Shown: positions 1 to 64,000 of the stretch, one piece after another
How the letters are laid out: each line of letters opens with the position of its first letter
How positions within the stretch are numbered: the stretch's first letter is position 1
NCBI RefSeq assembly: GCF_002836595.1
Contig: NZ_PJBB01000003.1
Span: 4,376,501 to 4,440,500, forward strand
Direction of reading: 5' to 3'
DNA: 64,000 bases
From: Tenacibaculum sp. Bg11-29
GTDB lineage: Bacteria > Bacteroidota > Bacteroidia > Flavobacteriales > Flavobacteriaceae
Notes under the pieces: model-generated
What the model saw: the letters and a program-made list of their open reading frames with translations, nothing else
The model's database searches: none
What the model was told of the DNA's origin: nothing
Made by a program: the position numbers and the translations under genes

Positions 1-1
1 T

Positions 2-583
2 AAAGTAAAACTGATTGAGCGTAAAAGAGAAAAAGCATTAAATCTTGCTGAAGATTTAATAGATACTTTGGTTATTCATGGTGATGGTAGAGATTTAGAG
101 CTTTTAGAAGAAGAAAATATTAGAGAAATGGATGCTTTTATTGCTGTTACTGGTGATTCTGAAACAAATATTATGTCTTGTTTAGTCGCAAAATCTAAGG
201 GAGTTAAAAAAACCGTAGCTTTAGTTGAAAACATGGACTACATCAACATTTCTCAAACTATAGGTATTGATACACTTATTAATAAAAAACTAATAGCTGC
301 AAGTAATATTTTTCGTCATATACGTAAAGGAGAAATTTTAGCTTTAGCTAACTTACATAATATTGATGCTGAAGTTTTTGAATTTGAAGTACAAGAAAAA
401 GCTAAGGTAACATTAAAATCAATTAAAGAACTACGTTTTCCTAGAGAAGCTGTTATTGGAGGTGTAATAAGAAACGGAAAACCTCACATGTCATTTGGTA
501 ACTTTCAATTACAAAGTGGAGACAAAGCAATTGTTTTTTGCTTACCAGAAGCAATATCAATTGTAGAAGATTTATTCAACTAA
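2..583 (+). CDS. trkA: TrkA, K+ uptake regulatory protein (5' part outside window)
   Basis: This is the C-terminal part of the peripheral NAD-binding subunit that gates the TrkH potassium channel. The frame is open from base 2, with residues reading KVKLIERKREKA before the first listed TTG at 68, so the gene starts left of the window. Visible features are the Rossmann-type end of an RCK_N domain (VIHGDGRD, then IAVTGDSETNIMSC) followed by an RCK_C domain (about the last 75 residues, ending in a GDKAIVF segment). The stop codon overlaps the trkH start in a TAATG arrangement, so the two are translationally coupled. The family is clear; only the N-terminus is missing. Confidence 0.93.
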   Translation, partial: KVKLIERKREKALNLAEDLIDTLVIHGDGRDLELLEEENIREMDAFIAVTGDSETNIMSCLVAKSKGVKKTVALVENMDYINISQTIGIDTLINKKLIAASNIFRHIRKGEILALANLHNIDAEVFEFEVQEKAKVTLKSIKELRFPREAVIGGVIRNGKPHMSFGNFQLQSGDKAIVFCLPEAISIVEDLFN

Positions 584-2082
584 TGGAAAATCTTAATCTA
601 AAATTAATTTACCGTTTTTTAGGAGTAACAGCCATTCTTAATGGATTGTTTATGTGGCTTTCATTGCCTTTTAGTTTTTATTATGATGAACCTTCTAAAT
701 GGGGTATTTTAAGCGCTGGTATTATTACAATAACCTCTGGATTAATTCTTTATTTTTTTAATAAACCAGATAACAAAAAAATTCAAAAAAAAGAAGGATA
801 CCTTATTGTAACTTTTGGATGGTTAACATTATCAATTACAGGAATGCTTCCGTACCTTTTATCTGGCAGTATTCCATCTATAACAAATGCTTTTTTTGAA
901 ACTATTTCAGGTTATTCAACTACAGGTTCATCTATATTAACAGATATAGAATCTATGCCTAAAGGAATTTTGTTTTGGCGTAGTGCTACTCATTGGATTG
1001 GTGGTATGGGTATTATAGTACTTACTATAGCAATACTACCTTTATTAGGTATTGGCGGAATGCAATTATTTATGGCAGAAGCTCCTGGGCCATCAGCAGA
1101 TAAATTACACCCACGTATTACCGATACAGCTAAACGATTATGGCAAATTTATGTATTACTAACCGTTGTTCAATTTTTGCTCTTAAAAGTAGCAGGAATG
1201 AACTGGTTTGACGCCCTTAATCATGCTATGGCAACTGTTAGTACTGGTGGTTTTTCAACCAAAAACGCAAGTGTTGCTCATTGGAATGGAGCTCCTATGA
1301 TACAGTATATTATCATATTTTTTATGTTTATTGCTGGTACAAACTTCGTGCTTACCTACTTTGCTTTAAAAGGAAAAGTAAGAAAAGTAATACAAAGTGA
1401 AGAATTTAAATATTATCTATTTGGCACGTTAATAATAGCTAGTATTGTAGCAATAATGATTATTTTTTACCAAGACCCATTATTGCATACTACAATTAAA
1501 CATCCTATGGTTTACGGTAAAGTTGAAAGCGCTATAAGACATGCCTTATTTTCTGTAATATCAGTAATTACGACTACAGGTTTTGTTACTGCTGACTTTA
1601 CAATGTGGAGCTTTTTTGTAACAGCAATTTTCTTCTCTTTATTTTTCTTGGGTGGTTCTGCTGGTTCTACATCTGGTGGTGTAAAGATTGTTAGACATAT
1701 TGTAATGTTAAAAAGTAGTTTTTTAGAATTTAAAAAATCACTACATCCCAATGCTATAATTCCTGTTCGTTATGATGGTAAAGCTGTAAAGCAAACCATT
1801 ATATTCAACATACTTTCTTTCTTTGTTCTGTACATGTTAATTTTTGTAATAGGTACAGTAATACTTACTTTTTTTGAATTAGATTTTTATTCTGCATTAG
1901 GTGCTTGTGCATCGTCTTTAGGTAATATTGGTCCTGCATTAGGTAGCGTAAGTCCTGTAAATAATTTTAATCACTTATCTACAGGAGCAAAATGGTTTTG
2001 TTCATTTTTAATGTTAATTGGTCGGCTAGAGCTTTTTACAGTACTCATTTTATTCACTCCTTTCTTTTGGCGTAAAAATTAG
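583..2082 (+). CDS. trkH: TrkH family potassium uptake transmembrane subunit
   Basis: Inner-membrane K+ translocating subunit, 499 aa, typical for TrkH. The four pore-loop filters are visible as TTGSS, STGGFST, TTTGFVT and SLGNIGPAL, separated by pairs of hydrophobic helices. The start at 583 (MENLNLKLIYRF) overlaps the trkA stop by one base, which decides against an in-frame TTG at 538 lying inside trkA. It forms a two-gene operon with trkA. No clear hairpin directly follows the stop; a possible terminator lies about 270 bases downstream. Confidence 0.95.
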   Translation: MENLNLKLIYRFLGVTAILNGLFMWLSLPFSFYYDEPSKWGILSAGIITITSGLILYFFNKPDNKKIQKKEGYLIVTFGWLTLSITGMLPYLLSGSIPSITNAFFETISGYSTTGSSILTDIESMPKGILFWRSATHWIGGMGIIVLTIAILPLLGIGGMQLFMAEAPGPSADKLHPRITDTAKRLWQIYVLLTVVQFLLLKVAGMNWFDALNHAMATVSTGGFSTKNASVAHWNGAPMIQYIIIFFMFIAGTNFVLTYFALKGKVRKVIQSEEFKYYLFGTLIIASIVAIMIIFYQDPLLHTTIKHPMVYGKVESAIRHALFSVISVITTTGFVTADFTMWSFFVTAIFFSLFFLGGSAGSTSGGVKIVRHIVMLKSSFLEFKKSLHPNAIIPVRYDGKAVKQTIIFNILSFFVLYMLIFVIGTVILTFFELDFYSALGACASSLGNIGPALGSVSPVNNFNHLSTGAKWFCSFLMLIGRLELFTVLILFTPFFWRKN

Positions 2083-2352
2083 TATATTTTCTTATTTTAA
2101 ATAATATTCTTCCAATAGACATATAGTCTACCAATTCCTATGTGTAAACTTTACACCATCAAAAACTCAAACATTATTAAACTGCCCCCTTTACAAACAC
2201 TATGTGTTTAACTATTATCAATAGCATATATAAATCTATCTCCTCAACTACTAAAAAAGGCTCAAACTTCACAAAAAAATAATCATTTAAATGTTTTTTC
2301 GTTGTTTTAATAACAAAAAAAGAAGAAACGACACCTGTTCCTAAAAAAGAGA

Positions 2353-2391
2353 CACTTAAACCTCAATCCCTCCTCTTTAAGTGCTGTTTTT
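2353..2391 (+). terminator. Possible rho-independent terminator after trkAH
   Basis: In the 469-base gap between trkH and the next gene, an 8-bp inverted repeat (CACTTAAA / TTTAAGTG, 2353-2360 and 2376-2383) with a 15-base loop is followed by CTGTTTTT. The loop is long, so this is a moderate call. The rest of the gap shows no gene-like reading frame, only AT-rich sequence and the promoter element below. Confidence 0.4.
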
Positions 2392-2413
2392 AAAAAAAAA
2401 CAAAGTCTCTTAC

Positions 2414-2421
2414 TATATTTG
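2414..2421 (+). promoter_or_regulatory. Bacteroidota -7 box TATATTTG
   Basis: TATATTTG matches the Bacteroidota sigma-A -7 consensus TAnnTTTG. It lies 130 bases before the ATG of the collar-domain gene, implying a 5' leader of about 120 bases. No convincing TTG -33 element stands at the right spacing. Confidence 0.4.
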
Positions 2422-2551
2422 AAAAGGGAACTTAAAGAAAACGCACACATAACAAACTAACTATCAGCTGTAATCAATTAAAATTATACTTATTGTTTAT
2501 TTTTTTCATTAAGTTTTAAAACGAAACATTAACTACTAAATTTTTACTACT

Positions 2552-3118
2552 ATGGATCCATTTTTAGGACAAATCGTATTATTCGGAGGGAATTTTGCAC
2601 CAAGAGGCTGGGCATTATGTGAAGGTCAATTATTGCCTATTTCACAATACTCTGCTTTATTTTCAATTTTAGGAACAATTTACGGAGGAGACGGAAGAAC
2701 TACCTTTGCTTTACCAGATTTACGTGGTAGAGCTGCAATTAGCTCTGGTCGTGGACCAGGATTATCTGATCGTAGATTAGGTTCAAGAAGTGGACAAGAA
2801 ACTCATACATTAACAATTCCTGAAATGCCTTCTCATAATCACTCAGCTCAAGGGACTGTAAAGGTAAGTTCAGCAGATTCAACAAAAACAGCTGCTACAG
2901 CAGATTCATCAATAGCTACACCAGGGGCACAAGTAGGTAGAGGTTTTACTGCAACAATGGGATTCAATGATGCAACACCAGACATTTCTTTAAATGCTCC
3001 TTCTAACAGTGTTACTGTTAATAATAATGGTGGAAATCTAGCTCATAATAATATGCAGCCTTATTTAACTACAAATTACATTATTGCTTTACAAGGAGTT
3101 TTTCCTTCAAGAAATTAA
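2552..3118 (+). CDS. Phage tail collar domain protein (microcystin-dependent-protein family)
   Basis: 188-aa protein built almost wholly from a tail-collar domain (PF07484 type). The N-terminus has the family signature FGGNFAPRGWALCEGQLL, then YGGDGRTTFALPDLRGRA. The middle (about residues 100-150) is low complexity and rich in Ser, Thr, Ala. The end NNMQPYLTTNYIIALQG is also typical. Such free-standing genes are common in Bacteroidota outside prophages, and their role is not settled; no other phage gene lies nearby. It converges with a methyltransferase gene and shares a terminator with it. Confidence 0.85.
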   Translation: MDPFLGQIVLFGGNFAPRGWALCEGQLLPISQYSALFSILGTIYGGDGRTTFALPDLRGRAAISSGRGPGLSDRRLGSRSGQETHTLTIPEMPSHNHSAQGTVKVSSADSTKTAATADSSIATPGAQVGRGFTATMGFNDATPDISLNAPSNSVTVNNNGGNLAHNNMQPYLTTNYIIALQGVFPSRN

Positions 3119-3138
3119 TATCAAAAAACAGATAATAG

Positions 3139-3175
3139 AAACACTCAATAATTTGAAATTATTGAGTGTTTTTTA
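3139..3175. terminator. Bidirectional terminator between convergent genes
   Basis: A 14-base inverted repeat (ACACTCAATAATTT and its complement, about 3141-3169) is flanked by A-runs on the left and T-runs on the right, so it can stop transcription from both sides. It overlaps the last codons of the minus-strand methyltransferase gene, whose stop is at 3159-3161. Confidence 0.8.
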
Positions 3176-4154
3176 TATCCCATTTTGGTCTTTTTTTTGT
3201 AGTATAGAATAATCTATATGGATTTGAACTTACCGAATACAAAGACTTAACACAATAAGGGTTTGTAATTAACGATTCTCCTTTATTAATATAAACATCA
3301 TCAAAAACTCTTATTTCAGTATATATACAAATATCAGGAGTTTTTTCAAAATCTTTATCAAAACGAATATAACCTGATTCAAAACTAAATTCATCTTTAG
3401 TTTTTTTAATGTTTTTTGTTATAGAAAATAAGTCTTGAAGTGCTGTATCATTAATGTATTCTTCGTTAGCCACACTCTTACCAAAAAAATTCTCTTTAGC
3501 AAAAAAAGAATTTCTAGTTGATAATTTAATTTCTTCAGGAACTAAAACACCTCCTTCTGAAAGCTGTGCTACTAAGTTTTGTGTTATTGAAACTTGAGGT
3601 TCATTAATTAAAGCCTTATCCATTGTTTCAGTTATCACAACATGCAATGATTTTTTTTTATTGTGTGTATATTTTGTTGCATCTGTTATACAATACTCCT
3701 TAATGTATTCCTCATAACTTAAATACTCAATAATTTTCTTTGCTGACATTATTGACACCTCATGTATATCAATTAATGTAATTGATATTTTTTTTGAATC
3801 ATAACAAGACAATAAAGGTATTATTAAGGTCGCTAAAGGACCACAACCTGCATACACTATTTCTAGATTTTTATCAAAAAAACTCTCCTTCGCACTATTA
3901 ATAGCCTTATAAACTCCTTTAATAAAACGAGCAGTTCTTATATAATCATATAAACAATCTTTAGCGTGCATAGGCGACAAAGCAACACCTCCTTTAACTT
4001 CTAATCCAATTTTATTTAATTCTTCTGACGAAATTTTTTCAAGAATTTCTTCATAAAAACTAGATAACATTTTAACTGCAATAATTTCTTCTTTTTCAGT
4101 TTTTGATGCTAGTAACAATTGAGTTATTTGATTTAAACCCCTTCCTATATTCAT
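3159..4154 (-). CDS. Class I SAM-dependent methyltransferase, PRMT-like
   Basis: 331 aa. A Rossmann methyltransferase core follows a helical N-terminal part: motif I is EIVYAGCGP (about residues 98-106), with the acidic post-I motif ITLIDIHE downstream. A segment ETMDKALINE has two Glu (176 and 185) spaced nine residues apart, the spacing of the double-E loop that binds substrate arginine in protein arginine methyltransferases. A beta-rich C-terminal half also fits PRMT architecture. The substrate is unknown; the convergent collar-domain gene is the only close neighbour and could be a partner, but that is speculation. No signal peptide, so cytoplasmic. Confidence 0.65.
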   Translation of the reverse strand: MNIGRGLNQITQLLLASKTEKEEIIAVKMLSSFYEEILEKISSEELNKIGLEVKGGVALSPMHAKDCLYDYIRTARFIKGVYKAINSAKESFFDKNLEIVYAGCGPLATLIIPLLSCYDSKKISITLIDIHEVSIMSAKKIIEYLSYEEYIKEYCITDATKYTHNKKKSLHVVITETMDKALINEPQVSITQNLVAQLSEGGVLVPEEIKLSTRNSFFAKENFFGKSVANEEYINDTALQDLFSITKNIKKTKDEFSFESGYIRFDKDFEKTPDICIYTEIRVFDDVYINKGESLITNPYCVKSLYSVSSNPYRLFYTTKKRPKWDIKNTQ

Positions 4155-4366
4155 TATTAAAATTTAATTAATATTAATAATTTAGTCCTCTCTATTTTAA
4201 GGTTTCTAAAATAATGTACTAATCCAAAACTAATAAAAAAAGGTATTCTAAATAGGAATAGATAAAAAAAATTATTTTCTAAAAATTTCTGCATGCAAAA
4301 CACGCTCATAACACCAAGAATAACATTTATACCTCTTTATATAACAAACATGTATAAACTTTAATT

Positions 4367-4391
4367 TTGATTAAAAAAAAGCATACATTTG
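4367..4391 (+). promoter_or_regulatory. Promoter of the 1131-aa T9SS protein gene
   Basis: TACATTTG (4384-4391) matches TAnnTTTG, with a TTG at 4367-4369 upstream (spacing 14, shorter than the usual 17-19). The ATG follows at 4420, giving a leader of about 20 bases. Confidence 0.5.
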
Positions 4392-4419
4392 ATAGTTAAC
4401 TACTTAAAAAACAAAGCAA

Positions 4420-7400
4420 ATGATACAAAAAACTACTTTTTTAACCTTTAAATGCTTGCGGTTTTTTGTCGCATTTATTTTTCTGAGCTTTTTAAACTTA
4501 AAAACTTCAGCTCAAACAACAGAAACATTCTCTACTGTTGCTAGTGGTGTAAATACCTTTACTAGCAATTCTCAAAATTTCACAATTACAACCTTAAGCA
4601 ATCCATTAAAGCCTTTTGGCGGTGATTTGGAATACCCTGGAACGGGATGGAATGGTACCAGTAATGACAACGGGTACATAGATAATGATGGAGGAACTCA
4701 TTCAAATCCATCTTTCAGCATAAAAACTACTGACGGAACTGATTTCACGGCTAACAAAGTTTTTTTATTCTTTGCAGATCAATCTCTTAATCAGGCAGTA
4801 TCTGGAACACTAAATATTGTTGGTAAAAAAGACGGTGCAGCTGGGGCAGTATTTACAATTAACACCAGTTCAGGTTATGTTACTACCACTGGTACTAATA
4901 ATGGTTTTACTGAAATAGATTTTACTTCTTATGGCGGATCTGATAATTCAAGTACAGTTATCGATGAACTTATTTTCACCATGGGTGGAAGTTTTCAATA
5001 TATTGCTTTAGATGCCTTTACTTGGACACTTGCTCCTACTGATGCAATAGCACCACGTATAAGCAGTATAGCTCGTCAGAGTCCAACTACAAGCCCTACA
5101 AATGCAGATGCTTTGGTTTGGGATGTAACTTTTGATGAAGCGGTAAGTAATGTAGATGCAACTGATTTCACTGTAACTGGTACTACAGCTACAATTGCTT
5201 CGGTAACAAACCCAAGTGGTAACGTATATAGAATAACAGCTTCTGGCGGTGATTTAGCTGGTTTAAATGCAACAGCTACCTTAGGTTTTGCAGGTACGCA
5301 AAACATTACTGATGCTTCTGCTAATGCATTAGTTAATTACACTCCAACAGGAACTAATAATAATACTTTTGTAGTAGATAATAACTCACCTACTACCCCT
5401 ACTACAGTTACTCAAAACACAAGCGATTTAACACCAACAATTACAGGTACAAATGCTTTAGGTACTGCGCTACCTACAGGAGAAACAATGACAGTTACCG
5501 TAAACGGAGCAACATATAATGTCGTACCAAATGGTAGTGGTAATTGGAGCGTAGATACAGGAGTAGCTACACCTGCTTCTGGTACATTAGGTACTTTTGT
5601 AAATGGAGTAAGCTACGAAGTAGTTGCTACTGTTACAGATTTAGCTAGTAACACAGCTTCTGATGCAACAAGTAATGAAGTAACTATAGATACTTCAGCA
5701 CCAACAGCACCAACAGTTGTTGTACAAACTACAAGTGATGCAACACCAACAATTACAGGAACAAACGCTTTAGGAACTGCATTACCTGTTGGAGAAACAA
5801 TGACTGTTACCGTAAACGGAGCAACATATAATGTAGTACCAGGTGGTAGTGGTAATTGGAGCCTAGATACAGGAGTAGCTACACCTGCTTCTGGTACATT
5901 AGGTACCTTCGTAAACTCTGTAAGTTATGAAGTAGTAAGTACAGTAACAGATTTAGCAGGAAACAATACTTCTGATGCAACCAATAATGAAGTAACTATA
6001 GATACAATAGCACCGCTTATCAGTAGTATAACTCGTCAGAGTCCAACTACAAGCCCTACAGATGCAGATGCATTAGCATGGGATGTAACTTTTAATGGAG
6101 CAGTAACGAATGTAGATGCAACAGATTTTACAGTAAGTGGAACAACAGCTACAATTGCTTCAGTAACAAACCCAAGTGGTAATGTATACAGAGTAACAGC
6201 TTCTGGTGGAGACTTAGCAGGGTTGAATGCAACAGTTACCTTAGGATTTGCTGGAGGACAAAATATTGCTGATGCTTCAGGTAACGGATTAGTTAATTTA
6301 ACACCAACAGGAACAAACAATAATACTTTTGTAGTAGATAATACACCTCCCGTTTACACTTGGACAGGTGCATTTAATAGTGCTTGGAATACCACATTAA
6401 ATTGGAATCCGACTAGTGTTCCTCCTACAAATGCAGATATTATTATTCCTGGTGGTTTAACAAATTACCCAACAGCTAGTGCTGCAGTAACATGTAATTC
6501 ATTAACGATTAACTCTGGTGCTAGTTTTATTCCTCAGAGCACAGTAACAGGTACTGTAACTTATAAAAGAAACTTACCTACAACAGGTGATTGGTATTTA
6601 GTTTCTTCACCTATTGCTAATGAAACATTGCAAAATGTAATAGCAAATAATACTTTTGCAACAGGTGCTACTCCTGGTAATATTGGTATTGGTCTTTACC
6701 AGAATAATAATGCTTCTCAATGGGCATACGCAACTGCAGGTCTTACAGGTAACATAATTCCAGGAATAGGATTATCGGTACAACTGGCTACTGCTGGTGA
6801 GTTAATATCTACAGGTACTGCTTTAAACACTTCTAATGTAATATTTGGTATATCAACAGGAACTACTACAAATTTCAACTTACTTGGTAACCCTTTTACT
6901 GCCTTTATAAATTCTGCAACATTTGCAACTACTAACACAGCAGTTTTAACTGAAGAAACTGTTTGGTTATGGAACGGAACAGCGTATGTAACATACAATA
7001 ACGCAAGCCCTATAGAAGTTGCTCCAGGACAAGCATTTTTTGTAGAAGCTTCAACTGGAGGCGCTGTAATTTTTACAACTGCCAACAGAAGTCATCAAAA
7101 TGCGGATACATTTATGAGAGAAGCTCCAAAATCTACTTTTGAATTATCTGTAGAAGAAGGAACTAATAAGAGTGCTACTAAAGTCTTTTATGCTGATAGT
7201 AAAACTACTGGTTTTGATAATGGATACGATTCTAAAATGTTTGGAGGTACAGATTACAAATTCAAAGTATATACTGAATTGGTTTCTGATAGCAAAGGAA
7301 AAAAATTAGCGATTCAAACTTTACCGAATCAAAATCTTGAAACAATGATTATACCTGTAGGTTTAATTGCTGAAGCTGGTAAGAAAATTACCTTTTCTGT

Positions 7401-7815
7401 AAAAGCACAAAACCTACCAGATAACACTAATGTATTTTTAGAAGATAGAATTAATAATACTTTAGTAAATATTTCTGAAGAGAATCATTCAGTAACTTTA
7501 AAAAGTGCTGCTAAAGGTACTGGTCAATTCTACATTCATACAAGTGCTAAAAACTTAGAAGATGTTGATATTACAAAAGATTTACAAAATGTAAGCATTT
7601 ACAAATCTGCTAATAATAGTTTAACTGTTGCTGGTTTACAAACTGATAAAGCATCCGTAAATGTATATTCAATTTTAGGTAAAAAAGTAATTAGTACAGA
7701 ACTTAAATCAACAGGAGTTCATGTAATTCAATTACCTAAAACTGCTGCAGGAGTTTATATCGTAGAATTAAGTTCTAGTTTAGGAAAAATTAGTAAGAAA
7801 ATTATTTTAGAGTAA
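4420..7815 (+). CDS. Secreted repeat protein with Ig-like domains and type A T9SS sorting signal
   Basis: 1131-aa exported protein. It has an N-terminal signal peptide (about residues 1-31, ending LKTSAQ) and a first beta-rich domain. Four repeat domains follow in the order A-B-B-A (residues 210-321, 323-425, 426-528, 530-641). The A copies look like cadherin/Ig-like repeats starting at SSI-RQSPTTSP; the B copies carry TPTITGTNALGTALP, the usual bacterial Ig-like motif. After these come an NWNPTSVPP segment and a beta-rich region. The last 75 residues (VNVYSILGKKV ... GVYIVEL ... KKIILE) are a type A C-terminal domain, which sends proteins across the outer membrane by T9SS and anchors or releases them. 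A 57-aa peptide gene starts 14 bases after the stop, so the two are probably co-transcribed. Likely an adhesin or surface protein; the ligand is unknown. Confidence 0.88.
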   Translation: MIQKTTFLTFKCLRFFVAFIFLSFLNLKTSAQTTETFSTVASGVNTFTSNSQNFTITTLSNPLKPFGGDLEYPGTGWNGTSNDNGYIDNDGGTHSNPSFSIKTTDGTDFTANKVFLFFADQSLNQAVSGTLNIVGKKDGAAGAVFTINTSSGYVTTTGTNNGFTEIDFTSYGGSDNSSTVIDELIFTMGGSFQYIALDAFTWTLAPTDAIAPRISSIARQSPTTSPTNADALVWDVTFDEAVSNVDATDFTVTGTTATIASVTNPSGNVYRITASGGDLAGLNATATLGFAGTQNITDASANALVNYTPTGTNNNTFVVDNNSPTTPTTVTQNTSDLTPTITGTNALGTALPTGETMTVTVNGATYNVVPNGSGNWSVDTGVATPASGTLGTFVNGVSYEVVATVTDLASNTASDATSNEVTIDTSAPTAPTVVVQTTSDATPTITGTNALGTALPVGETMTVTVNGATYNVVPGGSGNWSLDTGVATPASGTLGTFVNSVSYEVVSTVTDLAGNNTSDATNNEVTIDTIAPLISSITRQSPTTSPTDADALAWDVTFNGAVTNVDATDFTVSGTTATIASVTNPSGNVYRVTASGGDLAGLNATVTLGFAGGQNIADASGNGLVNLTPTGTNNNTFVVDNTPPVYTWTGAFNSAWNTTLNWNPTSVPPTNADIIIPGGLTNYPTASAAVTCNSLTINSGASFIPQSTVTGTVTYKRNLPTTGDWYLVSSPIANETLQNVIANNTFATGATPGNIGIGLYQNNNASQWAYATAGLTGNIIPGIGLSVQLATAGELISTGTALNTSNVIFGISTGTTTNFNLLGNPFTAFINSATFATTNTAVLTEETVWLWNGTAYVTYNNASPIEVAPGQAFFVEASTGGAVIFTTANRSHQNADTFMREAPKSTFELSVEEGTNKSATKVFYADSKTTGFDNGYDSKMFGGTDYKFKVYTELVSDSKGKKLAIQTLPNQNLETMIIPVGLIAEAGKKITFSVKAQNLPDNTNVFLEDRINNTLVNISEENHSVTLKSAAKGTGQFYIHTSAKNLEDVDITKDLQNVSIYKSANNSLTVAGLQTDKASVNVYSILGKKVISTELKSTGVHVIQLPKTAAGVYIVELSSSLGKISKKIILE
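5047..5382 (+). repeat. Repeat A, copy 1 (336 bp)
   Basis: First of two closely related 112-codon units inside the T9SS protein gene. It matches 6007-6342 along its whole length with only scattered changes and no indels. The two copies flank two B repeats. Confidence 0.9.
5386..6003 (+). repeat. Tandem repeat B, two copies of 309 bp
   Basis: Copies at 5386-5694 and 5695-6003 each encode 103 residues and are nearly identical in their central part (the GTNALGTALP to TPASGTLGTF stretch). They sit between the two A repeats. Such arrays expand and shrink by recombination and may assemble wrongly from short reads. Confidence 0.9.
6007..6342 (+). repeat. Repeat A, copy 2 (336 bp)
   Basis: Second copy of the 112-codon A unit, same length as 5047-5382, closing the A-B-B-A array. 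Most differences are single-base changes. Confidence 0.9.
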
Positions 7816-7829
7816 TACAACATATCATT

Positions 7830-8003
7830 ATGAAAAAACAAATTGAAAATAAAAGTAAAGATATCTCTAGAAAAGAGGCATTGAAAAAAATAGGAGGCTA
7901 TAGCAAATACGCTGCTTTAACCGCTATTGGAACCTATATGATTTTAAACCCACAAAAAGCGCAAGCTCAAAGTCCTGCTGACCCAGGTAGTGGTGGTTTT
8001 TAA
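7830..8003 (+). CDS. 57-aa peptide with Tat-like export signal, candidate modified-peptide precursor
   Basis: A short gene, ATG at 7830 and TAA at 8001-8003, 14 bases after the large T9SS gene. The peptide begins MKKQIENKSKD, then SRKEALKKIG (resembling the twin-arginine motif SRRxFLK with RK for RR). A hydrophobic stretch follows (about residues 27-40), then an AQA-type signal peptidase site near residue 47. Cleavage would leave about ten residues, roughly SPADPGSGGF. A strong terminator follows, then a PqqD-HPr-kinase-like fusion and a nucleotidyltransferase, enzyme types that occur in RiPP (ribosomal modified peptide) clusters. Ser48 and Ser54 would be possible phosphate acceptors. That it is a real gene is well supported by spacing, composition and terminator; the precursor role is inference. 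Confidence 0.7.
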   Translation: MKKQIENKSKDISRKEALKKIGGYSKYAALTAIGTYMILNPQKAQAQSPADPGSGGF

Positions 8004-8026
8004 CACCTACTAAGTTTTTGACAATA

Positions 8027-8051
8027 AAAACCCCGATATTATCGGGGTTTT
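8027..8051 (+). terminator. Rho-independent terminator after the peptide gene
   Basis: AAAACCCCGAT, three-base loop, ATCGGGGTTTT: an 11-bp stem with a GC core and a T-run. It ends the transcript carrying the T9SS protein and the 57-aa peptide, and separates it from the kinase/nucleotidyltransferase pair. Confidence 0.85.
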
Positions 8052-8154
8052 GTTATTTTAATGATTCTACAATAGTACAGGTGCAAAAAAACCTCTTTCA
8101 ATTAAAAATAAAAAACAGTTTAAAAAGTATATTAATTATTTATTTTTACTGACT

Positions 8155-9261
8155 ATGATTATAAAACACTTAGAGAATAAAAAAGTTGTTTGGTTTAAAG
8201 ATACCAATGAATATATTGTTATTGAACCAATGGTAGCAGAAATACTTTCTTTGTTACATAACAAAACTGATAAAAAAGAAATTATCACTAAGGTTTTTAA
8301 TCAAATAAGTATACCACTAAAAGAAGCTGAAAATTTAGTGAGAGATATAGAAAACCTATTAAATAATCAACACTCTATAAAACAAGAATTAGTTCATGTT
8401 TCTAAACCTGATCATTTTGAACACAAAAAGTATTATAAAATAAATGATATTATTTTTAAGGTAAATTATTTATCTGAATTTGAATATGCTTTAGTACATC
8501 CCAAATTTGCGCATATAGCAATTACTACGACTAAAAAAATAACACATCATTTTGAAGTTTACAGTAATACCGAATTTATTTCTTTTACAATCAACAACAA
8601 TATTATCGGAACATGGAATTTAAGTGATGTTCATTATTTTCAAGGAAAATTTTCAATGAAAATTACTGAATTAATACATCATAAACCAGAAAATGAATGG
8701 CTAGGAGTTTTTCACGCTTCAGCTGTGAGTAATGAAACCGAATCTATTTTATTTTTAGGTGATTCAGGTAACGGAAAAAGCACTTCTTTAGCGCTATTAC
8801 AAGCAAATGGTTTTACTTGTTTAGCTGATGATTTTGTTCCTGTTGACGCTAAGAAACAAGAAGTATATAGTTTTCCTTCAGCTATTTCAATTAAGAAAAA
8901 TAGTTTACCAACTTTACTTCCTATATACCCTGAATTAGAAAACTCTGCTGAATACCATTTTAAAAGATTAAATAAAATCGTTAGGTACTTACCTACAAAT
9001 AATGTTAATCACAAATCAAAACAACCATGTAAAGCCTTAATTTTCATTAAATACAAAAAAGATAGTGATATAATTATTGATAAGATATCTAATATTAAAG
9101 CCTTTGAGCAATTAGTTCCTGATTCTTGGCTATCTCCAATACAAGAAAATGTTGAAACTTTCTTAAACTGGTTTTCAAACCTTCCTTGTTATCAACTTAC
9201 TTATTCAAACAATTCAGAAATGGTAGCAACGGTCTCGAAAATTTTTAATGATGAATTATAA
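8155..9261 (+). CDS. PqqD-like / HPr-kinase-like fusion protein
   Basis: 368 aa. Residues 1-90 look like a PqqD peptide-binding (RiPP recognition) domain: WFKDTNEYIVIEP, then IAEILSLL-type helix and a Val/Ile-rich helix. The C-terminal half is an HPr kinase/phosphorylase-related domain: Walker A GDSGNGKST at residues 202-210, then CLADDFVPVD, which fits the acidic residues of the HprK family. Relatives in lasso-peptide clusters phosphorylate a Ser on the precursor. No lasso cyclase or peptidase gene is present here. Its stop lies 14 bases inside the following gene, so the pair is translationally coupled. The peptide encoded at 7830-8003 is the obvious candidate substrate, but this is untested. 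Confidence 0.75.
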   Translation: MIIKHLENKKVVWFKDTNEYIVIEPMVAEILSLLHNKTDKKEIITKVFNQISIPLKEAENLVRDIENLLNNQHSIKQELVHVSKPDHFEHKKYYKINDIIFKVNYLSEFEYALVHPKFAHIAITTTKKITHHFEVYSNTEFISFTINNNIIGTWNLSDVHYFQGKFSMKITELIHHKPENEWLGVFHASAVSNETESILFLGDSGNGKSTSLALLQANGFTCLADDFVPVDAKKQEVYSFPSAISIKKNSLPTLLPIYPELENSAEYHFKRLNKIVRYLPTNNVNHKSKQPCKALIFIKYKKDSDIIIDKISNIKAFEQLVPDSWLSPIQENVETFLNWFSNLPCYQLTYSNNSEMVATVSKIFNDEL

Positions 9262-10324
9262 AGAAACCTTATTTTTTGTTGGGAAATGTTTAACCCTTAC
9301 TCACGAAAAACACAATCGAGATATCGTTGAGCTTGAATTAAAATCTAACAATATCAATTGGGATAATGTGGTTAAATTAAGCACAGCTCATTACGTTTTT
9401 CCTGCATTATATTGTAATTTAAAACGAGCAAACTTTCTACATTACTTACCTGAAGATTTAGTTGGATACATGAAACATATTACGGGTTTAAACCGTGAAA
9501 GGAATGAGCAAATAATTAAAGAAGCCAAAGAGCTAAATGAGTTACTACTTTCCAATAACATAACCCCTATTTTTTTAAAAGGAACAGGGAATTTACTTGA
9601 AGGTTTATATGAGGACATAGCTGAAAGAATGACAGGTGATATTGATATTTTATTTGAACAAGAAGACTGCATAACTGCTTTTAGAATACTTCAAGAAAAT
9701 GGCTACACCAATAAAGTATCAGAGCTATATAACGACCACAGACATTTACCTGCAATAACGCATCCAAAAAAAATTGCAGCTATTGAAGTTCATAAACAAA
9801 TGCTACGGATAGAAAAATCACCTTATTTTAATTATGATTCTGTAAAAAAAACTTTACAAATAATTAATAACACCACTTTTTTATCTTTTGATAATCAAAT
9901 TAAACTAACAGTATATTCGAAATTCATCAATGATAATGCCTACTTAATAAAAAACTTAAGTTTTAGAGCAGCTTATGACGTTTTTTTGCTTGACAAGAAA
10001 CTTGAATCAAAAACCGTTATTAAAGATATTAAGTTATCTAAAGAATTAAATGCTGGTTTAGAATTATATAATACGATACTATCTACTTTTAAAAACATTG
10101 AATTCAAATCAACTAAAGCAAGTAAATTATACCTAAAAAAGTATCTAAAAAACTTAGACAATGGACTCAATAAAAGAGCAAAGACTAATTTTATAAAACA
10201 TTACGTTTTCTATAAAGAAAGAATTAGAATAATACTTAAAGCTTTTTATAAAAAATCGTATTTAAAATTTATTTTTTCTAAACTAACAGATTACAACTGG
10301 TATAGAAAAAAAATTGGGTTCTAA
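9248..10324 (+). CDS. Nucleotidyltransferase family protein (PF14907 type)
   Basis: 358 aa, overlapping the kinase gene by 14 bases. The nucleotidyltransferase core is visible: PIFLKGTGNLL, then the metal-binding GDIDILF (Asp131 and Asp133), then a conserved EVHKQML segment. Proteins of this uncharacterised family are often next to PqqD/HprK-like genes in peptide clusters and may transfer a nucleotide or act on the phosphorylated product. No signal peptide. The last four bases overlap the convergent mpl gene. Confidence 0.75.
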   Translation: MMNYKETLFFVGKCLTLTHEKHNRDIVELELKSNNINWDNVVKLSTAHYVFPALYCNLKRANFLHYLPEDLVGYMKHITGLNRERNEQIIKEAKELNELLLSNNITPIFLKGTGNLLEGLYEDIAERMTGDIDILFEQEDCITAFRILQENGYTNKVSELYNDHRHLPAITHPKKIAAIEVHKQMLRIEKSPYFNYDSVKKTLQIINNTTFLSFDNQIKLTVYSKFINDNAYLIKNLSFRAAYDVFLLDKKLESKTVIKDIKLSKELNAGLELYNTILSTFKNIEFKSTKASKLYLKKYLKNLDNGLNKRAKTNFIKHYVFYKERIRIILKAFYKKSYLKFIFSKLTDYNWYRKKIGF

Positions 10325-11673
10325 ATTAATTCTTTAACTTCTTCAAAATTTAAACCTCCATAGTTTCCTGAGCTCATTAATAACAAAGCAGTATTATCTA
10401 AATTTTGATTAAATAGAAACTCTTTAAATGCTGTTGGATTTGTATAAATAACTAAATCATCACGCTCAAAAGCACTTGCTATTTGTGCTTCAGTAACTTC
10501 TTCTAACTGTTTTATTTTTACTGCGTGTGGCGAATAAAAAACTACCGCCTTATCAGCTTTATCTAGGGCTCCTTTATATTCTGCTAAAAACTCTGCATTT
10601 AAACTACTATAGGTATGTAATTCTAAACAAGCTAAAACAGCTCTCTTATTGTATTGTTTTTTAACAGCAGTTGTTGTTGCTTCTACTTTACTAGGACTGT
10701 GAGCAAAATCTTTAAAAATCACTGTAGATTCATTTTCTGCAACTTTCTCTAAACGCTTACTTGCTCCCTTAAAACTAGCAATGGCTTCATAAAATTCATC
10801 TTCATCAATACCCATATGCTGGCAAATCCATTTAGCTCCAGCTAAATTTTGTAAGTTATGATCTCCAAAAATTTCTAGAGGTAAATCACCTTCAGGAGTA
10901 TCAAGATAAGTAATTCCGTTTTCAATAAAATAATTAGGTGTTTTATATGGATACTTTTTTATTGGATGGCTTGAATTTTCAACAACATCTTTTAAAACTA
11001 AATCCTCCTCATTATACACCATCATCCCTCCATTAGTAAGAGAATCATTAAAAATTTTAAATTGTTCTATATAATTTTCAAAAGTTGGAAATACATTTAT
11101 ATGATCCCATGCAATTCCACTTAACAAAGCAATATTTGGTTTGTATAAATGAAATTTCGGGCGCATATCAATAGGTGAACTCAAGTACTCATCACCTTCT
11201 AAAACAATAAATTCATTTTCTTCAGTTAAATGTACCATCGTATCAAAACCATCTAACTGTGCTCCTACCATATAATCTACAGCTACGTCATGATAGTTCA
11301 ACACATGTAAAATCATAGATGTTATAGTCGTTTTTCCATGAGATCCGCCGATAACTACACGCGTTTTGTTTTTAGATTGCTCAAATAAAAACTCAGGATA
11401 TGAATAAATTTTAATTCCTAACTCTTGTGCCTTTAGTAATTCTGAGTTATCTTTTTTCGCATGCATTCCTAAAATAACAGCATCTAAATCATTGGTGATC
11501 TTTCCAGGAAACCATCCAAATTCTTCAGGTAACAACCCTCGTTTTTCTAATCTAGATTTAGATGGATCATGAATAGTATCATCACTTCCTGCTACTTGAT
11601 ATCCTTTTTCATGTAAAGCAATTGCTAAATTATGCATTGCACTTCCTCCGATTGCTATAAAATGTACTGTCAT
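10321..11673 (-). CDS. mpl: UDP-N-acetylmuramate:L-alanyl-gamma-D-glutamyl-meso-diaminopimelate ligase
   Basis: 450 aa cytoplasmic Mur ligase of the murein recycling pathway, joining recycled tripeptide to UDP-MurNAc. The N-terminus HFIAIGGSAMHNLA is the Mpl form of the Mur ligase nucleotide-binding start (MurC has GIGGxGM). The ATP-binding loop GGSHGKTTITSM and the C-terminal domain starting FKDFAHSPSKVEATT are both present. The gene is monocistronic and convergent with the nucleotidyltransferase gene. A good AGGAG ribosome-binding site stands just upstream of the ATG (reading from the minus strand), unusual in this AT-rich genome. Confidence 0.9.
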   Translation of the reverse strand: MTVHFIAIGGSAMHNLAIALHEKGYQVAGSDDTIHDPSKSRLEKRGLLPEEFGWFPGKITNDLDAVILGMHAKKDNSELLKAQELGIKIYSYPEFLFEQSKNKTRVVIGGSHGKTTITSMILHVLNYHDVAVDYMVGAQLDGFDTMVHLTEENEFIVLEGDEYLSSPIDMRPKFHLYKPNIALLSGIAWDHINVFPTFENYIEQFKIFNDSLTNGGMMVYNEEDLVLKDVVENSSHPIKKYPYKTPNYFIENGITYLDTPEGDLPLEIFGDHNLQNLAGAKWICQHMGIDEDEFYEAIASFKGASKRLEKVAENESTVIFKDFAHSPSKVEATTTAVKKQYNKRAVLACLELHTYSSLNAEFLAEYKGALDKADKAVVFYSPHAVKIKQLEEVTEAQIASAFERDDLVIYTNPTAFKEFLFNQNLDNTALLLMSSGNYGGLNFEEVKELI

Positions 11674-11828
11674 TTTAATCTCCTAAATTTTTATGTAAAG
11701 ATAACGAAGTAAAAGAGCTTAAGAAAAAGAGAAATGATCGTTTTTAAAAATTAATGCTTTTTTTTTCTTAAACCGCTGATTTTTATGTTGCTTTGTATTT
11801 TCTAAAACTGTTATAAATAATTACTACT

Positions 11829-14708
11829 ATGCAAAAAAAAATACTTTTTTCTTTGCTCTTATTCTCATTATCGTTATTTAATATTTTCTCTCAATGTGCA
11901 GGAGCAGATAATACGGTAACTATTTGTAATAAAGAGTCTGACACTAATTATCAAACATACAATCTTTTTAACCAATTACAAGGAACACCACTAGCAGGTG
12001 GTCATTGGTTTGCTAATAGTCCTATCAATCAAAACGCGATAAATAATAATACTGGTATTGTTAATTTGTGGGCAATAAATAGATTTGGCGAACATACTTT
12101 TACCTATACAAATCCAAATTGCAACGAAAGTTCAGAGATTACCATCTTTTTAGGAGGTTATCCTGGTGAAGACAATATAAATGGTGGTGCAAATGCCTGT
12201 AGCAATGATACAACTGTTAATTTATTTACTTTTTTAGACAATAACTTAACAAATTTAAGTGCCGATATTAATGGCGAATGGAAAGAAGTCCCAGGTACGC
12301 CTACTGGTTTTTTAACCGATAATATTTTCAATGCAGAACTTGCAGGAGCAGGTACCTATGCTTTAAATTACATTGTTAGTAATGTAAATTCTTGTGCTTC
12401 AAAAACGGCAACAGTAATATTAGAAGTTCATCGTAGTCCAAATGCAGGTATAGCCATGAATCTTGAAATTTGTGACACCGATAATTTAAGCCTATATGAT
12501 AACGTTAACTTGTTTGATTATGTTATGGGTCAAGATTCTAACGGTGTTTGGACTGACGTAAATAATACAGGACAAATTCAAAATGCATTAGATGCGACAA
12601 TCAATATTGAAGAAATTTATCAACTTTTTGGCTCTGGAAAGTACGATTTCACATATACTGTATATCCGCTTGGTGTCTGCGAAGAACAATCTGTTACTGT
12701 TTCAGTTATACTACCAAAAATAGCTGCTGCTTTTTCAGTTATAAATCAATGTAAAGACGATTCATTACTAATAGAAATTTTACATGAAGCTACTTTAGAT
12801 TCTTCAATGACTTATGATTTAGTATATGAAATTGTAAATACAACAACTAATAATATTGTTTACACTAATACTTTAAACGACATTAGTTTAACTGATGATG
12901 ACGGTAATATAAATTTAGAAAAAATAACACTTCCTAATGATACCTTAACACCTGGTAGTTATATAATAAGAACTGCCACAATTAATAATATAAACGGTAT
13001 TATTTGTAATTCTTTTATGGTAGTAGAAAAAAGTTTTATTATTTATGAAGGTAAGGCCAAAATAGAAGATACTTGTTATGATGAAGATGATCTAAACCTT
13101 ACCATTTATGATTTTTATAATGATGATGGAAGTTTGTTTACAGGTACAAAAACAGTTGATTATACAATAAAAGGTAGTACTAATGACTTAATTGTAAACA
13201 CGTATAGCCTTACTTTCTTAAATGGTGAAGCAATAATACCTATTAATTTTTCAAGCTTTCCTACTAATGAAAATGATTTTAACTTTACAATTTCATCAAC
13301 AAGCCAAAGCGGTTTAAACTGTATCAATTATGATTTTTCTATTAATAGAGTACCTGAAGACATTGAATTAGGTCTTACTATAGATAATGTATGTAATGCT
13401 TCTGACATAAAAGCTATTATAAACGCCCCAGCTATGGCAGATGGAGGATATACTATAAATTATGAAGTTTCAGAAGTAAATACGGCTAATATATTAACAG
13501 AAAATACTATTTTTTTTGCCGCTAGTGGAGGTAGCGCTAATTACAATATTGATATAAGTAACCTAGAAACTGGTACTTATAATGTTGTAATAAAAAGTAC
13601 TCAAAACGATACAACTCCATGTAGAACAGTATTTGATTTTGAAATACGAGAAAGTTTTTCTATAAATGGTATTCCCGATGCACCAGTGCTTAACGCAAAT
13701 CAATCATTCTGTTTATCAGACTATCACCCTAATTCACCTACACTTGCTAACATCGCTATTACTAGCGGAGAAAATTTAACTTGGTATGCTGATAATACAT
13801 CTACCACTCCTTTAAACTATTCAACAACTCTTGTTAACGGTGAAGACTATTATGTAAGCTCTAAAGACATAAGTAATAGTTGTGAAAGCTCTGACCGTAC
13901 AGCTGTAACAGTTACTATTTTAACTCCACAAATTGTAACATCTACAAATACAACCCCATTATTTTGCGGTATCGAAAAAGCCACTATTGCTAATTTAGAC
14001 GCTGAAGTAAACTCAGGAGAACTTTTATGGTATGATAGCCCTACTAATGGAAATTTATTAACTACAGATACTATACTAGTTAATGGAGTAACTTATTATG
14101 CTACAGAAAGCATTACTGGTTGTGAAAGTATTTCTAGATTACCATTTACAATTACTGTAATTGCTCCACCCATACCGGTAGTAGAGGGAATAACACTTTT
14201 ATGCGGATTAGAGAAACTTACATTACTTGATTTTGAAATGTCTCTAACCAATACCGCTAATTATAACTTTATTTGGTACGATGCTTTATTAGGAGGCCTA
14301 GAACTTGATAGTTCAGATTTACTTGAAGAAAACACTGTTTATTATGTTGCTAACATTCATCCTGGTTCAGGTTGTGAAAGTGAGCGAACTCCAATATCAG
14401 TAAGTCTTAACAACTGTAATCCTGAAGACTATGACTTTTTTATTCCTGACGGATTTTCTCCTAACGGTGATGGAGTTAACGATTTTTATTACATCCCTAA
14501 TATCGATTATTTTTATCCAGACTATCAATTAGAAATATTTAACAGGTACGGGCAATCGCTATTCAAAGGAGATGTTAATACTCCTAAATGGAATGGAAAA
14601 AGTACTTCTTCCAAAAACAATACTACAAGTGGAGTTTACTTTTACATTTTAAAATATAACAAAGATAATATTAAACCTAAACAGGGTAGAATTTACTTAA
14701 GTAAATAA
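11829..14708 (+). CDS. T9SS type B (gliding-motility C-terminal) secreted protein
   Basis: 959 aa. Signal peptide at residues 1-22 (ending FNIFSQ), then a long run of beta-sandwich units with Cys pairs, several with the Ig-like pattern LWYDSPTNG or TWYADNT. The last 90 residues form the type B sorting domain: DFFIPDGFSPNGDGVND, then LEIFNRYGQSLF, then GVYFYILKY. Type B substrates need a dedicated PorP/SprF protein, and such a gene begins four bases after this stop. Likely a cell-surface adhesin. The three genes from 11829 to 17728 form one operon ended by a terminator. Confidence 0.9.
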   Translation: MQKKILFSLLLFSLSLFNIFSQCAGADNTVTICNKESDTNYQTYNLFNQLQGTPLAGGHWFANSPINQNAINNNTGIVNLWAINRFGEHTFTYTNPNCNESSEITIFLGGYPGEDNINGGANACSNDTTVNLFTFLDNNLTNLSADINGEWKEVPGTPTGFLTDNIFNAELAGAGTYALNYIVSNVNSCASKTATVILEVHRSPNAGIAMNLEICDTDNLSLYDNVNLFDYVMGQDSNGVWTDVNNTGQIQNALDATINIEEIYQLFGSGKYDFTYTVYPLGVCEEQSVTVSVILPKIAAAFSVINQCKDDSLLIEILHEATLDSSMTYDLVYEIVNTTTNNIVYTNTLNDISLTDDDGNINLEKITLPNDTLTPGSYIIRTATINNINGIICNSFMVVEKSFIIYEGKAKIEDTCYDEDDLNLTIYDFYNDDGSLFTGTKTVDYTIKGSTNDLIVNTYSLTFLNGEAIIPINFSSFPTNENDFNFTISSTSQSGLNCINYDFSINRVPEDIELGLTIDNVCNASDIKAIINAPAMADGGYTINYEVSEVNTANILTENTIFFAASGGSANYNIDISNLETGTYNVVIKSTQNDTTPCRTVFDFEIRESFSINGIPDAPVLNANQSFCLSDYHPNSPTLANIAITSGENLTWYADNTSTTPLNYSTTLVNGEDYYVSSKDISNSCESSDRTAVTVTILTPQIVTSTNTTPLFCGIEKATIANLDAEVNSGELLWYDSPTNGNLLTTDTILVNGVTYYATESITGCESISRLPFTITVIAPPIPVVEGITLLCGLEKLTLLDFEMSLTNTANYNFIWYDALLGGLELDSSDLLEENTVYYVANIHPGSGCESERTPISVSLNNCNPEDYDFFIPDGFSPNGDGVNDFYYIPNIDYFYPDYQLEIFNRYGQSLFKGDVNTPKWNGKSTSSKNNTTSGVYFYILKYNKDNIKPKQGRIYLSK

Positions 14709-14712
14709 GACT

Positions 14713-15666
14713 ATGAAAAAGATACTTTTAGTAATTATATATATAAATACCGTTGCTGGTGTTTTTTCACAACAAGATCCACAGTATACACAGTACATGT
14801 ACAATCAGAATGTTATAAACCCAGCTTATGTAACTAATGAGTTAGGGGTAATTAATTTTGGATTCATGCATAGAACGCAATGGGCAAACGCTGTGGGCTC
14901 TCCAAAAACATATACTTTCTTTGCCCACGCTCCAATAACTGATAAATTTGAAGTAGGTTTATCTCTTATTACCGACAATGTTGGCGATAATGCTTTAAAA
15001 GAAAATAATGTGTATGCCGATTTTGCCTATACATTACAACTAAGCGAAAACCACCGGTTATCACTAGGACTAAAAGCAGGTTTTAGTAGTTTTAAAACAA
15101 ATTTCGCTAACTTTAGGTTTCCTGATGATAATACTATTAGTGGTGTTTTAACAAACGATTTAGCCTTTGATAATCAAAATAGCATAACCCCTAACTTTGG
15201 TTTTGGTGCTTTTTACTTTACAGATAAATATTATCTTGGGGTTTCTGTACCTAATCTTTTAAATTCAAAACATTTTACCGAAAAAAACGGTTTAAAAAGT
15301 ATTGGTGGAGAAGAAATACATTTATTTGCAAATGCAGGGTATGTTTTTACACTAAGCGACCTTATTAAATTAAAACCTTCTTTTTTATTAAAAGCCATTA
15401 AAGGATCTCCTATTGTTGTAGACACTTCTATTAACGTATTATTTAACGACCGTTTTGAAGGAGGTTTATCCTATAGAATAAACGATTCTTTTAGCGCTAT
15501 GTTTAACGTAAAAGCTACTGATAATTTAAGAATTGGGTATGCATATGATTACACAACAACAAACCTTAGTGATTTTAATTCAGGAACACATGAAGTGTTT
15601 GTTCTTTTTGATTTTGACACTTTAGGTCTTAAAAAAGGATATGATAAATCTCCTCGATTCTTCTAA
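14713..15666 (+). CDS. PorP/SprF family outer-membrane protein
   Basis: 317 aa outer-membrane beta-barrel. The family signature follows the signal peptide: QQDPQYTQYMYNQNVINPAY. The end is strand-rich with aromatic-tipped strands. PorP/SprF proteins work with T9SS to place type B substrates on the surface; SprF is needed for SprB in Flavobacterium johnsoniae. The partner is the protein encoded just upstream. The following gene's ATG lies 10 bases after the stop. Confidence 0.92.
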   Translation: MKKILLVIIYINTVAGVFSQQDPQYTQYMYNQNVINPAYVTNELGVINFGFMHRTQWANAVGSPKTYTFFAHAPITDKFEVGLSLITDNVGDNALKENNVYADFAYTLQLSENHRLSLGLKAGFSSFKTNFANFRFPDDNTISGVLTNDLAFDNQNSITPNFGFGAFYFTDKYYLGVSVPNLLNSKHFTEKNGLKSIGGEEIHLFANAGYVFTLSDLIKLKPSFLLKAIKGSPIVVDTSINVLFNDRFEGGLSYRINDSFSAMFNVKATDNLRIGYAYDYTTTNLSDFNSGTHEVFVLFDFDTLGLKKGYDKSPRFF

Positions 15667-15676
15667 AAAAAGCTAT

Positions 15677-17728
15677 ATGAAAAAAACAATTACAGTCTTA
15701 TTTACATTCTTCATTGTTATTTGTAGCAATGCCCAAGCAAATAGAGATTTTAAAAGAGCTAAAAAATACTTTGATAGAGCTTTTTATAGCAACGCTATTC
15801 CTTTATTTGAAAAAGCTATAAAAAAAGACAAGAACTTTAAAACAATAAAAAACTTAGCAGATTCATATTATTTTATAAACGATATGGATAAAGCAGCTAC
15901 AAACTATAAGCTACTTTTTAAGTATTATAAAAAATTAATAGACGAACCTTATTATTTCAGATATGCCAATACTTTAAAAGCAACTGGTGATTATAAAAAA
16001 GCTGATAACTTATTACGTTCATACTACAAAAAAAACGACGCTAAGAGACTTCAAAAACTGGAGAAAGAAATAGAATATCTTGAAAACATAAAAGCAATAG
16101 GTAATCGATATACTATTAAAAATTTAGCTATTAATACACCAAATTCAGAATTTGGAGCAATACAAAAAGGGAACAGTATTATCTTTTCTGCAGCTAAAAA
16201 AGATGATGAAGGCACCTCTAAAACATATGGTTGGACAGGAAATGGTTATTTAGACATTTATAAAGTATCATTAAATAACGAAACAGAACCATTTTCAACT
16301 TCAATAAACACAAAACTTCACGAATCTAATATCATTTTTACGAAGAATGCTAAAACAGCTTATTTTACTAGAAATAATCTAGTGAAAGGAAAACGTAAAA
16401 AGGACAATAAAAAAATTACTCATTTACAGATTTACAAAGCACAGTTAATTAATGGTAAATGGAAAAACATAACCTCACTACCATTTAACAATGATGAATA
16501 CTCATCAGAACACCCCGCTTTAAGTGATGATGAAAAAACATTGTATTTTTCTTCAGATATGCCTAACGGATATGGTTCTTTTGATATTTATGCTGTTACT
16601 ATAAATAATAATGGTACCTACGGAAACCCAAGAAACTTAGGAGCAACTATAAACACCCCTAAAAAAGAGCAATTTCCGTTTATTAGTAAAGATAATAAAT
16701 TATACTTTTCATCTAACGGTCATCCAGGTTTTGGCTCTTTGGATGTTTTTGTTAGTACAATTTCTAATAACAAATACAGCAAACCCGATAATATTGGTTT
16801 ACCAATAAACTCTGGTTACGATGATTTTTCATTTAACATAAACAACAAAACAAAAGAAGGCTTTTTTGCTTCTAACAGACCAGAAGGAAAAGGAAACGAT
16901 GATATTTATAAAATTGTAGAAGAGAAAGCTTTAATTATTGAAGATTGTAAACAATCTATTTCAGGTATAATTACTGATATTGATACTAAGGAGGTTATAG
17001 GAAATACACTAATTTTAATTGGTACAGATAATAATGATTTAAAAAAAATATATACAGATGCTAATGGGGCTTTTAGTTTTAGGGCAATTTGTGAAACTTC
17101 ATATATCGTTATAGCCTCTAAAGAAGGGTACCAAGAAAAAAGAAAGACAATCCCTACAAGTAAGCAAAGAAATAAAGATAACGATGCATCTATAGCCTTA
17201 AAATCGATTACTGAAATTGAAAAAGAAAAAAGAATTGCATTACAATTAAAAGCTAAAAAAGCACAAGAGTTAAAAACAACAGCCACAAATAAACTAAAAC
17301 TACAAAACAAAACAAAAATTGAGCAAGTCATTGCTAAAGAAAAAAGTTTAGAAAAAAATAACGGTAGAATTATTATTAAAACTGATGAAATAAACTTTGA
17401 TTATAAACTTTGGTATTTACGTAAGGATACTAAAAGAGCAATTAACTATGTGATTAAATTAATGGAAAAGTATCCAAAAATGGTTGTCGAAATAGGTACA
17501 CATTCAGATATTCGAGGAAATAATCGTTACAATTTAGAATTATCACAAAAAAGAGCAACCTCAGCAAGAATCTATTTTATAGAAAAAGGTATTAAACCCG
17601 AACGGGTTATAGCTATTGGTTATGGAGAAACACAACCTCTTATAAAATGTAAAACTGAAGATGCTTGTACTGAAGAACAACATGAAACAAATAGGCGATG
17701 TGAATTCGTTGTAAAACAAATATATTAA
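15677..17728 (+). CDS. PorE-like OmpA family protein (TPR, PD40, CRD, OmpA)
   Basis: 683 aa. Order of domains: signal peptide (residues 1-19), TPR-like helices (about 20-120), a PD40 beta-propeller (about 150-410, with repeats such as SDDEKTLYFSSDMPNGYGSFDIY), a carboxypeptidase-regulatory-like fold (about 430-510), an Ala/Lys helix, and an OmpA peptidoglycan-binding domain at the end (VEIGTHSDIRGNNRYNLELS). This is the PorE layout, anchoring T9SS parts to peptidoglycan. The start at 15677 gives a clean signal peptide (MKKTITVLFTFF); an in-frame ATG at 15641 would overlap the previous gene. Third gene of the operon. Confidence 0.88.
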   Translation: MKKTITVLFTFFIVICSNAQANRDFKRAKKYFDRAFYSNAIPLFEKAIKKDKNFKTIKNLADSYYFINDMDKAATNYKLLFKYYKKLIDEPYYFRYANTLKATGDYKKADNLLRSYYKKNDAKRLQKLEKEIEYLENIKAIGNRYTIKNLAINTPNSEFGAIQKGNSIIFSAAKKDDEGTSKTYGWTGNGYLDIYKVSLNNETEPFSTSINTKLHESNIIFTKNAKTAYFTRNNLVKGKRKKDNKKITHLQIYKAQLINGKWKNITSLPFNNDEYSSEHPALSDDEKTLYFSSDMPNGYGSFDIYAVTINNNGTYGNPRNLGATINTPKKEQFPFISKDNKLYFSSNGHPGFGSLDVFVSTISNNKYSKPDNIGLPINSGYDDFSFNINNKTKEGFFASNRPEGKGNDDIYKIVEEKALIIEDCKQSISGIITDIDTKEVIGNTLILIGTDNNDLKKIYTDANGAFSFRAICETSYIVIASKEGYQEKRKTIPTSKQRNKDNDASIALKSITEIEKEKRIALQLKAKKAQELKTTATNKLKLQNKTKIEQVIAKEKSLEKNNGRIIIKTDEINFDYKLWYLRKDTKRAINYVIKLMEKYPKMVVEIGTHSDIRGNNRYNLELSQKRATSARIYFIEKGIKPERVIAIGYGETQPLIKCKTEDACTEEQHETNRRCEFVVKQIY

Positions 17729-17734
17729 TTTAAT

Positions 17735-17763
17735 AAAAACGAGCCAATTGGCTCGTTTTTTGT
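17735..17763 (+). terminator. Terminator of the T9SS type B operon
   Basis: Perfect hairpin AAAACGAGCC AATT-type centre GGCTCGTTTT followed by a T-run, 7 bases after the PorE-like stop. Confidence 0.85.
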
Positions 17764-17918
17764 TTTGTAAACAATCTAAATATTACAATAATTATTAATT
17801 ATCTTTATAGCTAAACTCAGTCAATACACAATTTTACTTCTTAAAATAGGTTGTTAACTAATTATCGATTGCTTTTAATTTTAATTTACGCGTGCTTTAG
17901 GGCATCAAAACATAAGTT

Positions 17919-20900
17919 ATGAAAAAAATCACAACACTGTTATTTATGATTACACTATTCTCTACCACACTAAAAGCTCAAGAGAATTACAAAAATCTTT
18001 GGAAGCAAGTACAGGAATTTGAAAAACAAAACCTTCCCAAATCGGCTTTAAATGTTGTAAATACAATTTACGCTAAAGCGGAAGTTGCTCAAAATACTCC
18101 ACAAATTATAAAATCTTTATTTTATAAAAGTAAATTCTCATTAACTTTAGAAGAAGATGCGCAACTAAAAATTATTAATCAGTTTAAAGAACATATTAAT
18201 AAAAGTAGTTTTCCTACCAAAAACGTATTAGAAAATATTTTAGCCAATCTATATTGGCAATATTTTAAAGAAAATAGATGGAAATTTTATCAACGAACTA
18301 AAACTTCTGATAAGGTTAACAAAAACGATTTTAGGACCTGGGATTTAGATACACTCTTTGCTGAAATTCATGCCCATTATCAAAAATCTTTAGAAAACGG
18401 TTTACTATTACAACAAACAGACATTAATAAATTTAATGACATTTTATACACTTCTAAAGATTCTGAAAAATACCGCCCTACCCTATTTGATTTCTTAGCA
18501 CACAACGCTCTTAGTTTTTACAAAACGTCTGAAACTAATATTACAAAACCAGCCTATCAATTTAAAATTGACACTAAAAATTTAATAAGCGATGCAAGTA
18601 CTTTTTCTAAAATAAATTTAAAAACAAAAGATGCATTATCTCTTCAATTTAATGCTCTAAAAATTTACCAAGAGCTACTTAACTTCCACTTAAGGAACGG
18701 GAATTTAGATGCATTAGTTGATGTAGATTTAGAACGATTAAATTTTATAAATCAACACGCTACTTTTCAAAATAAAGAGCAACTTTTTTTACAAACACTA
18801 AAAACAAGTGAAAAAAAGTATCAAACAAATGAAGTCTCTGGATTGTATACTTACAAAATAGCTAAAATATACAACCAACAAGCAAACTCATATACATATC
18901 AAAAAAATGAAGAAGTTCGTTTTAAAAACAAAGAAGCACTTGCTGTTTGCAATCAAGTAATCAAGCAATTTCCTAAAAGTACTGGAGCTAAAAAATGTGA
19001 ATTATTAAAACAACAAATAACAAGTAAAGCACTTGCTATTGTATCAGAAAAATTCAGTCCAATAAATACATCTTCTCGCCTATTAGTAACTTATAACAAT
19101 ATTAGTAAATTATACTTTACAACTTTTAAGATTAATAGAACTCAGATAGAAGAATTAAATAAAACATACAAAGAAGAAGATCGTGTAAAGTTCATAAACA
19201 AACTAAATCAAGTTAATTCTTGGAACAATGATTTAAGAAACGAACATGATTACTTATCTCATACTACAGAAGTAATTGTACCTAAACTTACGCAAGGTAA
19301 TTATTTAATTGTAGCGCATGAAAATAGCACATTAAACAATACAGGCTTGTATGCCGTTGCAAATGTTCAAATAAGTGATTTAGTTTTAATTGAAAACTCA
19401 CAAAATAACACAAAGACCTATCAAGTAGTTAATAGAAATACAGGTAAACCTATTAAAAATGCTCAAATACTATTAAAAAATAATGAACGCAGAGCAGAAA
19501 CAAGCCTAAATAAAAAATTAATTACCGATAAAAATGGTTTTGCTACTTTTAAAAGCAACCACACACATTATAATGTTTCGGCAACAGTTACTTCTGGTAA
19601 CGACAGTGCTGTTTTTGGGAATTACTATTTATATAAACACCAAAAACAAAATATAAATGCATTAAATGAAACTACCAAAGTAAAGCCATTCATTTTTACA
19701 GATAGAAGTATTTATCGTCCAGGGCAAACAGTGTATTTTAAAACAATTTTTGTTCAAAATAAAAAAGATAAATCAACTCCTTTTACAAACGAATACATAC
19801 AAGTAACCTTAAATGATGTTAATAACCAAGAAGTAAAAAAGCTTGATTTAAAATTAAATGAGTTTGGCGCAGCTTCTGGAGAAATTATACTACCTAACAA
19901 TGGTTTAACTGGTGAGTATACCTTCTCTATAAACAAGAGTAATAAAAAAGAAAGTCTCTTTTATAATAATGGTAACTTCAATTTTGAACAAAAAGACTAT
20001 ATAACTTCTATTTCTGTAGAAGAATACAAACGCCCAAAGTTTGAAACAGCATTTAAACCTATTACCAAAACTTTTAAACTAAACGATAATATTACTGTAA
20101 ATGGATTTGCAAAAGCTTTTTCTGGCGCAAATATAACTGACGCTAAAGTTGTGTATAGAGTACACAGAAAGGTGCAATATCCTAACTGGTGGTATTGGCG
20201 TAAACCTAGTTATTCTTCAGACTCACAAGAAATTACTCACGGAGAAAGCATTACTGATGCAGCAGGTAGTTTTTCTATAAAATTTAAAGCACTTCCTGAT
20301 GAAAGTGTTTCTAAAGACGATTTACCTATTTTCAACTATGAGGTTACAGCTGATGTTACCGATATAAATGGAGAAACACGCAGCGAAACAATAATTGTAA
20401 AGGTAGGCTACCATGCTTTAATAGCCTCTTTGCAAATAAACTCGACTCTTAACAAAGAAGCTAAACAGCAGAAAATAAAAATTACTACTAAAAATTTAAA
20501 CGAAGAGTTTGCTGCTGCAATAGGAACTGTAAAAATATATAAATTACAAGCTCCAAAAAATCCATTACGAAAAAGACCTTGGAATACTCCTGATTATCAA
20601 GATATTTCTGAAAATGAATTCAGAAAATTATTTCCGCATGACTCATATACTAAAGAGGAAGTAAATGAAAAAGATTGGAAAAAAGGGGAATTAGTTTTTG
20701 ATGAAAAGTTCGATACTAAAAAATCAAAAGAAATTGCTTTGAAGAGCATTAAAATCTGGACTTCGGGTAAATACATTGCTATTTTAAACACAAAAGATAA
20801 ATTTAATCAAAAAGTAACCGATAAAACTTATTTTACCGTTACCAATACAATCGAAAAAGAAATAGCCGATAGTAAATTATTTTTCTACAATTTAGATAAA

Positions 20901-23900
20901 ACCAATTACAATGTTGGCGATAACGTTTGTTTACAAGTTGGTTCTGCTTCAGATAACATTACTATAGTAGTTGAAACAGAAAAGAATCATAAAATTACGA
21001 ATACACAATTAATTCACTTAAATAACGGTGTAGAAACAATTGAATTCCCAGTAAATAAAGAAGATATTGGTGGGTTTGCAATAAAATATTATTTTGTTAA
21101 TTATAATTCTTTTGTTTCAGGAGTTGTTAATATTCCAGTGATCAATAAACAAGAACTTATAACTATTGAAACAAATACATTTAGAGACAAACTACAACCT
21201 GGCACACCCGAAAAATGGAGTTTCACAATTAAAAACGACAAAGAAAATAAAGTTACTGCTGAAGTTTTAGCAAGTATGTACGATGCTTCTTTAGATGAAT
21301 TTAAACCTCATAATTGGCAATTTACTCCAATAAGTACACCAACTTATTACTCGTACGGAAACACTCTAAATGCCCAACATAGTTTTGGAACTAACAGTTT
21401 TAGACTTTACAACAACAAATACACTAATTACAATTATCAAAACCAACAATACGCACAACTAAATTGGTTTGGGTTTGCATTTAATAATAATCATCGACCA
21501 GGTAAAATGATGATGAGTCGAAAAGCTAAAATGAGTGTGCCTTTAGCTGAAACATCTCAAGAACTAAAAGGAAGAGCTGCAGGTATAAACATGCAAGAAA
21601 ATGATGTGCAAGAAGAATATGAGTCTGCAGAAGATGCTCCTCTTGCTATGAACACTAATAGTACTACCAGTAAAGAAGATCAGAAAAAAACATCTTTAAA
21701 AGGTATTAAAATTCGTAAAAACTTACAAGAAACAGCTTTCTTTTTCCCGCATTTAACAACTGATAAAAAAGGAAACATTACTTTTAGTTTTACCACTCCT
21801 GAAGCATTAACAAAATGGAAATTACAATTACTTGCCCATACTAAAGAATTACAATCGGCAACTAAAACGCTAACAGCTGTAACTCAAAAAGAGTTAATGA
21901 TTACCCCAAATGCTCCACGTTTTTTAAGAGAAGGTGATAAAATAACATTGAGTGCTAAAATTTCGAATCTGTCAGATAAAAATTTACAAGGTATTTCTCA
22001 ATTAATTTTAACAGATGCTATTACAGGGAAAGAGATTAATCTATTCGATAATTCATCAAAAAACCAATCTTTTAATGTCGATACAAACGGAAACACAAGT
22101 GTTTCGTGGAATTTAGCAATTCCTAATAACATTCAAGCAGTTCAATATAAAATCATCGCCAAAGCAGGTAATTTCTCTGACGGAGAACAAAATGTTTTAC
22201 CCGTTTTATCTAACCGCATGTTAGTTACCGAAACATTGCCAATGTGGGTTCGTTCAAACCAAACAAAAACGTTTAGTTTAGACAAACTAAAAAACAATGC
22301 TTCGTCTAGTTTAAAACACCATAAACTTACTTTAGAAGTAACATCAAACCCAGCTTGGTACGCAATACAAGCGTTGCCATATTTAATGGAGTATCCGTAT
22401 GAATGTAGCGAACAAACTTTCGCTCGTTATTACGCCAATACTTTGGCTAGTCATATTGCAAATTCAAACCCAAGAATTCAAGAAGTATTTAAACAATGGA
22501 AATCTAGTGATGCGTTGTTATCTAATCTTGAAAAAAATCAGGAATTAAAATCCTTAATTATTCAAGAAACTCCTTGGTTACGAGATGCGCAATCAGAAAC
22601 GGAACAAAAAAAGCGTATTGCATTGTTATTCGATTTAAATAAAATGGACAATGAGCAACAAAGAGCTATTAATAAGCTTGCAAATATGCAAATGAGTAAT
22701 GGTGGTTTCCCTTGGTTTAAAGGAGGGAATTATGTGAATAGATATATTACACAACATATTGTTAGTGGTTTTGGTCATTTAAAACAATTAGGCGTACGTA
22801 AATTTGAGACCTCAACAACACAAATGCTTCAAAAAGCTATCCACTTTTTAGATGAAGAAATAGTAGCGCAATACAATGATTTATTAAAGGAAGCAAATAA
22901 GATAAAAGCTAGTAAGGGAATTGATAAATATGAAGCTTACTTAAAGAAAAATCATTTAAGCTACTTTGCTATTCAATATTTATACATGCGTAGTTTTTAT
23001 GAAAAAACAGCTGCTTCTAGCACTGCTAAAAAAGCAATTGCATATTATAAAAATCAAACCGCTGTTTACTGGAATGATTATCAATTGTATGCTAAGGCAC
23101 AAATTGCATTAATTCAATTTAGAAATAATAATAAAACGATTTCAACAAAAATTATAAAATCATTAAAAGAAAATAGTATTACTTCTAATGAGCTAGGAAT
23201 GTACTGGAAAAGTAATGTTGCTGGTTATTATAATTACCAAGCCCCTATTGAAACACAGGCTTTATTAATAGAAGCTTTTGCTGAAATTGAAAACGATACT
23301 AAAACGGTTGATAATCTAAAAATATGGTTACTTAAAAACAAGCAAACCAACCGTTGGAAAACAACCAAAGCTACAACAGAAGCTGTATATGCTTTATTAT
23401 TACAAGGAAGTGAATGGCTTTCAATTACAGATATGATTGCCATAAAAATTGGAGATCAAAAAATTGAAACTACTAAACTAGAAAATGTAAAAGTAGAAGC
23501 TGGTACAGGTTATTTTAAAACATCTTGGAACGGAAATCATATAAAACCAGCTATGGGTGAAGTAACCATTTCTAAAAAAGGAAAAGGGATTGCTTGGGGA
23601 GGTTTATACTGGCAATATTTTGAAGATTTAGATAAAATTACATCTGCTAAAACACCTTTAAAATTAACCAAAAAATTATTTAAAAAAGTAAATACTGATA
23701 CAGGAAAAGAGCTTATTAAAATTACTGATAAAACCAATTTAAAAGTTGGTGATTTAATTACTGTAAGAATAGCGCTTAGTTCAGACAGAGATATGGAATT
23801 TATTCATATGAAAGACATGCGAGCATCTGGTGTAGAACCAACAAATGTACTTTCGCAATACAAATGGCAAGATCGTTTAGGATATTATCAAGCAACAAAA

Positions 23901-24074
23901 GATGCTGCAACAAATTTCTTTTTTGATCGTTTACCTAAGGGAGTTTATGTTTTTGAATATGATGTTCGTGTTAACAATGCTGGTAATTTTAGCAATGGCA
24001 TAACAACTATACAAAGTATGTATGCTCCTGAATTTAGTAGCCATTCTAAAGGAAAACGATTAATAATTAACTAA
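17919..24074 (+). CDS. Alpha-2-macroglobulin family protein
   Basis: 2051 aa, larger than the usual 1500-1900 of bacterial alpha-2-macroglobulins because of a long N-terminal helical/TPR-like part (about residues 20-400). A signal peptide (1-20, ending LKAQ) without a lipobox suggests a periplasmic protein. The MG2 domain begins near residue 590 (FTDRSIYRPGQTVYFKT). The thioester motif YECSEQ is kept, with Cys1496, so covalent trapping of attacking proteases should be possible. The all-helical domain around it and the C-terminal receptor-binding-like domain (MEFIHMKDMRASGVEP) are present. Monocistronic or with the small gene 47 bases downstream. Likely role: defence of the envelope against foreign proteases. 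Confidence 0.9.
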   Translation: MKKITTLLFMITLFSTTLKAQENYKNLWKQVQEFEKQNLPKSALNVVNTIYAKAEVAQNTPQIIKSLFYKSKFSLTLEEDAQLKIINQFKEHINKSSFPTKNVLENILANLYWQYFKENRWKFYQRTKTSDKVNKNDFRTWDLDTLFAEIHAHYQKSLENGLLLQQTDINKFNDILYTSKDSEKYRPTLFDFLAHNALSFYKTSETNITKPAYQFKIDTKNLISDASTFSKINLKTKDALSLQFNALKIYQELLNFHLRNGNLDALVDVDLERLNFINQHATFQNKEQLFLQTLKTSEKKYQTNEVSGLYTYKIAKIYNQQANSYTYQKNEEVRFKNKEALAVCNQVIKQFPKSTGAKKCELLKQQITSKALAIVSEKFSPINTSSRLLVTYNNISKLYFTTFKINRTQIEELNKTYKEEDRVKFINKLNQVNSWNNDLRNEHDYLSHTTEVIVPKLTQGNYLIVAHENSTLNNTGLYAVANVQISDLVLIENSQNNTKTYQVVNRNTGKPIKNAQILLKNNERRAETSLNKKLITDKNGFATFKSNHTHYNVSATVTSGNDSAVFGNYYLYKHQKQNINALNETTKVKPFIFTDRSIYRPGQTVYFKTIFVQNKKDKSTPFTNEYIQVTLNDVNNQEVKKLDLKLNEFGAASGEIILPNNGLTGEYTFSINKSNKKESLFYNNGNFNFEQKDYITSISVEEYKRPKFETAFKPITKTFKLNDNITVNGFAKAFSGANITDAKVVYRVHRKVQYPNWWYWRKPSYSSDSQEITHGESITDAAGSFSIKFKALPDESVSKDDLPIFNYEVTADVTDINGETRSETIIVKVGYHALIASLQINSTLNKEAKQQKIKITTKNLNEEFAAAIGTVKIYKLQAPKNPLRKRPWNTPDYQDISENEFRKLFPHDSYTKEEVNEKDWKKGELVFDEKFDTKKSKEIALKSIKIWTSGKYIAILNTKDKFNQKVTDKTYFTVTNTIEKEIADSKLFFYNLDKTNYNVGDNVCLQVGSASDNITIVVETEKNHKITNTQLIHLNNGVETIEFPVNKEDIGGFAIKYYFVNYNSFVSGVVNIPVINKQELITIETNTFRDKLQPGTPEKWSFTIKNDKENKVTAEVLASMYDASLDEFKPHNWQFTPISTPTYYSYGNTLNAQHSFGTNSFRLYNNKYTNYNYQNQQYAQLNWFGFAFNNNHRPGKMMMSRKAKMSVPLAETSQELKGRAAGINMQENDVQEEYESAEDAPLAMNTNSTTSKEDQKKTSLKGIKIRKNLQETAFFFPHLTTDKKGNITFSFTTPEALTKWKLQLLAHTKELQSATKTLTAVTQKELMITPNAPRFLREGDKITLSAKISNLSDKNLQGISQLILTDAITGKEINLFDNSSKNQSFNVDTNGNTSVSWNLAIPNNIQAVQYKIIAKAGNFSDGEQNVLPVLSNRMLVTETLPMWVRSNQTKTFSLDKLKNNASSSLKHHKLTLEVTSNPAWYAIQALPYLMEYPYECSEQTFARYYANTLASHIANSNPRIQEVFKQWKSSDALLSNLEKNQELKSLIIQETPWLRDAQSETEQKKRIALLFDLNKMDNEQQRAINKLANMQMSNGGFPWFKGGNYVNRYITQHIVSGFGHLKQLGVRKFETSTTQMLQKAIHFLDEEIVAQYNDLLKEANKIKASKGIDKYEAYLKKNHLSYFAIQYLYMRSFYEKTAASSTAKKAIAYYKNQTAVYWNDYQLYAKAQIALIQFRNNNKTISTKIIKSLKENSITSNELGMYWKSNVAGYYNYQAPIETQALLIEAFAEIENDTKTVDNLKIWLLKNKQTNRWKTTKATTEAVYALLLQGSEWLSITDMIAIKIGDQKIETTKLENVKVEAGTGYFKTSWNGNHIKPAMGEVTISKKGKGIAWGGLYWQYFEDLDKITSAKTPLKLTKKLFKKVNTDTGKELIKITDKTNLKVGDLITVRIALSSDRDMEFIHMKDMRASGVEPTNVLSQYKWQDRLGYYQATKDAATNFFFDRLPKGVYVFEYDVRVNNAGNFSNGITTIQSMYAPEFSSHSKGKRLIIN

Positions 24075-24121
24075 TTTAGCCGCTACATTAATAGGTATTA
24101 CTTTTTAATATAATTTAAATT

Positions 24122-24568
24122 ATGAAAAAACTATTTTTATTTATTGGGTTTTTAACGATTTCAACATTAACAGCTAATGCACAAGACATTGCAGACAATG
24201 CGATTGGTATTCGTTTTGGTGACAATAGTGGTTTTGGTGCCGAAATATCTTACCAAAGAAAATTAAGTGGATCTAATCGATTAGAAATCGATTTAGGTAT
24301 AAGAAAAGGTAATGCTTTTAAAGCAACTGGGCTTTACCAATGGGTATGGGAAATAGAAAATCAATTTAACTGGTTTGCTGGTGCTGGTGGAGGTATTGCT
24401 TCTGCTAGTGGTAATAGCGCTATTTTTGCTGCAGGTGTAGTTGGAATAGAATACAACTTCGACATTCCATTAGTACTTTCTTTAGATTATAGACCAGAGA
24501 TTGGTTTTAGTGATTATTATGACGGTTTTAATTCTGATTTTGGTTTAGGGCTACGTTACCAATTCTAA
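24122..24568 (+). CDS. Small outer-membrane beta-barrel protein
   Basis: 148 aa with signal peptide (residues 1-20, ending TANAQ), then alternating beta strands and a C-terminal Phe (GLGLRYQF), as in 8-stranded outer-membrane barrels. Glycine-rich turns (FAGAGGGIASASGN) are visible. No specific function recognised. It lies 47 bases after the alpha-2-macroglobulin gene and is followed by a terminator. Confidence 0.75.
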   Translation: MKKLFLFIGFLTISTLTANAQDIADNAIGIRFGDNSGFGAEISYQRKLSGSNRLEIDLGIRKGNAFKATGLYQWVWEIENQFNWFAGAGGGIASASGNSAIFAAGVVGIEYNFDIPLVLSLDYRPEIGFSDYYDGFNSDFGLGLRYQF

Positions 24569-24591
24569 ATTATCAAAATAAACAACAATAC

Positions 24592-24616
24592 AAACCTCCA
24601 TTATTTGGGGGTTTTC
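24592..24616. terminator. Terminator between convergent genes
   Basis: AAACCTCC / GGGGGTTT stem (one G-T pair) at 24592-24599 and 24607-24614, with T-rich flank. It serves the plus-strand barrel gene and overlaps the end of the minus-strand TfoX gene. Confidence 0.65.
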
Positions 24617-24951
24617 TTTTTACTAGCTCTTGCTAAAGGGTTATAATCTAAAGCCAATTGTAACCAACCTTTAAAATCTTCATCTAAATCTATTGCTTCT
24701 TCAGTTAAAAACACAAAACCTTTCATTGGTTTACCCGTAAAATTCATTTCTTTACACCCTTTTTTCTGTAAACAGTCTTTATATATATTGGGGTCTATAC
24801 GTGCCATTACTTCATCTTTAATTACCGCAACACACATTTTATCATTTACCATAAAACAAAGACCTCCAAACATTTTTTTTTCATAAAAATGAACGTCACT
24901 CTCATTAAAAAACTGTGTTATTCTATCTGATAAAAATTCATTATATGCCAT
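24601..24951 (-). CDS. TfoX N-terminal domain protein
   Basis: 116 aa cytoplasmic protein matching the TfoX N-terminal domain: KKMFGGLCFMVNDKMC near the start and the KPMKGFVFL segment later. There is no C-terminal TfoX helix-hairpin domain, as usual for Bacteroidota versions, so a direct role in competence should not be assumed. The ATG overlaps the stop of the upstream lipoprotein gene (TAATG), so the two are coupled. Confidence 0.85.
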   Translation of the reverse strand: MAYNEFLSDRITQFFNESDVHFYEKKMFGGLCFMVNDKMCVAVIKDEVMARIDPNIYKDCLQKKGCKEMNFTGKPMKGFVFLTEEAIDLDEDFKGWLQLALDYNPLARASKKKTPK

Positions 24952-25472
24952 TAATTCTTTTTACTCGGTGGGTAACTCACTAACACTTTTTCAATTACTT
25001 TTTTATAATGCAGCTCTCTTTCTTCAGGTGTAGTTCTTTCTTTTATCTCGCTCTCTGCAATTCCTTGCCAAATAAGTTCATTATTTTTACGCTCTACAAA
25101 ATCAATTGTTAACTGCTGATTCATTTTTTTACTTCCAATAGGTATTCCGCCTGAAATACCAAAACCAACAGTACCGCCACCTCCTATTCCAAGTCCAATA
25201 GTATTTCTATTTGCAACCTCACTTTCTTTTGAAACAATATTTATATATACATCAGGAGTATCTGATAATTTCATCCCCTTTTCTTGTAATTTATACAACA
25301 ATTCATTTGTAATTCTTTTTACATCCAATTCGTTCAAACCATTACCTGCATCTTCAAAAAAGTTGAATGTTTTATATTTTTCAAAATTTGTTTTACTATC
25401 GTAATCATAAATCACTTTAGTTGAAGAACAACCTACAATAAATAATAAAAAAAGATATTTTAATAGTTTCAT
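24951..25472 (-). CDS. DUF4136 lipoprotein
   Basis: 173 aa. Signal peptide with lipobox LFIVGC (Cys15), so a lipoprotein. The DUF4136 fold is recognisable: STKVIYDYDSKTNFEKYKTF after the Cys, a central glycine-rich loop (GLGIGGGGTVGFG), and LTIDFVERKNNELIWQG near the end. The function of the family is unknown. First gene of a two-gene unit with the TfoX-domain protein. Confidence 0.85.
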   Translation of the reverse strand: MKLLKYLFLLFIVGCSSTKVIYDYDSKTNFEKYKTFNFFEDAGNGLNELDVKRITNELLYKLQEKGMKLSDTPDVYINIVSKESEVANRNTIGLGIGGGGTVGFGISGGIPIGSKKMNQQLTIDFVERKNNELIWQGIAESEIKERTTPEERELHYKKVIEKVLVSYPPSKKN

Positions 25473-25520
25473 AAAAATAATTTACAATGCTACATCAATA
25501 ATCATACCTTATAAAAATGC

Positions 25521-25549
25521 AAAAAGCTTCGATTACTCGAAGCTTTTTT
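25521..25549 (-). terminator. Terminator of the S8 protease gene
   Basis: 12-bp perfect stem AAAAAGCTTCGA / TCGAAGCTTTTT with a TTAC loop, 19 bases past the protease stop in the minus direction. Confidence 0.85.
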
Positions 25550-25567
25550 AATTAGTCAGTTTATTTT

Positions 25568-27049
25568 TTATTGAACTGCTTTTAAAGCATCAATATTTCC
25601 ATATCCAAATTCAGCATGTTTACTTGGATAAAAATCTGCAGATTCTTTCATTTTTTGCAATACTTGTGCGCGTGACCAAGATGGATGCTTAGCCCATACT
25701 AAAGCTGCAATACCTGCAGTTGTTGCCGTAGCAACTGATGATCCTCCTACATAATTAGCTTGATTATTATAATAACTTAATGTAGGCACATTATTATCGG
25801 TCCCATTTGTTCTTTGCATTTGAATCGTAAAATCAATTTTAGATCCAGTATGACAAACATCACATTTGTTATATTGATTTTCTCTTACACCAGTAACAGC
25901 AACAGTTTCTGACATACTTGCAGGAAAAATCACCCCATACCAAGTAGTAACTGATGTTGAAGTACCACCTGCTGCTAAAATCATTTTACCTTTACTATGT
26001 GCATATTTAATTGCGTCAGAAACGTTACCTATATTAAAAGGTGAGCCTATTGACATAGAAATTACTTTTACATCATTTCTATTTGCCAAAGCAGTTAAAG
26101 CTTCAACAATTCCCCTTTTCTCATGATAATCATTAATAAACACATTTTCAACAGCTCTATAACTTACTAAATTCGCATTATAAGCAACTCCTACTGGTAG
26201 GTTATCGTTATTTCTTGGCGCCGTTGCTACTGCTGCCATTTTAGTACCATGTCCACACTTATCATTTACTCCGTCATAATCATTAGACCAAGCCCACCAA
26301 GAATCTACAAATGTCCCATACTTCTGAACAGTTCTTCCAGAAGAATACCCATCATTAAAATATTGGTTCATCCATTTTTGTTCTGGCGACAAACCAGAAT
26401 CAATGATAGCAATTGTTACACCTGCTCCTGTACTATAATTCCATGCTTGTGGAATTTTGTGTGCATCAAAAGACCAAGGTACTCTTGCTCCTGGAGAAAT
26501 AGTACGGTAATCATTCGTACTTAAACTTGCCGTACCGTAACCACAACCTGAACCTCCTGAAGAAGAACGTTCCTGATTATTTGATTCTAAGAATTGATAA
26601 TTACCTGGTTCTATATATCGTACTCTACTATCTTTTAATAAAGACTCAATAGTTTCTTTATTCGTTACTTTAATATCTATAACATTAATTGTTTCATTAA
26701 CATATAACTCACTAGTTCCTCTCGCTGAAGTTTTTTCTGAACTACGAACTAACTGAATTAACGCGTCTTTAATATTTTTAGATGCTGCATTTCTTGCAAA
26801 ATTACTTTTAGAAGTACCATAACCAATTGTTAAAATATCATCTCCATGTTTTACAGCACTCAAAATTGTATGAGCTGTCTGCCCAGTCCAATTAAAATCA
26901 CCTGTAGACGCTAATGAGCTCTTAATAATGGTATTAATTTCTTTTTTTGTAAGTAATTCTTTTTGTTGCTCTGGAGCTTCTAACAGTTCATTATCTGCAC
27001 AAGAAAACATTGCTAAAACAACAGCTAAACTTAATAATTTTTTTTTCAT
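25568..27049 (-). CDS. S8 family serine protease lipoprotein (subtilisin-like)
   Basis: 493 aa. Lipobox LAMFSC gives a lipoprotein, probably on the cell surface or periplasm. An inhibitor-like propeptide (about residues 80-150) precedes the catalytic domain. The triad is visible: Asp217 (AIIDSG), His267 (CGHGT), Ser438 in GGSSVAT. The usual oxyanion-hole Asn (AAGN) is not there: the aligned stretch reads ILAAGGTSTS, so activity may use another residue. A CDVC motif could bind metal or form a disulfide. Monocistronic with its own terminator. Confidence 0.88.
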   Translation of the reverse strand: MKKKLLSLAVVLAMFSCADNELLEAPEQQKELLTKKEINTIIKSSLASTGDFNWTGQTAHTILSAVKHGDDILTIGYGTSKSNFARNAASKNIKDALIQLVRSSEKTSARGTSELYVNETINVIDIKVTNKETIESLLKDSRVRYIEPGNYQFLESNNQERSSSGGSGCGYGTASLSTNDYRTISPGARVPWSFDAHKIPQAWNYSTGAGVTIAIIDSGLSPEQKWMNQYFNDGYSSGRTVQKYGTFVDSWWAWSNDYDGVNDKCGHGTKMAAVATAPRNNDNLPVGVAYNANLVSYRAVENVFINDYHEKRGIVEALTALANRNDVKVISMSIGSPFNIGNVSDAIKYAHSKGKMILAAGGTSTSVTTWYGVIFPASMSETVAVTGVRENQYNKCDVCHTGSKIDFTIQMQRTNGTDNNVPTLSYYNNQANYVGGSSVATATTAGIAALVWAKHPSWSRAQVLQKMKESADFYPSKHAEFGYGNIDALKAVQ

Positions 27050-27168
27050 TTTTGAAGGGATTAAATTTAAAATTTAACGAATATAACAAAACAAACACTA
27101 ATAATCAACGAAATACATAATTAAAAAGTTAATTTAACATCAATTAAACAATAATTAATATTAATAAA

Positions 27169-27190
27169 AAAAGAGCCCATAGGCTCTTTT
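27169..27190 (-). terminator. Terminator of the M28 peptidase gene
   Basis: AAAAGAGCC / GGCTCTTTT stem with a 4-base loop, about 30 bases past the peptidase stop in the minus direction. Confidence 0.8.
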
Positions 27191-27218
27191 AAATAATTTA
27201 TTTCTTGAAAATATACTA

Positions 27219-28217
27219 CTATTCTATAACAACTCTTGTTGGGGTATCTTTTCCCTTAATTATACTTTCTGTTCCTTTAGCTACTGCTTTAATTGTTTCA
27301 GTAATTACAGTCATATTTAAAGTTTCAGCTTCGTCTGATACTTTATGATAATCCTTATCAACATCAATTGGTGTTGTAGAAAAAGTATGAGAAGGAACAC
27401 CTAAACGAGCCAAAGAAGCATTATCAGATCTAAAAAATAAATTAAATTTTTTATATGGATCAGGAAATAATTGATACCCTGTACCAATTAAATTATTTTG
27501 AATAATTTTACCAAAATCTGAACGCTCAAAACCTGTTAACCAAGCTGTATTAGGCCCAAAACTTGGCGTTTTACCAATCATTTCTAAATTAATTCCAGCA
27601 ATAAATTTACTTGCATCAATTCCTTTACCAAAATGCTTCGAACCAATTAACCCCATTTCTTCAGCAGTAAAACACACAAATAAAATGCTACGCTCATTAA
27701 CACCTTTTTTTGTGAAGTATTCGGCTAAAGACAAAACACCAACAACACCAGAGGCATCATCATTTGCTCCGTTAAAAATGCGATCACCTTCCCCACCTTT
27801 CTTTGTACCTAAATGATCGTGATGTGCAGATACAACTACAAATTCGTCTTTTTTACTTTCCCCCTCTAAAACCCCAATAATATTACTCATTTTAATACCT
27901 TTATAAGTAAATTCTTGGCGATACGTTTTTAAACCAGCAAATGTTTTTAAACCAATACGTTTAAATTCTTGCTCTATATACCTCGTTGCTTTTTCCATAC
28001 CTTCAGTTCCTGGCTTACGCCCAGCCATTTCATCGGATGCCAAAGTGTATAAGTGTTTTTTAACAAGAGAAGAATCTATACTAATTAAATCAGCATCAAC
28101 ATTTGTTGATAATACTACGGTACTAACACCTACCTTTTGATTACCTTTTTTTACTGTTTGACATGATAACATCGACGAGGCAATAAGTGCCGATACATAT
28201 ATTATTCTTTTCATCAT
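27219..28217 (-). CDS. M28 family zinc peptidase lipoprotein
   Basis: 332 aa. Lipobox SSMLSC shows a lipoprotein. The two-zinc ligands of M28 aminopeptidases are seen in order: SAHHDHLG, GANDDASG, FTAEEMGLIGS, NLEMIGK and, at the end, DKDYHKVSD. It likely trims peptides in the periplasm or at the surface. Two adjacent ATG codons open the frame; the choice changes only one residue. Divergent from kdsA, with the 87-base space holding both promoters. Confidence 0.9.
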   Translation of the reverse strand: MMKRIIYVSALIASSMLSCQTVKKGNQKVGVSTVVLSTNVDADLISIDSSLVKKHLYTLASDEMAGRKPGTEGMEKATRYIEQEFKRIGLKTFAGLKTYRQEFTYKGIKMSNIIGVLEGESKKDEFVVVSAHHDHLGTKKGGEGDRIFNGANDDASGVVGVLSLAEYFTKKGVNERSILFVCFTAEEMGLIGSKHFGKGIDASKFIAGINLEMIGKTPSFGPNTAWLTGFERSDFGKIIQNNLIGTGYQLFPDPYKKFNLFFRSDNASLARLGVPSHTFSTTPIDVDKDYHKVSDEAETLNMTVITETIKAVAKGTESIIKGKDTPTRVVIE

Positions 28218-28280
28218 ATTCTATTTATACTATTGATTCTTATTTAATTTAAAAGGTTAAATATAGCCAATTAAATTTCT

Positions 28281-28288
28281 TAATTTTG
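28281..28288 (+). promoter_or_regulatory. -7 box of kdsA
   Basis: TAATTTTG matches TAnnTTTG and lies 17 bases before the kdsA ATG, implying a very short leader. Confidence 0.45.
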
Positions 28289-28304
28289 TAGAAAATTTAT
28301 AAAG

Positions 28305-29123
28305 ATGGACTTGAAACTTATTCCGAATATAAAACACACAGATTCTAATAATTTTTTCCTTTTGGCAGGACCTTGTGCTATTGAAAGTGAAGAAATGGCT
28401 ATGCGAATTGCAGAAAAAGTAATTACTATTACTGATAAGCTAGAGATTCCTTATATTTTTAAAGGAAGTTTTAAAAAAGCTAATCGTAGTAGAATTGATA
28501 GTTTTACGGGAATTGGTGATGAAAAAGCATTAAAAATTTTAAGAAAAGTTTCTGAAACTTTTAATATACCTACAGTAACTGATATTCACGAAGTTTCAGA
28601 TGCATATAAAGCCGCTGAATATGTTGATGTTTTACAAATTCCTGCTTTTTTAGTTCGTCAAACCGATTTAGTTGTAGCTGCTGCTAAAACAGGTAAAGTT
28701 GTAAATTTAAAAAAGGGGCAATTTATGAGTCCTGAAGCTATGCAACATGCTGTTAAAAAGGTACACGATGCTGGTAATGAAAAAGCATGGATAACCGACA
28801 GAGGAACGATGTTTGGATACCAAGATATGATAGTTGATTTTAGAGGTATTCCAACAATGCGTCAATACGCTCCTACTGTTTTAGATGTAACACATTCGTT
28901 ACAACAGCCAAATCAATCAAGCGGTGTTACAGGTGGAAGACCAGATATGATTGAAACAATTGCAAGAGCTGGAGTAGTTAACAATGTTGATGGTTTATTT
29001 ATTGAAACTCACTTTGATCCTGCAAATGCAAAAAGTGATGGAGCAAATATGTTACATCTTGATTATTTAGAAAAACTACTAACCAACTTAGTTACCATTA
29101 GAAAAACTATAACAAATTTATAG
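28305..29123 (+). CDS. kdsA: 3-deoxy-8-phosphooctulonate synthase
   Basis: 272 aa. Condenses phosphoenolpyruvate with arabinose 5-phosphate to give KDO 8-phosphate for lipopolysaccharide. Signature stretches include LLAGPCAIES at the start, FKGSFKKANRS, PTVTDIHE, and DVTHSLQQPN, then a C-terminal ETHFDP. Length and all motifs fit the family, so the gene looks intact. It shows the window's organism makes KDO-containing LPS. Confidence 0.97.
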   Translation: MDLKLIPNIKHTDSNNFFLLAGPCAIESEEMAMRIAEKVITITDKLEIPYIFKGSFKKANRSRIDSFTGIGDEKALKILRKVSETFNIPTVTDIHEVSDAYKAAEYVDVLQIPAFLVRQTDLVVAAAKTGKVVNLKKGQFMSPEAMQHAVKKVHDAGNEKAWITDRGTMFGYQDMIVDFRGIPTMRQYAPTVLDVTHSLQQPNQSSGVTGGRPDMIETIARAGVVNNVDGLFIETHFDPANAKSDGANMLHLDYLEKLLTNLVTIRKTITNL

Positions 29124-29163
29124 GCACAATTTTTGATAAATAAAGTTGTTATAACCCCTTAAG

Positions 29164-30117
29164 ATGAAACAACTTTATTTTCTTTTACTCTTTACTGTGT
29201 TTTCTTTATTTGCTCAAGATTTTTCTTATGTAGATAATAAAATAAAAACTTACCCTAAATTAATAACCGCAGAGAAACTAGCAAATAAAATAGCAATTGA
29301 CTTTAATTCAGATGAAGAAAAAGCAAGAGCTGTATTTTCCTGGTTATCATTTAATATTAGTTATAATTTAAATGAGTTTTATAACCCTAAGCAAAAAAAA
29401 ATAGGCTTTAGATATAAAAATGAAGCTGAAAAGCAAGAAAAATTAAAAGCGATAAAAGATGTTTTTGCTGTAAAAACATTCTCTAATAGCACTGCTTTAT
29501 GTGAAGGTTATGCTCGAGCTTTTAGTAAAACTTGTACGCTTTTAAATATTAAAAATAAAGTTATAAAAGGTTACGTACGAAATTCTTCTTATGATATTGG
29601 TAAAATAAAAAATCGCGCCAATCATGCTTGGAATGCTGTAAAAATTAATAATAAATGGGTTTATATTGATGCTACTTGGGCTGCTGGTGCAGTTACCAAC
29701 GGTCGTTGGCAGCGTAACTTTAATGATTACTATTTTAACATCCCTAAAGAAAAATATTTTTACACTCATTTTCCTGAAGACTCTTTATGGAGATTACGTG
29801 TAAAAAAAATGAGTTTAACTACTTATTTTAAACAACCTATTTACACGTCTTCTTTTCTTAAAAAGCAATACCATCTAGTAAAGCCAAATACTGGTATTAT
29901 TCATAGAAAAATCAATGCACCAATTGTTTTTACACTTAAAAATGTTAAACCCAACCAATCTATTTACTGTGGTTTTAAAGGCCTAAAATATGCAAAAAAA
30001 GCAAAAACTACTTTTAAAGGAAACATCGTTACAATTAGTATTACTCCTCCTACTAACAGCAAAGAACTCTATTTGATTATAGATAAAGAAGTTGTCTTAG
30101 AGTTTCTTCTAAAATAG
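29164..30117 (+). CDS. Transglutaminase-like domain protein, copy 1
   Basis: 317 aa with a signal peptide (residues 1-17, ending SLFAQ). A transglutaminase/protease-like core carries the triad Cys113 (ALCEGYARAF), His154 (NHAWNAV) and Asp169 (YIDATWAAG). A C-terminal beta domain (after residue 240) follows. Probably a periplasmic peptidase or cross-linking enzyme; substrate unknown. A paralogue starts 32 bases downstream, so this is a tandem duplication. Confidence 0.85.
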   Translation: MKQLYFLLLFTVFSLFAQDFSYVDNKIKTYPKLITAEKLANKIAIDFNSDEEKARAVFSWLSFNISYNLNEFYNPKQKKIGFRYKNEAEKQEKLKAIKDVFAVKTFSNSTALCEGYARAFSKTCTLLNIKNKVIKGYVRNSSYDIGKIKNRANHAWNAVKINNKWVYIDATWAAGAVTNGRWQRNFNDYYFNIPKEKYFYTHFPEDSLWRLRVKKMSLTTYFKQPIYTSSFLKKQYHLVKPNTGIIHRKINAPIVFTLKNVKPNQSIYCGFKGLKYAKKAKTTFKGNIVTISITPPTNSKELYLIIDKEVVLEFLLK

Positions 30118-30149
30118 ATTTACTATATTTATAACAAAACAATTGCTTC

Positions 30150-31112
30150 ATGAAAAAACTTGCTGTACTTTTTTTATTTATTTTTATAAATAAAAATCTA
30201 TTTTCTCAAGATTTAGAAAAAGTTGACAAAATAATATCTTCTTATATGAAAGCTGAATCTGTTGAGGGATTAGCGAAAAGAATTGACTACGATTTTAAAA
30301 CAGAAATAGAAAAAGTCAGAGCTATTTATACGTGGATCGCTTTAAACATAGACTACAATACACTTAAAAACAAAACATTAACACCTCCTAACTTTATAGT
30401 TCATACAACTAAATCTGATTTAAAAAGGGCTAGAGATCGAAAAGAAAGTCAATTAATTAATCAGGCATTTAAAAATAAAAGAGGAGTTTGTTACGAAAAT
30501 GCTTTACTATTTAATAAACTATGCAACCTAATTAATCTAGAGAGTGAAATGATTTATGGTTATTCTAAATCATCAGTTAATTCTATAGGTATCATCCCTA
30601 AAAGTAAAAATCATGCTTGGAATGCTGTAAAAATCAAAGATAACTGGTTATTATTTGATGCTACTTATGGGGCTGGTTATATTTATAATAAAGTTTGGCA
30701 GAAAAAAATAGATCTAGCTTATTTTAATGTTAAAAAAGAAAAATTACGATTAACTCACTTTCCTTCTAGTAAATTCTGGAAACGTTACTTAAACCAAAAG
30801 CCTTTAAAAGAATTTTGTAATGAGCCTTTTTATCAAAATGCATTTTTTAAGTATAAAATTGGTCTTTTAAAACCTAATACAGGTAAGATAATTGTAAGCA
30901 ACGATGATAGAATACACTTAAAAATTAAGAACCCTGAAGACATAACCAATATTAAGTATATATTTTCTGATGATGATAAAATTAGAATACCTGTAATTAA
31001 AAGCAAAAACTCTTTAACTGATATTTATTTTAAAAACCCTAAAAGAAACACCAACATTCATATATACATCGAAAATGAATTGGCTTTAGAATATAAAATT
31101 AAATTACATTAA
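30150..31112 (+). CDS. Transglutaminase-like domain protein, copy 2
   Basis: 320 aa paralogue of the preceding gene, diverged but co-linear. Signal peptide at residues 1-19, triad Cys114 (GVCYENALLF), His155 (KNHAWNAV) and Asp170 (LFDATYGAG). All catalytic residues are kept in both copies, so both are probably active, perhaps on different substrates. The stop overlaps the convergent DUF1801 gene by four bases. Confidence 0.85.
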   Translation: MKKLAVLFLFIFINKNLFSQDLEKVDKIISSYMKAESVEGLAKRIDYDFKTEIEKVRAIYTWIALNIDYNTLKNKTLTPPNFIVHTTKSDLKRARDRKESQLINQAFKNKRGVCYENALLFNKLCNLINLESEMIYGYSKSSVNSIGIIPKSKNHAWNAVKIKDNWLLFDATYGAGYIYNKVWQKKIDLAYFNVKKEKLRLTHFPSSKFWKRYLNQKPLKEFCNEPFYQNAFFKYKIGLLKPNTGKIIVSNDDRIHLKIKNPEDITNIKYIFSDDDKIRIPVIKSKNSLTDIYFKNPKRNTNIHIYIENELALEYKIKLH

Positions 31113-31462
31113 TTTGATATTCTAATCGTATAAGCTTCTAGTAAAACTGATACTAATATTTCTTCTTTAATTTCTTCTATCGTATAATAACGCAATGATT
31201 TGACAGCCTTTCTTTTTTCTATCACTAAAAATTCATTATACATTTTCAATGTTGTTTTAGAGTAAAAACCTACATCAATATAACCTTTTTTAGTGGCATT
31301 AAAGTAACATAAAGGCTTACCTTTTAAGTAATAGAAAGGAATTTTCCATTTATACAATAATTCTATTTCAGTAAAATTAGCTTCTATTAAAACCTGAAGA
31401 TGCAATAAAATAGTTCTTAACGGCTCTTGCTGGTTTAATATGTATTCTTCTGCTGGTTTCAT
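31109..31462 (-). CDS. DUF1801 domain protein
   Basis: 117 aa cytoplasmic protein with the YdhG-like fold: N-terminal helix (MKPAEEYILNQQEPLRTIL), ELLYKWKIPFYYLKGKPLCYF and IDVGFY. The biological role of the family is unknown. It lies 15 bases downstream of the histidine kinase gene on the same strand, so they may share a transcript. Confidence 0.85.
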   Translation of the reverse strand: MKPAEEYILNQQEPLRTILLHLQVLIEANFTEIELLYKWKIPFYYLKGKPLCYFNATKKGYIDVGFYSKTTLKMYNEFLVIEKRKAVKSLRYYTIEEIKEEILVSVLLEAYTIRISN

Positions 31463-31477
31463 TCTCCTCCTTAAAAA

Positions 31478-32743
31478 TTATTTTGGTATTGTAAAGTAAA
31501 AAATTGTTCCTTCTCCTAATTTACTCTTTAACCAAACTTTACCTCCCATTGTATTAATTATTTTTTTTACTAACGCCAAACCCATACCTATAGAATCCTT
31601 TTCTGTAATTATTTCTAACTTTTGAAATAATTTAAAAATTTTTTCAAAATACTTTTCTTCTATTCCAATACCATTATCTTCAATAGAAAATTGATAAAAT
31701 TGATTAACCGTTTTATAACCTATACTGATCAATTTTTCTTCATTATCATTATACTTTATAGCATTTTGAACTAAGTTTTGGAACACCTGTAACAACTGAT
31801 ATTCAATACCTTTTACCTTTGGAAAAGTGTCTTTTAATAAGACTCTACATTTTGCTCTAGAATTGGCTTTTGCAATATTAGTTAACATTTTATTTAAGTC
31901 TATATCACAACTATAATTACCTTGTTTTTTTTGTAATGAATATTCTAAAATACCATTTACCAACAACTCCATTTGGTTACTTTGTTCTTTTATTAACTGT
32001 AAATTACTATTTATTTCTTCATTAAAAACACTTTTATGATCATCTAATAACCATTGTGTTATGGTATATACATTTCTTATTGGGGTTTTTAAATCATGAG
32101 ATATAACGTATGCAAACTCTTCTAGTTCTTTATTTTTTTCTGTTAAAATATTTGTTCTCTCAAGCAAATCTTTAGTTCTTATTTTCACTTCTTCTTCTAA
32201 CTTTATATTATTCTTAATTAGCTTTTTTTTATACGTTAGAGAATTATTTAAAATAATAAAAGAAAAAAAGAAAATAGTAGTCATTGATATTAGAATAGCT
32301 ACTTCATCGATAGCTGGTACCTCTGAACTAAATAATCTAAAATAAATATGAAGTAAACATGTAGCAGAAAAAAAAATTATTAAAAAACGATCTTTAAGTA
32401 ATAATACTGTACCAAAAACAGATACATAAGTTCCTAATAAATAATCTAAACTAAAATTATTAAAATAAGTCGTATATATTAAATAATGACCAAAAATAAA
32501 TAGAGAAAAAAAAGTAATCCATCCATAATTTTCAAGTACTTTTTTATTTTTTGTAAAAGGCAATAAACCAACAATTAAAAATAAAAAGAATAGCACTTCT
32601 CTAGCTCCATAAATTTCAGTTGCGTTTGGGTTTACACTAAAAATTAAAATAGAGTACAAAAATAAGCCAGGACTCATCATAAGAAAAACAATACTTATGT
32701 TTTTAATTTCAAAATCTTCTAACTTACCAATACTTTTTAACAT
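31478..32743 (-). CDS. Membrane sensor histidine kinase
   Basis: 421 aa. About seven hydrophobic helices fill residues 15-175, then a coiled coil (IKLEEEVKIRTKDLLERT), the HisKA dimerisation helix with phospho-acceptor His216 in VISHDLKTP, and a HATPase domain with N box (QNLVQNAIKYND), G1 (IEDNGIGIE) and G2 (DSIGMGLALVKKI). No response regulator gene is adjacent, so the partner is elsewhere. The signal sensed by the membrane part is unknown. Confidence 0.9.
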   Translation of the reverse strand: MLKSIGKLEDFEIKNISIVFLMMSPGLFLYSILIFSVNPNATEIYGAREVLFFLFLIVGLLPFTKNKKVLENYGWITFFSLFIFGHYLIYTTYFNNFSLDYLLGTYVSVFGTVLLLKDRFLIIFFSATCLLHIYFRLFSSEVPAIDEVAILISMTTIFFFSFIILNNSLTYKKKLIKNNIKLEEEVKIRTKDLLERTNILTEKNKELEEFAYVISHDLKTPIRNVYTITQWLLDDHKSVFNEEINSNLQLIKEQSNQMELLVNGILEYSLQKKQGNYSCDIDLNKMLTNIAKANSRAKCRVLLKDTFPKVKGIEYQLLQVFQNLVQNAIKYNDNEEKLISIGYKTVNQFYQFSIEDNGIGIEEKYFEKIFKLFQKLEIITEKDSIGMGLALVKKIINTMGGKVWLKSKLGEGTIFYFTIPK

Positions 32744-33107
32744 CTTAAAAATTATTTATTTAAAATTAACATACAAGATAAAAGTATATTATTAATATAT
32801 ACTTATAAAAGCTGTTTTTTACTTTAAAATACACTTTTTAGTTAATTAGTACCTAACATAATTTAGATGTATTTTACTCCCTTCTTATTTTTAATATTAA
32901 AAACTTATTATACACTCTAAGAGTTGTTTTTAAATAAATAAATTTTCCTTTATACGACAATTCAAACTTCAGTAAAATCAAGAAGTAATAAAATAGTTTT
33001 TAAGCACTCCTATGATTTTAATATCTATTCTCTACTAGTTTTATATAAAATTTAATTTGTAAAAATGAAATAAAACACTTTACTTTGCGTTTCAAAGTTC
33101 TTTATAA
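32744..33107. other. 364-base intergenic region between divergent genes
   Basis: No open frame of note and no hairpin with a T-run. It should hold the promoters of the histidine kinase (minus) and of the operon starting at 33108 (plus). A near-consensus TACTTTG at 33081-33087 stands 21 bases before the 33108 ATG, a weak candidate -7 box. Confidence 0.5.
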
Positions 33108-33716
33108 ATGAATTCACAAGATTATTTAAAAGATATTTCAGAAATTAAAAACTTAATGAATAAATCATCTCGATTTATTTCATTGAGCGGTCTTTCGGGT
33201 ATTTTAGCTGGTATTTACGCGTTAATTGGTGCTGCTTTTGCTTATTGGTTAGTAAATAATCATTCAAACGGTAAATTATTACTTGATGGCTGGGTGTTTC
33301 AACTTGCTTTTTTAGATTTATTACTTGTATTAATTCTAAGTATTGGTACTGCTATTTTTCTAACAACTAAAAAAGCGAATGAGCGTAGTATTAAAATATG
33401 GGATGCAACAACTAAACGATTATTAACAAGTTTTATGGTGCCTTTAATTGCTGGAGGAATTTATATTATTATTATTTTAAGTCAAGGCCGCTACGGACAA
33501 ACAGGCGGATTAATGTTACTCTTTTATGGTTTAGCTTTAATAAATGCCTCTAAACACACTTTTGGAGACATAAAATATTTAGGATATATAGAAATTGCTC
33601 TTGGTCTTTTAGCTTCATACTTTATTGGTTATGGTTTTTGGTTTTGGGTAATTGGTTTTGGTGTTATGCATATAGTTTACGGTACTTTAATGTATTATAA
33701 ATACGACAAAAAATAG
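33108..33716 (+). CDS. Membrane protein of the creD operon
   Basis: 202 aa with a short cytoplasmic N-terminus and about six transmembrane helices (LSGILAGIYALIGAAFAYWL is the first). No enzyme motif seen. Two bases after its stop begins a winged-helix regulator, and then creD; this trio is a common arrangement in Flavobacteriaceae. The role is probably linked to envelope stress, but that is inferred from context only. Confidence 0.75.
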   Translation: MNSQDYLKDISEIKNLMNKSSRFISLSGLSGILAGIYALIGAAFAYWLVNNHSNGKLLLDGWVFQLAFLDLLLVLILSIGTAIFLTTKKANERSIKIWDATTKRLLTSFMVPLIAGGIYIIIILSQGRYGQTGGLMLLFYGLALINASKHTFGDIKYLGYIEIALGLLASYFIGYGFWFWVIGFGVMHIVYGTLMYYKYDKK

Positions 33717-33718
33717 TT

Positions 33719-34015
33719 TTGAAAAATATTATTCTAAATATTAATAAGGCTTTTGATCATAGAATCCGACTAGGAATAATGTCTGTTCTTATGGTTAATG
33801 AGTATGCTGAATTTACAACACTAAAAGAATTGTTAGGCGCTACTGATGGTAATTTAGCTAGCCATAGTAAAGCTTTAGAAAAAGTTGAATTTATTAGGGT
33901 AGAAAAACAGTTTATAGGCCGAAAACCAAATACGAGGTATTACGCAACAGACTTAGGTAAACAAGAATTTAAGAAACATATAGAGGCTTTAGAAAAGCTA
34001 ATTAAAAATAAATAA
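33719..34015 (+). CDS. Winged-helix transcriptional regulator (TTG start)
   Basis: 98 aa, ArsR/MarR-type winged helix: KAFDHRIRLGIMSVL forms helix 1, TTLKELLGATDGNLASHSKAL the helix-turn-helix, and RKPNTRYYATDLGKQEF the wing. The start is a TTG at 33719, two bases after the upstream stop; the next ATG would cut into the first helix, so the TTG is favoured. It probably controls this operon, including creD. Confidence 0.85.
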   Translation: MKNIILNINKAFDHRIRLGIMSVLMVNEYAEFTTLKELLGATDGNLASHSKALEKVEFIRVEKQFIGRKPNTRYYATDLGKQEFKKHIEALEKLIKNK

Positions 34016-34068
34016 TATTTTTTTACATATCAACTTTGAAAAACAAAGTTCTTTTAAATAAACATACT

Positions 34069-35454
34069 ATGGAAACATTAAACAAACAAAACGGAAGATT
34101 TGGAAAATGGGTTAAAACATCAATCACAGCACGAATGCTTATGGTTGGTTTCTTAATATTAATCTTATTAATTCCACTATCATTTATTAAAAGTTTAATT
34201 TATGAACGCATGAACAGACAGCAAGAAGTTGTTAAAGAAATAAATAAAAAATGGGGTAAAGAAGTTTTACTATATGGTCCTATTTTAAAAATACCTTACA
34301 AAACATATCATAAAAAATCAATTGTAAATCAAAAAACCAAAGAAGTGCAAACCGAAATGGTTGAAGAGATTAATTATGGTTATTTTTTCCCTAAAAAACT
34401 GGATGTAAATTCTACTATAAATCCTGAAGAAAAGAAACGTGGCATTTATAAAACAGCCGTTTACAACAGTAATATTAATATTTCGGGAAGCTTTACACAA
34501 CCTGATTTTAGCGAAATGGATATTTCAAAAGAAGATATTCTTTGGAATAAAGCACGGTTAATAATAGAAACTTCAAACTTAAAAGGTGTTAATAGTTTGG
34601 TTGAAATTAAATTGAATAAGAATACATATTCTTTTACTTCTAAGTATAAAAACAACAATTCTAATAACACCTATAATAACGGCTATCTTGATTTACATAA
34701 ACTAGAAAGTAAGTTTATAAATAAAGATGATATTCCTACTAAAAATGATGTTGCCTTTAGCTTAAACATAAACATTAATGGTAGTAAACAAATTCGTTTT
34801 ATACCTGTTGGTAAAGAAACTAATATAAATATAAAGTCTGATTGGAAAACCGCTAATTTTATTGGTGAATACTTACCCTATAATTCTGATAAAATTTCTA
34901 AAACAGGTTTTGATGCTAGCTGGAAAATTTTAGATATCAACAGGCCTTTTCCTCAACAATCTTTTAAAGGAATTCCTAATTTAAAAGATTATGCTTTTGG
35001 GGTAAACTTTATGATTCCTGTAGATGAGTACCAAAAGAGTGAGCGCTCTACTAAATATGGATTTTTAGTTATTGGTTTAACTTTTTTAATCTTTTTTCTT
35101 ATTCAAACAATGAGTAAAATTTCTATCCACCCGTTTCAGTACTTAATGATTGGTGTTGCTTTAACTATGTTCTACACATTATTAATTTCTATTTCAGAGC
35201 ATAGTAGTTTTTTAAAGGCATATATAGTTTCAGGAATCGCTGTAATTGGATTAATTTCACTTTATTCAAAATCGATATTAAAAGGAATGAAATTTCCGAT
35301 ATTCATAGCGCTATCATTAATAGCTTTATATGCTTTTATTTTTATAATAATTCAATTAGAAAATTACGCATTACTTGTTGGTAGTGTTGGGCTTTTTGTT
35401 ATTCTAGCATCGGTAATGTATGCTTCTAGAAAAATTGATTGGCAAAACGGATAA
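34069..35454 (+). CDS. creD: Cell envelope integrity protein CreD
   Basis: 461 aa inner-membrane protein. One N-terminal membrane helix (MLMVGFLILILLIPL) is followed by a large periplasmic domain starting YERMNRQQEVVKEI, with GPILKIPY, and a cluster of C-terminal helices including the family stretch FLIQTMSKISIHPFQY. The ATG at 34069 is preferred over an in-frame TTG at 34036. In other bacteria CreD responds to beta-lactam and envelope stress; here its regulator is likely the winged-helix protein upstream. Confidence 0.9.
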   Translation: METLNKQNGRFGKWVKTSITARMLMVGFLILILLIPLSFIKSLIYERMNRQQEVVKEINKKWGKEVLLYGPILKIPYKTYHKKSIVNQKTKEVQTEMVEEINYGYFFPKKLDVNSTINPEEKKRGIYKTAVYNSNINISGSFTQPDFSEMDISKEDILWNKARLIIETSNLKGVNSLVEIKLNKNTYSFTSKYKNNNSNNTYNNGYLDLHKLESKFINKDDIPTKNDVAFSLNININGSKQIRFIPVGKETNINIKSDWKTANFIGEYLPYNSDKISKTGFDASWKILDINRPFPQQSFKGIPNLKDYAFGVNFMIPVDEYQKSERSTKYGFLVIGLTFLIFFLIQTMSKISIHPFQYLMIGVALTMFYTLLISISEHSSFLKAYIVSGIAVIGLISLYSKSILKGMKFPIFIALSLIALYAFIFIIIQLENYALLVGSVGLFVILASVMYASRKIDWQNG

Positions 35455-35474
35455 TTAGATTTGTTACTAAACAG

Positions 35475-35509
35475 CGTAAGACTTCATATACATGAAGTTT
35501 TACGTTTTA
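35475..35509 (+). terminator. Terminator of the creD operon
   Basis: CGTAAGACTTCAT / ATGAAGTTTTACG stem with an ATAC loop and a following TTTT, 20 bases past creD. The ATG at 35492 lies inside this hairpin, which speaks against it as the start of the next gene. Confidence 0.7.
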
Positions 35510-35521
35510 AAAATTATATAT

Positions 35522-35887
35522 ATGAAATTCAATTTAAAAAGTTTTATAACCTTTGTATTACTATTTATAACTGAAATTGTTATTGCACAAACATCAGGTT
35601 TTATACGACATACGTTTGGTGATTTTCTGGTTGTAATGCTACTTTACTATTTCGTAAAGTCTTTTTTTAATATTGCTCCTAAAAAATTAGCAATCTCAAT
35701 TTTAATTTTTTCTTTTAGTATTGAAATATTACAAAATTTTAATTTGGTAAAAATGCTTGGTTTAGAAAGTTCTAGAATGGCAAATATTATAATAGGTAAT
35801 ACCTTTAGTTATGGTGATTTAATTGCCTATGCATTAGGTATTGTTACTGTATTAATTATTGAATTGGTGATTCAAAAGAAACAATAA
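35522..35887 (+). CDS. DUF2809 membrane protein
   Basis: 121 aa with four membrane helices. The DUF2809 signature is seen: FIRHTFGDFLVVMLLYYF near the start and TFSYGDLIAYALGI near the end. The start at 35522 (MKFNLKSFITF) is chosen because the upstream ATG at 35492 is inside the creD terminator. Function unknown. Confidence 0.8.
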   Translation: MKFNLKSFITFVLLFITEIVIAQTSGFIRHTFGDFLVVMLLYYFVKSFFNIAPKKLAISILIFSFSIEILQNFNLVKMLGLESSRMANIIIGNTFSYGDLIAYALGIVTVLIIELVIQKKQ

Positions 35888-35990
35888 TTCATTTATTAAT
35901 AAAAAGACAGGTTTCGTTATTTTAATAAAATTTATTTTTATGTAATGTTTGATTTTGATTTCGACGAATAATTGAATCTAATTTAAAAAA

Positions 35991-36896
35991 ATGAAAATTA
36001 AAAAACTAATCGCATTATTTGTTGTTGCAATGACAACCATGTATTCTACTGTAAATGCACAAGGCTTATTAGATGGATTTACATCTAAAAAAGGTGATTT
36101 ATCTATAACGTCTTCTTTCTCTATTAGTAAATACGATGCTTTTTATGTAGCTGATGTAAAAAATGAAGGTGTTCCTGTTCACGGAGAAATAAATCAAAAT
36201 ATTATTTCTCTTTACGCTAAATATGGAATTACTGACCGTTTGTCGGCTGTAATAAATGTACCTTTTATTTCTGCTGATAATACAACAGGAGCTGCAGACC
36301 CTGTAAATGGTAAAAATTCAATATCTGAATTACAAGATATTTCAATAGCTTTAAAATTGAATGCCTATAAATTTAATTTTAAAAAAGTAAACTTAAATGT
36401 TATAACTGGTCTTACAGCTATTATTCCTACTGGGTATGAACCTAATGGAATTTTATCTCTTGGAAGTGGAGCATTCGGATTTGATGTTACTGCTGGTTTA
36501 CATTTAAACACTGATAGCGGTTTATTTTCTACAGTTTTAGCTTCTTATAACCTTAGAGGTGATGCTGATAATAACTTAACACCTGGTAAAGATTTTGGAG
36601 TTCCTAATGCTTTTGTTACTAAAGCTAAAATTGGATATGCTAGTAAATTTATTTACATTGAAGCTTGGGGTGATTTTTTTAACTCTGAAGAAGGTGTTGA
36701 TATTGGCTCTCCTGCTTTTAAAGGTAATTTTCCTGAGACTAATGTAGATTATAGTAGTGTTGGCGTTACTATATATAAAAACATTATTCCTAAATTGGGC
36801 GTTAGTTTAGGATTTGGTAAAGTAATTGATGGTAGAAACATAGGTGAATCGACTACCTTTTCGGCTGGTTTAACTTACAATGTATCTTTAAAATAA
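35991..36896 (+). CDS. Outer-membrane beta-barrel protein, transporter-like
   Basis: 301 aa. Signal peptide (residues 1-23, ending STVNAQ), then regular amphipathic beta strands with GITDRLSAVINVPF and AIIPTGYEPNGI, as in the phenol/MetA-pathway-like outer-membrane family. The end (FSAGLTYNVSLK) is a strand. No neighbours hint at a substrate. A bidirectional terminator follows. Confidence 0.7.
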   Translation: MKIKKLIALFVVAMTTMYSTVNAQGLLDGFTSKKGDLSITSSFSISKYDAFYVADVKNEGVPVHGEINQNIISLYAKYGITDRLSAVINVPFISADNTTGAADPVNGKNSISELQDISIALKLNAYKFNFKKVNLNVITGLTAIIPTGYEPNGILSLGSGAFGFDVTAGLHLNTDSGLFSTVLASYNLRGDADNNLTPGKDFGVPNAFVTKAKIGYASKFIYIEAWGDFFNSEEGVDIGSPAFKGNFPETNVDYSSVGVTIYKNIIPKLGVSLGFGKVIDGRNIGESTTFSAGLTYNVSLK

Positions 36897-36908
36897 CAAC
36901 TTAATAAT

Positions 36909-36948
36909 AAAAACAAGGCTTATCTATAACTAGATAAGCCTTGTTTTT
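36909..36948. terminator. Bidirectional terminator
   Basis: 17-bp stem (AAAAACAAGGCTTATCT and its complement) with a 6-base loop, A-rich on the left and T-rich on the right. It ends the outer-membrane protein gene and probably also the minus-strand GEVED gene. Confidence 0.85.
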
Positions 36949-37000
36949 ATTATTATAAATTTAGTAACTATTTATCTACTCCTATTGTTTTTAAAACTCA

Positions 37001-37828
37001 TTATTGTATAACCAACCTAGTTGTTTCTAATGCTTGCCTAGAAATTGTTTGTACTGTATAAATACCTGAATTAAAATCAGATAAATCTAACATCAATTTA
37101 TTATCAATAGTATTTTGATTTAATACACTACGTATTAAAATACCATTACTATTAAATACTTTAAAAGTAATATTAGTAGTTGGTTTATTAAATAAAAAGG
37201 TAAAACTACCATTAGTACTTGGGTTAGGAAAAGCAATATTTTCTTGTACTGAAACCATACGTTCTCTTTTTGAACGAGGTGCAACTACATTAATAATATA
37301 ATCTTCTGTTTCTCCAAACCACTCATCACCACAAGAGCTTATTTGATCAGCATAAACAGCTCTAACACGCATTCTTGTTCTTCCTAGTTTAGCCGAATTT
37401 GGAACTATAAAAAAACTTAACCATTCATTTTTTGTTGGATACTTTACATTACTTAATATCATTTCTTCAGATACATCATCAAAATCTCCATCTTGATTCC
37501 AATCAACCCAATACCCAACTTTTGTATTTCTCCAAGCCGTTTCAACCTTTATAGTAATTAATCCTGCCTCATTTAAATTCGTATAAGGTCCTTTAGTTAC
37601 ATTTATATTATTAAACTCGTAAAATTCATAGCCACTATTATATGTAGTTGTATTTCTAACTCCAGAAAAACCAACTTCTGTAATATGTTGCCCTCTTGGA
37701 TTTTCATTGGTACTTTCACAATATATTTGCGTAGTATCTTGTAATCCGTTTGATTCGTTATTCTGAGCAATAAATAATTGCGCTAGTAATACCAATACTC
37801 CTGTTAATAATTGTTTTTTCGTATTCAT
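37001..37828 (-). CDS. GEVED domain protein with type A T9SS sorting signal
   Basis: 275 aa secreted protein. Signal peptide at residues 1-21 (ending LFIAQ), GEVED domain with VGYWVDWNQDGDFDD and the name-giving region GETEDYIINV, then a type A C-terminal domain (FPNPSTNGSF, VFNSNGILIRSV, SGIYTVQTIS). Export is by T9SS. In longer relatives the GEVED domain accompanies peptidases, but no catalytic domain is present here. The 273 bases upstream show no gene. Confidence 0.88.
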   Translation of the reverse strand: MNTKKQLLTGVLVLLAQLFIAQNNESNGLQDTTQIYCESTNENPRGQHITEVGFSGVRNTTTYNSGYEFYEFNNINVTKGPYTNLNEAGLITIKVETAWRNTKVGYWVDWNQDGDFDDVSEEMILSNVKYPTKNEWLSFFIVPNSAKLGRTRMRVRAVYADQISSCGDEWFGETEDYIINVVAPRSKRERMVSVQENIAFPNPSTNGSFTFLFNKPTTNITFKVFNSNGILIRSVLNQNTIDNKLMLDLSDFNSGIYTVQTISRQALETTRLVIQ

Positions 37829-38037
37829 GTTTTTTTCTTAGTAAAATTTAAACTTTAATTTCATTTTATAAGACAAAATTAATTCGCTATGGTTAATTAA
37901 CGTGGTTTTAAATGTTACTAAACTGTATCTATACGAAAAATAAAACAACCAATAAACAAGCGAAACAACCATCTATTAAACAACAACTTACTAAAAACAA
38001 AAAACCTTAATTTAATATAGGAATAACATAAAAACGA

Positions 38038-38067
38038 AAAAAAAATCACTTTATAAGTGATTTTTTT
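38038..38067 (-). terminator. Terminator of the DUF3820 gene
   Basis: AAAAAATCACTT / AAGTGATTTTTT stem with a TAT-containing short loop, about 35 bases past the stop in the minus direction. Confidence 0.8.
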
Positions 38068-38101
38068 CAATAGTATTCGAACTCAGAATAATAATATAAA
38101 A

Positions 38102-38317
38102 TTAATCTCTAATTTTTCGCAAAATTTCTTCTAAACCATTTAATTGCATTTCGTATACCAGCCCCATCATTTTACCTAATTTTCCTTCAGGGAACCCTTT
38201 ATTTTTATACCACACTAAATAATATTCAGGAATATCAACTAAGTAAACTCCTTTATATTTACCAAAGGGCATTCTCATTCTTGCAGTATCAATTAAAAAC
38301 TGTTTATCTGGCAACAT
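38102..38317 (-). CDS. DUF3820 family protein
   Basis: 71 aa. The family signature MPFGKYKGVYLVDIPEYYLV is present, followed by a short helix. Such proteins are often predicted nucleic-acid binding, but the function is unknown. It is transcribed on the same strand as the oxidoreductase gene upstream, separated by a terminator. Confidence 0.85.
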   Translation of the reverse strand: MLPDKQFLIDTARMRMPFGKYKGVYLVDIPEYYLVWYKNKGFPEGKLGKMMGLVYEMQLNGLEEILRKIRD

Positions 38318-38330
38318 ATTTTTGGTTATA

Positions 38331-38357
38331 AAAAACCCCGCTAAATGCGGGGTTTTA
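38331..38357 (-). terminator. Terminator of the oxidoreductase gene
   Basis: AAAACCCCGC / GCGGGGTTTT stem with a 5-base loop, directly past the stop at 38361. Confidence 0.85.
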
Positions 38358-38360
38358 TTT

Positions 38361-39569
38361 TTATTCTTTTCCGTCTACGTAATCTTGCAAATATAAATAT
38401 CGTTTGGTTAATTTCCCTTTATTTGTTGTCATTTTAGATCTCTCTAAAATTCCATCTTTATCATTGTTATAAAAAGAAGGAATTACATGTTCTAAAAACA
38501 TTTCTCCAAAGCCTTCACTAGCATCTTTTGGTAGCTCGCAAGGTAAATTATCAACAGCCATTACCGTAATTGCTTTTTCATCTCTAAAATCTACCTCATC
38601 TCCTGTTTTTGGGTTATATCCGTATATAGGATCTGCAATTGTAGAAGAACGAATTGTAGAAGGAATAGGTCCGTTAACATCACAAGAAATATCTGCAATG
38701 TATTTTATTCTAAAACCGTCTTGTTTTGCATTCTCTTTTGTGAAAAAATACGGTGCTCCGTCTCCATAAAAATGACCCGCTATAAAAAAGTCTGTTACTT
38801 TAGCATACGGCATAAAGTTACTTTCATATCCACTAGGGTCTTTATAAAAAGCGAATCTTTCTCCTACTTTACCATCTGTACGTTTATTGTATTCCATAAC
38901 ATCTGCCATGCAATACACTGGCTCAGAAAAATCAGCTGTTAAATACAGTGCGTCACTAACTTCTTTAATTTTTAAATGGTCTAAAATTTCTTTTGCTCCT
39001 TTAGCAACTTTACCTGTACCTGTAAGTAATATTTTAATATTTGGTAAGGTAATTTTATTAAGTGCTGCTTTTACAGCATCTAAATCGCTAAGTGTTTCTA
39101 CTTTTGGTAAATCAAATAATTCTTCTCGTAAACCTAAAGCTCTAAAACCATTGTATGCTCCTACCAAACCAGCGTAACGACCAAAACCTATTAATCGTGC
39201 ACCATTTTGTTTTATAATGGTTTCGTGATCATACATTTCAATATTTTTTTCTAACATCGCTTTTAACAGCTTACGATTGTATGGCTGCTTTTTTATGGTA
39301 TGTGAAAAGAAAAAATATTTTTTCCCAGATATTAAAGCTTCTAACGGAACTTCTTTTACGCCCAACAACACGTCGCAATCAGAAACATCGTTTACAACCT
39401 CTATTCCTACATTTTTATATGCTTCATCTTTAAAAACACGAATATCTGAACTTTCTACAACTATTTCTGCAGTTGGGAATTGTTGTTTAAACTCTTGAAG
39501 TTTTTCTGGTGAAAAAACCACTCTTCTATCTGGCGGATTCTTGCGTTCTTTGATGATACCGAATTTCAT
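38361..39569 (-). CDS. NAD(P)-dependent oxidoreductase, Lys1/alanine dehydrogenase-like
   Basis: 402 aa. The N-terminal half is an AlaDH/PNT-type domain (FGIIKERKNPPDRRVVFSP, then SHTIKKQPYNRKLL), the second a Rossmann domain with ILLTGTGKVAKGAKEIL binding NAD(P). It resembles saccharopine dehydrogenase (Lys1) and alanine dehydrogenase; the exact substrate cannot be fixed from sequence alone. The start at 39569 (MKFGI) fits the family; an in-frame ATG at 39596 adds nine residues of low likelihood. Confidence 0.82.
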   Translation of the reverse strand: MKFGIIKERKNPPDRRVVFSPEKLQEFKQQFPTAEIVVESSDIRVFKDEAYKNVGIEVVNDVSDCDVLLGVKEVPLEALISGKKYFFFSHTIKKQPYNRKLLKAMLEKNIEMYDHETIIKQNGARLIGFGRYAGLVGAYNGFRALGLREELFDLPKVETLSDLDAVKAALNKITLPNIKILLTGTGKVAKGAKEILDHLKIKEVSDALYLTADFSEPVYCMADVMEYNKRTDGKVGERFAFYKDPSGYESNFMPYAKVTDFFIAGHFYGDGAPYFFTKENAKQDGFRIKYIADISCDVNGPIPSTIRSSTIADPIYGYNPKTGDEVDFRDEKAITVMAVDNLPCELPKDASEGFGEMFLEHVIPSFYNNDKDGILERSKMTTNKGKLTKRYLYLQDYVDGKE

Positions 39570-39655
39570 TCTTCTTTTTTGTATAAAATTAAACAAATTA
39601 ACTACAATTGTTGTAAATTAATACAACGTAGGCGAAAATACTTGATTTAAAAGTA

Positions 39656-39683
39656 TTGTACAAATAGTATTTTCATATATTTG
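39656..39683 (+). promoter_or_regulatory. Promoter of the tmRNA gene
   Basis: TTG (39656-39658), 17-base spacer, TATATTTG (39676-39683): both Bacteroidota sigma-A elements at good spacing. Transcription would start near 39690, giving a leader of about 75 bases that is processed off. Confidence 0.6.
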
Positions 39684-39765
39684 CTCCCCACAATTTTTAG
39701 GTTTTAAACAAATGTATTGTAACTATTGTTTTGAAACTTTACGATTTGTGTTCTTTAACATATTT

Positions 39766-40157
39766 GGGGACGACTGGTTTTGACAGCGAGATCAGCGATA
39801 ATGTAAGCATACCGAGGAGTGAAGAGACAACTCGTTAAACTTTTTTTCAACTTTTTAAACGGCGAGAATAACTACGCTTTAGCTGCTTAATCCGAATCAC
39901 AGTAGGATTAGCCTAGGCACACAAGGTGTGCAAGCTTTATGTCCACGGATAGCCTTGATTTACGGCGCTTCACTTTTGGATATCGTAAAAGTAAATATAG
40001 AAAACTTGAAACTTCGGCAAGTTTTTGAAACTAAAGAAGATAAGCTATTAACAGAATGTTCTTAATCAGTTACTAGTCGAAAATTAAGAAAGAAATAAGT
40101 ATGTAGAAAGCATTTGAACTGCTTGTTTGGACCCGGGTTCGATTCCCGGCGTCTCCA
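39766..40157 (+). ncRNA. ssrA: Transfer-messenger RNA (tmRNA)
   Basis: Rescues stalled ribosomes with SmpB. The 5' end GGGGACG pairs with CGTCTCC at the 3' end to form the alanine acceptor stem. The T arm GGGTTCGATTCCC (about 40134-40146) and the D-like start ACTGGTTTTGACAGC are present. The tag reading frame runs from GGC at 39861 to TAA at 39888-39890 and encodes GENNYALAA, close to tags of other Bacteroidota. The CCA end is not encoded (CAA follows the discriminator A), so CCA is added after transcription. Confidence 0.95.
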
Positions 40158-40162
40158 CAAAG

Positions 40163-40197
40163 AACCCCTGTAAACTTTATGTTTACAGGGGTTTTAA
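40163..40197 (+). terminator. Terminator of the tmRNA gene
   Basis: AACCCCTGTAAAC / GTTTACAGGGGTT stem (13 bp) with a TTTAT loop and T-rich tail, five bases past the tmRNA. Confidence 0.9.
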
Positions 40198-40356
40198 TTT
40201 TAAGTTTTCAATTAAAAATAATTTAATTGTTTTAAACACAATTATAAAACAGTGCATTTTTATAGTTAAAACTCCCCTATTACTTAATCTTCAAAAGAGT
40301 GACTAAATTCAATCGTAAAATATTTTTTTTACACCAAAAAATCAGCTACAAATACA

Positions 40357-40379
40357 TACATTTGTTGCTCACAAATGTA
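40357..40379 (+). promoter_or_regulatory. Inverted-repeat operator over the -7 box of the S24 repressor
   Basis: Perfect 9-bp arms TACATTTGT (40357-40365) and ACAAATGTA (40371-40379) with a TGCTC spacer. The left arm contains TACATTTG, a full TAnnTTTG -7 box, and the ATG follows five bases after the right arm. This is the expected place for a dimeric repressor that switches off its own gene. Confidence 0.7.
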
Positions 40380-40384
40380 GCGAC

Positions 40385-41158
40385 ATGGAAAATTTATCAA
40401 AAAACATCAAACATTTAAGAACTTTAAAAAAGCTAACTCAAGAGGCTTTAGCTGAAGAACTATCAGTAACGCGATCTAGAATAAGTTCTTATGAAGAAAA
40501 TAGATCTTCACCAACGATTGAGTTTTTAATAGATTTTTCTAAATATTTTAAACTTCCTATTGATATTATTGTTAAAAATGATTTAACCAAAGCCAAAGAT
40601 GTTTCTTTTATTGAAGTTGGTAACAAGCGAGTATTATTCCCAATAGCAATTGATGATAATAATGAAAATTTAATAGAAGTTGTACCTGCTAAAGCTTCTG
40701 CTGGTTATTTGCTAGGTTATGATGACCCTGAATATATAGAGCAACTAGAAAAAATAAAATTGCCTTTTTTACCTACTGGCAAACACCGAGCTTTTCCTAT
40801 AAAAGGAGATTCTATGCTACCAATGAAGGATGGTTCTTATTTAGTAGCTGAGTTTATTGAGAACATAAAAGAAGCGAAAAGTGGTTATTCTTATATTGTA
40901 GTAACTAAAGATGATGGAATGACTTATAAAAGGTTAGAAAATTTAGTTGATGAAAAACAGTCTTTTTTATTAAAACCAGACAACACAAGTTATCAACCTT
41001 ATGAAGTTCCCGTTTCTGAAATATTAGAATTATGGAAGTTTACATGTAGTATTAATACACAAGAGTATGAAGAGCATGAATTAAAATTAAGCAGCATTAT
41101 AAATATGTTTAATGAGTTGGGGGTAGAATTAGAAGCGCTTAAAAAATCGATAGGGTAA
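40385..41158 (+). CDS. XRE-type repressor with S24 (LexA/CI) peptidase domain
   Basis: 257 aa. N-terminal helix-turn-helix (TLKKLTQEALAEELSVTRSRISSYE), then an S24 domain: cleavage site Ala106-Gly107 in KASAGYL, catalytic Ser143 in GDSMLP, Lys182 in MTYKRL. A C-terminal helix may help dimerise. All residues for RecA-driven self-cleavage are kept, so it may act as a damage-responsive repressor. It sits directly after ssrA and just before the accessory T6SS effector region; its operator overlaps its own promoter. Confidence 0.9.
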   Translation: MENLSKNIKHLRTLKKLTQEALAEELSVTRSRISSYEENRSSPTIEFLIDFSKYFKLPIDIIVKNDLTKAKDVSFIEVGNKRVLFPIAIDDNNENLIEVVPAKASAGYLLGYDDPEYIEQLEKIKLPFLPTGKHRAFPIKGDSMLPMKDGSYLVAEFIENIKEAKSGYSYIVVTKDDGMTYKRLENLVDEKQSFLLKPDNTSYQPYEVPVSEILELWKFTCSINTQEYEEHELKLSSIINMFNELGVELEALKKSIG

Positions 41159-41164
41159 TTTATA

Positions 41165-41386
41165 TTACTTTTTTAATTTATCATTTAAAAAAATTGTTTC
41201 CACTGAATTTTCTTTGAATTCGACTATATGTAATAATTCATCTTTTTTATTAGAATATTTCCATATTCCCCTACTATAACCATTTATAAAACCTCCTTCT
41301 TTTTCTAAATTCCTACTTTTATAATAAGATTTCCATTTCTCTGATTTTTTACTATCTAAATAATTACCTTTTTTAGCATAATAAAA
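41165..41386 (-). pseudogene. 3' remnant of a MORN-like protein gene
   Basis: A minus-strand frame of 74 codons without a start codon, blocked upstream by TAA at 41387-41389. It translates to a Tyr/Gly/Lys-rich text with KWKSYYKSRNLEKEGGF and GIWKYSNKKDELLHIVEF, which looks like the end of a MORN/toxin-antitoxin-repeat type protein. The 405-base gap between the repressor and the WG-repeat gene holds this fragment and otherwise nothing gene-like. Confidence 0.55.
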
Positions 41387-41563
41387 TTATGCTAGTATAA
41401 GAAACTTTGGGCAGTTAATAAAGTATTTTTGTTTTTTCTCTTAAATACTTAATTTCATATTTAACGGATTTTGTAAATAAACACAGAACTTTTGATATTG
41501 ACAAAAAGCTCTATGTTTTTTACATCTTTGCTAGTAATCATTTTATTATATAAAATTCAAATA

Positions 41564-43648
41564 TTATTCAATTAATTGTAATAAGTAATTGTAGGTTTTA
41601 GAACCTATAGTATAGGTACGTTTTCCTTCATGATACTTATAATTAATTGTTGCATCTGTCCAAGGTATTATAACTTCATTTTTTTCGTTTATAATAGCAC
41701 ATTTATTATCTTCTGTTCTACAAACTTGAGCAAAACCATGACTAAAATTGTCAGAACCATCCTTTTTATAAATTTCAGGAATTATTATCTTTCCCTCCTT
41801 GCTAATATAGCCTGCTTTACTATTACAGGTAATCAGATGTAGGTCTTCTAAATCATTTTTCCAAATTTTGTATTTTATTGGTAAAATAATTTTATTATTT
41901 ATATCTACAATACCTTGATACCCATTTTTCGTTACAATATACAAGTTGTTATAAAATCGTTCTAATTTATTGTAAATTAATGGAATCGAAAGTTTTCCAT
42001 TAAGTCCCATTAGTCCAAATAAATTATTTTTTTTCATTTCTAAATCTGAAAATTGCTTATTATATATATCATATATAAAAGGTACTTTTGTTTCACCGTT
42101 TTTATCTACAAAACCTATTTTATTATTTTTAATAGCAGATACTATAGGAGCGTATTTAAACCAAGATGTTCTAATATTAGTTAAACCTTTTGTACCTATC
42201 TCTTCTCCTTTGTTGTTAATAAAGGTGTATGTTTTATCTTTTTTTTGCGCAATAATATAAAACTCTTCATTATATTTTTCTACTACTATGTCTAAATATT
42301 TAAAACCAGAAACATTCTCTTTATTGCTATTAAAAATAGCATAAAAATAATTATCTTCTTCTTCAAGTTCTGCTTTTACCAAATTTTCTGAAAGTGCTTC
42401 AACATGAACTACTTTTTTAAAGATTTGTTTTTCTACATTTAAATAATAATATTGTTCAGCCTCATCATTATTATCTTTAGCTAAATAAAAAGTATTTCTT
42501 TTATTAAAGCTATCATATTTTAAATACTCAAAATTTGTATCAGGAATTGTAAAAAGTAATTCGTTTTTAGTATTCATCACTAAGGTTTCTACTTTTAGTT
42601 CATTCAAATAAAAGGTTGAAGGATATTTATTCCTAGCAATAAAATCGAAATCTAAACTTTCTCTTTCTTTTTCTATATAAAATTTTATTTTATCAATATT
42701 ACCATGAAAACTATATTGTGAACCATTATGTTTACGATTTAGTAATATAATTTTGTATTTTATTTTTTTTATTTCTTCTTTTATTTTTTGATGATTATCT
42801 ATATTTTTAATATTTTGATAGGCCTTTTCTAATATTTTTAGAAGCTCTTTATTATATTTTCTAATTGTATTTGGAGAATAATTTCTACTCTTTTTTTTCT
42901 TTAATTTTCTGCCATTAGAGTTATAAGCTTCCAATTTAAAAAAATTTACATTCTTATTGTTTTCAAAATGAATATAGTTGTTGCTAATATTCCTTATTAT
43001 TATACCTTCTTTATTTTTAAGTATTTCTTTTTTAGAAAATACAATTGTATCGTATGATTTAGTGTAGTTAATATTAGCAGTAATTAATAGACTATCTATA
43101 TATTTTGCTTTACCAAAATTTATATTAAAATAACCAAAATTAAAAAATGCTTCTTTATTAAAGGTTGTATCAATTTTTTGTGTATTCAAATATTTTTTCT
43201 TTAAAGTATATATGTCTTTAAATACTTCTTTATCTTCATGAGAGTGTGTGTAGAATCTGTTTTTAGTATCAAATCTAAGATAGATACTATCATTTTTAAA
43301 ATTCTGAATTAAAAAAGTGCTTTTTTTAAGAGCTTCTACTTGTTTTTTTATACCTTTTAGGTATAATTGAAAAGGAAGACTATATTCTTCCTTTACAAGG
43401 CTATCCTTATCAAAGATATATTCTTTTTCATTTGAAATTCCATCCTCAACAGCAGTTATACTTTCTTCAAAATTAGCTTTTATTTCTTTTATTGTAAAAT
43501 TCTTATAATATTTAAGAACGTTATTTAATTCTATTTTTTCTTTTTCAGTGAGTTTTATTTTTTCAATATCAAAAGTTTCTTCTTTGGTTTCTTGACTACA
43601 ACTAATATTGAAAATTAATATTATTAATAGGGTAATTATTTGCTTCAT
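41564..43648 (-). CDS. WG-repeat lipoprotein
   Basis: 694 aa. Lipobox IFNISC marks a lipoprotein; the start at 43648 gives a clean signal peptide. The N-terminal half is Lys/Glu-rich and unrecognised. The C-terminal third holds several WG-like repeats (GFVDKNGETKVPFIYD, GLMGLNGKLSIPLIYN, GYISKEGKIIIPEIY). WG-repeat proteins often stand beside toxins or effectors, and this gene is the last of the T6SS effector region, so an immunity or accessory role is possible but unproven. Very AT-rich. Confidence 0.8.
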   Translation of the reverse strand: MKQIITLLIILIFNISCSQETKEETFDIEKIKLTEKEKIELNNVLKYYKNFTIKEIKANFEESITAVEDGISNEKEYIFDKDSLVKEEYSLPFQLYLKGIKKQVEALKKSTFLIQNFKNDSIYLRFDTKNRFYTHSHEDKEVFKDIYTLKKKYLNTQKIDTTFNKEAFFNFGYFNINFGKAKYIDSLLITANINYTKSYDTIVFSKKEILKNKEGIIIRNISNNYIHFENNKNVNFFKLEAYNSNGRKLKKKKSRNYSPNTIRKYNKELLKILEKAYQNIKNIDNHQKIKEEIKKIKYKIILLNRKHNGSQYSFHGNIDKIKFYIEKERESLDFDFIARNKYPSTFYLNELKVETLVMNTKNELLFTIPDTNFEYLKYDSFNKRNTFYLAKDNNDEAEQYYYLNVEKQIFKKVVHVEALSENLVKAELEEEDNYFYAIFNSNKENVSGFKYLDIVVEKYNEEFYIIAQKKDKTYTFINNKGEEIGTKGLTNIRTSWFKYAPIVSAIKNNKIGFVDKNGETKVPFIYDIYNKQFSDLEMKKNNLFGLMGLNGKLSIPLIYNKLERFYNNLYIVTKNGYQGIVDINNKIILPIKYKIWKNDLEDLHLITCNSKAGYISKEGKIIIPEIYKKDGSDNFSHGFAQVCRTEDNKCAIINEKNEVIIPWTDATINYKYHEGKRTYTIGSKTYNYLLQLIE

Positions 43649-43698
43649 TTTACCTAAATTATTTAATTGTGGATTACTGAGTTTAACTATTACCAACA

Positions 43699-44024
43699 TA
43701 ACTCATAACTACCGTATTTCTCAGTAGTCTCTAAAATAACAATTTTACTATTAGTATATAACTATAAAAGAATTGACTTTAAGTGATAAAAAACTACACC
43801 TATCTTTTAAGTACTCAATTTTAAGATACACTCGTTAATAGGAAATGATACTCCATCATTTTATTTTGTAGAATATTTTTAAAAAGGATACCTTTTACAT
43901 ATACCTCCACAACTTCTTACTCAGAACGATAAAAAAGCATGTAATACTTAATCGATTCATTAAGATTATAACATTTAATTTCCTTGGATGTTGTAATCGT
44001 TCCTTTTTTGCAACCATGCAAAAC
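43699..44024 (-). pseudogene. Decayed, internally deleted copy of the 328-aa lipoprotein gene
   Basis: This 414-base gap is not plain spacer. Bases 43699-43770 align with 44184-44255 and bases 43797-44024 align with about 44733-44985 of the intact neighbour, in the same order and strand, with many substitutions. Roughly 480 bases between the two blocks are missing. The text shows shared runs such as ACTACCGTATTT and ACTCGTTAATAGG. It is a dead duplicate of the gene encoded at 44063-45049. Confidence 0.75.
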
Positions 44025-44062
44025 CAGACAATAATATGCCTAATCAAAGTAAACAACTATTT

Positions 44063-45049
44063 TTAACGTATTGGCACTAATTTATCGGAACCTTTTGGTT
44101 TGTGCAGAAAAATCTTAAAAGAAGATGTTTTATCATACTCTTTACCTGTTTTAGAACTTATATAGATATAATCAAACCGTAACGCATAACTACCGTATTT
44201 TTCAATGCTCTCTAGAGTTACAATTTTACTATTCGCATATAATTGCAGTTTGTAGTTCTCTAAAGGTAAGAATTTTACTGTTGGATCGTCTAAAATGAAG
44301 TTATAGCCGCCAGTAAACTTTTTAAATAATTTATCATCATAATATTCAGACTCCGCTTTTTGAAATTCAGATTGGTAAAATAACTGAAATAAAGCTTCAC
44401 GGTCTTTGCGTTTAGCTATATCAATTACATTTTTATGAAAATTAACCACTTCTTTTTCAAGTACGTCAACATCCATTTCACTAAGGTCTTGGCTCTCTCT
44501 CCAACCTGTAAAATCGTAGGGCACAGTAGCCTCAAAAGTAAAACTATCTCGGTATTCTAATTGCCCTGTGGCTATAAATTGTTTTACTCCATTGTTATCA
44601 ATTATTGGGGTAGTATATTCTTTTATAACTTTATTATTCTTATAATCTTCACTTTTGGCTACTTTTTTTATTTTTATAATGCCACCAAAACCCATTCTAA
44701 AAGGTTTGCCTTTAAGCGATTTAAAAACCACGTCTACCTTTTGAGTGCCCGATTTTAAGATATACTCGTTAATAGGGAATGAAACTGCAGAATTTTTATG
44801 TTCAGAATATTTTTTAAAGGGTATATCATTAATATATACTTCCATAATTTCTTGTTCAGAACGCTGAAAGTATAAATAGTGCTTTACAGACTTGGCTAGA
44901 TTATAACGTTTAATTTCGTTAGGGATATTATTAAATTTTTTCTCGTTAGGTCCCATAATAGTTTCTTTTTTGCAATTAATTATTAGTAGTAATGTTAGGC
45001 TTAGTAAAACTAACCTTAGGTACTTGGGGGCTTGTAAAAGTTTTATCAT
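44063..45049 (-). CDS. 328-aa lipoprotein, candidate T6SS immunity protein
   Basis: Signal peptide with h-region LRLVLLSLTLLL and lipobox LIINC (Cys26), so periplasmic or outer-membrane facing. The rest is a beta-rich region (residues about 40-180) and a helical/beta C-terminal part (from DLSEMDVDVLEKEVVNF). I do not recognise the family. The first 74 bases overlap the end of the 978-aa gene; the overlap is needed to keep the signal peptide, so it is real. Position after a candidate effector and the dead copy downstream fit an immunity gene. Confidence 0.7.
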   Translation of the reverse strand: MIKLLQAPKYLRLVLLSLTLLLIINCKKETIMGPNEKKFNNIPNEIKRYNLAKSVKHYLYFQRSEQEIMEVYINDIPFKKYSEHKNSAVSFPINEYILKSGTQKVDVVFKSLKGKPFRMGFGGIIKIKKVAKSEDYKNNKVIKEYTTPIIDNNGVKQFIATGQLEYRDSFTFEATVPYDFTGWRESQDLSEMDVDVLEKEVVNFHKNVIDIAKRKDREALFQLFYQSEFQKAESEYYDDKLFKKFTGGYNFILDDPTVKFLPLENYKLQLYANSKIVTLESIEKYGSYALRFDYIYISSKTGKEYDKTSSFKIFLHKPKGSDKLVPIR

Positions 45050-47912
45050 TAGGTTTGTTGTCTTTATTTTTTGCTAGATCTTTAAACGTTTTAATAATAT
45101 ACTGTGGTGGTTGTTGGTATGTAAAGCGTTCTAATATTTGTGTTTTAACCCATTCAGCTTCTTCTCCATCTCCTGATGTATACTCTTCTTCAAATGGGCC
45201 TAAACTTGCTGAAGCATCAATCTTATACTCACCTTCGGCACCGGTAAAATAATAAATATCTTGCACATATAATCCGTTTTGTTTGTGGTAACCAAAACGC
45301 CTTTCAATACCTATAGTGCCCCCAATTTTAAACTCGGCAGCTACCTCGACACTATAAGGTACATCTATCCAAAATAGTTGAAATTCACCTTTTGCCTCAA
45401 AATCTAAGTCTAAATCTACAAAACACTTAATATAACTATCATTTTTTACAATATCACCTTCGCGGTATGGTATGCCACTATTACCAGTTTGTTGGCAGGC
45501 ATTATCGGTTAGTGTAAATTCTTCTGTATAGCTGTTGTATTTTAGGTTAATATCGCTCGAAATTTCGCCTGTAAAAATAGCGATAAGACCTGCGGTACCG
45601 CCAGAAAAATCAAACTCAAACTTTTTGGTCATTTCAATACCTAAAAGCGGTTTTGCTTGTAGGGTATATTCTAATACCGTACTTACATTTCCTTTTTCTT
45701 CTTGCTGGCGATACATCCCATAATTAACACATAATTTAGGATAAATAAGCTTTATATCATTTTCTTTAGAAAACTTTTTCCATTTACTTCTTACCTTTTG
45801 TGTTTTTTTAGCAAATCTACCTAATTTGCTTTGCAAACTTTTACCACGAGTAAGATATATAAGTAATAACTCTATAGCTAATGGTAATAGTGCAATTTGC
45901 AACATTTGATAATATAGTATTGCCTTATACGGGTACATTTGAGCATAGTTAATTTCTTCGCTATCAGCAAGCATATGAAATCCTATTTTTTGCGTTGTAG
46001 ATGGGCTGTTTAAAAAATTATCTATAATACCCATAACTTCATTATCTAGCTTGTCTTTTTTTCCTAATGCGGTTACAATAGTTTTAAAAGGTTCGTAAAG
46101 CCATTCCCTTATAAACTTTTTAGCGCTATCTAATATATCTGCATCCATAGATAACAGTGCTACTTCTTTATCTTGAAAATAAAGTTCTTGTGCTGCATCA
46201 TACATATAATGGTAAACAAACACTGCATCTGGGTACACTTTAAATACAGGTGTACGTACATAACGGCAACTTTGTATTACGACAGGCAAGTACTCTGGTT
46301 TTATTTGAAAACTTAAATATTTTAATAAAAACGTATGCTCGTTATAGGCATCATACGGGTAAGCAAGTTTAAATGTAAGTGTTTCTTCGCTACGGGTACC
46401 TTTTTCTTCAAAAATTTCGGTATCAAAAAAACGGTTATGGTCAAACAATTGCCATTTTTCTTTGTTCGTGTTTGCATTAGAAATACTTACCTTATTTCCT
46501 TCGTTTTTTTCTTTATCATAATCGGGTACAATAAAGGTATTGTTTTTATGCGATTTACCTCTGGCTGTAGCATTATCAAAACCTGCTTCTTGGCATTCTA
46601 CAGTTTTTACTTCAGCCAGACTAATGGTAATTTCGTGCACATTATTTTTATTACCTGCTACATATTCTAGTATTTCGGTTTTTTTGTCAGTAGTAAGGTT
46701 TCCATTTTTTTCTTGTTTTAATAAGTGGTATGGGCTACCTTCTGTACCGTCTTCTATTTTTATAGCTTCAAACCTACATTCTTCAAACTTTTGGGTTACT
46801 AGTGTAGCTTCTTGTATTTCGGCTATTTGTGGCACCCACTCTTGTTCTTCTTCATCTATACTCCACTCGTCTTTATAATTTATTGTAAAGGTTATTTCTT
46901 TAACTTTTTGCTTAGCCCTATCTGTAGCAAATTCTGAGCTTGTAAATTCTAAAGGCATTATTTGTAAGCGCATTGTAAAATTTCTTGGGCTTCCTTTTTC
47001 ATCTTTAGAGTCTCCTACCTCATGCCCTATTTCGTTTATCCAATCAGGCTTTAAATGAACTTCTTTTATAGCGTATAAATTTTGAAACGCACTAGTTGAG
47101 TTTTTGTAATCATCTTCACTTAAAGTATCTTTATAAACTTCAATTTTGGTATCGTTATCTATAATTGTTAACGCTATAGGAAAACTTATATTTTGAGTAT
47201 GTATGCTTATATGTATATCTAAAATATCGCCATAAGCCAACTCTTCGGGTATATTTGTAATGGTTTTCTGTACAACATTCTTTATCTTCTTTTCTTGTTC
47301 TGTACGTTTTTTAGCGAAAAAATGTAATATTTGAATGCTGTCAACAGCTGCTATAATAAAACCTTGATTTTTACTTGCATTCTTATTGGTTGACTTACTC
47401 TCTCCCCATTCTGGCAAGAAATTAAAGGCTTCTAACCAAAAGGCTTGTCCTATATCTTTTGCTTCGAGTCGCAATTCGAAAGTTAAATAGGTAAATACTC
47501 CGTATTTATCAACCTCAAATGTTTTAAGATAATTAACACCTACACCTTTGGTCATGGTATCAGTTAAAGGGTTAAAACTTCCATCATCTATTTGGTTTTG
47601 ACTTAACCTATTTATGTAACTATGAATAGGTTCTTTTGCTACCTTACCGTTTAAAGGCATCCAACCAGTTGGTTTTTTAAAATTTTTAAGTGGCTGCAAA
47701 GCTAAAAACACCCGTTCGGCAGTTGCCTTAAAGTTTTTAGCGGTGTGTACTTTAAATTTAAATGAGGTGGTTGCTCCTACAGGTATATAAAAGGCTTGTA
47801 TATTCGCTGTTTTTTGCCACTTTACACCATTGCTTTTACCTTCAAAAAAATCTATATGTGTTTGCTGACTTCTAATTTTCCCTACAGGAATAAGTTCTTT
47901 TTTTGCTGCCAT
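44976..47912 (-). CDS. 978-aa protein, candidate T6SS cargo effector
   Basis: Not a family I recognise. No signal peptide. The N-terminal 600 residues are rich in predicted beta strands. A hydrophobic helix follows at about residues 662-686 (LQIALLPLAIELLLIYL) with a very basic stretch after it (GRFAKKTQKVRSKWKKF). The last 250 residues are beta-rich with repeated acidic-aromatic strands (VDLDLDFEAKGEFQLFW). It begins two bases after the DUF4280 PAAR-like gene and ends overlapping a lipoprotein gene, the usual place of a PAAR-loaded effector and its immunity. A membrane-acting toxin is a reasonable guess; the C-terminal domain is the likely active part. Confidence 0.6.
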   Translation of the reverse strand: MAAKKELIPVGKIRSQQTHIDFFEGKSNGVKWQKTANIQAFYIPVGATTSFKFKVHTAKNFKATAERVFLALQPLKNFKKPTGWMPLNGKVAKEPIHSYINRLSQNQIDDGSFNPLTDTMTKGVGVNYLKTFEVDKYGVFTYLTFELRLEAKDIGQAFWLEAFNFLPEWGESKSTNKNASKNQGFIIAAVDSIQILHFFAKKRTEQEKKIKNVVQKTITNIPEELAYGDILDIHISIHTQNISFPIALTIIDNDTKIEVYKDTLSEDDYKNSTSAFQNLYAIKEVHLKPDWINEIGHEVGDSKDEKGSPRNFTMRLQIMPLEFTSSEFATDRAKQKVKEITFTINYKDEWSIDEEEQEWVPQIAEIQEATLVTQKFEECRFEAIKIEDGTEGSPYHLLKQEKNGNLTTDKKTEILEYVAGNKNNVHEITISLAEVKTVECQEAGFDNATARGKSHKNNTFIVPDYDKEKNEGNKVSISNANTNKEKWQLFDHNRFFDTEIFEEKGTRSEETLTFKLAYPYDAYNEHTFLLKYLSFQIKPEYLPVVIQSCRYVRTPVFKVYPDAVFVYHYMYDAAQELYFQDKEVALLSMDADILDSAKKFIREWLYEPFKTIVTALGKKDKLDNEVMGIIDNFLNSPSTTQKIGFHMLADSEEINYAQMYPYKAILYYQMLQIALLPLAIELLLIYLTRGKSLQSKLGRFAKKTQKVRSKWKKFSKENDIKLIYPKLCVNYGMYRQQEEKGNVSTVLEYTLQAKPLLGIEMTKKFEFDFSGGTAGLIAIFTGEISSDINLKYNSYTEEFTLTDNACQQTGNSGIPYREGDIVKNDSYIKCFVDLDLDFEAKGEFQLFWIDVPYSVEVAAEFKIGGTIGIERRFGYHKQNGLYVQDIYYFTGAEGEYKIDASASLGPFEEEYTSGDGEEAEWVKTQILERFTYQQPPQYIIKTFKDLAKNKDNKPNDKTFTSPQVPKVSFTKPNITTNN

Positions 47913-47914
47913 AA

Positions 47915-48385
47915 TTATCTTAGTATACTTTGTGCTATGCCATTTGTATCATCTGCTGCCAATGGATTTATTTGATCCATAACCTCTTCATCGGCTTCTT
48001 CTTCATGTTGCTGGGTGGCTTCGGCTGTTTGCCCGTGAAATGTAATACTTATACAAGGAGCTCCTCCTATTGGGCAAGTAGCTTTACTGTCTTCTAAAAT
48101 AGGGTTTCCACCGTTATCTAATGTTACTTTATCGTAAAACCCTCCCCACTCTGTAACCATAGATTGGCATGGTTTGTAGCCTCCTGGAGTTGGTTGCATT
48201 TTGCATTGCCCAAAGGTTTTTTTCTCAAATGGTTGCCCTAGATCCATGGTAGACACAATCATCTTTTTTTCACCATCGGCATCGTTTACATATTGCTTGT
48301 GCTGACTTATCGATATTATTTTATCTGGCATGGTACCAAATTGGCACTCACACTCTGCTTCTTGACATACTATTGCTTTTCCCAT
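47915..48385 (-). CDS. DUF4280 PAAR-like spike protein
   Basis: 156 aa. The DUF4280 signature is clear: Cys-rich start AIVCQEAECECQFG, FGQCKMQPTPGGYKPC, then KATCPIGGAPCISITFHGQ. This family replaces PAAR at the tip of the VgrG spike in many T6SSiii loci and carries effectors. The conserved Cys residues probably bind a metal at the tip. It lies between a protein of unknown function and the 978-aa candidate effector, on one transcript. Confidence 0.85.
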   Translation of the reverse strand: MGKAIVCQEAECECQFGTMPDKIISISQHKQYVNDADGEKKMIVSTMDLGQPFEKKTFGQCKMQPTPGGYKPCQSMVTEWGGFYDKVTLDNGGNPILEDSKATCPIGGAPCISITFHGQTAEATQQHEEEADEEVMDQINPLAADDTNGIAQSILR

Positions 48386-48403
48386 AGTTCATTTTTTTAT
48401 TTT

Positions 48404-49417
48404 TTATTTCCAAAGTTGGTACCACTTCTTTTCAGAATTCTCATCAAAATACATTCCCTTTTGCTTTTCATAGGCTATTTGTTGTGCAACAGTTTTATCC
48501 ATACTCTCTTGCCAAATAGCTTTAAATTGTATCGTTTTATCTACATTGTTCTGTACATAATTAAAGGTACCATCTACTCGTAGTAGTGAATTATCTTTGG
48601 CATCTAACTCATATTTTATCTGTGTTTCTCCTTTTTCTAATCCTCCTACAGGCTTCATATTTCCTTTATAGGTTATTAGCATACGCTTATTTTCTTTTAG
48701 TATTGGATTTACTGATTGATTACCATAAAAGTTCACTTTTTGAACTCCCGAAAACCATTTAAACCCTTTTTCTAATGATTGGCTAAACTTTTTGGTGTAA
48801 TTCATATATATTTCTGAAAACAGTATATCATATCCTACATCGTTGCCAAGACTTTTTACTATTTTTTCAGAACTGTTTACAACCTCCGTTATTTTTTTAC
48901 AATAATTTACAAATGGTTTTCCGGTATATCGTTTTGCTAGTTCTTTTTGCTTTGCTTCCCAACGTTCTTTAATTTCTTCTTGGTTGGTAACATTTATTAT
49001 TTGTCCTAATTTGTTAACTTTTACTTTTAAAGGGTATAAACAGCTAGCACTTTGTGCTGCTAGTTGCTCCATAAATCCGCCCAGTTCTTCACCATCTTTA
49101 AAAAATTGTTTTCGTTGTAAGCTATAATCAAATATTCCTTTTTTATAACCTTCGCATTTTACTTCTAATAAATAGTGTATGGTTTTTTTGTTATCGTAAT
49201 TAATTTGTAAACCATAGGTACGGTGTAAAAAAAACGCTTTCTTTTCTAGCGACCAATACTGCACTTTTCTCGAAAAAGGAATTTTTTCAGTTTCTTTTTC
49301 AGTTTCTTTTGTTTTTAGTGTAAAACGTGCCCGCTCCTCTTTATTAGGCTGAGAAGCTAATGCGTTTGCCGTATTATCGTCTTCATTAATTAGTAAAGAG
49401 AAGCGTTTATTTGTCAT
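48404..49417 (-). CDS. 337-aa protein of unknown function in T6SS effector operon
   Basis: No signal peptide, Lys/Glu-rich start, then an alpha/beta body with motifs such as YGLQINYDNKKTIHYLLEVKC and KYELDAKDNSLLRVDG. Family not recognised. The gene lies 15 bases after the Tle1-type phospholipase gene and 18 bases before the PAAR-like gene, so it may be an adaptor that loads an effector on the spike; the sequence alone does not show this. Confidence 0.6.
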   Translation of the reverse strand: MTNKRFSLLINEDDNTANALASQPNKEERARFTLKTKETEKETEKIPFSRKVQYWSLEKKAFFLHRTYGLQINYDNKKTIHYLLEVKCEGYKKGIFDYSLQRKQFFKDGEELGGFMEQLAAQSASCLYPLKVKVNKLGQIINVTNQEEIKERWEAKQKELAKRYTGKPFVNYCKKITEVVNSSEKIVKSLGNDVGYDILFSEIYMNYTKKFSQSLEKGFKWFSGVQKVNFYGNQSVNPILKENKRMLITYKGNMKPVGGLEKGETQIKYELDAKDNSLLRVDGTFNYVQNNVDKTIQFKAIWQESMDKTVAQQIAYEKQKGMYFDENSEKKWYQLWK

Positions 49418-49432
49418 AGCTTATACTGTTTA

Positions 49433-51124
49433 TTATTCTGTATCATTATTCACTTTTCTGTTTCCACTTTTTCGAGGTGCCATAGGCTCTTGATACATTA
49501 ATATTTCTTGTATAACAGGCGTGTAATGCCACCAACTAGATGCTTTAAGGTTTTCGTATGTAAAAGATATGTGTAAATATTTATTACGTAACGCTCTTAT
49601 TAATTGTGTGTCGCTCAGTTTTGTATAATCTACTTTTTCTTTTATTTTTAACTTAGATACATCAATATAACGTTTAGGCAATGCCACCCTTGTATTGTCT
49701 TTTGCTACTTCCAGAATTTTATAATTTACTATTAAAGAGTTTTTTTGTATCGTTTCTTTTACGTCTTTGGCTTTTATTTTTTTTATCAACGCTACAACTT
49801 CTTCATCTTTTTGCTCTAAAAGTTCTTTTTCATTTTGTTTACTACTAAACTTTAATAAATCGATAGCTAAATTGCCTTTGGTACTTTTATTAGCTAGCGC
49901 TGCATCTAAGCGATTTTGTACTTCGGTTAATAAACTACCTGTAACTTTAAATTTTTCTTTTAATGTTGTTAAATTAATCTTAGCCTTATGTTTTGTCGAA
50001 AAATCTGCCATTAGCTGTAGTGCTATTACACTATAGCTGTTGGTTAATTTTTTTCTTCTGCCCCATACTTCATCACGTGTCCAACCATCTTCTATCTCTA
50101 TTTCATATCCTTTATACCAACCTTCTGCTATAAAGTTGCTTCTTATTTTTTTTGCTTCTTTTTCATCATTATTTAAATCCCAAAGCAACGTATTTTCTTT
50201 TGGTATGATTTCTTTATACCCTCCGCCAATATCAGAATGTACACCAGGTAACCCGATTGTTAATCCTTTAGCGCCTGCACTTTCTATACCTGTTAAATTA
50301 AAGTTCTTTCTAATTTCGTTTTGCGCTACTAGGTGCATGGTTTTATTAGCGTGGTACATTTGATTTAGTTCTAAATCTTTATTATCATCTGAATGATCTA
50401 TACCATAAGCTGATACCGAATCGTACAAACCTGCAAAACCTATTTTCACAACACTTATTGCTGTTTTCTTCTTTTTTAAAGCTTTTCCTAAATAACCATA
50501 AGCAGGAGTGTCAATTACCTGTAGTTCTCCTTCTTCTCTACTAACAAATTCAAAATGTGAAGCTCTTTTTTTTACTTGCGACACAAAATGCCTTGCTGCT
50601 ACTGCACCACGGCTAAAGCCATAAACATCAAAATATACCTGATCTATAAGTTTAAACTTATTTTCATCTTTACCATTTGATTTTACCTTTGGTAAAATTT
50701 CATTTACAATTCGCTTACAAGCTTCTTCTACCCTTGCTGGTACCCCTGTGCTTCCTTTACCAAAAGCACTACCAATACCTGCATCACTTTCAAAATTTTC
50801 GGTACCAATACCTTCTATATAAAGCTTAAAAACTTTTGAATCATCTGTTACATAATGAGGCTCTAAACGAGATACATTAGATTCATCTGAATTATAACTA
50901 TTATCACCATTACCATCATCTTTATGCTTCTTGTATGCCTTTTTATAGGTTTCTACATCTTCATCAGCATCCATCGTTATAGCCTCGCCTTTGTAAGCTT
51001 TATAAGCACGTACATTTTTACGGTTATTACCTGTACCGTCAAAAAAAACGCCTATTACAACACTATTACCACGCTCTATAGCTGTTCGTGTTTCTTTGTA
51101 TTCTCCAAAAACAATTCCGCTCAT
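49433..51124 (-). CDS. Tle1-type T6SS phospholipase effector (DUF2235)
   Basis: 563 aa alpha/beta hydrolase. The DUF2235 start VVIGVFFDGTGNN is followed by the nucleophile motif GFSRG with Ser171 and by GVHSDIGGGY with Asp298, the likely acid; the His of the triad may be in WWHYTP near the C-terminus. Tle1 enzymes cleave membrane phospholipids of target cells after T6SS delivery. The two DUF2931 lipoproteins directly upstream (in the transcript) are the expected immunity proteins. Start ATG one base after the upstream stop. Confidence 0.85.
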   Translation of the reverse strand: MSGIVFGEYKETRTAIERGNSVVIGVFFDGTGNNRKNVRAYKAYKGEAITMDADEDVETYKKAYKKHKDDGNGDNSYNSDESNVSRLEPHYVTDDSKVFKLYIEGIGTENFESDAGIGSAFGKGSTGVPARVEEACKRIVNEILPKVKSNGKDENKFKLIDQVYFDVYGFSRGAVAARHFVSQVKKRASHFEFVSREEGELQVIDTPAYGYLGKALKKKKTAISVVKIGFAGLYDSVSAYGIDHSDDNKDLELNQMYHANKTMHLVAQNEIRKNFNLTGIESAGAKGLTIGLPGVHSDIGGGYKEIIPKENTLLWDLNNDEKEAKKIRSNFIAEGWYKGYEIEIEDGWTRDEVWGRRKKLTNSYSVIALQLMADFSTKHKAKINLTTLKEKFKVTGSLLTEVQNRLDAALANKSTKGNLAIDLLKFSSKQNEKELLEQKDEEVVALIKKIKAKDVKETIQKNSLIVNYKILEVAKDNTRVALPKRYIDVSKLKIKEKVDYTKLSDTQLIRALRNKYLHISFTYENLKASSWWHYTPVIQEILMYQEPMAPRKSGNRKVNNDTE

Positions 51125-51125
51125 A

Positions 51126-52154
51126 TTATGATTTATATAAAAGTCGTTTTACTTTATTTTCTTTTAAATGTATTTCTTGCTTTTTAGTACCTGTTATTAA
51201 ATACAGTTTTAGTTTTTTTACATTATTTTCTACATAAGGTACTATTTCAAAACTACCTGTATGGTTGTTTTCTTTAAACGCAGCTGCAATAGTTGCATAA
51301 TCACTCTCTTTAAAAACACAAACTGCTGTAAAAGCTTCCTTTACTTGATCTGGCTCTTCCCACTGCATTCTAAATTCTTGAGGTAAAGCACCATACACAC
51401 TATCCTCATTTATTTCTAAGGAATCATCATCTATCCTATATTCTTCCCCATTAATAGCATACGCATTTAAAAATACCATGTGCGGGTTATCTTTAATAGC
51501 TACACTCCAAGTAAATGGTTCTCTATAGGTTTCCCATTTTTTAAAAGACAACTTATTTTCTTTATACTGCGTTACTATTTCGGGCGAAATAGCATCGGTA
51601 TATATTTTAACAGATTTTTCACGGTCTTGTTCGCCATGTGGGTTATACTCTTTCCAAACTACTTCTGTTTTTTTAGCTTGGTAAAAGCCTACTTCGCGTT
51701 GAAACCCATCAATACCCGTTAACCAAACAGCTACAGTACCTCCAGGGGCTACATTAAGAACAAAAAACATATCGTGAGACATTATCCCCCCTTTATCAGT
51801 ATCTTCTTTAAATCCTTTTTCGAATATTTCGGCTATTTTTTTATGATCTAACTCAAAATGCCCTTCATAAAATTGATTTTCTAAATAAGAAATCCAAACT
51901 AAATGTAGCTCTTTAGGTAATACTCTTTTTTCTTGAGAACCTGTAAGGGTCCCCATTTTTCCCCAACCACTATTTAATGTGCCTTTACCTCTAATACCTG
52001 TTTCTCCTAAATAACCATAATGTAAGGTTGCTGGGAAATTTTTGGGTGCATTTACAGATACCAACCATTTATATTTTTTATCCATTTTACTACTTTTACA
52101 GTGTATTAATGTTAATGCAAAAAGCACAAGTACTATATTTAATTTAATTTTCAT
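51126..52154 (-). CDS. DUF2931 lipoprotein, copy 1 (likely Tle1 immunity)
   Basis: 342 aa. Lipobox ALTLIHC (Cys19) sends it to the periplasm side, where phospholipase effectors act. Conserved DUF2931 stretch KYKWLVSVNAPKNFPATLHYG, then FPEVWISYLEN-like LHLVWISYLENQFYEG. Over 85% identical by eye to the copy at 52211-53236. The stop is one base from the tle1 start, which fits an immunity-effector pair. Family function is inferred from location. Confidence 0.8.
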   Translation of the reverse strand: MKIKLNIVLVLFALTLIHCKSSKMDKKYKWLVSVNAPKNFPATLHYGYLGETGIRGKGTLNSGWGKMGTLTGSQEKRVLPKELHLVWISYLENQFYEGHFELDHKKIAEIFEKGFKEDTDKGGIMSHDMFFVLNVAPGGTVAVWLTGIDGFQREVGFYQAKKTEVVWKEYNPHGEQDREKSVKIYTDAISPEIVTQYKENKLSFKKWETYREPFTWSVAIKDNPHMVFLNAYAINGEEYRIDDDSLEINEDSVYGALPQEFRMQWEEPDQVKEAFTAVCVFKESDYATIAAAFKENNHTGSFEIVPYVENNVKKLKLYLITGTKKQEIHLKENKVKRLLYKS

Positions 52155-52206
52155 TTATGCTTATTTTTATTATTTTTTCATATTCTTCAAAAACAATTTC
52201 GTTCAT
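52144..52206 (-). pseudogene. Leftover 5' end of a second tle1 gene
   Basis: A 20-codon frame beginning MNEIVFEEYEK, matching the Tle1 start MSGIVFGEYKE in sequence and position. The distance from this ATG to the ATG of the DUF2931 copy before it is 1030 bases, the same as for the intact pair. It shows that an immunity-effector unit was duplicated and most of one effector copy then lost. Confidence 0.7.
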
Positions 52207-52210
52207 AGTT

Positions 52211-53236
52211 TTATTTATAAAATACTCGTTTTACTTTATTTTCTTTTAAATGTATTTCTTGCTTTTTAGTACCTGTTATTAAATACAATTTTAGTTTTTT
52301 TACATTATTTTCTACATAAGGTACTATTTCAAAACTACCTGTATGGTTATTTTCTTTAAACGCAGTTGCAATAGTTGCATAATCACTCTCTTTAAAAATA
52401 CAGGTTGCCGTAAAACATTCCTTTACTTGATCTGGCTCTTCCCATTGCATCTTTATTTTTCGAGGTAAAGCACTGTATATAGTATCTTCTTTAATTTTTA
52501 AAAAATTTTGGTGTATTCTATATTCTTCCCCATTAAAAGCGTACGCATTTAAAAATACCATGTGCGGGTTACCTTTAAGACCTGCACTCCAAGTAAATGG
52601 TTCTCTATAGGTTTCCCATTTTTTAAAAGACAACTTATTTTCTTTATACTGCGTTACTATTTCGGGCGGAATAGCGTCGGTATATATTTTAACAGATTTT
52701 TCACGATCTTGCTCTCCATGTGGATTGTACTCTTTCCAAACTACTTTTGTTTTTTTAGCTTGGTAAAAACCTACTTCGCGTTGAAACCCGTCAATACCCA
52801 TTAACCAAACAGCTACAGTACCTCCAGGAGCTACATTAACAACAAAAAACATATCGTGAGACATTATCACGCCCTTATCAGTATCTTCTTTAAATCCTTT
52901 TTCGAATATTTTTGCTATTTTTTTATGATCTAACTCAAAATGTCCTTCATAAAATTGATTTTCTAAATAAGAAATCCAAACTAAATGAAGTTCTTTAGGT
53001 AGTGCTCTTTTTTCTTGAGAACCTGTAAAAGAACCTGTTAATCCCCAACCACTATTTAATGTGCCTTTACCTCTAATACCTGTTTCTCCTAAATAACCAT
53101 AATGTAAGGTTGCGGGGAAATTTTTTGGTGCATTTACAGATACCGACCATTTATATTTTTTATCCATATTACTGCCTTTGCAGTTTATTAATATAAATGC
53201 AAAAAACACAAGTAGTATGTTAAGCTTAATTTTCAT
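52211..53236 (-). CDS. DUF2931 lipoprotein, copy 2 (likely immunity)
   Basis: 341 aa. Lipobox FILINC, same length and fold as copy 1, ending one residue earlier because of a changed stop. Differences cluster around residues 240-290, the rest is nearly the same. The start overlaps the stop of the 4-TM gene (ATGA). Its own effector is reduced to a 20-codon remnant, so this is now an orphan or a back-up immunity gene. Confidence 0.8.
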   Translation of the reverse strand: MKIKLNILLVFFAFILINCKGSNMDKKYKWSVSVNAPKNFPATLHYGYLGETGIRGKGTLNSGWGLTGSFTGSQEKRALPKELHLVWISYLENQFYEGHFELDHKKIAKIFEKGFKEDTDKGVIMSHDMFFVVNVAPGGTVAVWLMGIDGFQREVGFYQAKKTKVVWKEYNPHGEQDREKSVKIYTDAIPPEIVTQYKENKLSFKKWETYREPFTWSAGLKGNPHMVFLNAYAFNGEEYRIHQNFLKIKEDTIYSALPRKIKMQWEEPDQVKECFTATCIFKESDYATIATAFKENNHTGSFEIVPYVENNVKKLKLYLITGTKKQEIHLKENKVKRVFYK

Positions 53237-53676
53237 TTATGCTTATTTTTTTGAACATAGTTTTTGTGTATAAAAAAAACAACAACTGTTATGAGTAACA
53301 TTATAAACTGAAATACTATTTGCATTATAAATTTGGTACCAGACACCAGTGCATTTCCTGCCGCATCGCTATTAAAACTTAGTGCGTTGTTAGATAATTT
53401 ATCTTTTGCATAAGGCAAAATAGTAAACACACTATTAATTAAAATCCACCAAAAAATAAATTTATTCAACTTACTTTTTACTTTATGAGTTTTGTAAAGC
53501 GTAAAACATAAAACAAGTAATGTAAGTAATAATGATATTGGTGCTGTAAAATATGCTACTAATAATAAATAAACATTAGTATTCATTTTTAGTTTAAATG
53601 ACGCTCTAAAAATAAGGGTGTATACTATAACTCCCACCAATAAAATCACACTGATAATTGAAGTATTTTCATCCAT
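53233..53676 (-). CDS. 4-TM membrane protein in vgrG operon
   Basis: 147 aa with four membrane helices (about residues 5-23, 32-62, 70-92, 112-140), the last ending in a basic tail KNKHK. No motif recognised. It overlaps the DUF2931 copy 2 start by four bases. It may be a membrane immunity component or simply linked; nothing in the sequence decides. Confidence 0.65.
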   Translation of the reverse strand: MDENTSIISVILLVGVIVYTLIFRASFKLKMNTNVYLLLVAYFTAPISLLLTLLVLCFTLYKTHKVKSKLNKFIFWWILINSVFTILPYAKDKLSNNALSFNSDAAGNALVSGTKFIMQIVFQFIMLLITVVVFFIHKNYVQKNKHK

Positions 53677-53693
53677 TTTTATATTTTTAAGCG

Positions 53694-53864
53694 TTAACTA
53701 TTATCAGCCTTAATATTTACTTTCGTTGCTCCTGCAATTGTAATACTTTCTTTAGATGATTCAATCGTTGCTTTATCTGAAACTTTATTTAATTCTTTCG
53801 CTTTAATAACATATTGCTGGTATGCTATTTTTTTTATATTTAATGCTCTTTTTATAATAGCCAT
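53694..53864 (-). CDS. Small VgrG-tail-like protein
   Basis: 56 aa from ATG at 53864, one base after the vgrG stop. An N-terminal basic helix (MAIIKRALNIKKIAYQQYVIK) is followed by ESITIAGATKVNIKADNS, which resembles the last residues of VgrG (INMLSAKKVNINAKEKSN). It may be a separate tip or cap piece copied from the VgrG beta-helix end, or a product of a split. An in-frame ATG at 53894 would lie inside vgrG. Confidence 0.6.
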   Translation of the reverse strand: MAIIKRALNIKKIAYQQYVIKAKELNKVSDKATIESSKESITIAGATKVNIKADNS

Positions 53865-53865
53865 C

Positions 53866-55677
53866 TTAAAATAGGTTAGATTTTTCTTTAGCATTAATAT
53901 TTACCTTTTTAGCACTAAGCATATTTATTTCTTCTTTTAAACTTTGTACATTTATTTTTTCTGCATATTCTGTAGATTCTTTTGATACGATATCAAAAGT
54001 ATTATCTGCAATTTGTTTAATATTATTAGCTTTTTCTTTAATATCTTTAGATGCTGTTTGTAAAATATCGTTCCCCGCATTTGAGGTTATATTACGGCCT
54101 GCTGTTTCTTCAATGCTTTGCCCTGCATTTACATTAATATTTTTACCAGCAGTAATATTTAAATTTTCTCCTGCATTAATATTAATATCTTTTAAAGCAT
54201 TAATGGTTATTGTTTCACCAGCAGTATCTATAAAAATCGAATTTCCTTTTTTATCAGTAATTTTTATACTTTCTGACTTATTCGTATCATTAAATTCTAA
54301 AATATGGCCGCTTTTAGTAATAATACTTTTATAATTATTATCTGTTTTACCACCAGCTCCGTTATTACCATGAAATAAACTTCCCATTACAAATGGTCGG
54401 TTAGGGTTGTTATAACGAAAACCAACCATTACTTGATCGCCTTTTTCTGGTATGAATACGTGTCCTCGATTTTCTGAATGATTATCACTACTCCCTGCAT
54501 CTGGCGTCATTACACGTATCCAACTTGTTTTTAGTTCGTGTTTTTGCCACTGGAATTGCACTTCTACTCGTCCTTTTTGACTCGGATCTTCATTTGAGAG
54601 TACGGTAGCTATTTGTGTAGCTGCTTCTGGAAGAGCAACTTCTGGCACTGGTAAAATCTCCGTACCTGATGATATTGCCTCAAATTCATTGCCATATTCG
54701 CTCGATCCTGTAGCGGTATGGGTAATTTTCGTGATAATATATTCACCATAATTTTTAACTTCAAAAGCATCAACTCCTCGTTGAGCTCCTGTTACTTTTA
54801 TAACAGTACCTACTGTAAGGCCTTGTTTGGTACTGGTAGCACTAAGTACATTTGCAGTTGCTATTTTGCTTCCTTGTTCGTTATGTACAAAAGTGTCTAT
54901 TTCGCTTTTATTTGCTGCTTTGGTTGCTAAGTATTCTTGTGTATTTATTGAAAATAGTTCTTTTGATACATCAAAGGCATAACTACCTAATTCATTTAAA
55001 CCATCTACTCTTCCTCTTGATTTTGATTCATCTCTAACATTATGTAATGCATTGTATGAAAAGTTAGAAGCAGTACTTGCTATGGCTTCTATGGCAATAT
55101 TAAGGGTATCCATATCAGCTCCATACTCTATTGTAACGGCTGAATCTAAAGATGGTTTTCCAAAAACCAATTGTACTCCATCATAATACAACCATTCGTT
55201 GTATTGTTTGGCTAAACGCTGTATAAACTGAAAGTGGTTTTCTTTATATTGTGCTTGGTAGGTTATTGGGGTTTTAAATACTGGTTTTATTTTAGCGGTT
55301 AAGCCTGCAGCTCTAACAGTATCGTTTACAATGGTATCTAAACTTTTATGCAACCAGGAATGCATATGCGGCCCATTTTCTAATAAAATAGTTTTAGAGT
55401 ATCCGCTAACAAGTAGTTTACCATCAAAACCATTGTTATGTTGTAGTTTTACATTGGTGATTACCCCTAAAAAATCGGTGTCGTTAAAGTTTATAACAAT
55501 CGATTTACCTAACCATTCTTTTGAGTCGTCTAGCGTGTAAGAACCTACGGCTTCTACACTATCATAATCAACGATTATAGAAAAGGTATGGTGGTTATTT
55601 ATTGTTTGATTAAGGGTTGCTTTTTCAAAGTTATATAGCGTTTCTCCGTCTATATTAATCGTTGTTATGGGTTTCAT
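53866..55677 (-). CDS. vgrG: T6SS spike protein VgrG (TssI)
   Basis: 603 aa. Gp27/gp5-like hub in the N-terminal 350 residues (for example NHFQFIQRLAKQYNEWLYYDG), OB-fold with RVEVQFQWQKHELKTSWIRVMTPDAGSSD and PEKGDQVMVGF, then a C-terminal repeat region of NI-INAG-type strands (NINAGENLNITAGKNINVNAG) that forms the triangular beta-helix needle. Length fits the Bacteroidota VgrG family. No extra effector domain is fused at the end. The PAAR-like DUF4280 protein downstream should cap it. Confidence 0.93.
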   Translation of the reverse strand: MKPITTINIDGETLYNFEKATLNQTINNHHTFSIIVDYDSVEAVGSYTLDDSKEWLGKSIVINFNDTDFLGVITNVKLQHNNGFDGKLLVSGYSKTILLENGPHMHSWLHKSLDTIVNDTVRAAGLTAKIKPVFKTPITYQAQYKENHFQFIQRLAKQYNEWLYYDGVQLVFGKPSLDSAVTIEYGADMDTLNIAIEAIASTASNFSYNALHNVRDESKSRGRVDGLNELGSYAFDVSKELFSINTQEYLATKAANKSEIDTFVHNEQGSKIATANVLSATSTKQGLTVGTVIKVTGAQRGVDAFEVKNYGEYIITKITHTATGSSEYGNEFEAISSGTEILPVPEVALPEAATQIATVLSNEDPSQKGRVEVQFQWQKHELKTSWIRVMTPDAGSSDNHSENRGHVFIPEKGDQVMVGFRYNNPNRPFVMGSLFHGNNGAGGKTDNNYKSIITKSGHILEFNDTNKSESIKITDKKGNSIFIDTAGETITINALKDININAGENLNITAGKNINVNAGQSIEETAGRNITSNAGNDILQTASKDIKEKANNIKQIADNTFDIVSKESTEYAEKINVQSLKEEINMLSAKKVNINAKEKSNLF

Positions 55678-56056
55678 ATACAGTATTTTTTTACGTATAG
55701 TAGCGTTAACTACAAATAGTATACTATTTACCTGTATTGATTTATATATTTTTAGTGTAAATTTTTAAAAGTAATTAATTACACTAAATTGTATCAAGAG
55801 CTCTTTTAATAGCGAAATTTATTGTTCTCTTATAAATTTTCACTCATTTCAATTATAAAAAGCACTCGAATTGACCAATCCATTTTAAACGCACAACAGG
55901 TTATTATATACTACTATGATATTCGTATAATCTTAATAAAATTTTCTTTTCTTTCTTTATAAATAGCTGCTTTTAGTGAAAGTGCTACTATAAATAACAA
56001 TATTTCATAAATAATAAAAGAGCAAACCCTTAAAGCTTGCTCTTTATAAATTGTAC
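55678..56056. other. 379-base gap between tssD and vgrG
   Basis: No gene-like frame. It contains the terminator of tssD at its right end and must hold the promoter of the vgrG-effector transcript, but no exact TAnnTTTG box is visible on the minus strand (only a nine-base near-match TACTATTTG at about 55712-55720). Confidence 0.5.
56017..56045 (-). terminator. Terminator of tssD
   Basis: AAAGAGCAA / TTGCTCTTT stem at 56017-56025 and 56037-56045, just past the tssD stop (minus direction), separating it from vgrG. Confidence 0.75.
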
Positions 56057-56455
56057 TTATGCTACTGGCCAACGGTTATCGATAGATGCATTACCAATAC
56101 TCATTTCTTCTGCAGAAATAGTAAAGTTAATAGTCATTGGTACATCTCCGTTTACGTTTAAGTTTTCTTTGTAGTATACTATGTATGCGTTTTTAAACTC
56201 AACTTCTTTCATTTTTGAATCTTCTTCAGATTTCTTAAAAATGATTTTTCCTTCAATAGCTTTAAATTGGCTATTTAACATCGCTTCGATTACAGATGAA
56301 TCTGCTGTAGACTCTATTGTTACATTGATTCTTCCTCCGTAAACATTAGATGCAATTTTACCTTTCTTATCAGTATCTCTACTAAAAGCGTATTCTGTTG
56401 CTAATACGTCAAATTCTTTCCCTCCTAATTCTAGTGATGCTCTAAATGATCCCAT
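56057..56455 (-). CDS. tssD: T6SS tube protein TssD (Hcp)
   Basis: 132 aa. Start MGSFRASLELGGKEFDVLA, the central YGGRINVTIES, and the end MTINFTISAEEM all match the Bacteroidota TssD/Hcp family, forming the hexameric rings of the secreted tube. No signal peptide. It stands alone between a 306-base leader and a terminator, as expected for the most abundant T6SS part made from its own promoter. Confidence 0.93.
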   Translation of the reverse strand: MGSFRASLELGGKEFDVLATEYAFSRDTDKKGKIASNVYGGRINVTIESTADSSVIEAMLNSQFKAIEGKIIFKKSEEDSKMKEVEFKNAYIVYYKENLNVNGDVPMTINFTISAEEMSIGNASIDNRWPVA

Positions 56456-56761
56456 AATACTTGTTCTTTTTAATTATTAATTTTTAAAATTTTCTTTTGT
56501 TTTATGCATAGCTTAACTAGTATTATACAATACATAAAACTAACTTTCTATAACAATAGATAATTTTCTAAACTAAAAAAATAAACGTGTTTTCATCGGG
56601 AGAAATCCCATATAGATATACTTACAACACAGGCTAGATTCGCCTATATTATACAAGTATGACAGTTTATTTTACAAAGAAGAAGAAAATTCTAAATTGT
56701 CATTTGTTTGCATAAATATACGTTGTTTTTTTCTTTAAAAAAAACATATATTAATAAAAAA
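56456..56761. other. 306-base gap upstream of tssD
   Basis: AT-rich, no coding frame. Two short hairpins are visible: GGGA-GAAA-TCCC at about 56599-56610 and AGGC-TAGATTC-GCCT at about 56631-56645. They may be the end signal of the tss operon or structure in a tssD leader; there is no clear T-run. No exact TAnnTTTG box seen on the minus strand. Confidence 0.4.
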
Positions 56762-57541
56762 TTATATTTTCCCTTTAAAAAAGGTAAAAACAATTATTAC
56801 TAGAAATAATATATTACAGAGTATTATTTTCTTTAATATACCATTCGTGTAATTAATGCTTTTATTTAAATTTACATCTAATTTTTTCTGAATTATATTT
56901 ACTTTAGATTGCTGTTGCTTTTGTAAACTATCTGTTACTTTATATAATCGTGCTATTTCCTTTTTTATATTTTTATTATTCTTATTCTGTTTAGAAAACA
57001 AATATGCAATGTTTTCTATTTTTTTATTTACATTTTCATTTTCATCATCTTCATTTGAAAGATATAAATTTCTTATTGTAGTTTGCTTTTTTTCGATACT
57101 ACTAGCGGTTATTTCTTTTGTTGTAACTTCATAATCTCTGAGCATATTAACGTACAAATAAGTTACAAAACAAAGTACCAGTGTTCCTGTAAAAAAAAAT
57201 ATTTTACTTCTTATATTTTTTATCTTTTTTTTAGACGGCTTTATATAAAAAGTTTCTTTTTCTGCGGATAACACTTCCACCTCTTCTTCTTCTTCAACAT
57301 TTTTGGTTTTTTGGGTTAAAAACTCATGCCTATCTAAACTATATTTTTCTAAATATAATTTAACCTTTCGTTCTCTTACCAACCAACCTAATACTTCCCT
57401 TACATATCGTTCTGTAATTTCGGGGTTATCAATCTTCCATAAAATATCTGAACTAGTTAAGCCAATTGGTTTTTCTCTATCGGCGTTATACATTATTTTT
57501 AATATAACTTCGTGTATAGGTAAAACTGTAGGTGTACTCAT
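56762..57541 (-). CDS. Winged-helix, coiled-coil membrane protein of the T6SSiii locus
   Basis: 259 aa. Residues 5-75 look like a winged helix (LPIHEVILKIMYN, then ERYVREVLGWLVRERKV). An acidic linker, a membrane helix at about 110-130 (FFFTGTLVLCFVTYLYV), a long coiled coil and a second membrane helix at the C-terminus (LCNILFLVIIVFTFF) follow. It starts one base after the tssR stop. I recall similar proteins (DUF5457 type) in Bacteroides T6SS loci but am not sure. The odd mix of a DNA-binding-like head and two membrane helices suggests an adaptor in the inner membrane. Confidence 0.6.
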   Translation of the reverse strand: MSTPTVLPIHEVILKIMYNADREKPIGLTSSDILWKIDNPEITERYVREVLGWLVRERKVKLYLEKYSLDRHEFLTQKTKNVEEEEEVEVLSAEKETFYIKPSKKKIKNIRSKIFFFTGTLVLCFVTYLYVNMLRDYEVTTKEITASSIEKKQTTIRNLYLSNEDDENENVNKKIENIAYLFSKQNKNNKNIKKEIARLYKVTDSLQKQQQSKVNIIQKKLDVNLNKSINYTNGILKKIILCNILFLVIIVFTFFKGKI

Positions 57542-57542
57542 T

Positions 57543-59945
57543 TTAAAGAATTTGATTGTTTGAAATAAAATAATATTCTTTTTTACTACCGTCTTTATAC
57601 TTTTTCGTTTTCTTATTTGATAGTGTTTCTTCTAAAATCGTTATTTTTTTTCTTAGCTCTTTCATTATGCTAGCAAAATCAACATGTGAAGTTTTTCCTT
57701 TTCGTTTAATGTGTTTGATTTTAGTTTTTAATAAAAACGCACTATTTACAGGCATCCCTGTTTTTATATAAACTAAATCTGCCATGTAATTTCTTCTTCT
57801 TAAGATTTTTACAAACAGGTTTTTATTAATAAGTCTACTGTTTTTTCTATATATACGAAACAATCGTTTTCTATCTTTTCTTTTTACTTCTTTAGAATAC
57901 AGTGGTATTAACGATTTATATCCATCTATAACAAGTTCTAATTCTTCCTTGCTAAGTAAATACCCTAGCACAGCATTCGGATTGTCTTTTTGCGTATATT
58001 TTTTGTTCTTATAATATTTTTCAAACATATAATTTCTTGGCAACGTCCCTAAATTATTAGCATAGGTACTGTCGTTCAAAATCATTTCTTTTATTTTATT
58101 ACCAGATTTACTTCTAAGAAATCCTAATCTTTTAGCATGGTATTCTAAAGAACCGGTAAATACAGCATTAAAGTGTATTGTTTTGCTTAGTACTGAATCT
58201 AATGTTTTATCAAAAGATGTTGCCGATAATACTTTGTTTATTCGAGGAAACGTAATACCTCCTTGGTAAGTACTATTATCTGGCGCATCATATAAATAAA
58301 TGTTATCTACAGCTGGTATATTTGTAAATGTATTTTTATTTTTAATCAAATCATTTTCTACAATAAATGATCTTATAAAGCTAGCATGACTCGTACTTAC
58401 TTTACTTAAAATATCTTTGGATTGTAATATATAATCTTGATGTTGATCGTCAACTTTGCTCTCTAATTGATAAAAAATAATTCTAGATGATGTTTCACCT
58501 AATTTCTGGGTAATTTCTTTAATATTAGGTGGCGTAAAAAAACGTTTCTCACCAGAAACAATTATAATATTATTCATAAAACTTTGCGCAGGTATGTCTC
58601 TAATTGCATACTCAAAACATTGCGCTATTCCTCCCGTATTTACTTCGGAAACTACTTCATTATTTACATCTAAAAATATATTTTGAAGGTAATCAATCCA
58701 TAACGAAAAAGATTTTGTTTTTGGCAAGGCATAAAATTTACCACAGCCATATGAACTTGCGCTAAAGGTAAATTCGTATCCTTTATACTTTTCTTCTGAA
58801 GAAATTAATATCCATATTTTTTGCAACGAACTCATTAATAAGAGTTGTTTTTTCTTTAAATCTTTTCCGCAATCAAAAACATAATGAAAGTTAATTTTTT
58901 TATTATCTCTTTTTATATCTTTTAATTTTCTAATTAAAACATCTTCTCCATCTACATTTATAAGTTTATTATCTCTGTGATCCCAAACATTTAAAGGTAC
59001 TGCAGCCCATACAGAATCTGTTACTTGTTTCGACCTTTTATGATGTTTAGATACATCAAATATAAATGCATCTCCTACTTCACCTTTACTTATGTGTTCC
59101 TTATCTTTTTTTGTTTTCCCTAAAAAAGATAAAGAATCTAAATTATTTACAGCATATACTTGTTGTTGTCCTATTTTTTTTAATAAAAACTCAGGAATCC
59201 AACCCATTGTTCTAGCGGTAGAGTCTTTTAACTTAAGGTTTGCCAAATTAGAAACCAATGCTGCTTTTTTATCAACACTATATTTATACAAAAAAACAAA
59301 CTGATTTAGCATTAGTTTTTTAGCACTCTTCTCTTTAAATAAAGGGTCGTTAAATAGATGTACTGTATCTTTTTCAACAAATTTTGCACTATTATACAAC
59401 GTTTTAACATCATGTACCCCTATAACATAACGTAACGGTTTGTAATTACATCTACTTAGTTTTGAGTGTGCATAGTGTATTACATTGTTTTTATGAATCC
59501 AGCCTACATATTTTACGCTTTTACCCTCTTTAAAACTATAGTTATCGCCAAATATAAAAGAGAACATTCCTTTTGGCTTACCAAGTATTTCAGGGGCTGC
59601 TGTTGCTATTTTTAAATGATCATTTTTTTGACCTAAGACGTAATATGGGGTTAAAAAATCTTGATTTTCTCCTGATTTTTGCGAATATGGGTCTAAATAA
59701 ACAAGATTTTCTGCTCTATCTGAAAACACTTTATAAACACTTTCATCGATATTTTGTCTTCCTGGTTTATCTTTTGTTTTTTCAAAGTTAAAGCTATTTT
59801 TTATCCTTTTTTTAACAGTCGTGTAATTCTTAACCTGCCCAAAAGCAGGCGTTACAACACCTGATAAGAGGCTTAAAAACAGCCCTAAAAAACATATCGT
59901 AAAAGTGTTAAAACGCTTCTTTTTCTTATACATTAAATGCATCAT
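57543..59945 (-). CDS. tssR: T6SSiii protein TssR
   Basis: 800 aa, the size of TssR. A signal peptide (about residues 1-36, ending PAFGQ) puts it in the periplasm. Two similar stretches, VGWIHKNNVI and MGWIPEFLLKK, suggest SH3-like folds; the middle shows a possible vWA-like fold (NFHYVFDCGKDL, then LLLMSSL). TssR is one of the parts (TssN, O, P, Q, R) that replace TssJLM in Bacteroidota T6SS. Start ATG overlaps the upstream stop (ATGATG). Named from location and general look; family assignment is likely. Confidence 0.75.
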   Translation of the reverse strand: MMHLMYKKKKRFNTFTICFLGLFLSLLSGVVTPAFGQVKNYTTVKKRIKNSFNFEKTKDKPGRQNIDESVYKVFSDRAENLVYLDPYSQKSGENQDFLTPYYVLGQKNDHLKIATAAPEILGKPKGMFSFIFGDNYSFKEGKSVKYVGWIHKNNVIHYAHSKLSRCNYKPLRYVIGVHDVKTLYNSAKFVEKDTVHLFNDPLFKEKSAKKLMLNQFVFLYKYSVDKKAALVSNLANLKLKDSTARTMGWIPEFLLKKIGQQQVYAVNNLDSLSFLGKTKKDKEHISKGEVGDAFIFDVSKHHKRSKQVTDSVWAAVPLNVWDHRDNKLINVDGEDVLIRKLKDIKRDNKKINFHYVFDCGKDLKKKQLLLMSSLQKIWILISSEEKYKGYEFTFSASSYGCGKFYALPKTKSFSLWIDYLQNIFLDVNNEVVSEVNTGGIAQCFEYAIRDIPAQSFMNNIIIVSGEKRFFTPPNIKEITQKLGETSSRIIFYQLESKVDDQHQDYILQSKDILSKVSTSHASFIRSFIVENDLIKNKNTFTNIPAVDNIYLYDAPDNSTYQGGITFPRINKVLSATSFDKTLDSVLSKTIHFNAVFTGSLEYHAKRLGFLRSKSGNKIKEMILNDSTYANNLGTLPRNYMFEKYYKNKKYTQKDNPNAVLGYLLSKEELELVIDGYKSLIPLYSKEVKRKDRKRLFRIYRKNSRLINKNLFVKILRRRNYMADLVYIKTGMPVNSAFLLKTKIKHIKRKGKTSHVDFASIMKELRKKITILEETLSNKKTKKYKDGSKKEYYFISNNQIL

Positions 59946-60883
59946 TGATTAATTATGCTTTGTGTTACTTGTATTTTTTTTACGCAATTAAAAGTATCTA
60001 TTGCTACTTCATTAATAATTACGGTTTTTTTACCTTTACCTTCTAAATAATGTAATCCTTGACAATAACTATACAAATCATTATATCGAGCTCCGTTAAT
60101 CACTATAATTACCTCATCTCCTTGGTTACAAGTATATCTATTTTCTATATGTTTTAAACTTTTATAATAGTCTCGTTTATTATTTATAGAGGCATCTGCT
60201 ATCGTTTGCAATCTTCTTTTAATATCTTCTTGTGCCATTGATAAAGAATCTAAATGTTCCGATTCTTCAATTGCTTCAAATAATGGCAAAATTTGAATTA
60301 AATGGCTAACAGGGTATTTTGTAGTGTTTGTTTTTAGCTTCACATTATATATCCCTGGCTTTTTATAAACATAAATCACCTGACCTTTATAAGCATCTAC
60401 TGTACCTGTTTCTCCAAATTCCCAATACCAAGATTTTACACCTGGACTATACGATGAAAATACAAGTTCTTCTCCTACATATCCAACATCTACACCATGA
60501 ATTACAGGAAGAGAATCTATTGCTTTTTCCTTTTTTAATGATATTACTTCTATAAACTTAGACATTTTAAATTTAGAGTCTACCTCTAGCGTTACACGGT
60601 ACTTTCCTTTTTTATTGTAGATATAATTAACATCATGTGATCGCATTATTGTATCACCGTTACCCATATGCCATACCATATCTCTATTTTTAAAATCTAA
60701 ACTATCATTTACTGAAAAGTTTAATTTTTCTTTTACCTCGTAGTGATAATTTCCATTAGAGTCATATATCGAAAAATCTATTGTATCAATGGCTGATTTA
60801 TTTGGTAACAATACCGCTATAATTAATGTTATGATTACAGCAAGTGCGAGTATTATTAATATGATTTTTTTATTAAACCTCAT
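59942..60883 (-). CDS. PKD-like membrane protein, probable TssP
   Basis: 313 aa. One N-terminal membrane helix (KIILIILALAVIITLIIAVLL), then two PKD-like beta domains: DMVWHMGNGDTIMRSHDVNYIY and SWYWEFGETGTVDAYKGQVIYVY, each with the WxxGDG-type turn and a following strand. The C-terminal quarter is helical with a Cys pair. Position between the two small membrane genes and tssR fits TssP in the order N, Q/O, P, R. Overlaps tssR by four bases. Confidence 0.6.
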   Translation of the reverse strand: MRFNKKIILIILALAVIITLIIAVLLPNKSAIDTIDFSIYDSNGNYHYEVKEKLNFSVNDSLDFKNRDMVWHMGNGDTIMRSHDVNYIYNKKGKYRVTLEVDSKFKMSKFIEVISLKKEKAIDSLPVIHGVDVGYVGEELVFSSYSPGVKSWYWEFGETGTVDAYKGQVIYVYKKPGIYNVKLKTNTTKYPVSHLIQILPLFEAIEESEHLDSLSMAQEDIKRRLQTIADASINNKRDYYKSLKHIENRYTCNQGDEVIIVINGARYNDLYSYCQGLHYLEGKGKKTVIINEVAIDTFNCVKKIQVTQSIINQ

Positions 60884-60889
60884 TTTATT

Positions 60890-61345
60890 TTAAATATTAG
60901 CCTTACATTCATTAAGGTTATCCATTATAATTTTTTTGTTCTTTTTCATAGAGCTATACTCTTCTCGTGTATCAAAATATATTTGCAAAATATTAGCAGA
61001 CTGAATTCCAAAAAAGTATTTCGAATTCATTTTATTTTCTTTATACACAGATCTAACTTCAAATATTTTTTTATTTATTTCATCTTTTTTTTGCACCTGA
61101 TGTATATCAAACTTCATTACTTTTAATTCTTCATTAATCTTTTTTACTTTTTCGGTATATTCATTTTGCTTTTGTATAATTTTTTCATAATTACCTATTG
61201 TTTTTAATAACTCACCATTATTAACCGCAGGTATTTTCATTACAAATTTTGTTTGCAAAATATATAATAGAATAATTGACAAAGTAAATAGTAATATAAA
61301 TTTTATCCTTCTCCAAAAAGATTCATCTAATGCATCTGTTTTCAT
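60890..61345 (-). CDS. Small T6SSiii membrane protein (TssO/TssQ type), second
   Basis: 151 aa with one membrane helix (residues 16-34, LLFTLSIILLYILQ) and a long periplasmic coiled coil. Same layout as the gene upstream (61397-61894). In Bacteroidota T6SS such short coiled-coil proteins are TssO and TssQ; which one this is cannot be decided without profile searches. Confidence 0.55.
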   Translation of the reverse strand: MKTDALDESFWRRIKFILLFTLSIILLYILQTKFVMKIPAVNNGELLKTIGNYEKIIQKQNEYTEKVKKINEELKVMKFDIHQVQKKDEINKKIFEVRSVYKENKMNSKYFFGIQSANILQIYFDTREEYSSMKKNKKIIMDNLNECKANI

Positions 61346-61396
61346 ATTTCTTATGTAATTTTCTCACACTAAAACTAGTACGTAATTCGTTTGTTT

Positions 61397-61894
61397 TTAT
61401 TTTTTTGACTTACCTCCTTCTGACCTATACTTCTCTCTACATTTTTCTAACAGCTCTTTGTTATATAGATATTCTTCAGATTCGTTTTCATAATCATCTA
61501 CCACTTCCTGAATCTCTTTTATTTGCCTTAGCAATTCTATATATAATTGGAACTGATATTCTACATCTGATGTTGTATTTTTAATTTCATTTTCAACATC
61601 AGTTCTCATATTAGATATTAACCCCTGAAATTGTTTATGTTCCCCCAGTGTTCTTTTTTTATTTTTCAATCGATACAAATACTTCGTCATTTCATCTATT
61701 TTAAAAGATATAAATGCTTGTTTTTCGAAAATATCATTATACTCTGAATGTTTTTTTTCTAAAACATTTATTCCTTTTTCCCCTGTATAGATTGCAAATA
61801 AACTACTACAAAAAAGTAGTGTAAGTGTTATTGAAAAAACCAGCAAAAATCGCAATTGAGAAGCTCTTCTTTTTTTATAATTTAAAGGTTTCAC
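61397..61894 (-). CDS. Small T6SSiii membrane protein (TssO-like), first
   Basis: 165 aa. The start MKPLNYKKRRASQLRFLLVF resembles TssO family members, followed by a membrane helix and a periplasmic coiled-coil region with acidic end EEYLYNKELLEKCREKY. Part of the trans-envelope complex of T6SSiii. Fifty-eight bases after tssK. Confidence 0.6.
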   Translation of the reverse strand: MKPLNYKKRRASQLRFLLVFSITLTLLFCSSLFAIYTGEKGINVLEKKHSEYNDIFEKQAFISFKIDEMTKYLYRLKNKKRTLGEHKQFQGLISNMRTDVENEIKNTTSDVEYQFQLYIELLRQIKEIQEVVDDYENESEEYLYNKELLEKCREKYRSEGGKSKK

Positions 61895-61952
61895 GCGTTT
61901 ATAATTTTTAAAATATTAGTAGATATATAGTCTTTTTTTAGATACATTAAAA

Positions 61953-63104
61953 CTAATCTATTATAGACCAAGATTTATTTTGAGGTTTTGACTTAATACT
62001 CATACTTTCTTCACTAATTACAATATTATCTTTTCGTTGTCCTATATATTCTAAATCACTTAATCTTTTCCATAATCGATCCATAATAGCCATAAAATAA
62101 TCTACTTTATCTAACGTATCGTTTATTTCTTGATGATTATAATTCATGTCTATTACATTTCCTAATGTGGTTTCAAAAACAGAAGGTTTTATATCAATCC
62201 ATTCATAGTAGTATTGCAGTAATTTTTCTTTTTCAGTTTCTTCCATAATGGTTAGCTCATTTGACAAGTAGTTCGCCAAAATAGATATTTTCTGTGCAAT
62301 GTATACTGGTGGTTGTTCTTCTCCTATTTGATTAAATTCAAAAGTGTGTTGCCCTACAAAATCCATTACTTTATTCGTTAACAAAAATGTATTTCGTACT
62401 AATGTATTACTCTGTTGCTTGTCTCTATTCTTTTTGTTAATAATTACAGAGTAATTACGTAGTCTTACTAAAACTTGTCCTATGTTTTTATAAAACTCAT
62501 GTAACGGCTTATAATATGCTATTCGAGATACAGCAGGTGTGTAATCTTTATCTACAACAAAATTTCCGTTTCGCCAATACACTTTATTTGCTAGAAAGAA
62601 ACTTGCATCCATAAAACCATTATTAAACTGGTTTTTAGGAATTATTTTAAGCCCTACTTTTGGTAATACATATGGGTGATGTAATGGAATTACTTCTGGG
62701 TCAGGCTCTCCTACCGGTAAAAGTTCAAAAGGGTTTATTGTTACCATAACATAAAACTCTAAATTACTATTAGTGTCTATATCTTTAGATTCTATTTTTG
62801 CAGTAGGTACATCACCTCCATACATTTCTTTAGAAAAAGCTATTTTATATCCTGCTTTTGTAATAGCATTACAGCCATTTAAAGACAAAACTAATCGTTC
62901 TTCTGTAAGTGTATTAATTTCTATATCAAGCGCAGGAATATTTTCTTTTTCTGTTTCTAACAAACCATAATCATAGCTGTGCATTCTAGTTTTTACACTA
63001 TCATTAATGGTGTTTATTGTATTAAAATAATTTTCAATAAAATGATCTTTGGTTAGCTTTACACCGTCTGTCCAATTGACAGGGAAATATTCTTTATTTT
63101 TCAT
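61953..63104 (-). CDS. tssK: T6SS baseplate protein TssK
   Basis: 383 aa. The TssK start is seen: VNWTDGVKLTKDHFIENYFN, matching the W-x-G-x-x-L-x-x-x-H-F shape of TssK proteins, and DYGLLETEKENIPALDIEIN. The middle has PLHHPYVLPKVGLKIIP and the end a helical bundle (MDRLWKRLSDLEY). TssK links the baseplate to the membrane complex. Shorter than proteobacterial TssK, as usual for Bacteroidota. Confidence 0.85.
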   Translation of the reverse strand: MKNKEYFPVNWTDGVKLTKDHFIENYFNTINTINDSVKTRMHSYDYGLLETEKENIPALDIEINTLTEERLVLSLNGCNAITKAGYKIAFSKEMYGGDVPTAKIESKDIDTNSNLEFYVMVTINPFELLPVGEPDPEVIPLHHPYVLPKVGLKIIPKNQFNNGFMDASFFLANKVYWRNGNFVVDKDYTPAVSRIAYYKPLHEFYKNIGQVLVRLRNYSVIINKKNRDKQQSNTLVRNTFLLTNKVMDFVGQHTFEFNQIGEEQPPVYIAQKISILANYLSNELTIMEETEKEKLLQYYYEWIDIKPSVFETTLGNVIDMNYNHQEINDTLDKVDYFMAIMDRLWKRLSDLEYIGQRKDNIVISEESMSIKSKPQNKSWSIID

Positions 63105-63156
63105 CTGCTTATTTTTTTAAACTCTGATATATATTTATATTGTTATATATCTCGTA

Positions 63157-64000
63157 TTATTCTGCTGTTGCTTTTACTTCATCTTCTTTATTCTTAGAAA
63201 CACGTCGTACATACAAAACAGTTTTGTTTTTTATTTTATTACCTATTACATCTCCATCAAAATCGAGCATTCTAGTAAAAATAGGCATTGGTAACCACTT
63301 GTTAGTATATAATATCCAACCATAAGGTCCGTTACCGTCTTCTAGTTCTATAATATTGTTTGGAAATCGTATGTTTTGATCGTCTATAAATCGATTAAAC
63401 CATCTACCTAAGCTTACATCTTCTGGAAGTTTTACAGAAAAAGAAGCATATTCCTTTGCTTCTGGTGATCGCTTAACTTTTACTGTTACCTGCATTAATC
63501 TAAAAGTATCTACACTGTTCCAATACTCTTCATCATTAAGTTCATTATTAACAATCCATAGTTTATAAAACGGACTTGGTATTTGTAAATACATGCCTCT
63601 AGAAAACACATAAAAAGGCGGTACTAAAAACCACAAAACAGTTAACATAGCCCATAATTCATATCCTAATTCATTTGCCCAAGAGAAAACAAAATAGTAT
63701 GCCCATGATGCTAATATTACTGCGATAAACAACCCTAATATCATTAACCACTTATTCTCTTTAAATCCTATGTCTTTAAAGAAATTTGTGGTAGAAAACC
63801 AATTAAATAAAAAGCCTAGAAGTAAATAGCTACATATAGAAATAACTAACCCTCCCCATATAAACTCATACTTTAAAAACCCTAATAAACTAGGGAGTAT
63901 TAACAATACTGCTAGTAGTAAAATAAAAATCATTAATTTCTTCAGCTTTAACACTGCTTTTCCTTTTGCAATTGTATTTAAAACGACCGTTGCAACAATC
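63157..64000 (-). CDS. tssN: T6SSiii membrane protein TssN (5' end outside window)
   Basis: At least 265 aa. Four to five membrane helices in the first 130 residues, then a soluble domain (SPFYKLWIVNNELNDEEYWNSVDTF start region, and PYGWILYTNKWLPMPIF). The frame stays open from a GTG at 63954 to the right edge, reading VVLNTIAKGKA before it, so the true start may lie beyond 64000 and the gene is best treated as partial. TssN is specific to Bacteroidota T6SS and sits in the inner membrane. Confidence 0.75.
   Translation of the reverse strand, partial: IVATVVLNTIAKGKAVLKLKKLMIFILLLAVLLILPSLLGFLKYEFIWGGLVISICSYLLLGFLFNWFSTTNFFKDIGFKENKWLMILGLFIAVILASWAYYFVFSWANELGYELWAMLTVLWFLVPPFYVFSRGMYLQIPSPFYKLWIVNNELNDEEYWNSVDTFRLMQVTVKVKRSPEAKEYASFSVKLPEDVSLGRWFNRFIDDQNIRFPNNIIELEDGNGPYGWILYTNKWLPMPIFTRMLDFDGDVIGNKIKNKTVLYVRRVSKNKEDEVKATAE

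Follow-up and report, generated by a model that had tools for sequence, protein, structure and literature searches.

Gene order and the peptide gene

The window, the whole stretch of 64,000 nucleotides that was analysed, comes from the complete genome (~4.5 Mb) of Tenacibaculum sp. Bg11-29 and carries four forward-strand genes in a row. The first (4420..7815) encodes a type A protein of the type IX secretion system (T9SS), 1131 aa long, with a TIGR04183 sorting domain at residues 1065-1130 (33.7 bits against a cut-off of 23). Its C-terminal sorting domain (CTD, 7612..7812) is preceded by a module of ~355 aa (6493..7557). After a gap of 14 nt follows the gene for a 57-aa peptide (7830..8003), with a leader resembling a signal peptide (residues 1-46) and the core QSPADPGSGGF. 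The third gene (8155..9261) encodes a kinase in which a PqqD-like (RRE-type) domain (residues 1-70, 8155..8364) is fused to an HprK-like part with the P-loop GDSGNGKST at 8758-8784. The gap between these two genes holds a terminator-like hairpin of 11 pairs with a T-rich tail behind it (8027..8051, forward strand), 103 nt ahead of the kinase start; two terminator-like sites were found in the 800-base stretch against a shuffle mean of 0.1. The fourth gene (9248..10324) encodes a PF14907 nucleotidyltransferase (NTase) and overlaps the last 14 nt of the kinase gene. Beyond it lies a Mur-ligase-family gene on the opposite strand, and the system is therefore taken here as four genes. The peptide, fusion kinase and NTase genes lie exactly where an earlier sequence-only reading of this DNA had placed them. 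Its overall interpretation stands in part; it missed both the T9SS partner and the arrangement of six peptides per kinase described below.

Elsewhere in the window are a phage tail collar domain protein near the locus (2552-3118; PF07484, E 1.6e-29), a row of genes for a T9SS type B (CHU_C) protein, PorP/SprF and OmpA-domain proteins (11829-17728), and a tmRNA gene with the tag GENNYALAA (39766-40158).

A profile search for the peptide scored 7,997 candidates, of which 7,624 matched at E<=1e-3. Of these, 120 were listed and used, and none of the 120 carries a Pfam domain; named matches to the peptide include Polaribacter, Tenacibaculum, Winogradskyella and Psychroserpens. Scanning GTDB species genomes gave 430 peptide-encoding stretches, from which the best 79 distinct named loci were kept; judged by this peptide, the genome's nearest named relatives belong to Tenacibaculum and Polaribacter. 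In the 79 loci, pN/pS over a block of 37 codons was 0.124. This coding selection rules out a chance ORF or pseudogene and bears out the claim that the short, previously unlisted frame is a real gene.

Conservation was measured on 214 unique peptides, obtained by deduplicating the 79 named loci, 20 of the 23 peptide loci of a family sample (L014 and L020 are cut by contig starts and L021 was omitted) and the 120 listed homologues. Arg14, Ala17, Thr31, Gly34, Leu39, Pro41 and Ser48 are invariant in all 214, a figure that overstates constraint because these peptides are close relatives selected by similarity. The leader follows the pattern ITRKEALKKxG...KYAALTAxGTxxxLNPxxAQA. The core is near-constant: besides Ser48 (codon 7971..7973), Pro52 occurs in 212 and Gly53 in 211 of the 214 peptides. 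Ser48 stands in the context A-Q-A-x-S, near the likely cleavage site, and is the putative phosphate acceptor. In our judgement, conservation within the hydrophobic stretch appears higher than a simple signal peptide would require, which suggests recognition. The twin arginine of a canonical Tat peptide was found in 0/214 (the residue after Arg14 is Lys in 189 and Asn in 20), so the Tat-type signal proposed earlier is not a canonical one, although the genome encodes TatC (E 3.4e-62). Three peptides from two family genomes (L011, L012 and L018, in G013 and G014) have long extra C-terminal tails past the conserved core, one of them with KPGKP repeats.

The fusion kinase and the nucleotidyltransferase

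The predicted model of the kinase (pLDDT 93.3) matches HprK and PEPCK folds. Its N-terminal domain has a predicted bbb-aaa topology and aligns with the PqqD profile in hhalign (P 3.4e-5); the Pfam PqqD model (PF05402) scores 15 bits, below its cut-off of 23.4, and a PDB sequence-profile search with this domain returned no PqqD entry. The rows of the VIA-align fold comparison barely reach residues 1-76. From the predicted topology and the profile comparison we favour a PqqD relative, and the fusion proposed by the sequence-only reading holds on that footing, with a Pfam score under the cut-off. The HprK-related kinase A family (TIGR04352) matches 35/35 orthologues at E<=0.1 (best 1.3e-20). It differs in that the window kinase reaches 58.2 bits against a cut-off of 200 and aligns over residues 185-362 only.

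The NTase matches PF14907 at E 3.2e-33, so the coupling of a PF14907-type enzyme to the kinase, as first read, is confirmed by the match and the overlapping genes. Its invariant residues are K111-G112, R127, G130-D131-x-D133, E180 and H182, and a PDB sequence search gave no credible relative. PF14907 occurs in 50 of the 345 genomes of a phylum sample, and the NTase alone is therefore not diagnostic. Loci L085 and L090 (also L119 and L126) have near-identical peptides and kinases with 65.3% identity each to that of the window; the NTases of L085 and L090 have 52% and 61% identity to the window NTase. These sequences suggest that the NTase may be exchanged separately from the genes around it. 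A defence or phage gene was ruled out for the peptide, kinase and NTase by the absence of any PADLOC or PHROG match at E<=0.01.

Co-inheritance and the T9SS partner

In a family sample of 149 genomes (125 of them near-complete, at least 90%), the peptide was found in 15. The kinase gave 15 strong matches (E<=2.4e-32), among them one split in two frames (G040) and two partial (G048, G067), and the NTase gave 14. Two weak partial kinase matches (G084, G141) and two weak NTase matches (G041, G058) were not counted. All three genes occur in the same 12 of the 125 near-complete genomes. In the phylum sample five genomes have the peptide, and these five also have the full-length fusion (E<1e-100); the kinase-profile matches listed after them reach at most 63 bits and mostly cover the P-loop part only. 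Among the matches listed for a genus sample of 166 genomes, 147 have the peptide and 142 the kinase. The 128 near-complete ones divide into 120 with both, six with neither (G491, G535, G571, G593, G638, G644) and two discordant (G622, peptide only; G640, kinase only), kinase absence in G618, G622, G638 and G644 being deduced by elimination. The Fisher values for the near-complete family and genus genomes (6e-17 and, among the matches listed, 9e-9) overstate significance because the genomes share descent. With 12/125 family genomes holding all three genes and 126/128 genus genomes concordant for peptide and kinase, the co-occurrence check that had been suggested for these genes was carried out and supports a co-inherited set.

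The peptide is usually present in several copies per kinase. This genome has six peptides and one kinase. In the genus sample, among the matches listed, 589 peptides are spread over the 147 genomes (median 3, maximum 17; at least two in 112), and 137 of the 142 kinase-bearing genomes have a single kinase match. One kinase and one NTase would act in trans on several peptides.

The genome has 41 CTD matches, among them the T9SS protein upstream of the window's peptide. Each of the six peptides follows one of these 41 proteins, and five of the copies lie far from the enzyme genes. In 74 of the 79 best loci, a T9SS ORF ends 5-86 nt upstream of the peptide (median 25.5); 70 of the 74 show the module, and the other four begin at a contig start that leaves little beyond the CTD. 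The remaining five (L108, L124, L125, L131, L132) have a CTD piece upstream that is interrupted or contig-cut, that of L132 being weak (E 4e-5). The kinase lies within the flank of 26 and the NTase of 23 of the 79 loci. In the family sample, 18/23 peptide loci stand behind an ORF that by visual inspection has a CTD-like end, with gaps of up to ~313 nt. Of the other five, one comes second in a tandem, three are at contig ends and one (L015) lies behind a FolD-like ORF. The peptide family has thousands of members, and at the loci examined almost all of its genes adjoin one class of T9SS surface protein. Together with the kinase and transferase genes, this placement hints that cell-surface proteins may pass through a so far undescribed step of maturation.

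The partners form a class of their own. We compared 40 of the genome's 41 CTD proteins: the six linked to peptides have a long common C-terminal region (29-89% identity), and the 34 others give short matches near the end at most (<=63 residues, E>=0.006). An HMM of the module that excludes the CTD, trained on the genome's own and Tenacibaculum/Polaribacter-type rows, found 11/11 held-out partners (E<=7e-54) and 0/34 of the other CTD proteins (best E 0.05). The predicted structure of module and CTD is beta-rich (pLDDT 88.5). A PDB fold search with this region gave a good match through the CTD only, and generic Ig-like folds scored equally. Scanning ten partner proteins against Pfam gave nothing but the sorting domain in all ten. 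The partner is thus like other T9SS type A cargo in its above-threshold TIGR04183 domain and the predicted Ig-like fold of its CTD; it differs by the added ~355-aa module and the following peptide gene, neither of which the 34 other CTD proteins have. This genome also has eight clustered T9SS type A proteins whose C-termini closely resemble one another, with no peptide (G000:C3:817709-845253; L141, L142, L144-L146, L148, L149 and L168).

The pairing has exceptions. This genome has one peptide per module (six and six); a strict rule of that kind fails in other family genomes. Fourteen of 15 module regions were examined (L285, which ends at a contig end, was left out), and 13 of the 14 lack an adjacent peptide, the regions having been picked mostly for the absence of a called peptide. 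Eleven of the 13 are in genomes with a strong kinase match, and the others are in G066 (80% complete) and G121. The latter genome (99% complete) has a 285-bit module match and neither peptide nor kinase, and its L256 and L284 carry a close module relative with a different CTD ending; it is possibly an outgroup or a case of loss. Conversely, the genome of L015 (G136, 84% complete) has the peptide with no kinase or module match. A close match to the module is present in each of the 15 family genomes that have a strong kinase match (in G067 as fragments only); among the matches listed, wider module relatives occur in 99/149 family genomes, most at lower scores. The modules without an adjacent peptide, together with the G136 exception, imply that the peptide may act in trans in some lineages, or that the tie to T9SS is looser there than in Tenacibaculum.

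Comparison with known systems and proposed role

The closest published counterpart is LPP, the linear polyphosphorylated peptides of Bacillota (Popov et al. 2026, PMC13381572; published May 2026). In that paper, LPP are made by an RRE and an HprK from a cluster that also has an NTP transferase gene, LppK phosphorylates Ser3 of the linear LppA core (one to four phosphates seen), the core begins AQS (AQSNWK), deletion of lppN brings no visible change, and LPP are called restricted to Bacillota. The present system resembles LPP in its linear precursor with a conserved leader, its predicted RRE-like domain, its HprK-like kinase, its NTP transferase gene and the lack of a macrolactam cyclase among the neighbours scanned; the position of the LPP phosphosite, Ser3, is close to that of Ser48 in A-Q-A-x-S. 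It differs in that its RRE-like domain forms part of the kinase and is not a discrete protein, and that the [YW]xxP leader motif, which RREs bind in LPP and lasso systems, is found in 0/214 peptides. No SpI-type leader peptidase or MsbA-like transporter was found among the neighbouring proteins scanned. The system is not filed under LPP because of these three differences. Further differences are the signal-peptide-like leader, the short and near-constant core, the several precursors usually present per kinase, the T9SS partner and the Flavobacteriaceae host.

HprK-like kinase and nucleotidyltransferase tailoring genes are also shared with the phosphorylated and phosphoglycosylated lasso peptides paeninodin and pseudomycoidin. 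According to the literature (PMC8498205, PMC9266682, PMC7533575), the paeninodin-type kinase phosphorylates a Ser, and the attachment of hexoses to that phosphate depends on the nucleotidyltransferase gene; pseudomycoidin requires psmK and psmN for its phosphate and hexoses, and the chemistry of PsmN is unsettled. Lasso systems have a separate RRE (B1) protein, and their kinase acceptor is a C-terminal Ser, which only 4/214 peptides have here. No macrolactam cyclase or B2 protease was found among the neighbours scanned, nor is one visible beside the kinase and NTase in the ORF list of genome G234, and with the rarity of a C-terminal Ser this led us to reject a lasso system. The earlier observation that lasso cyclase, radical SAM and YcaO proteins are missing holds among the eight neighbouring proteins scanned, one of which had no Pfam match.

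The layout was previously suggested to be new. The fusion is in keeping with this suggestion; linear phosphopeptides made by an RRE and an HprK beside an NTP transferase gene are already in print (PMC13381572). New here are the kinase-fused RRE-like domain, the signal-like leader with a short near-constant core, the multi-copy arrangement in trans and the T9SS partner. A search of open-licence literature, which does not imply absence from print, returned nothing joining T9SS with PqqD, or HprK with PqqD and a nucleotidyltransferase.

It is probable that the kinase and the transferase modify this exported-looking peptide in some marine flavobacteria. By analogy with the roles of kinase and NTase in paeninodin-type systems and LPP, and given the position of Ser48 near AQA, we propose that the PqqD-like domain would bind the conserved leader of the ~55-aa precursor and that the fusion kinase would phosphorylate the invariant Ser48 of the core. 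The PF14907 enzyme might then add a hexose or nucleotide onto the phosphate; this step is uncertain, given the lack of visible change on lppN deletion and the unsettled chemistry of PsmN. Export would be directed by the hydrophobic leader, which would be cleaved off at the AQA site, leaving a linear phosphopeptide of ~11 residues in the cell envelope, where it may act on or with the T9SS proteins that bear the module encoded by the neighbouring gene. On balance, we think that the product is such a linear, phosphorylated and decorated peptide with a part in the maturation, attachment or assembly of module-bearing T9SS proteins. More specifically, it might be an envelope cofactor dedicated to type IX secretion, produced in the cytoplasm, exported and then attached or bound to the module of particular T9SS proteins, which are thereby fixed, assembled or capped on the surface; this reading is tentative and rather doubtful. 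If true, it would give HprK/NTase-modified peptides their first biological role and T9SS its first ribosomal peptide cofactor, as far as is known. Study of the kinase could also bring to light a so far hidden step by which marine Flavobacteriaceae display T9SS surface proteins.

The enzyme set, which fits LPP and paeninodin-type tailoring, could also furnish a free secreted linear phosphorylated RiPP like LPP, an antimicrobial or a signal, with the T9SS gene a mere neighbour or co-regulated; the genomes with more modules than peptides would suit this too. We consider it unlikely, since a module-type T9SS neighbour stands at 70 to 74 of the 79 best loci and beside each of this genome's own six copies, five of which lie far from the enzyme genes, the core is near-constant, unlike that of variable-core RiPPs, and no ABC exporter was found among the eight neighbours scanned. 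The invariant Thr31, Gly34, Leu39 and Pro41 within a single hydrophobic stretch, unexpected in a disposable signal peptide, would instead fit an uncleaved inner-membrane accessory subunit for T9SS cargo, regulated reversibly by the kinase as HPr is by HprK. Against such a subunit, AQA-x-S with the C-terminal tail resembles a cleavage site with an acceptor-like Ser48 beyond it, and the NTase has no place in the scheme, which makes it quite improbable. Finally, the kinase and NTase might have a substrate elsewhere, such as the T9SS module before export or a glycan, with the peptide an independent exported helper, as the enzyme genes without an adjoining peptide gene in G234 and G123 would allow. 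This we judge highly improbable: peptide and kinase are jointly absent from six of the 128 near-complete genus genomes and discordant in only two, and a kinase with a predicted PqqD-like domain would be expected to act on a peptide.

Apart from these loci, another Bacteroidota genome carries a cassette (L236:5931-10481) in the order NTase, PqqD, HprK and a large asparagine synthetase-like ORF, possibly a lasso-like or other phosphopeptide cluster.
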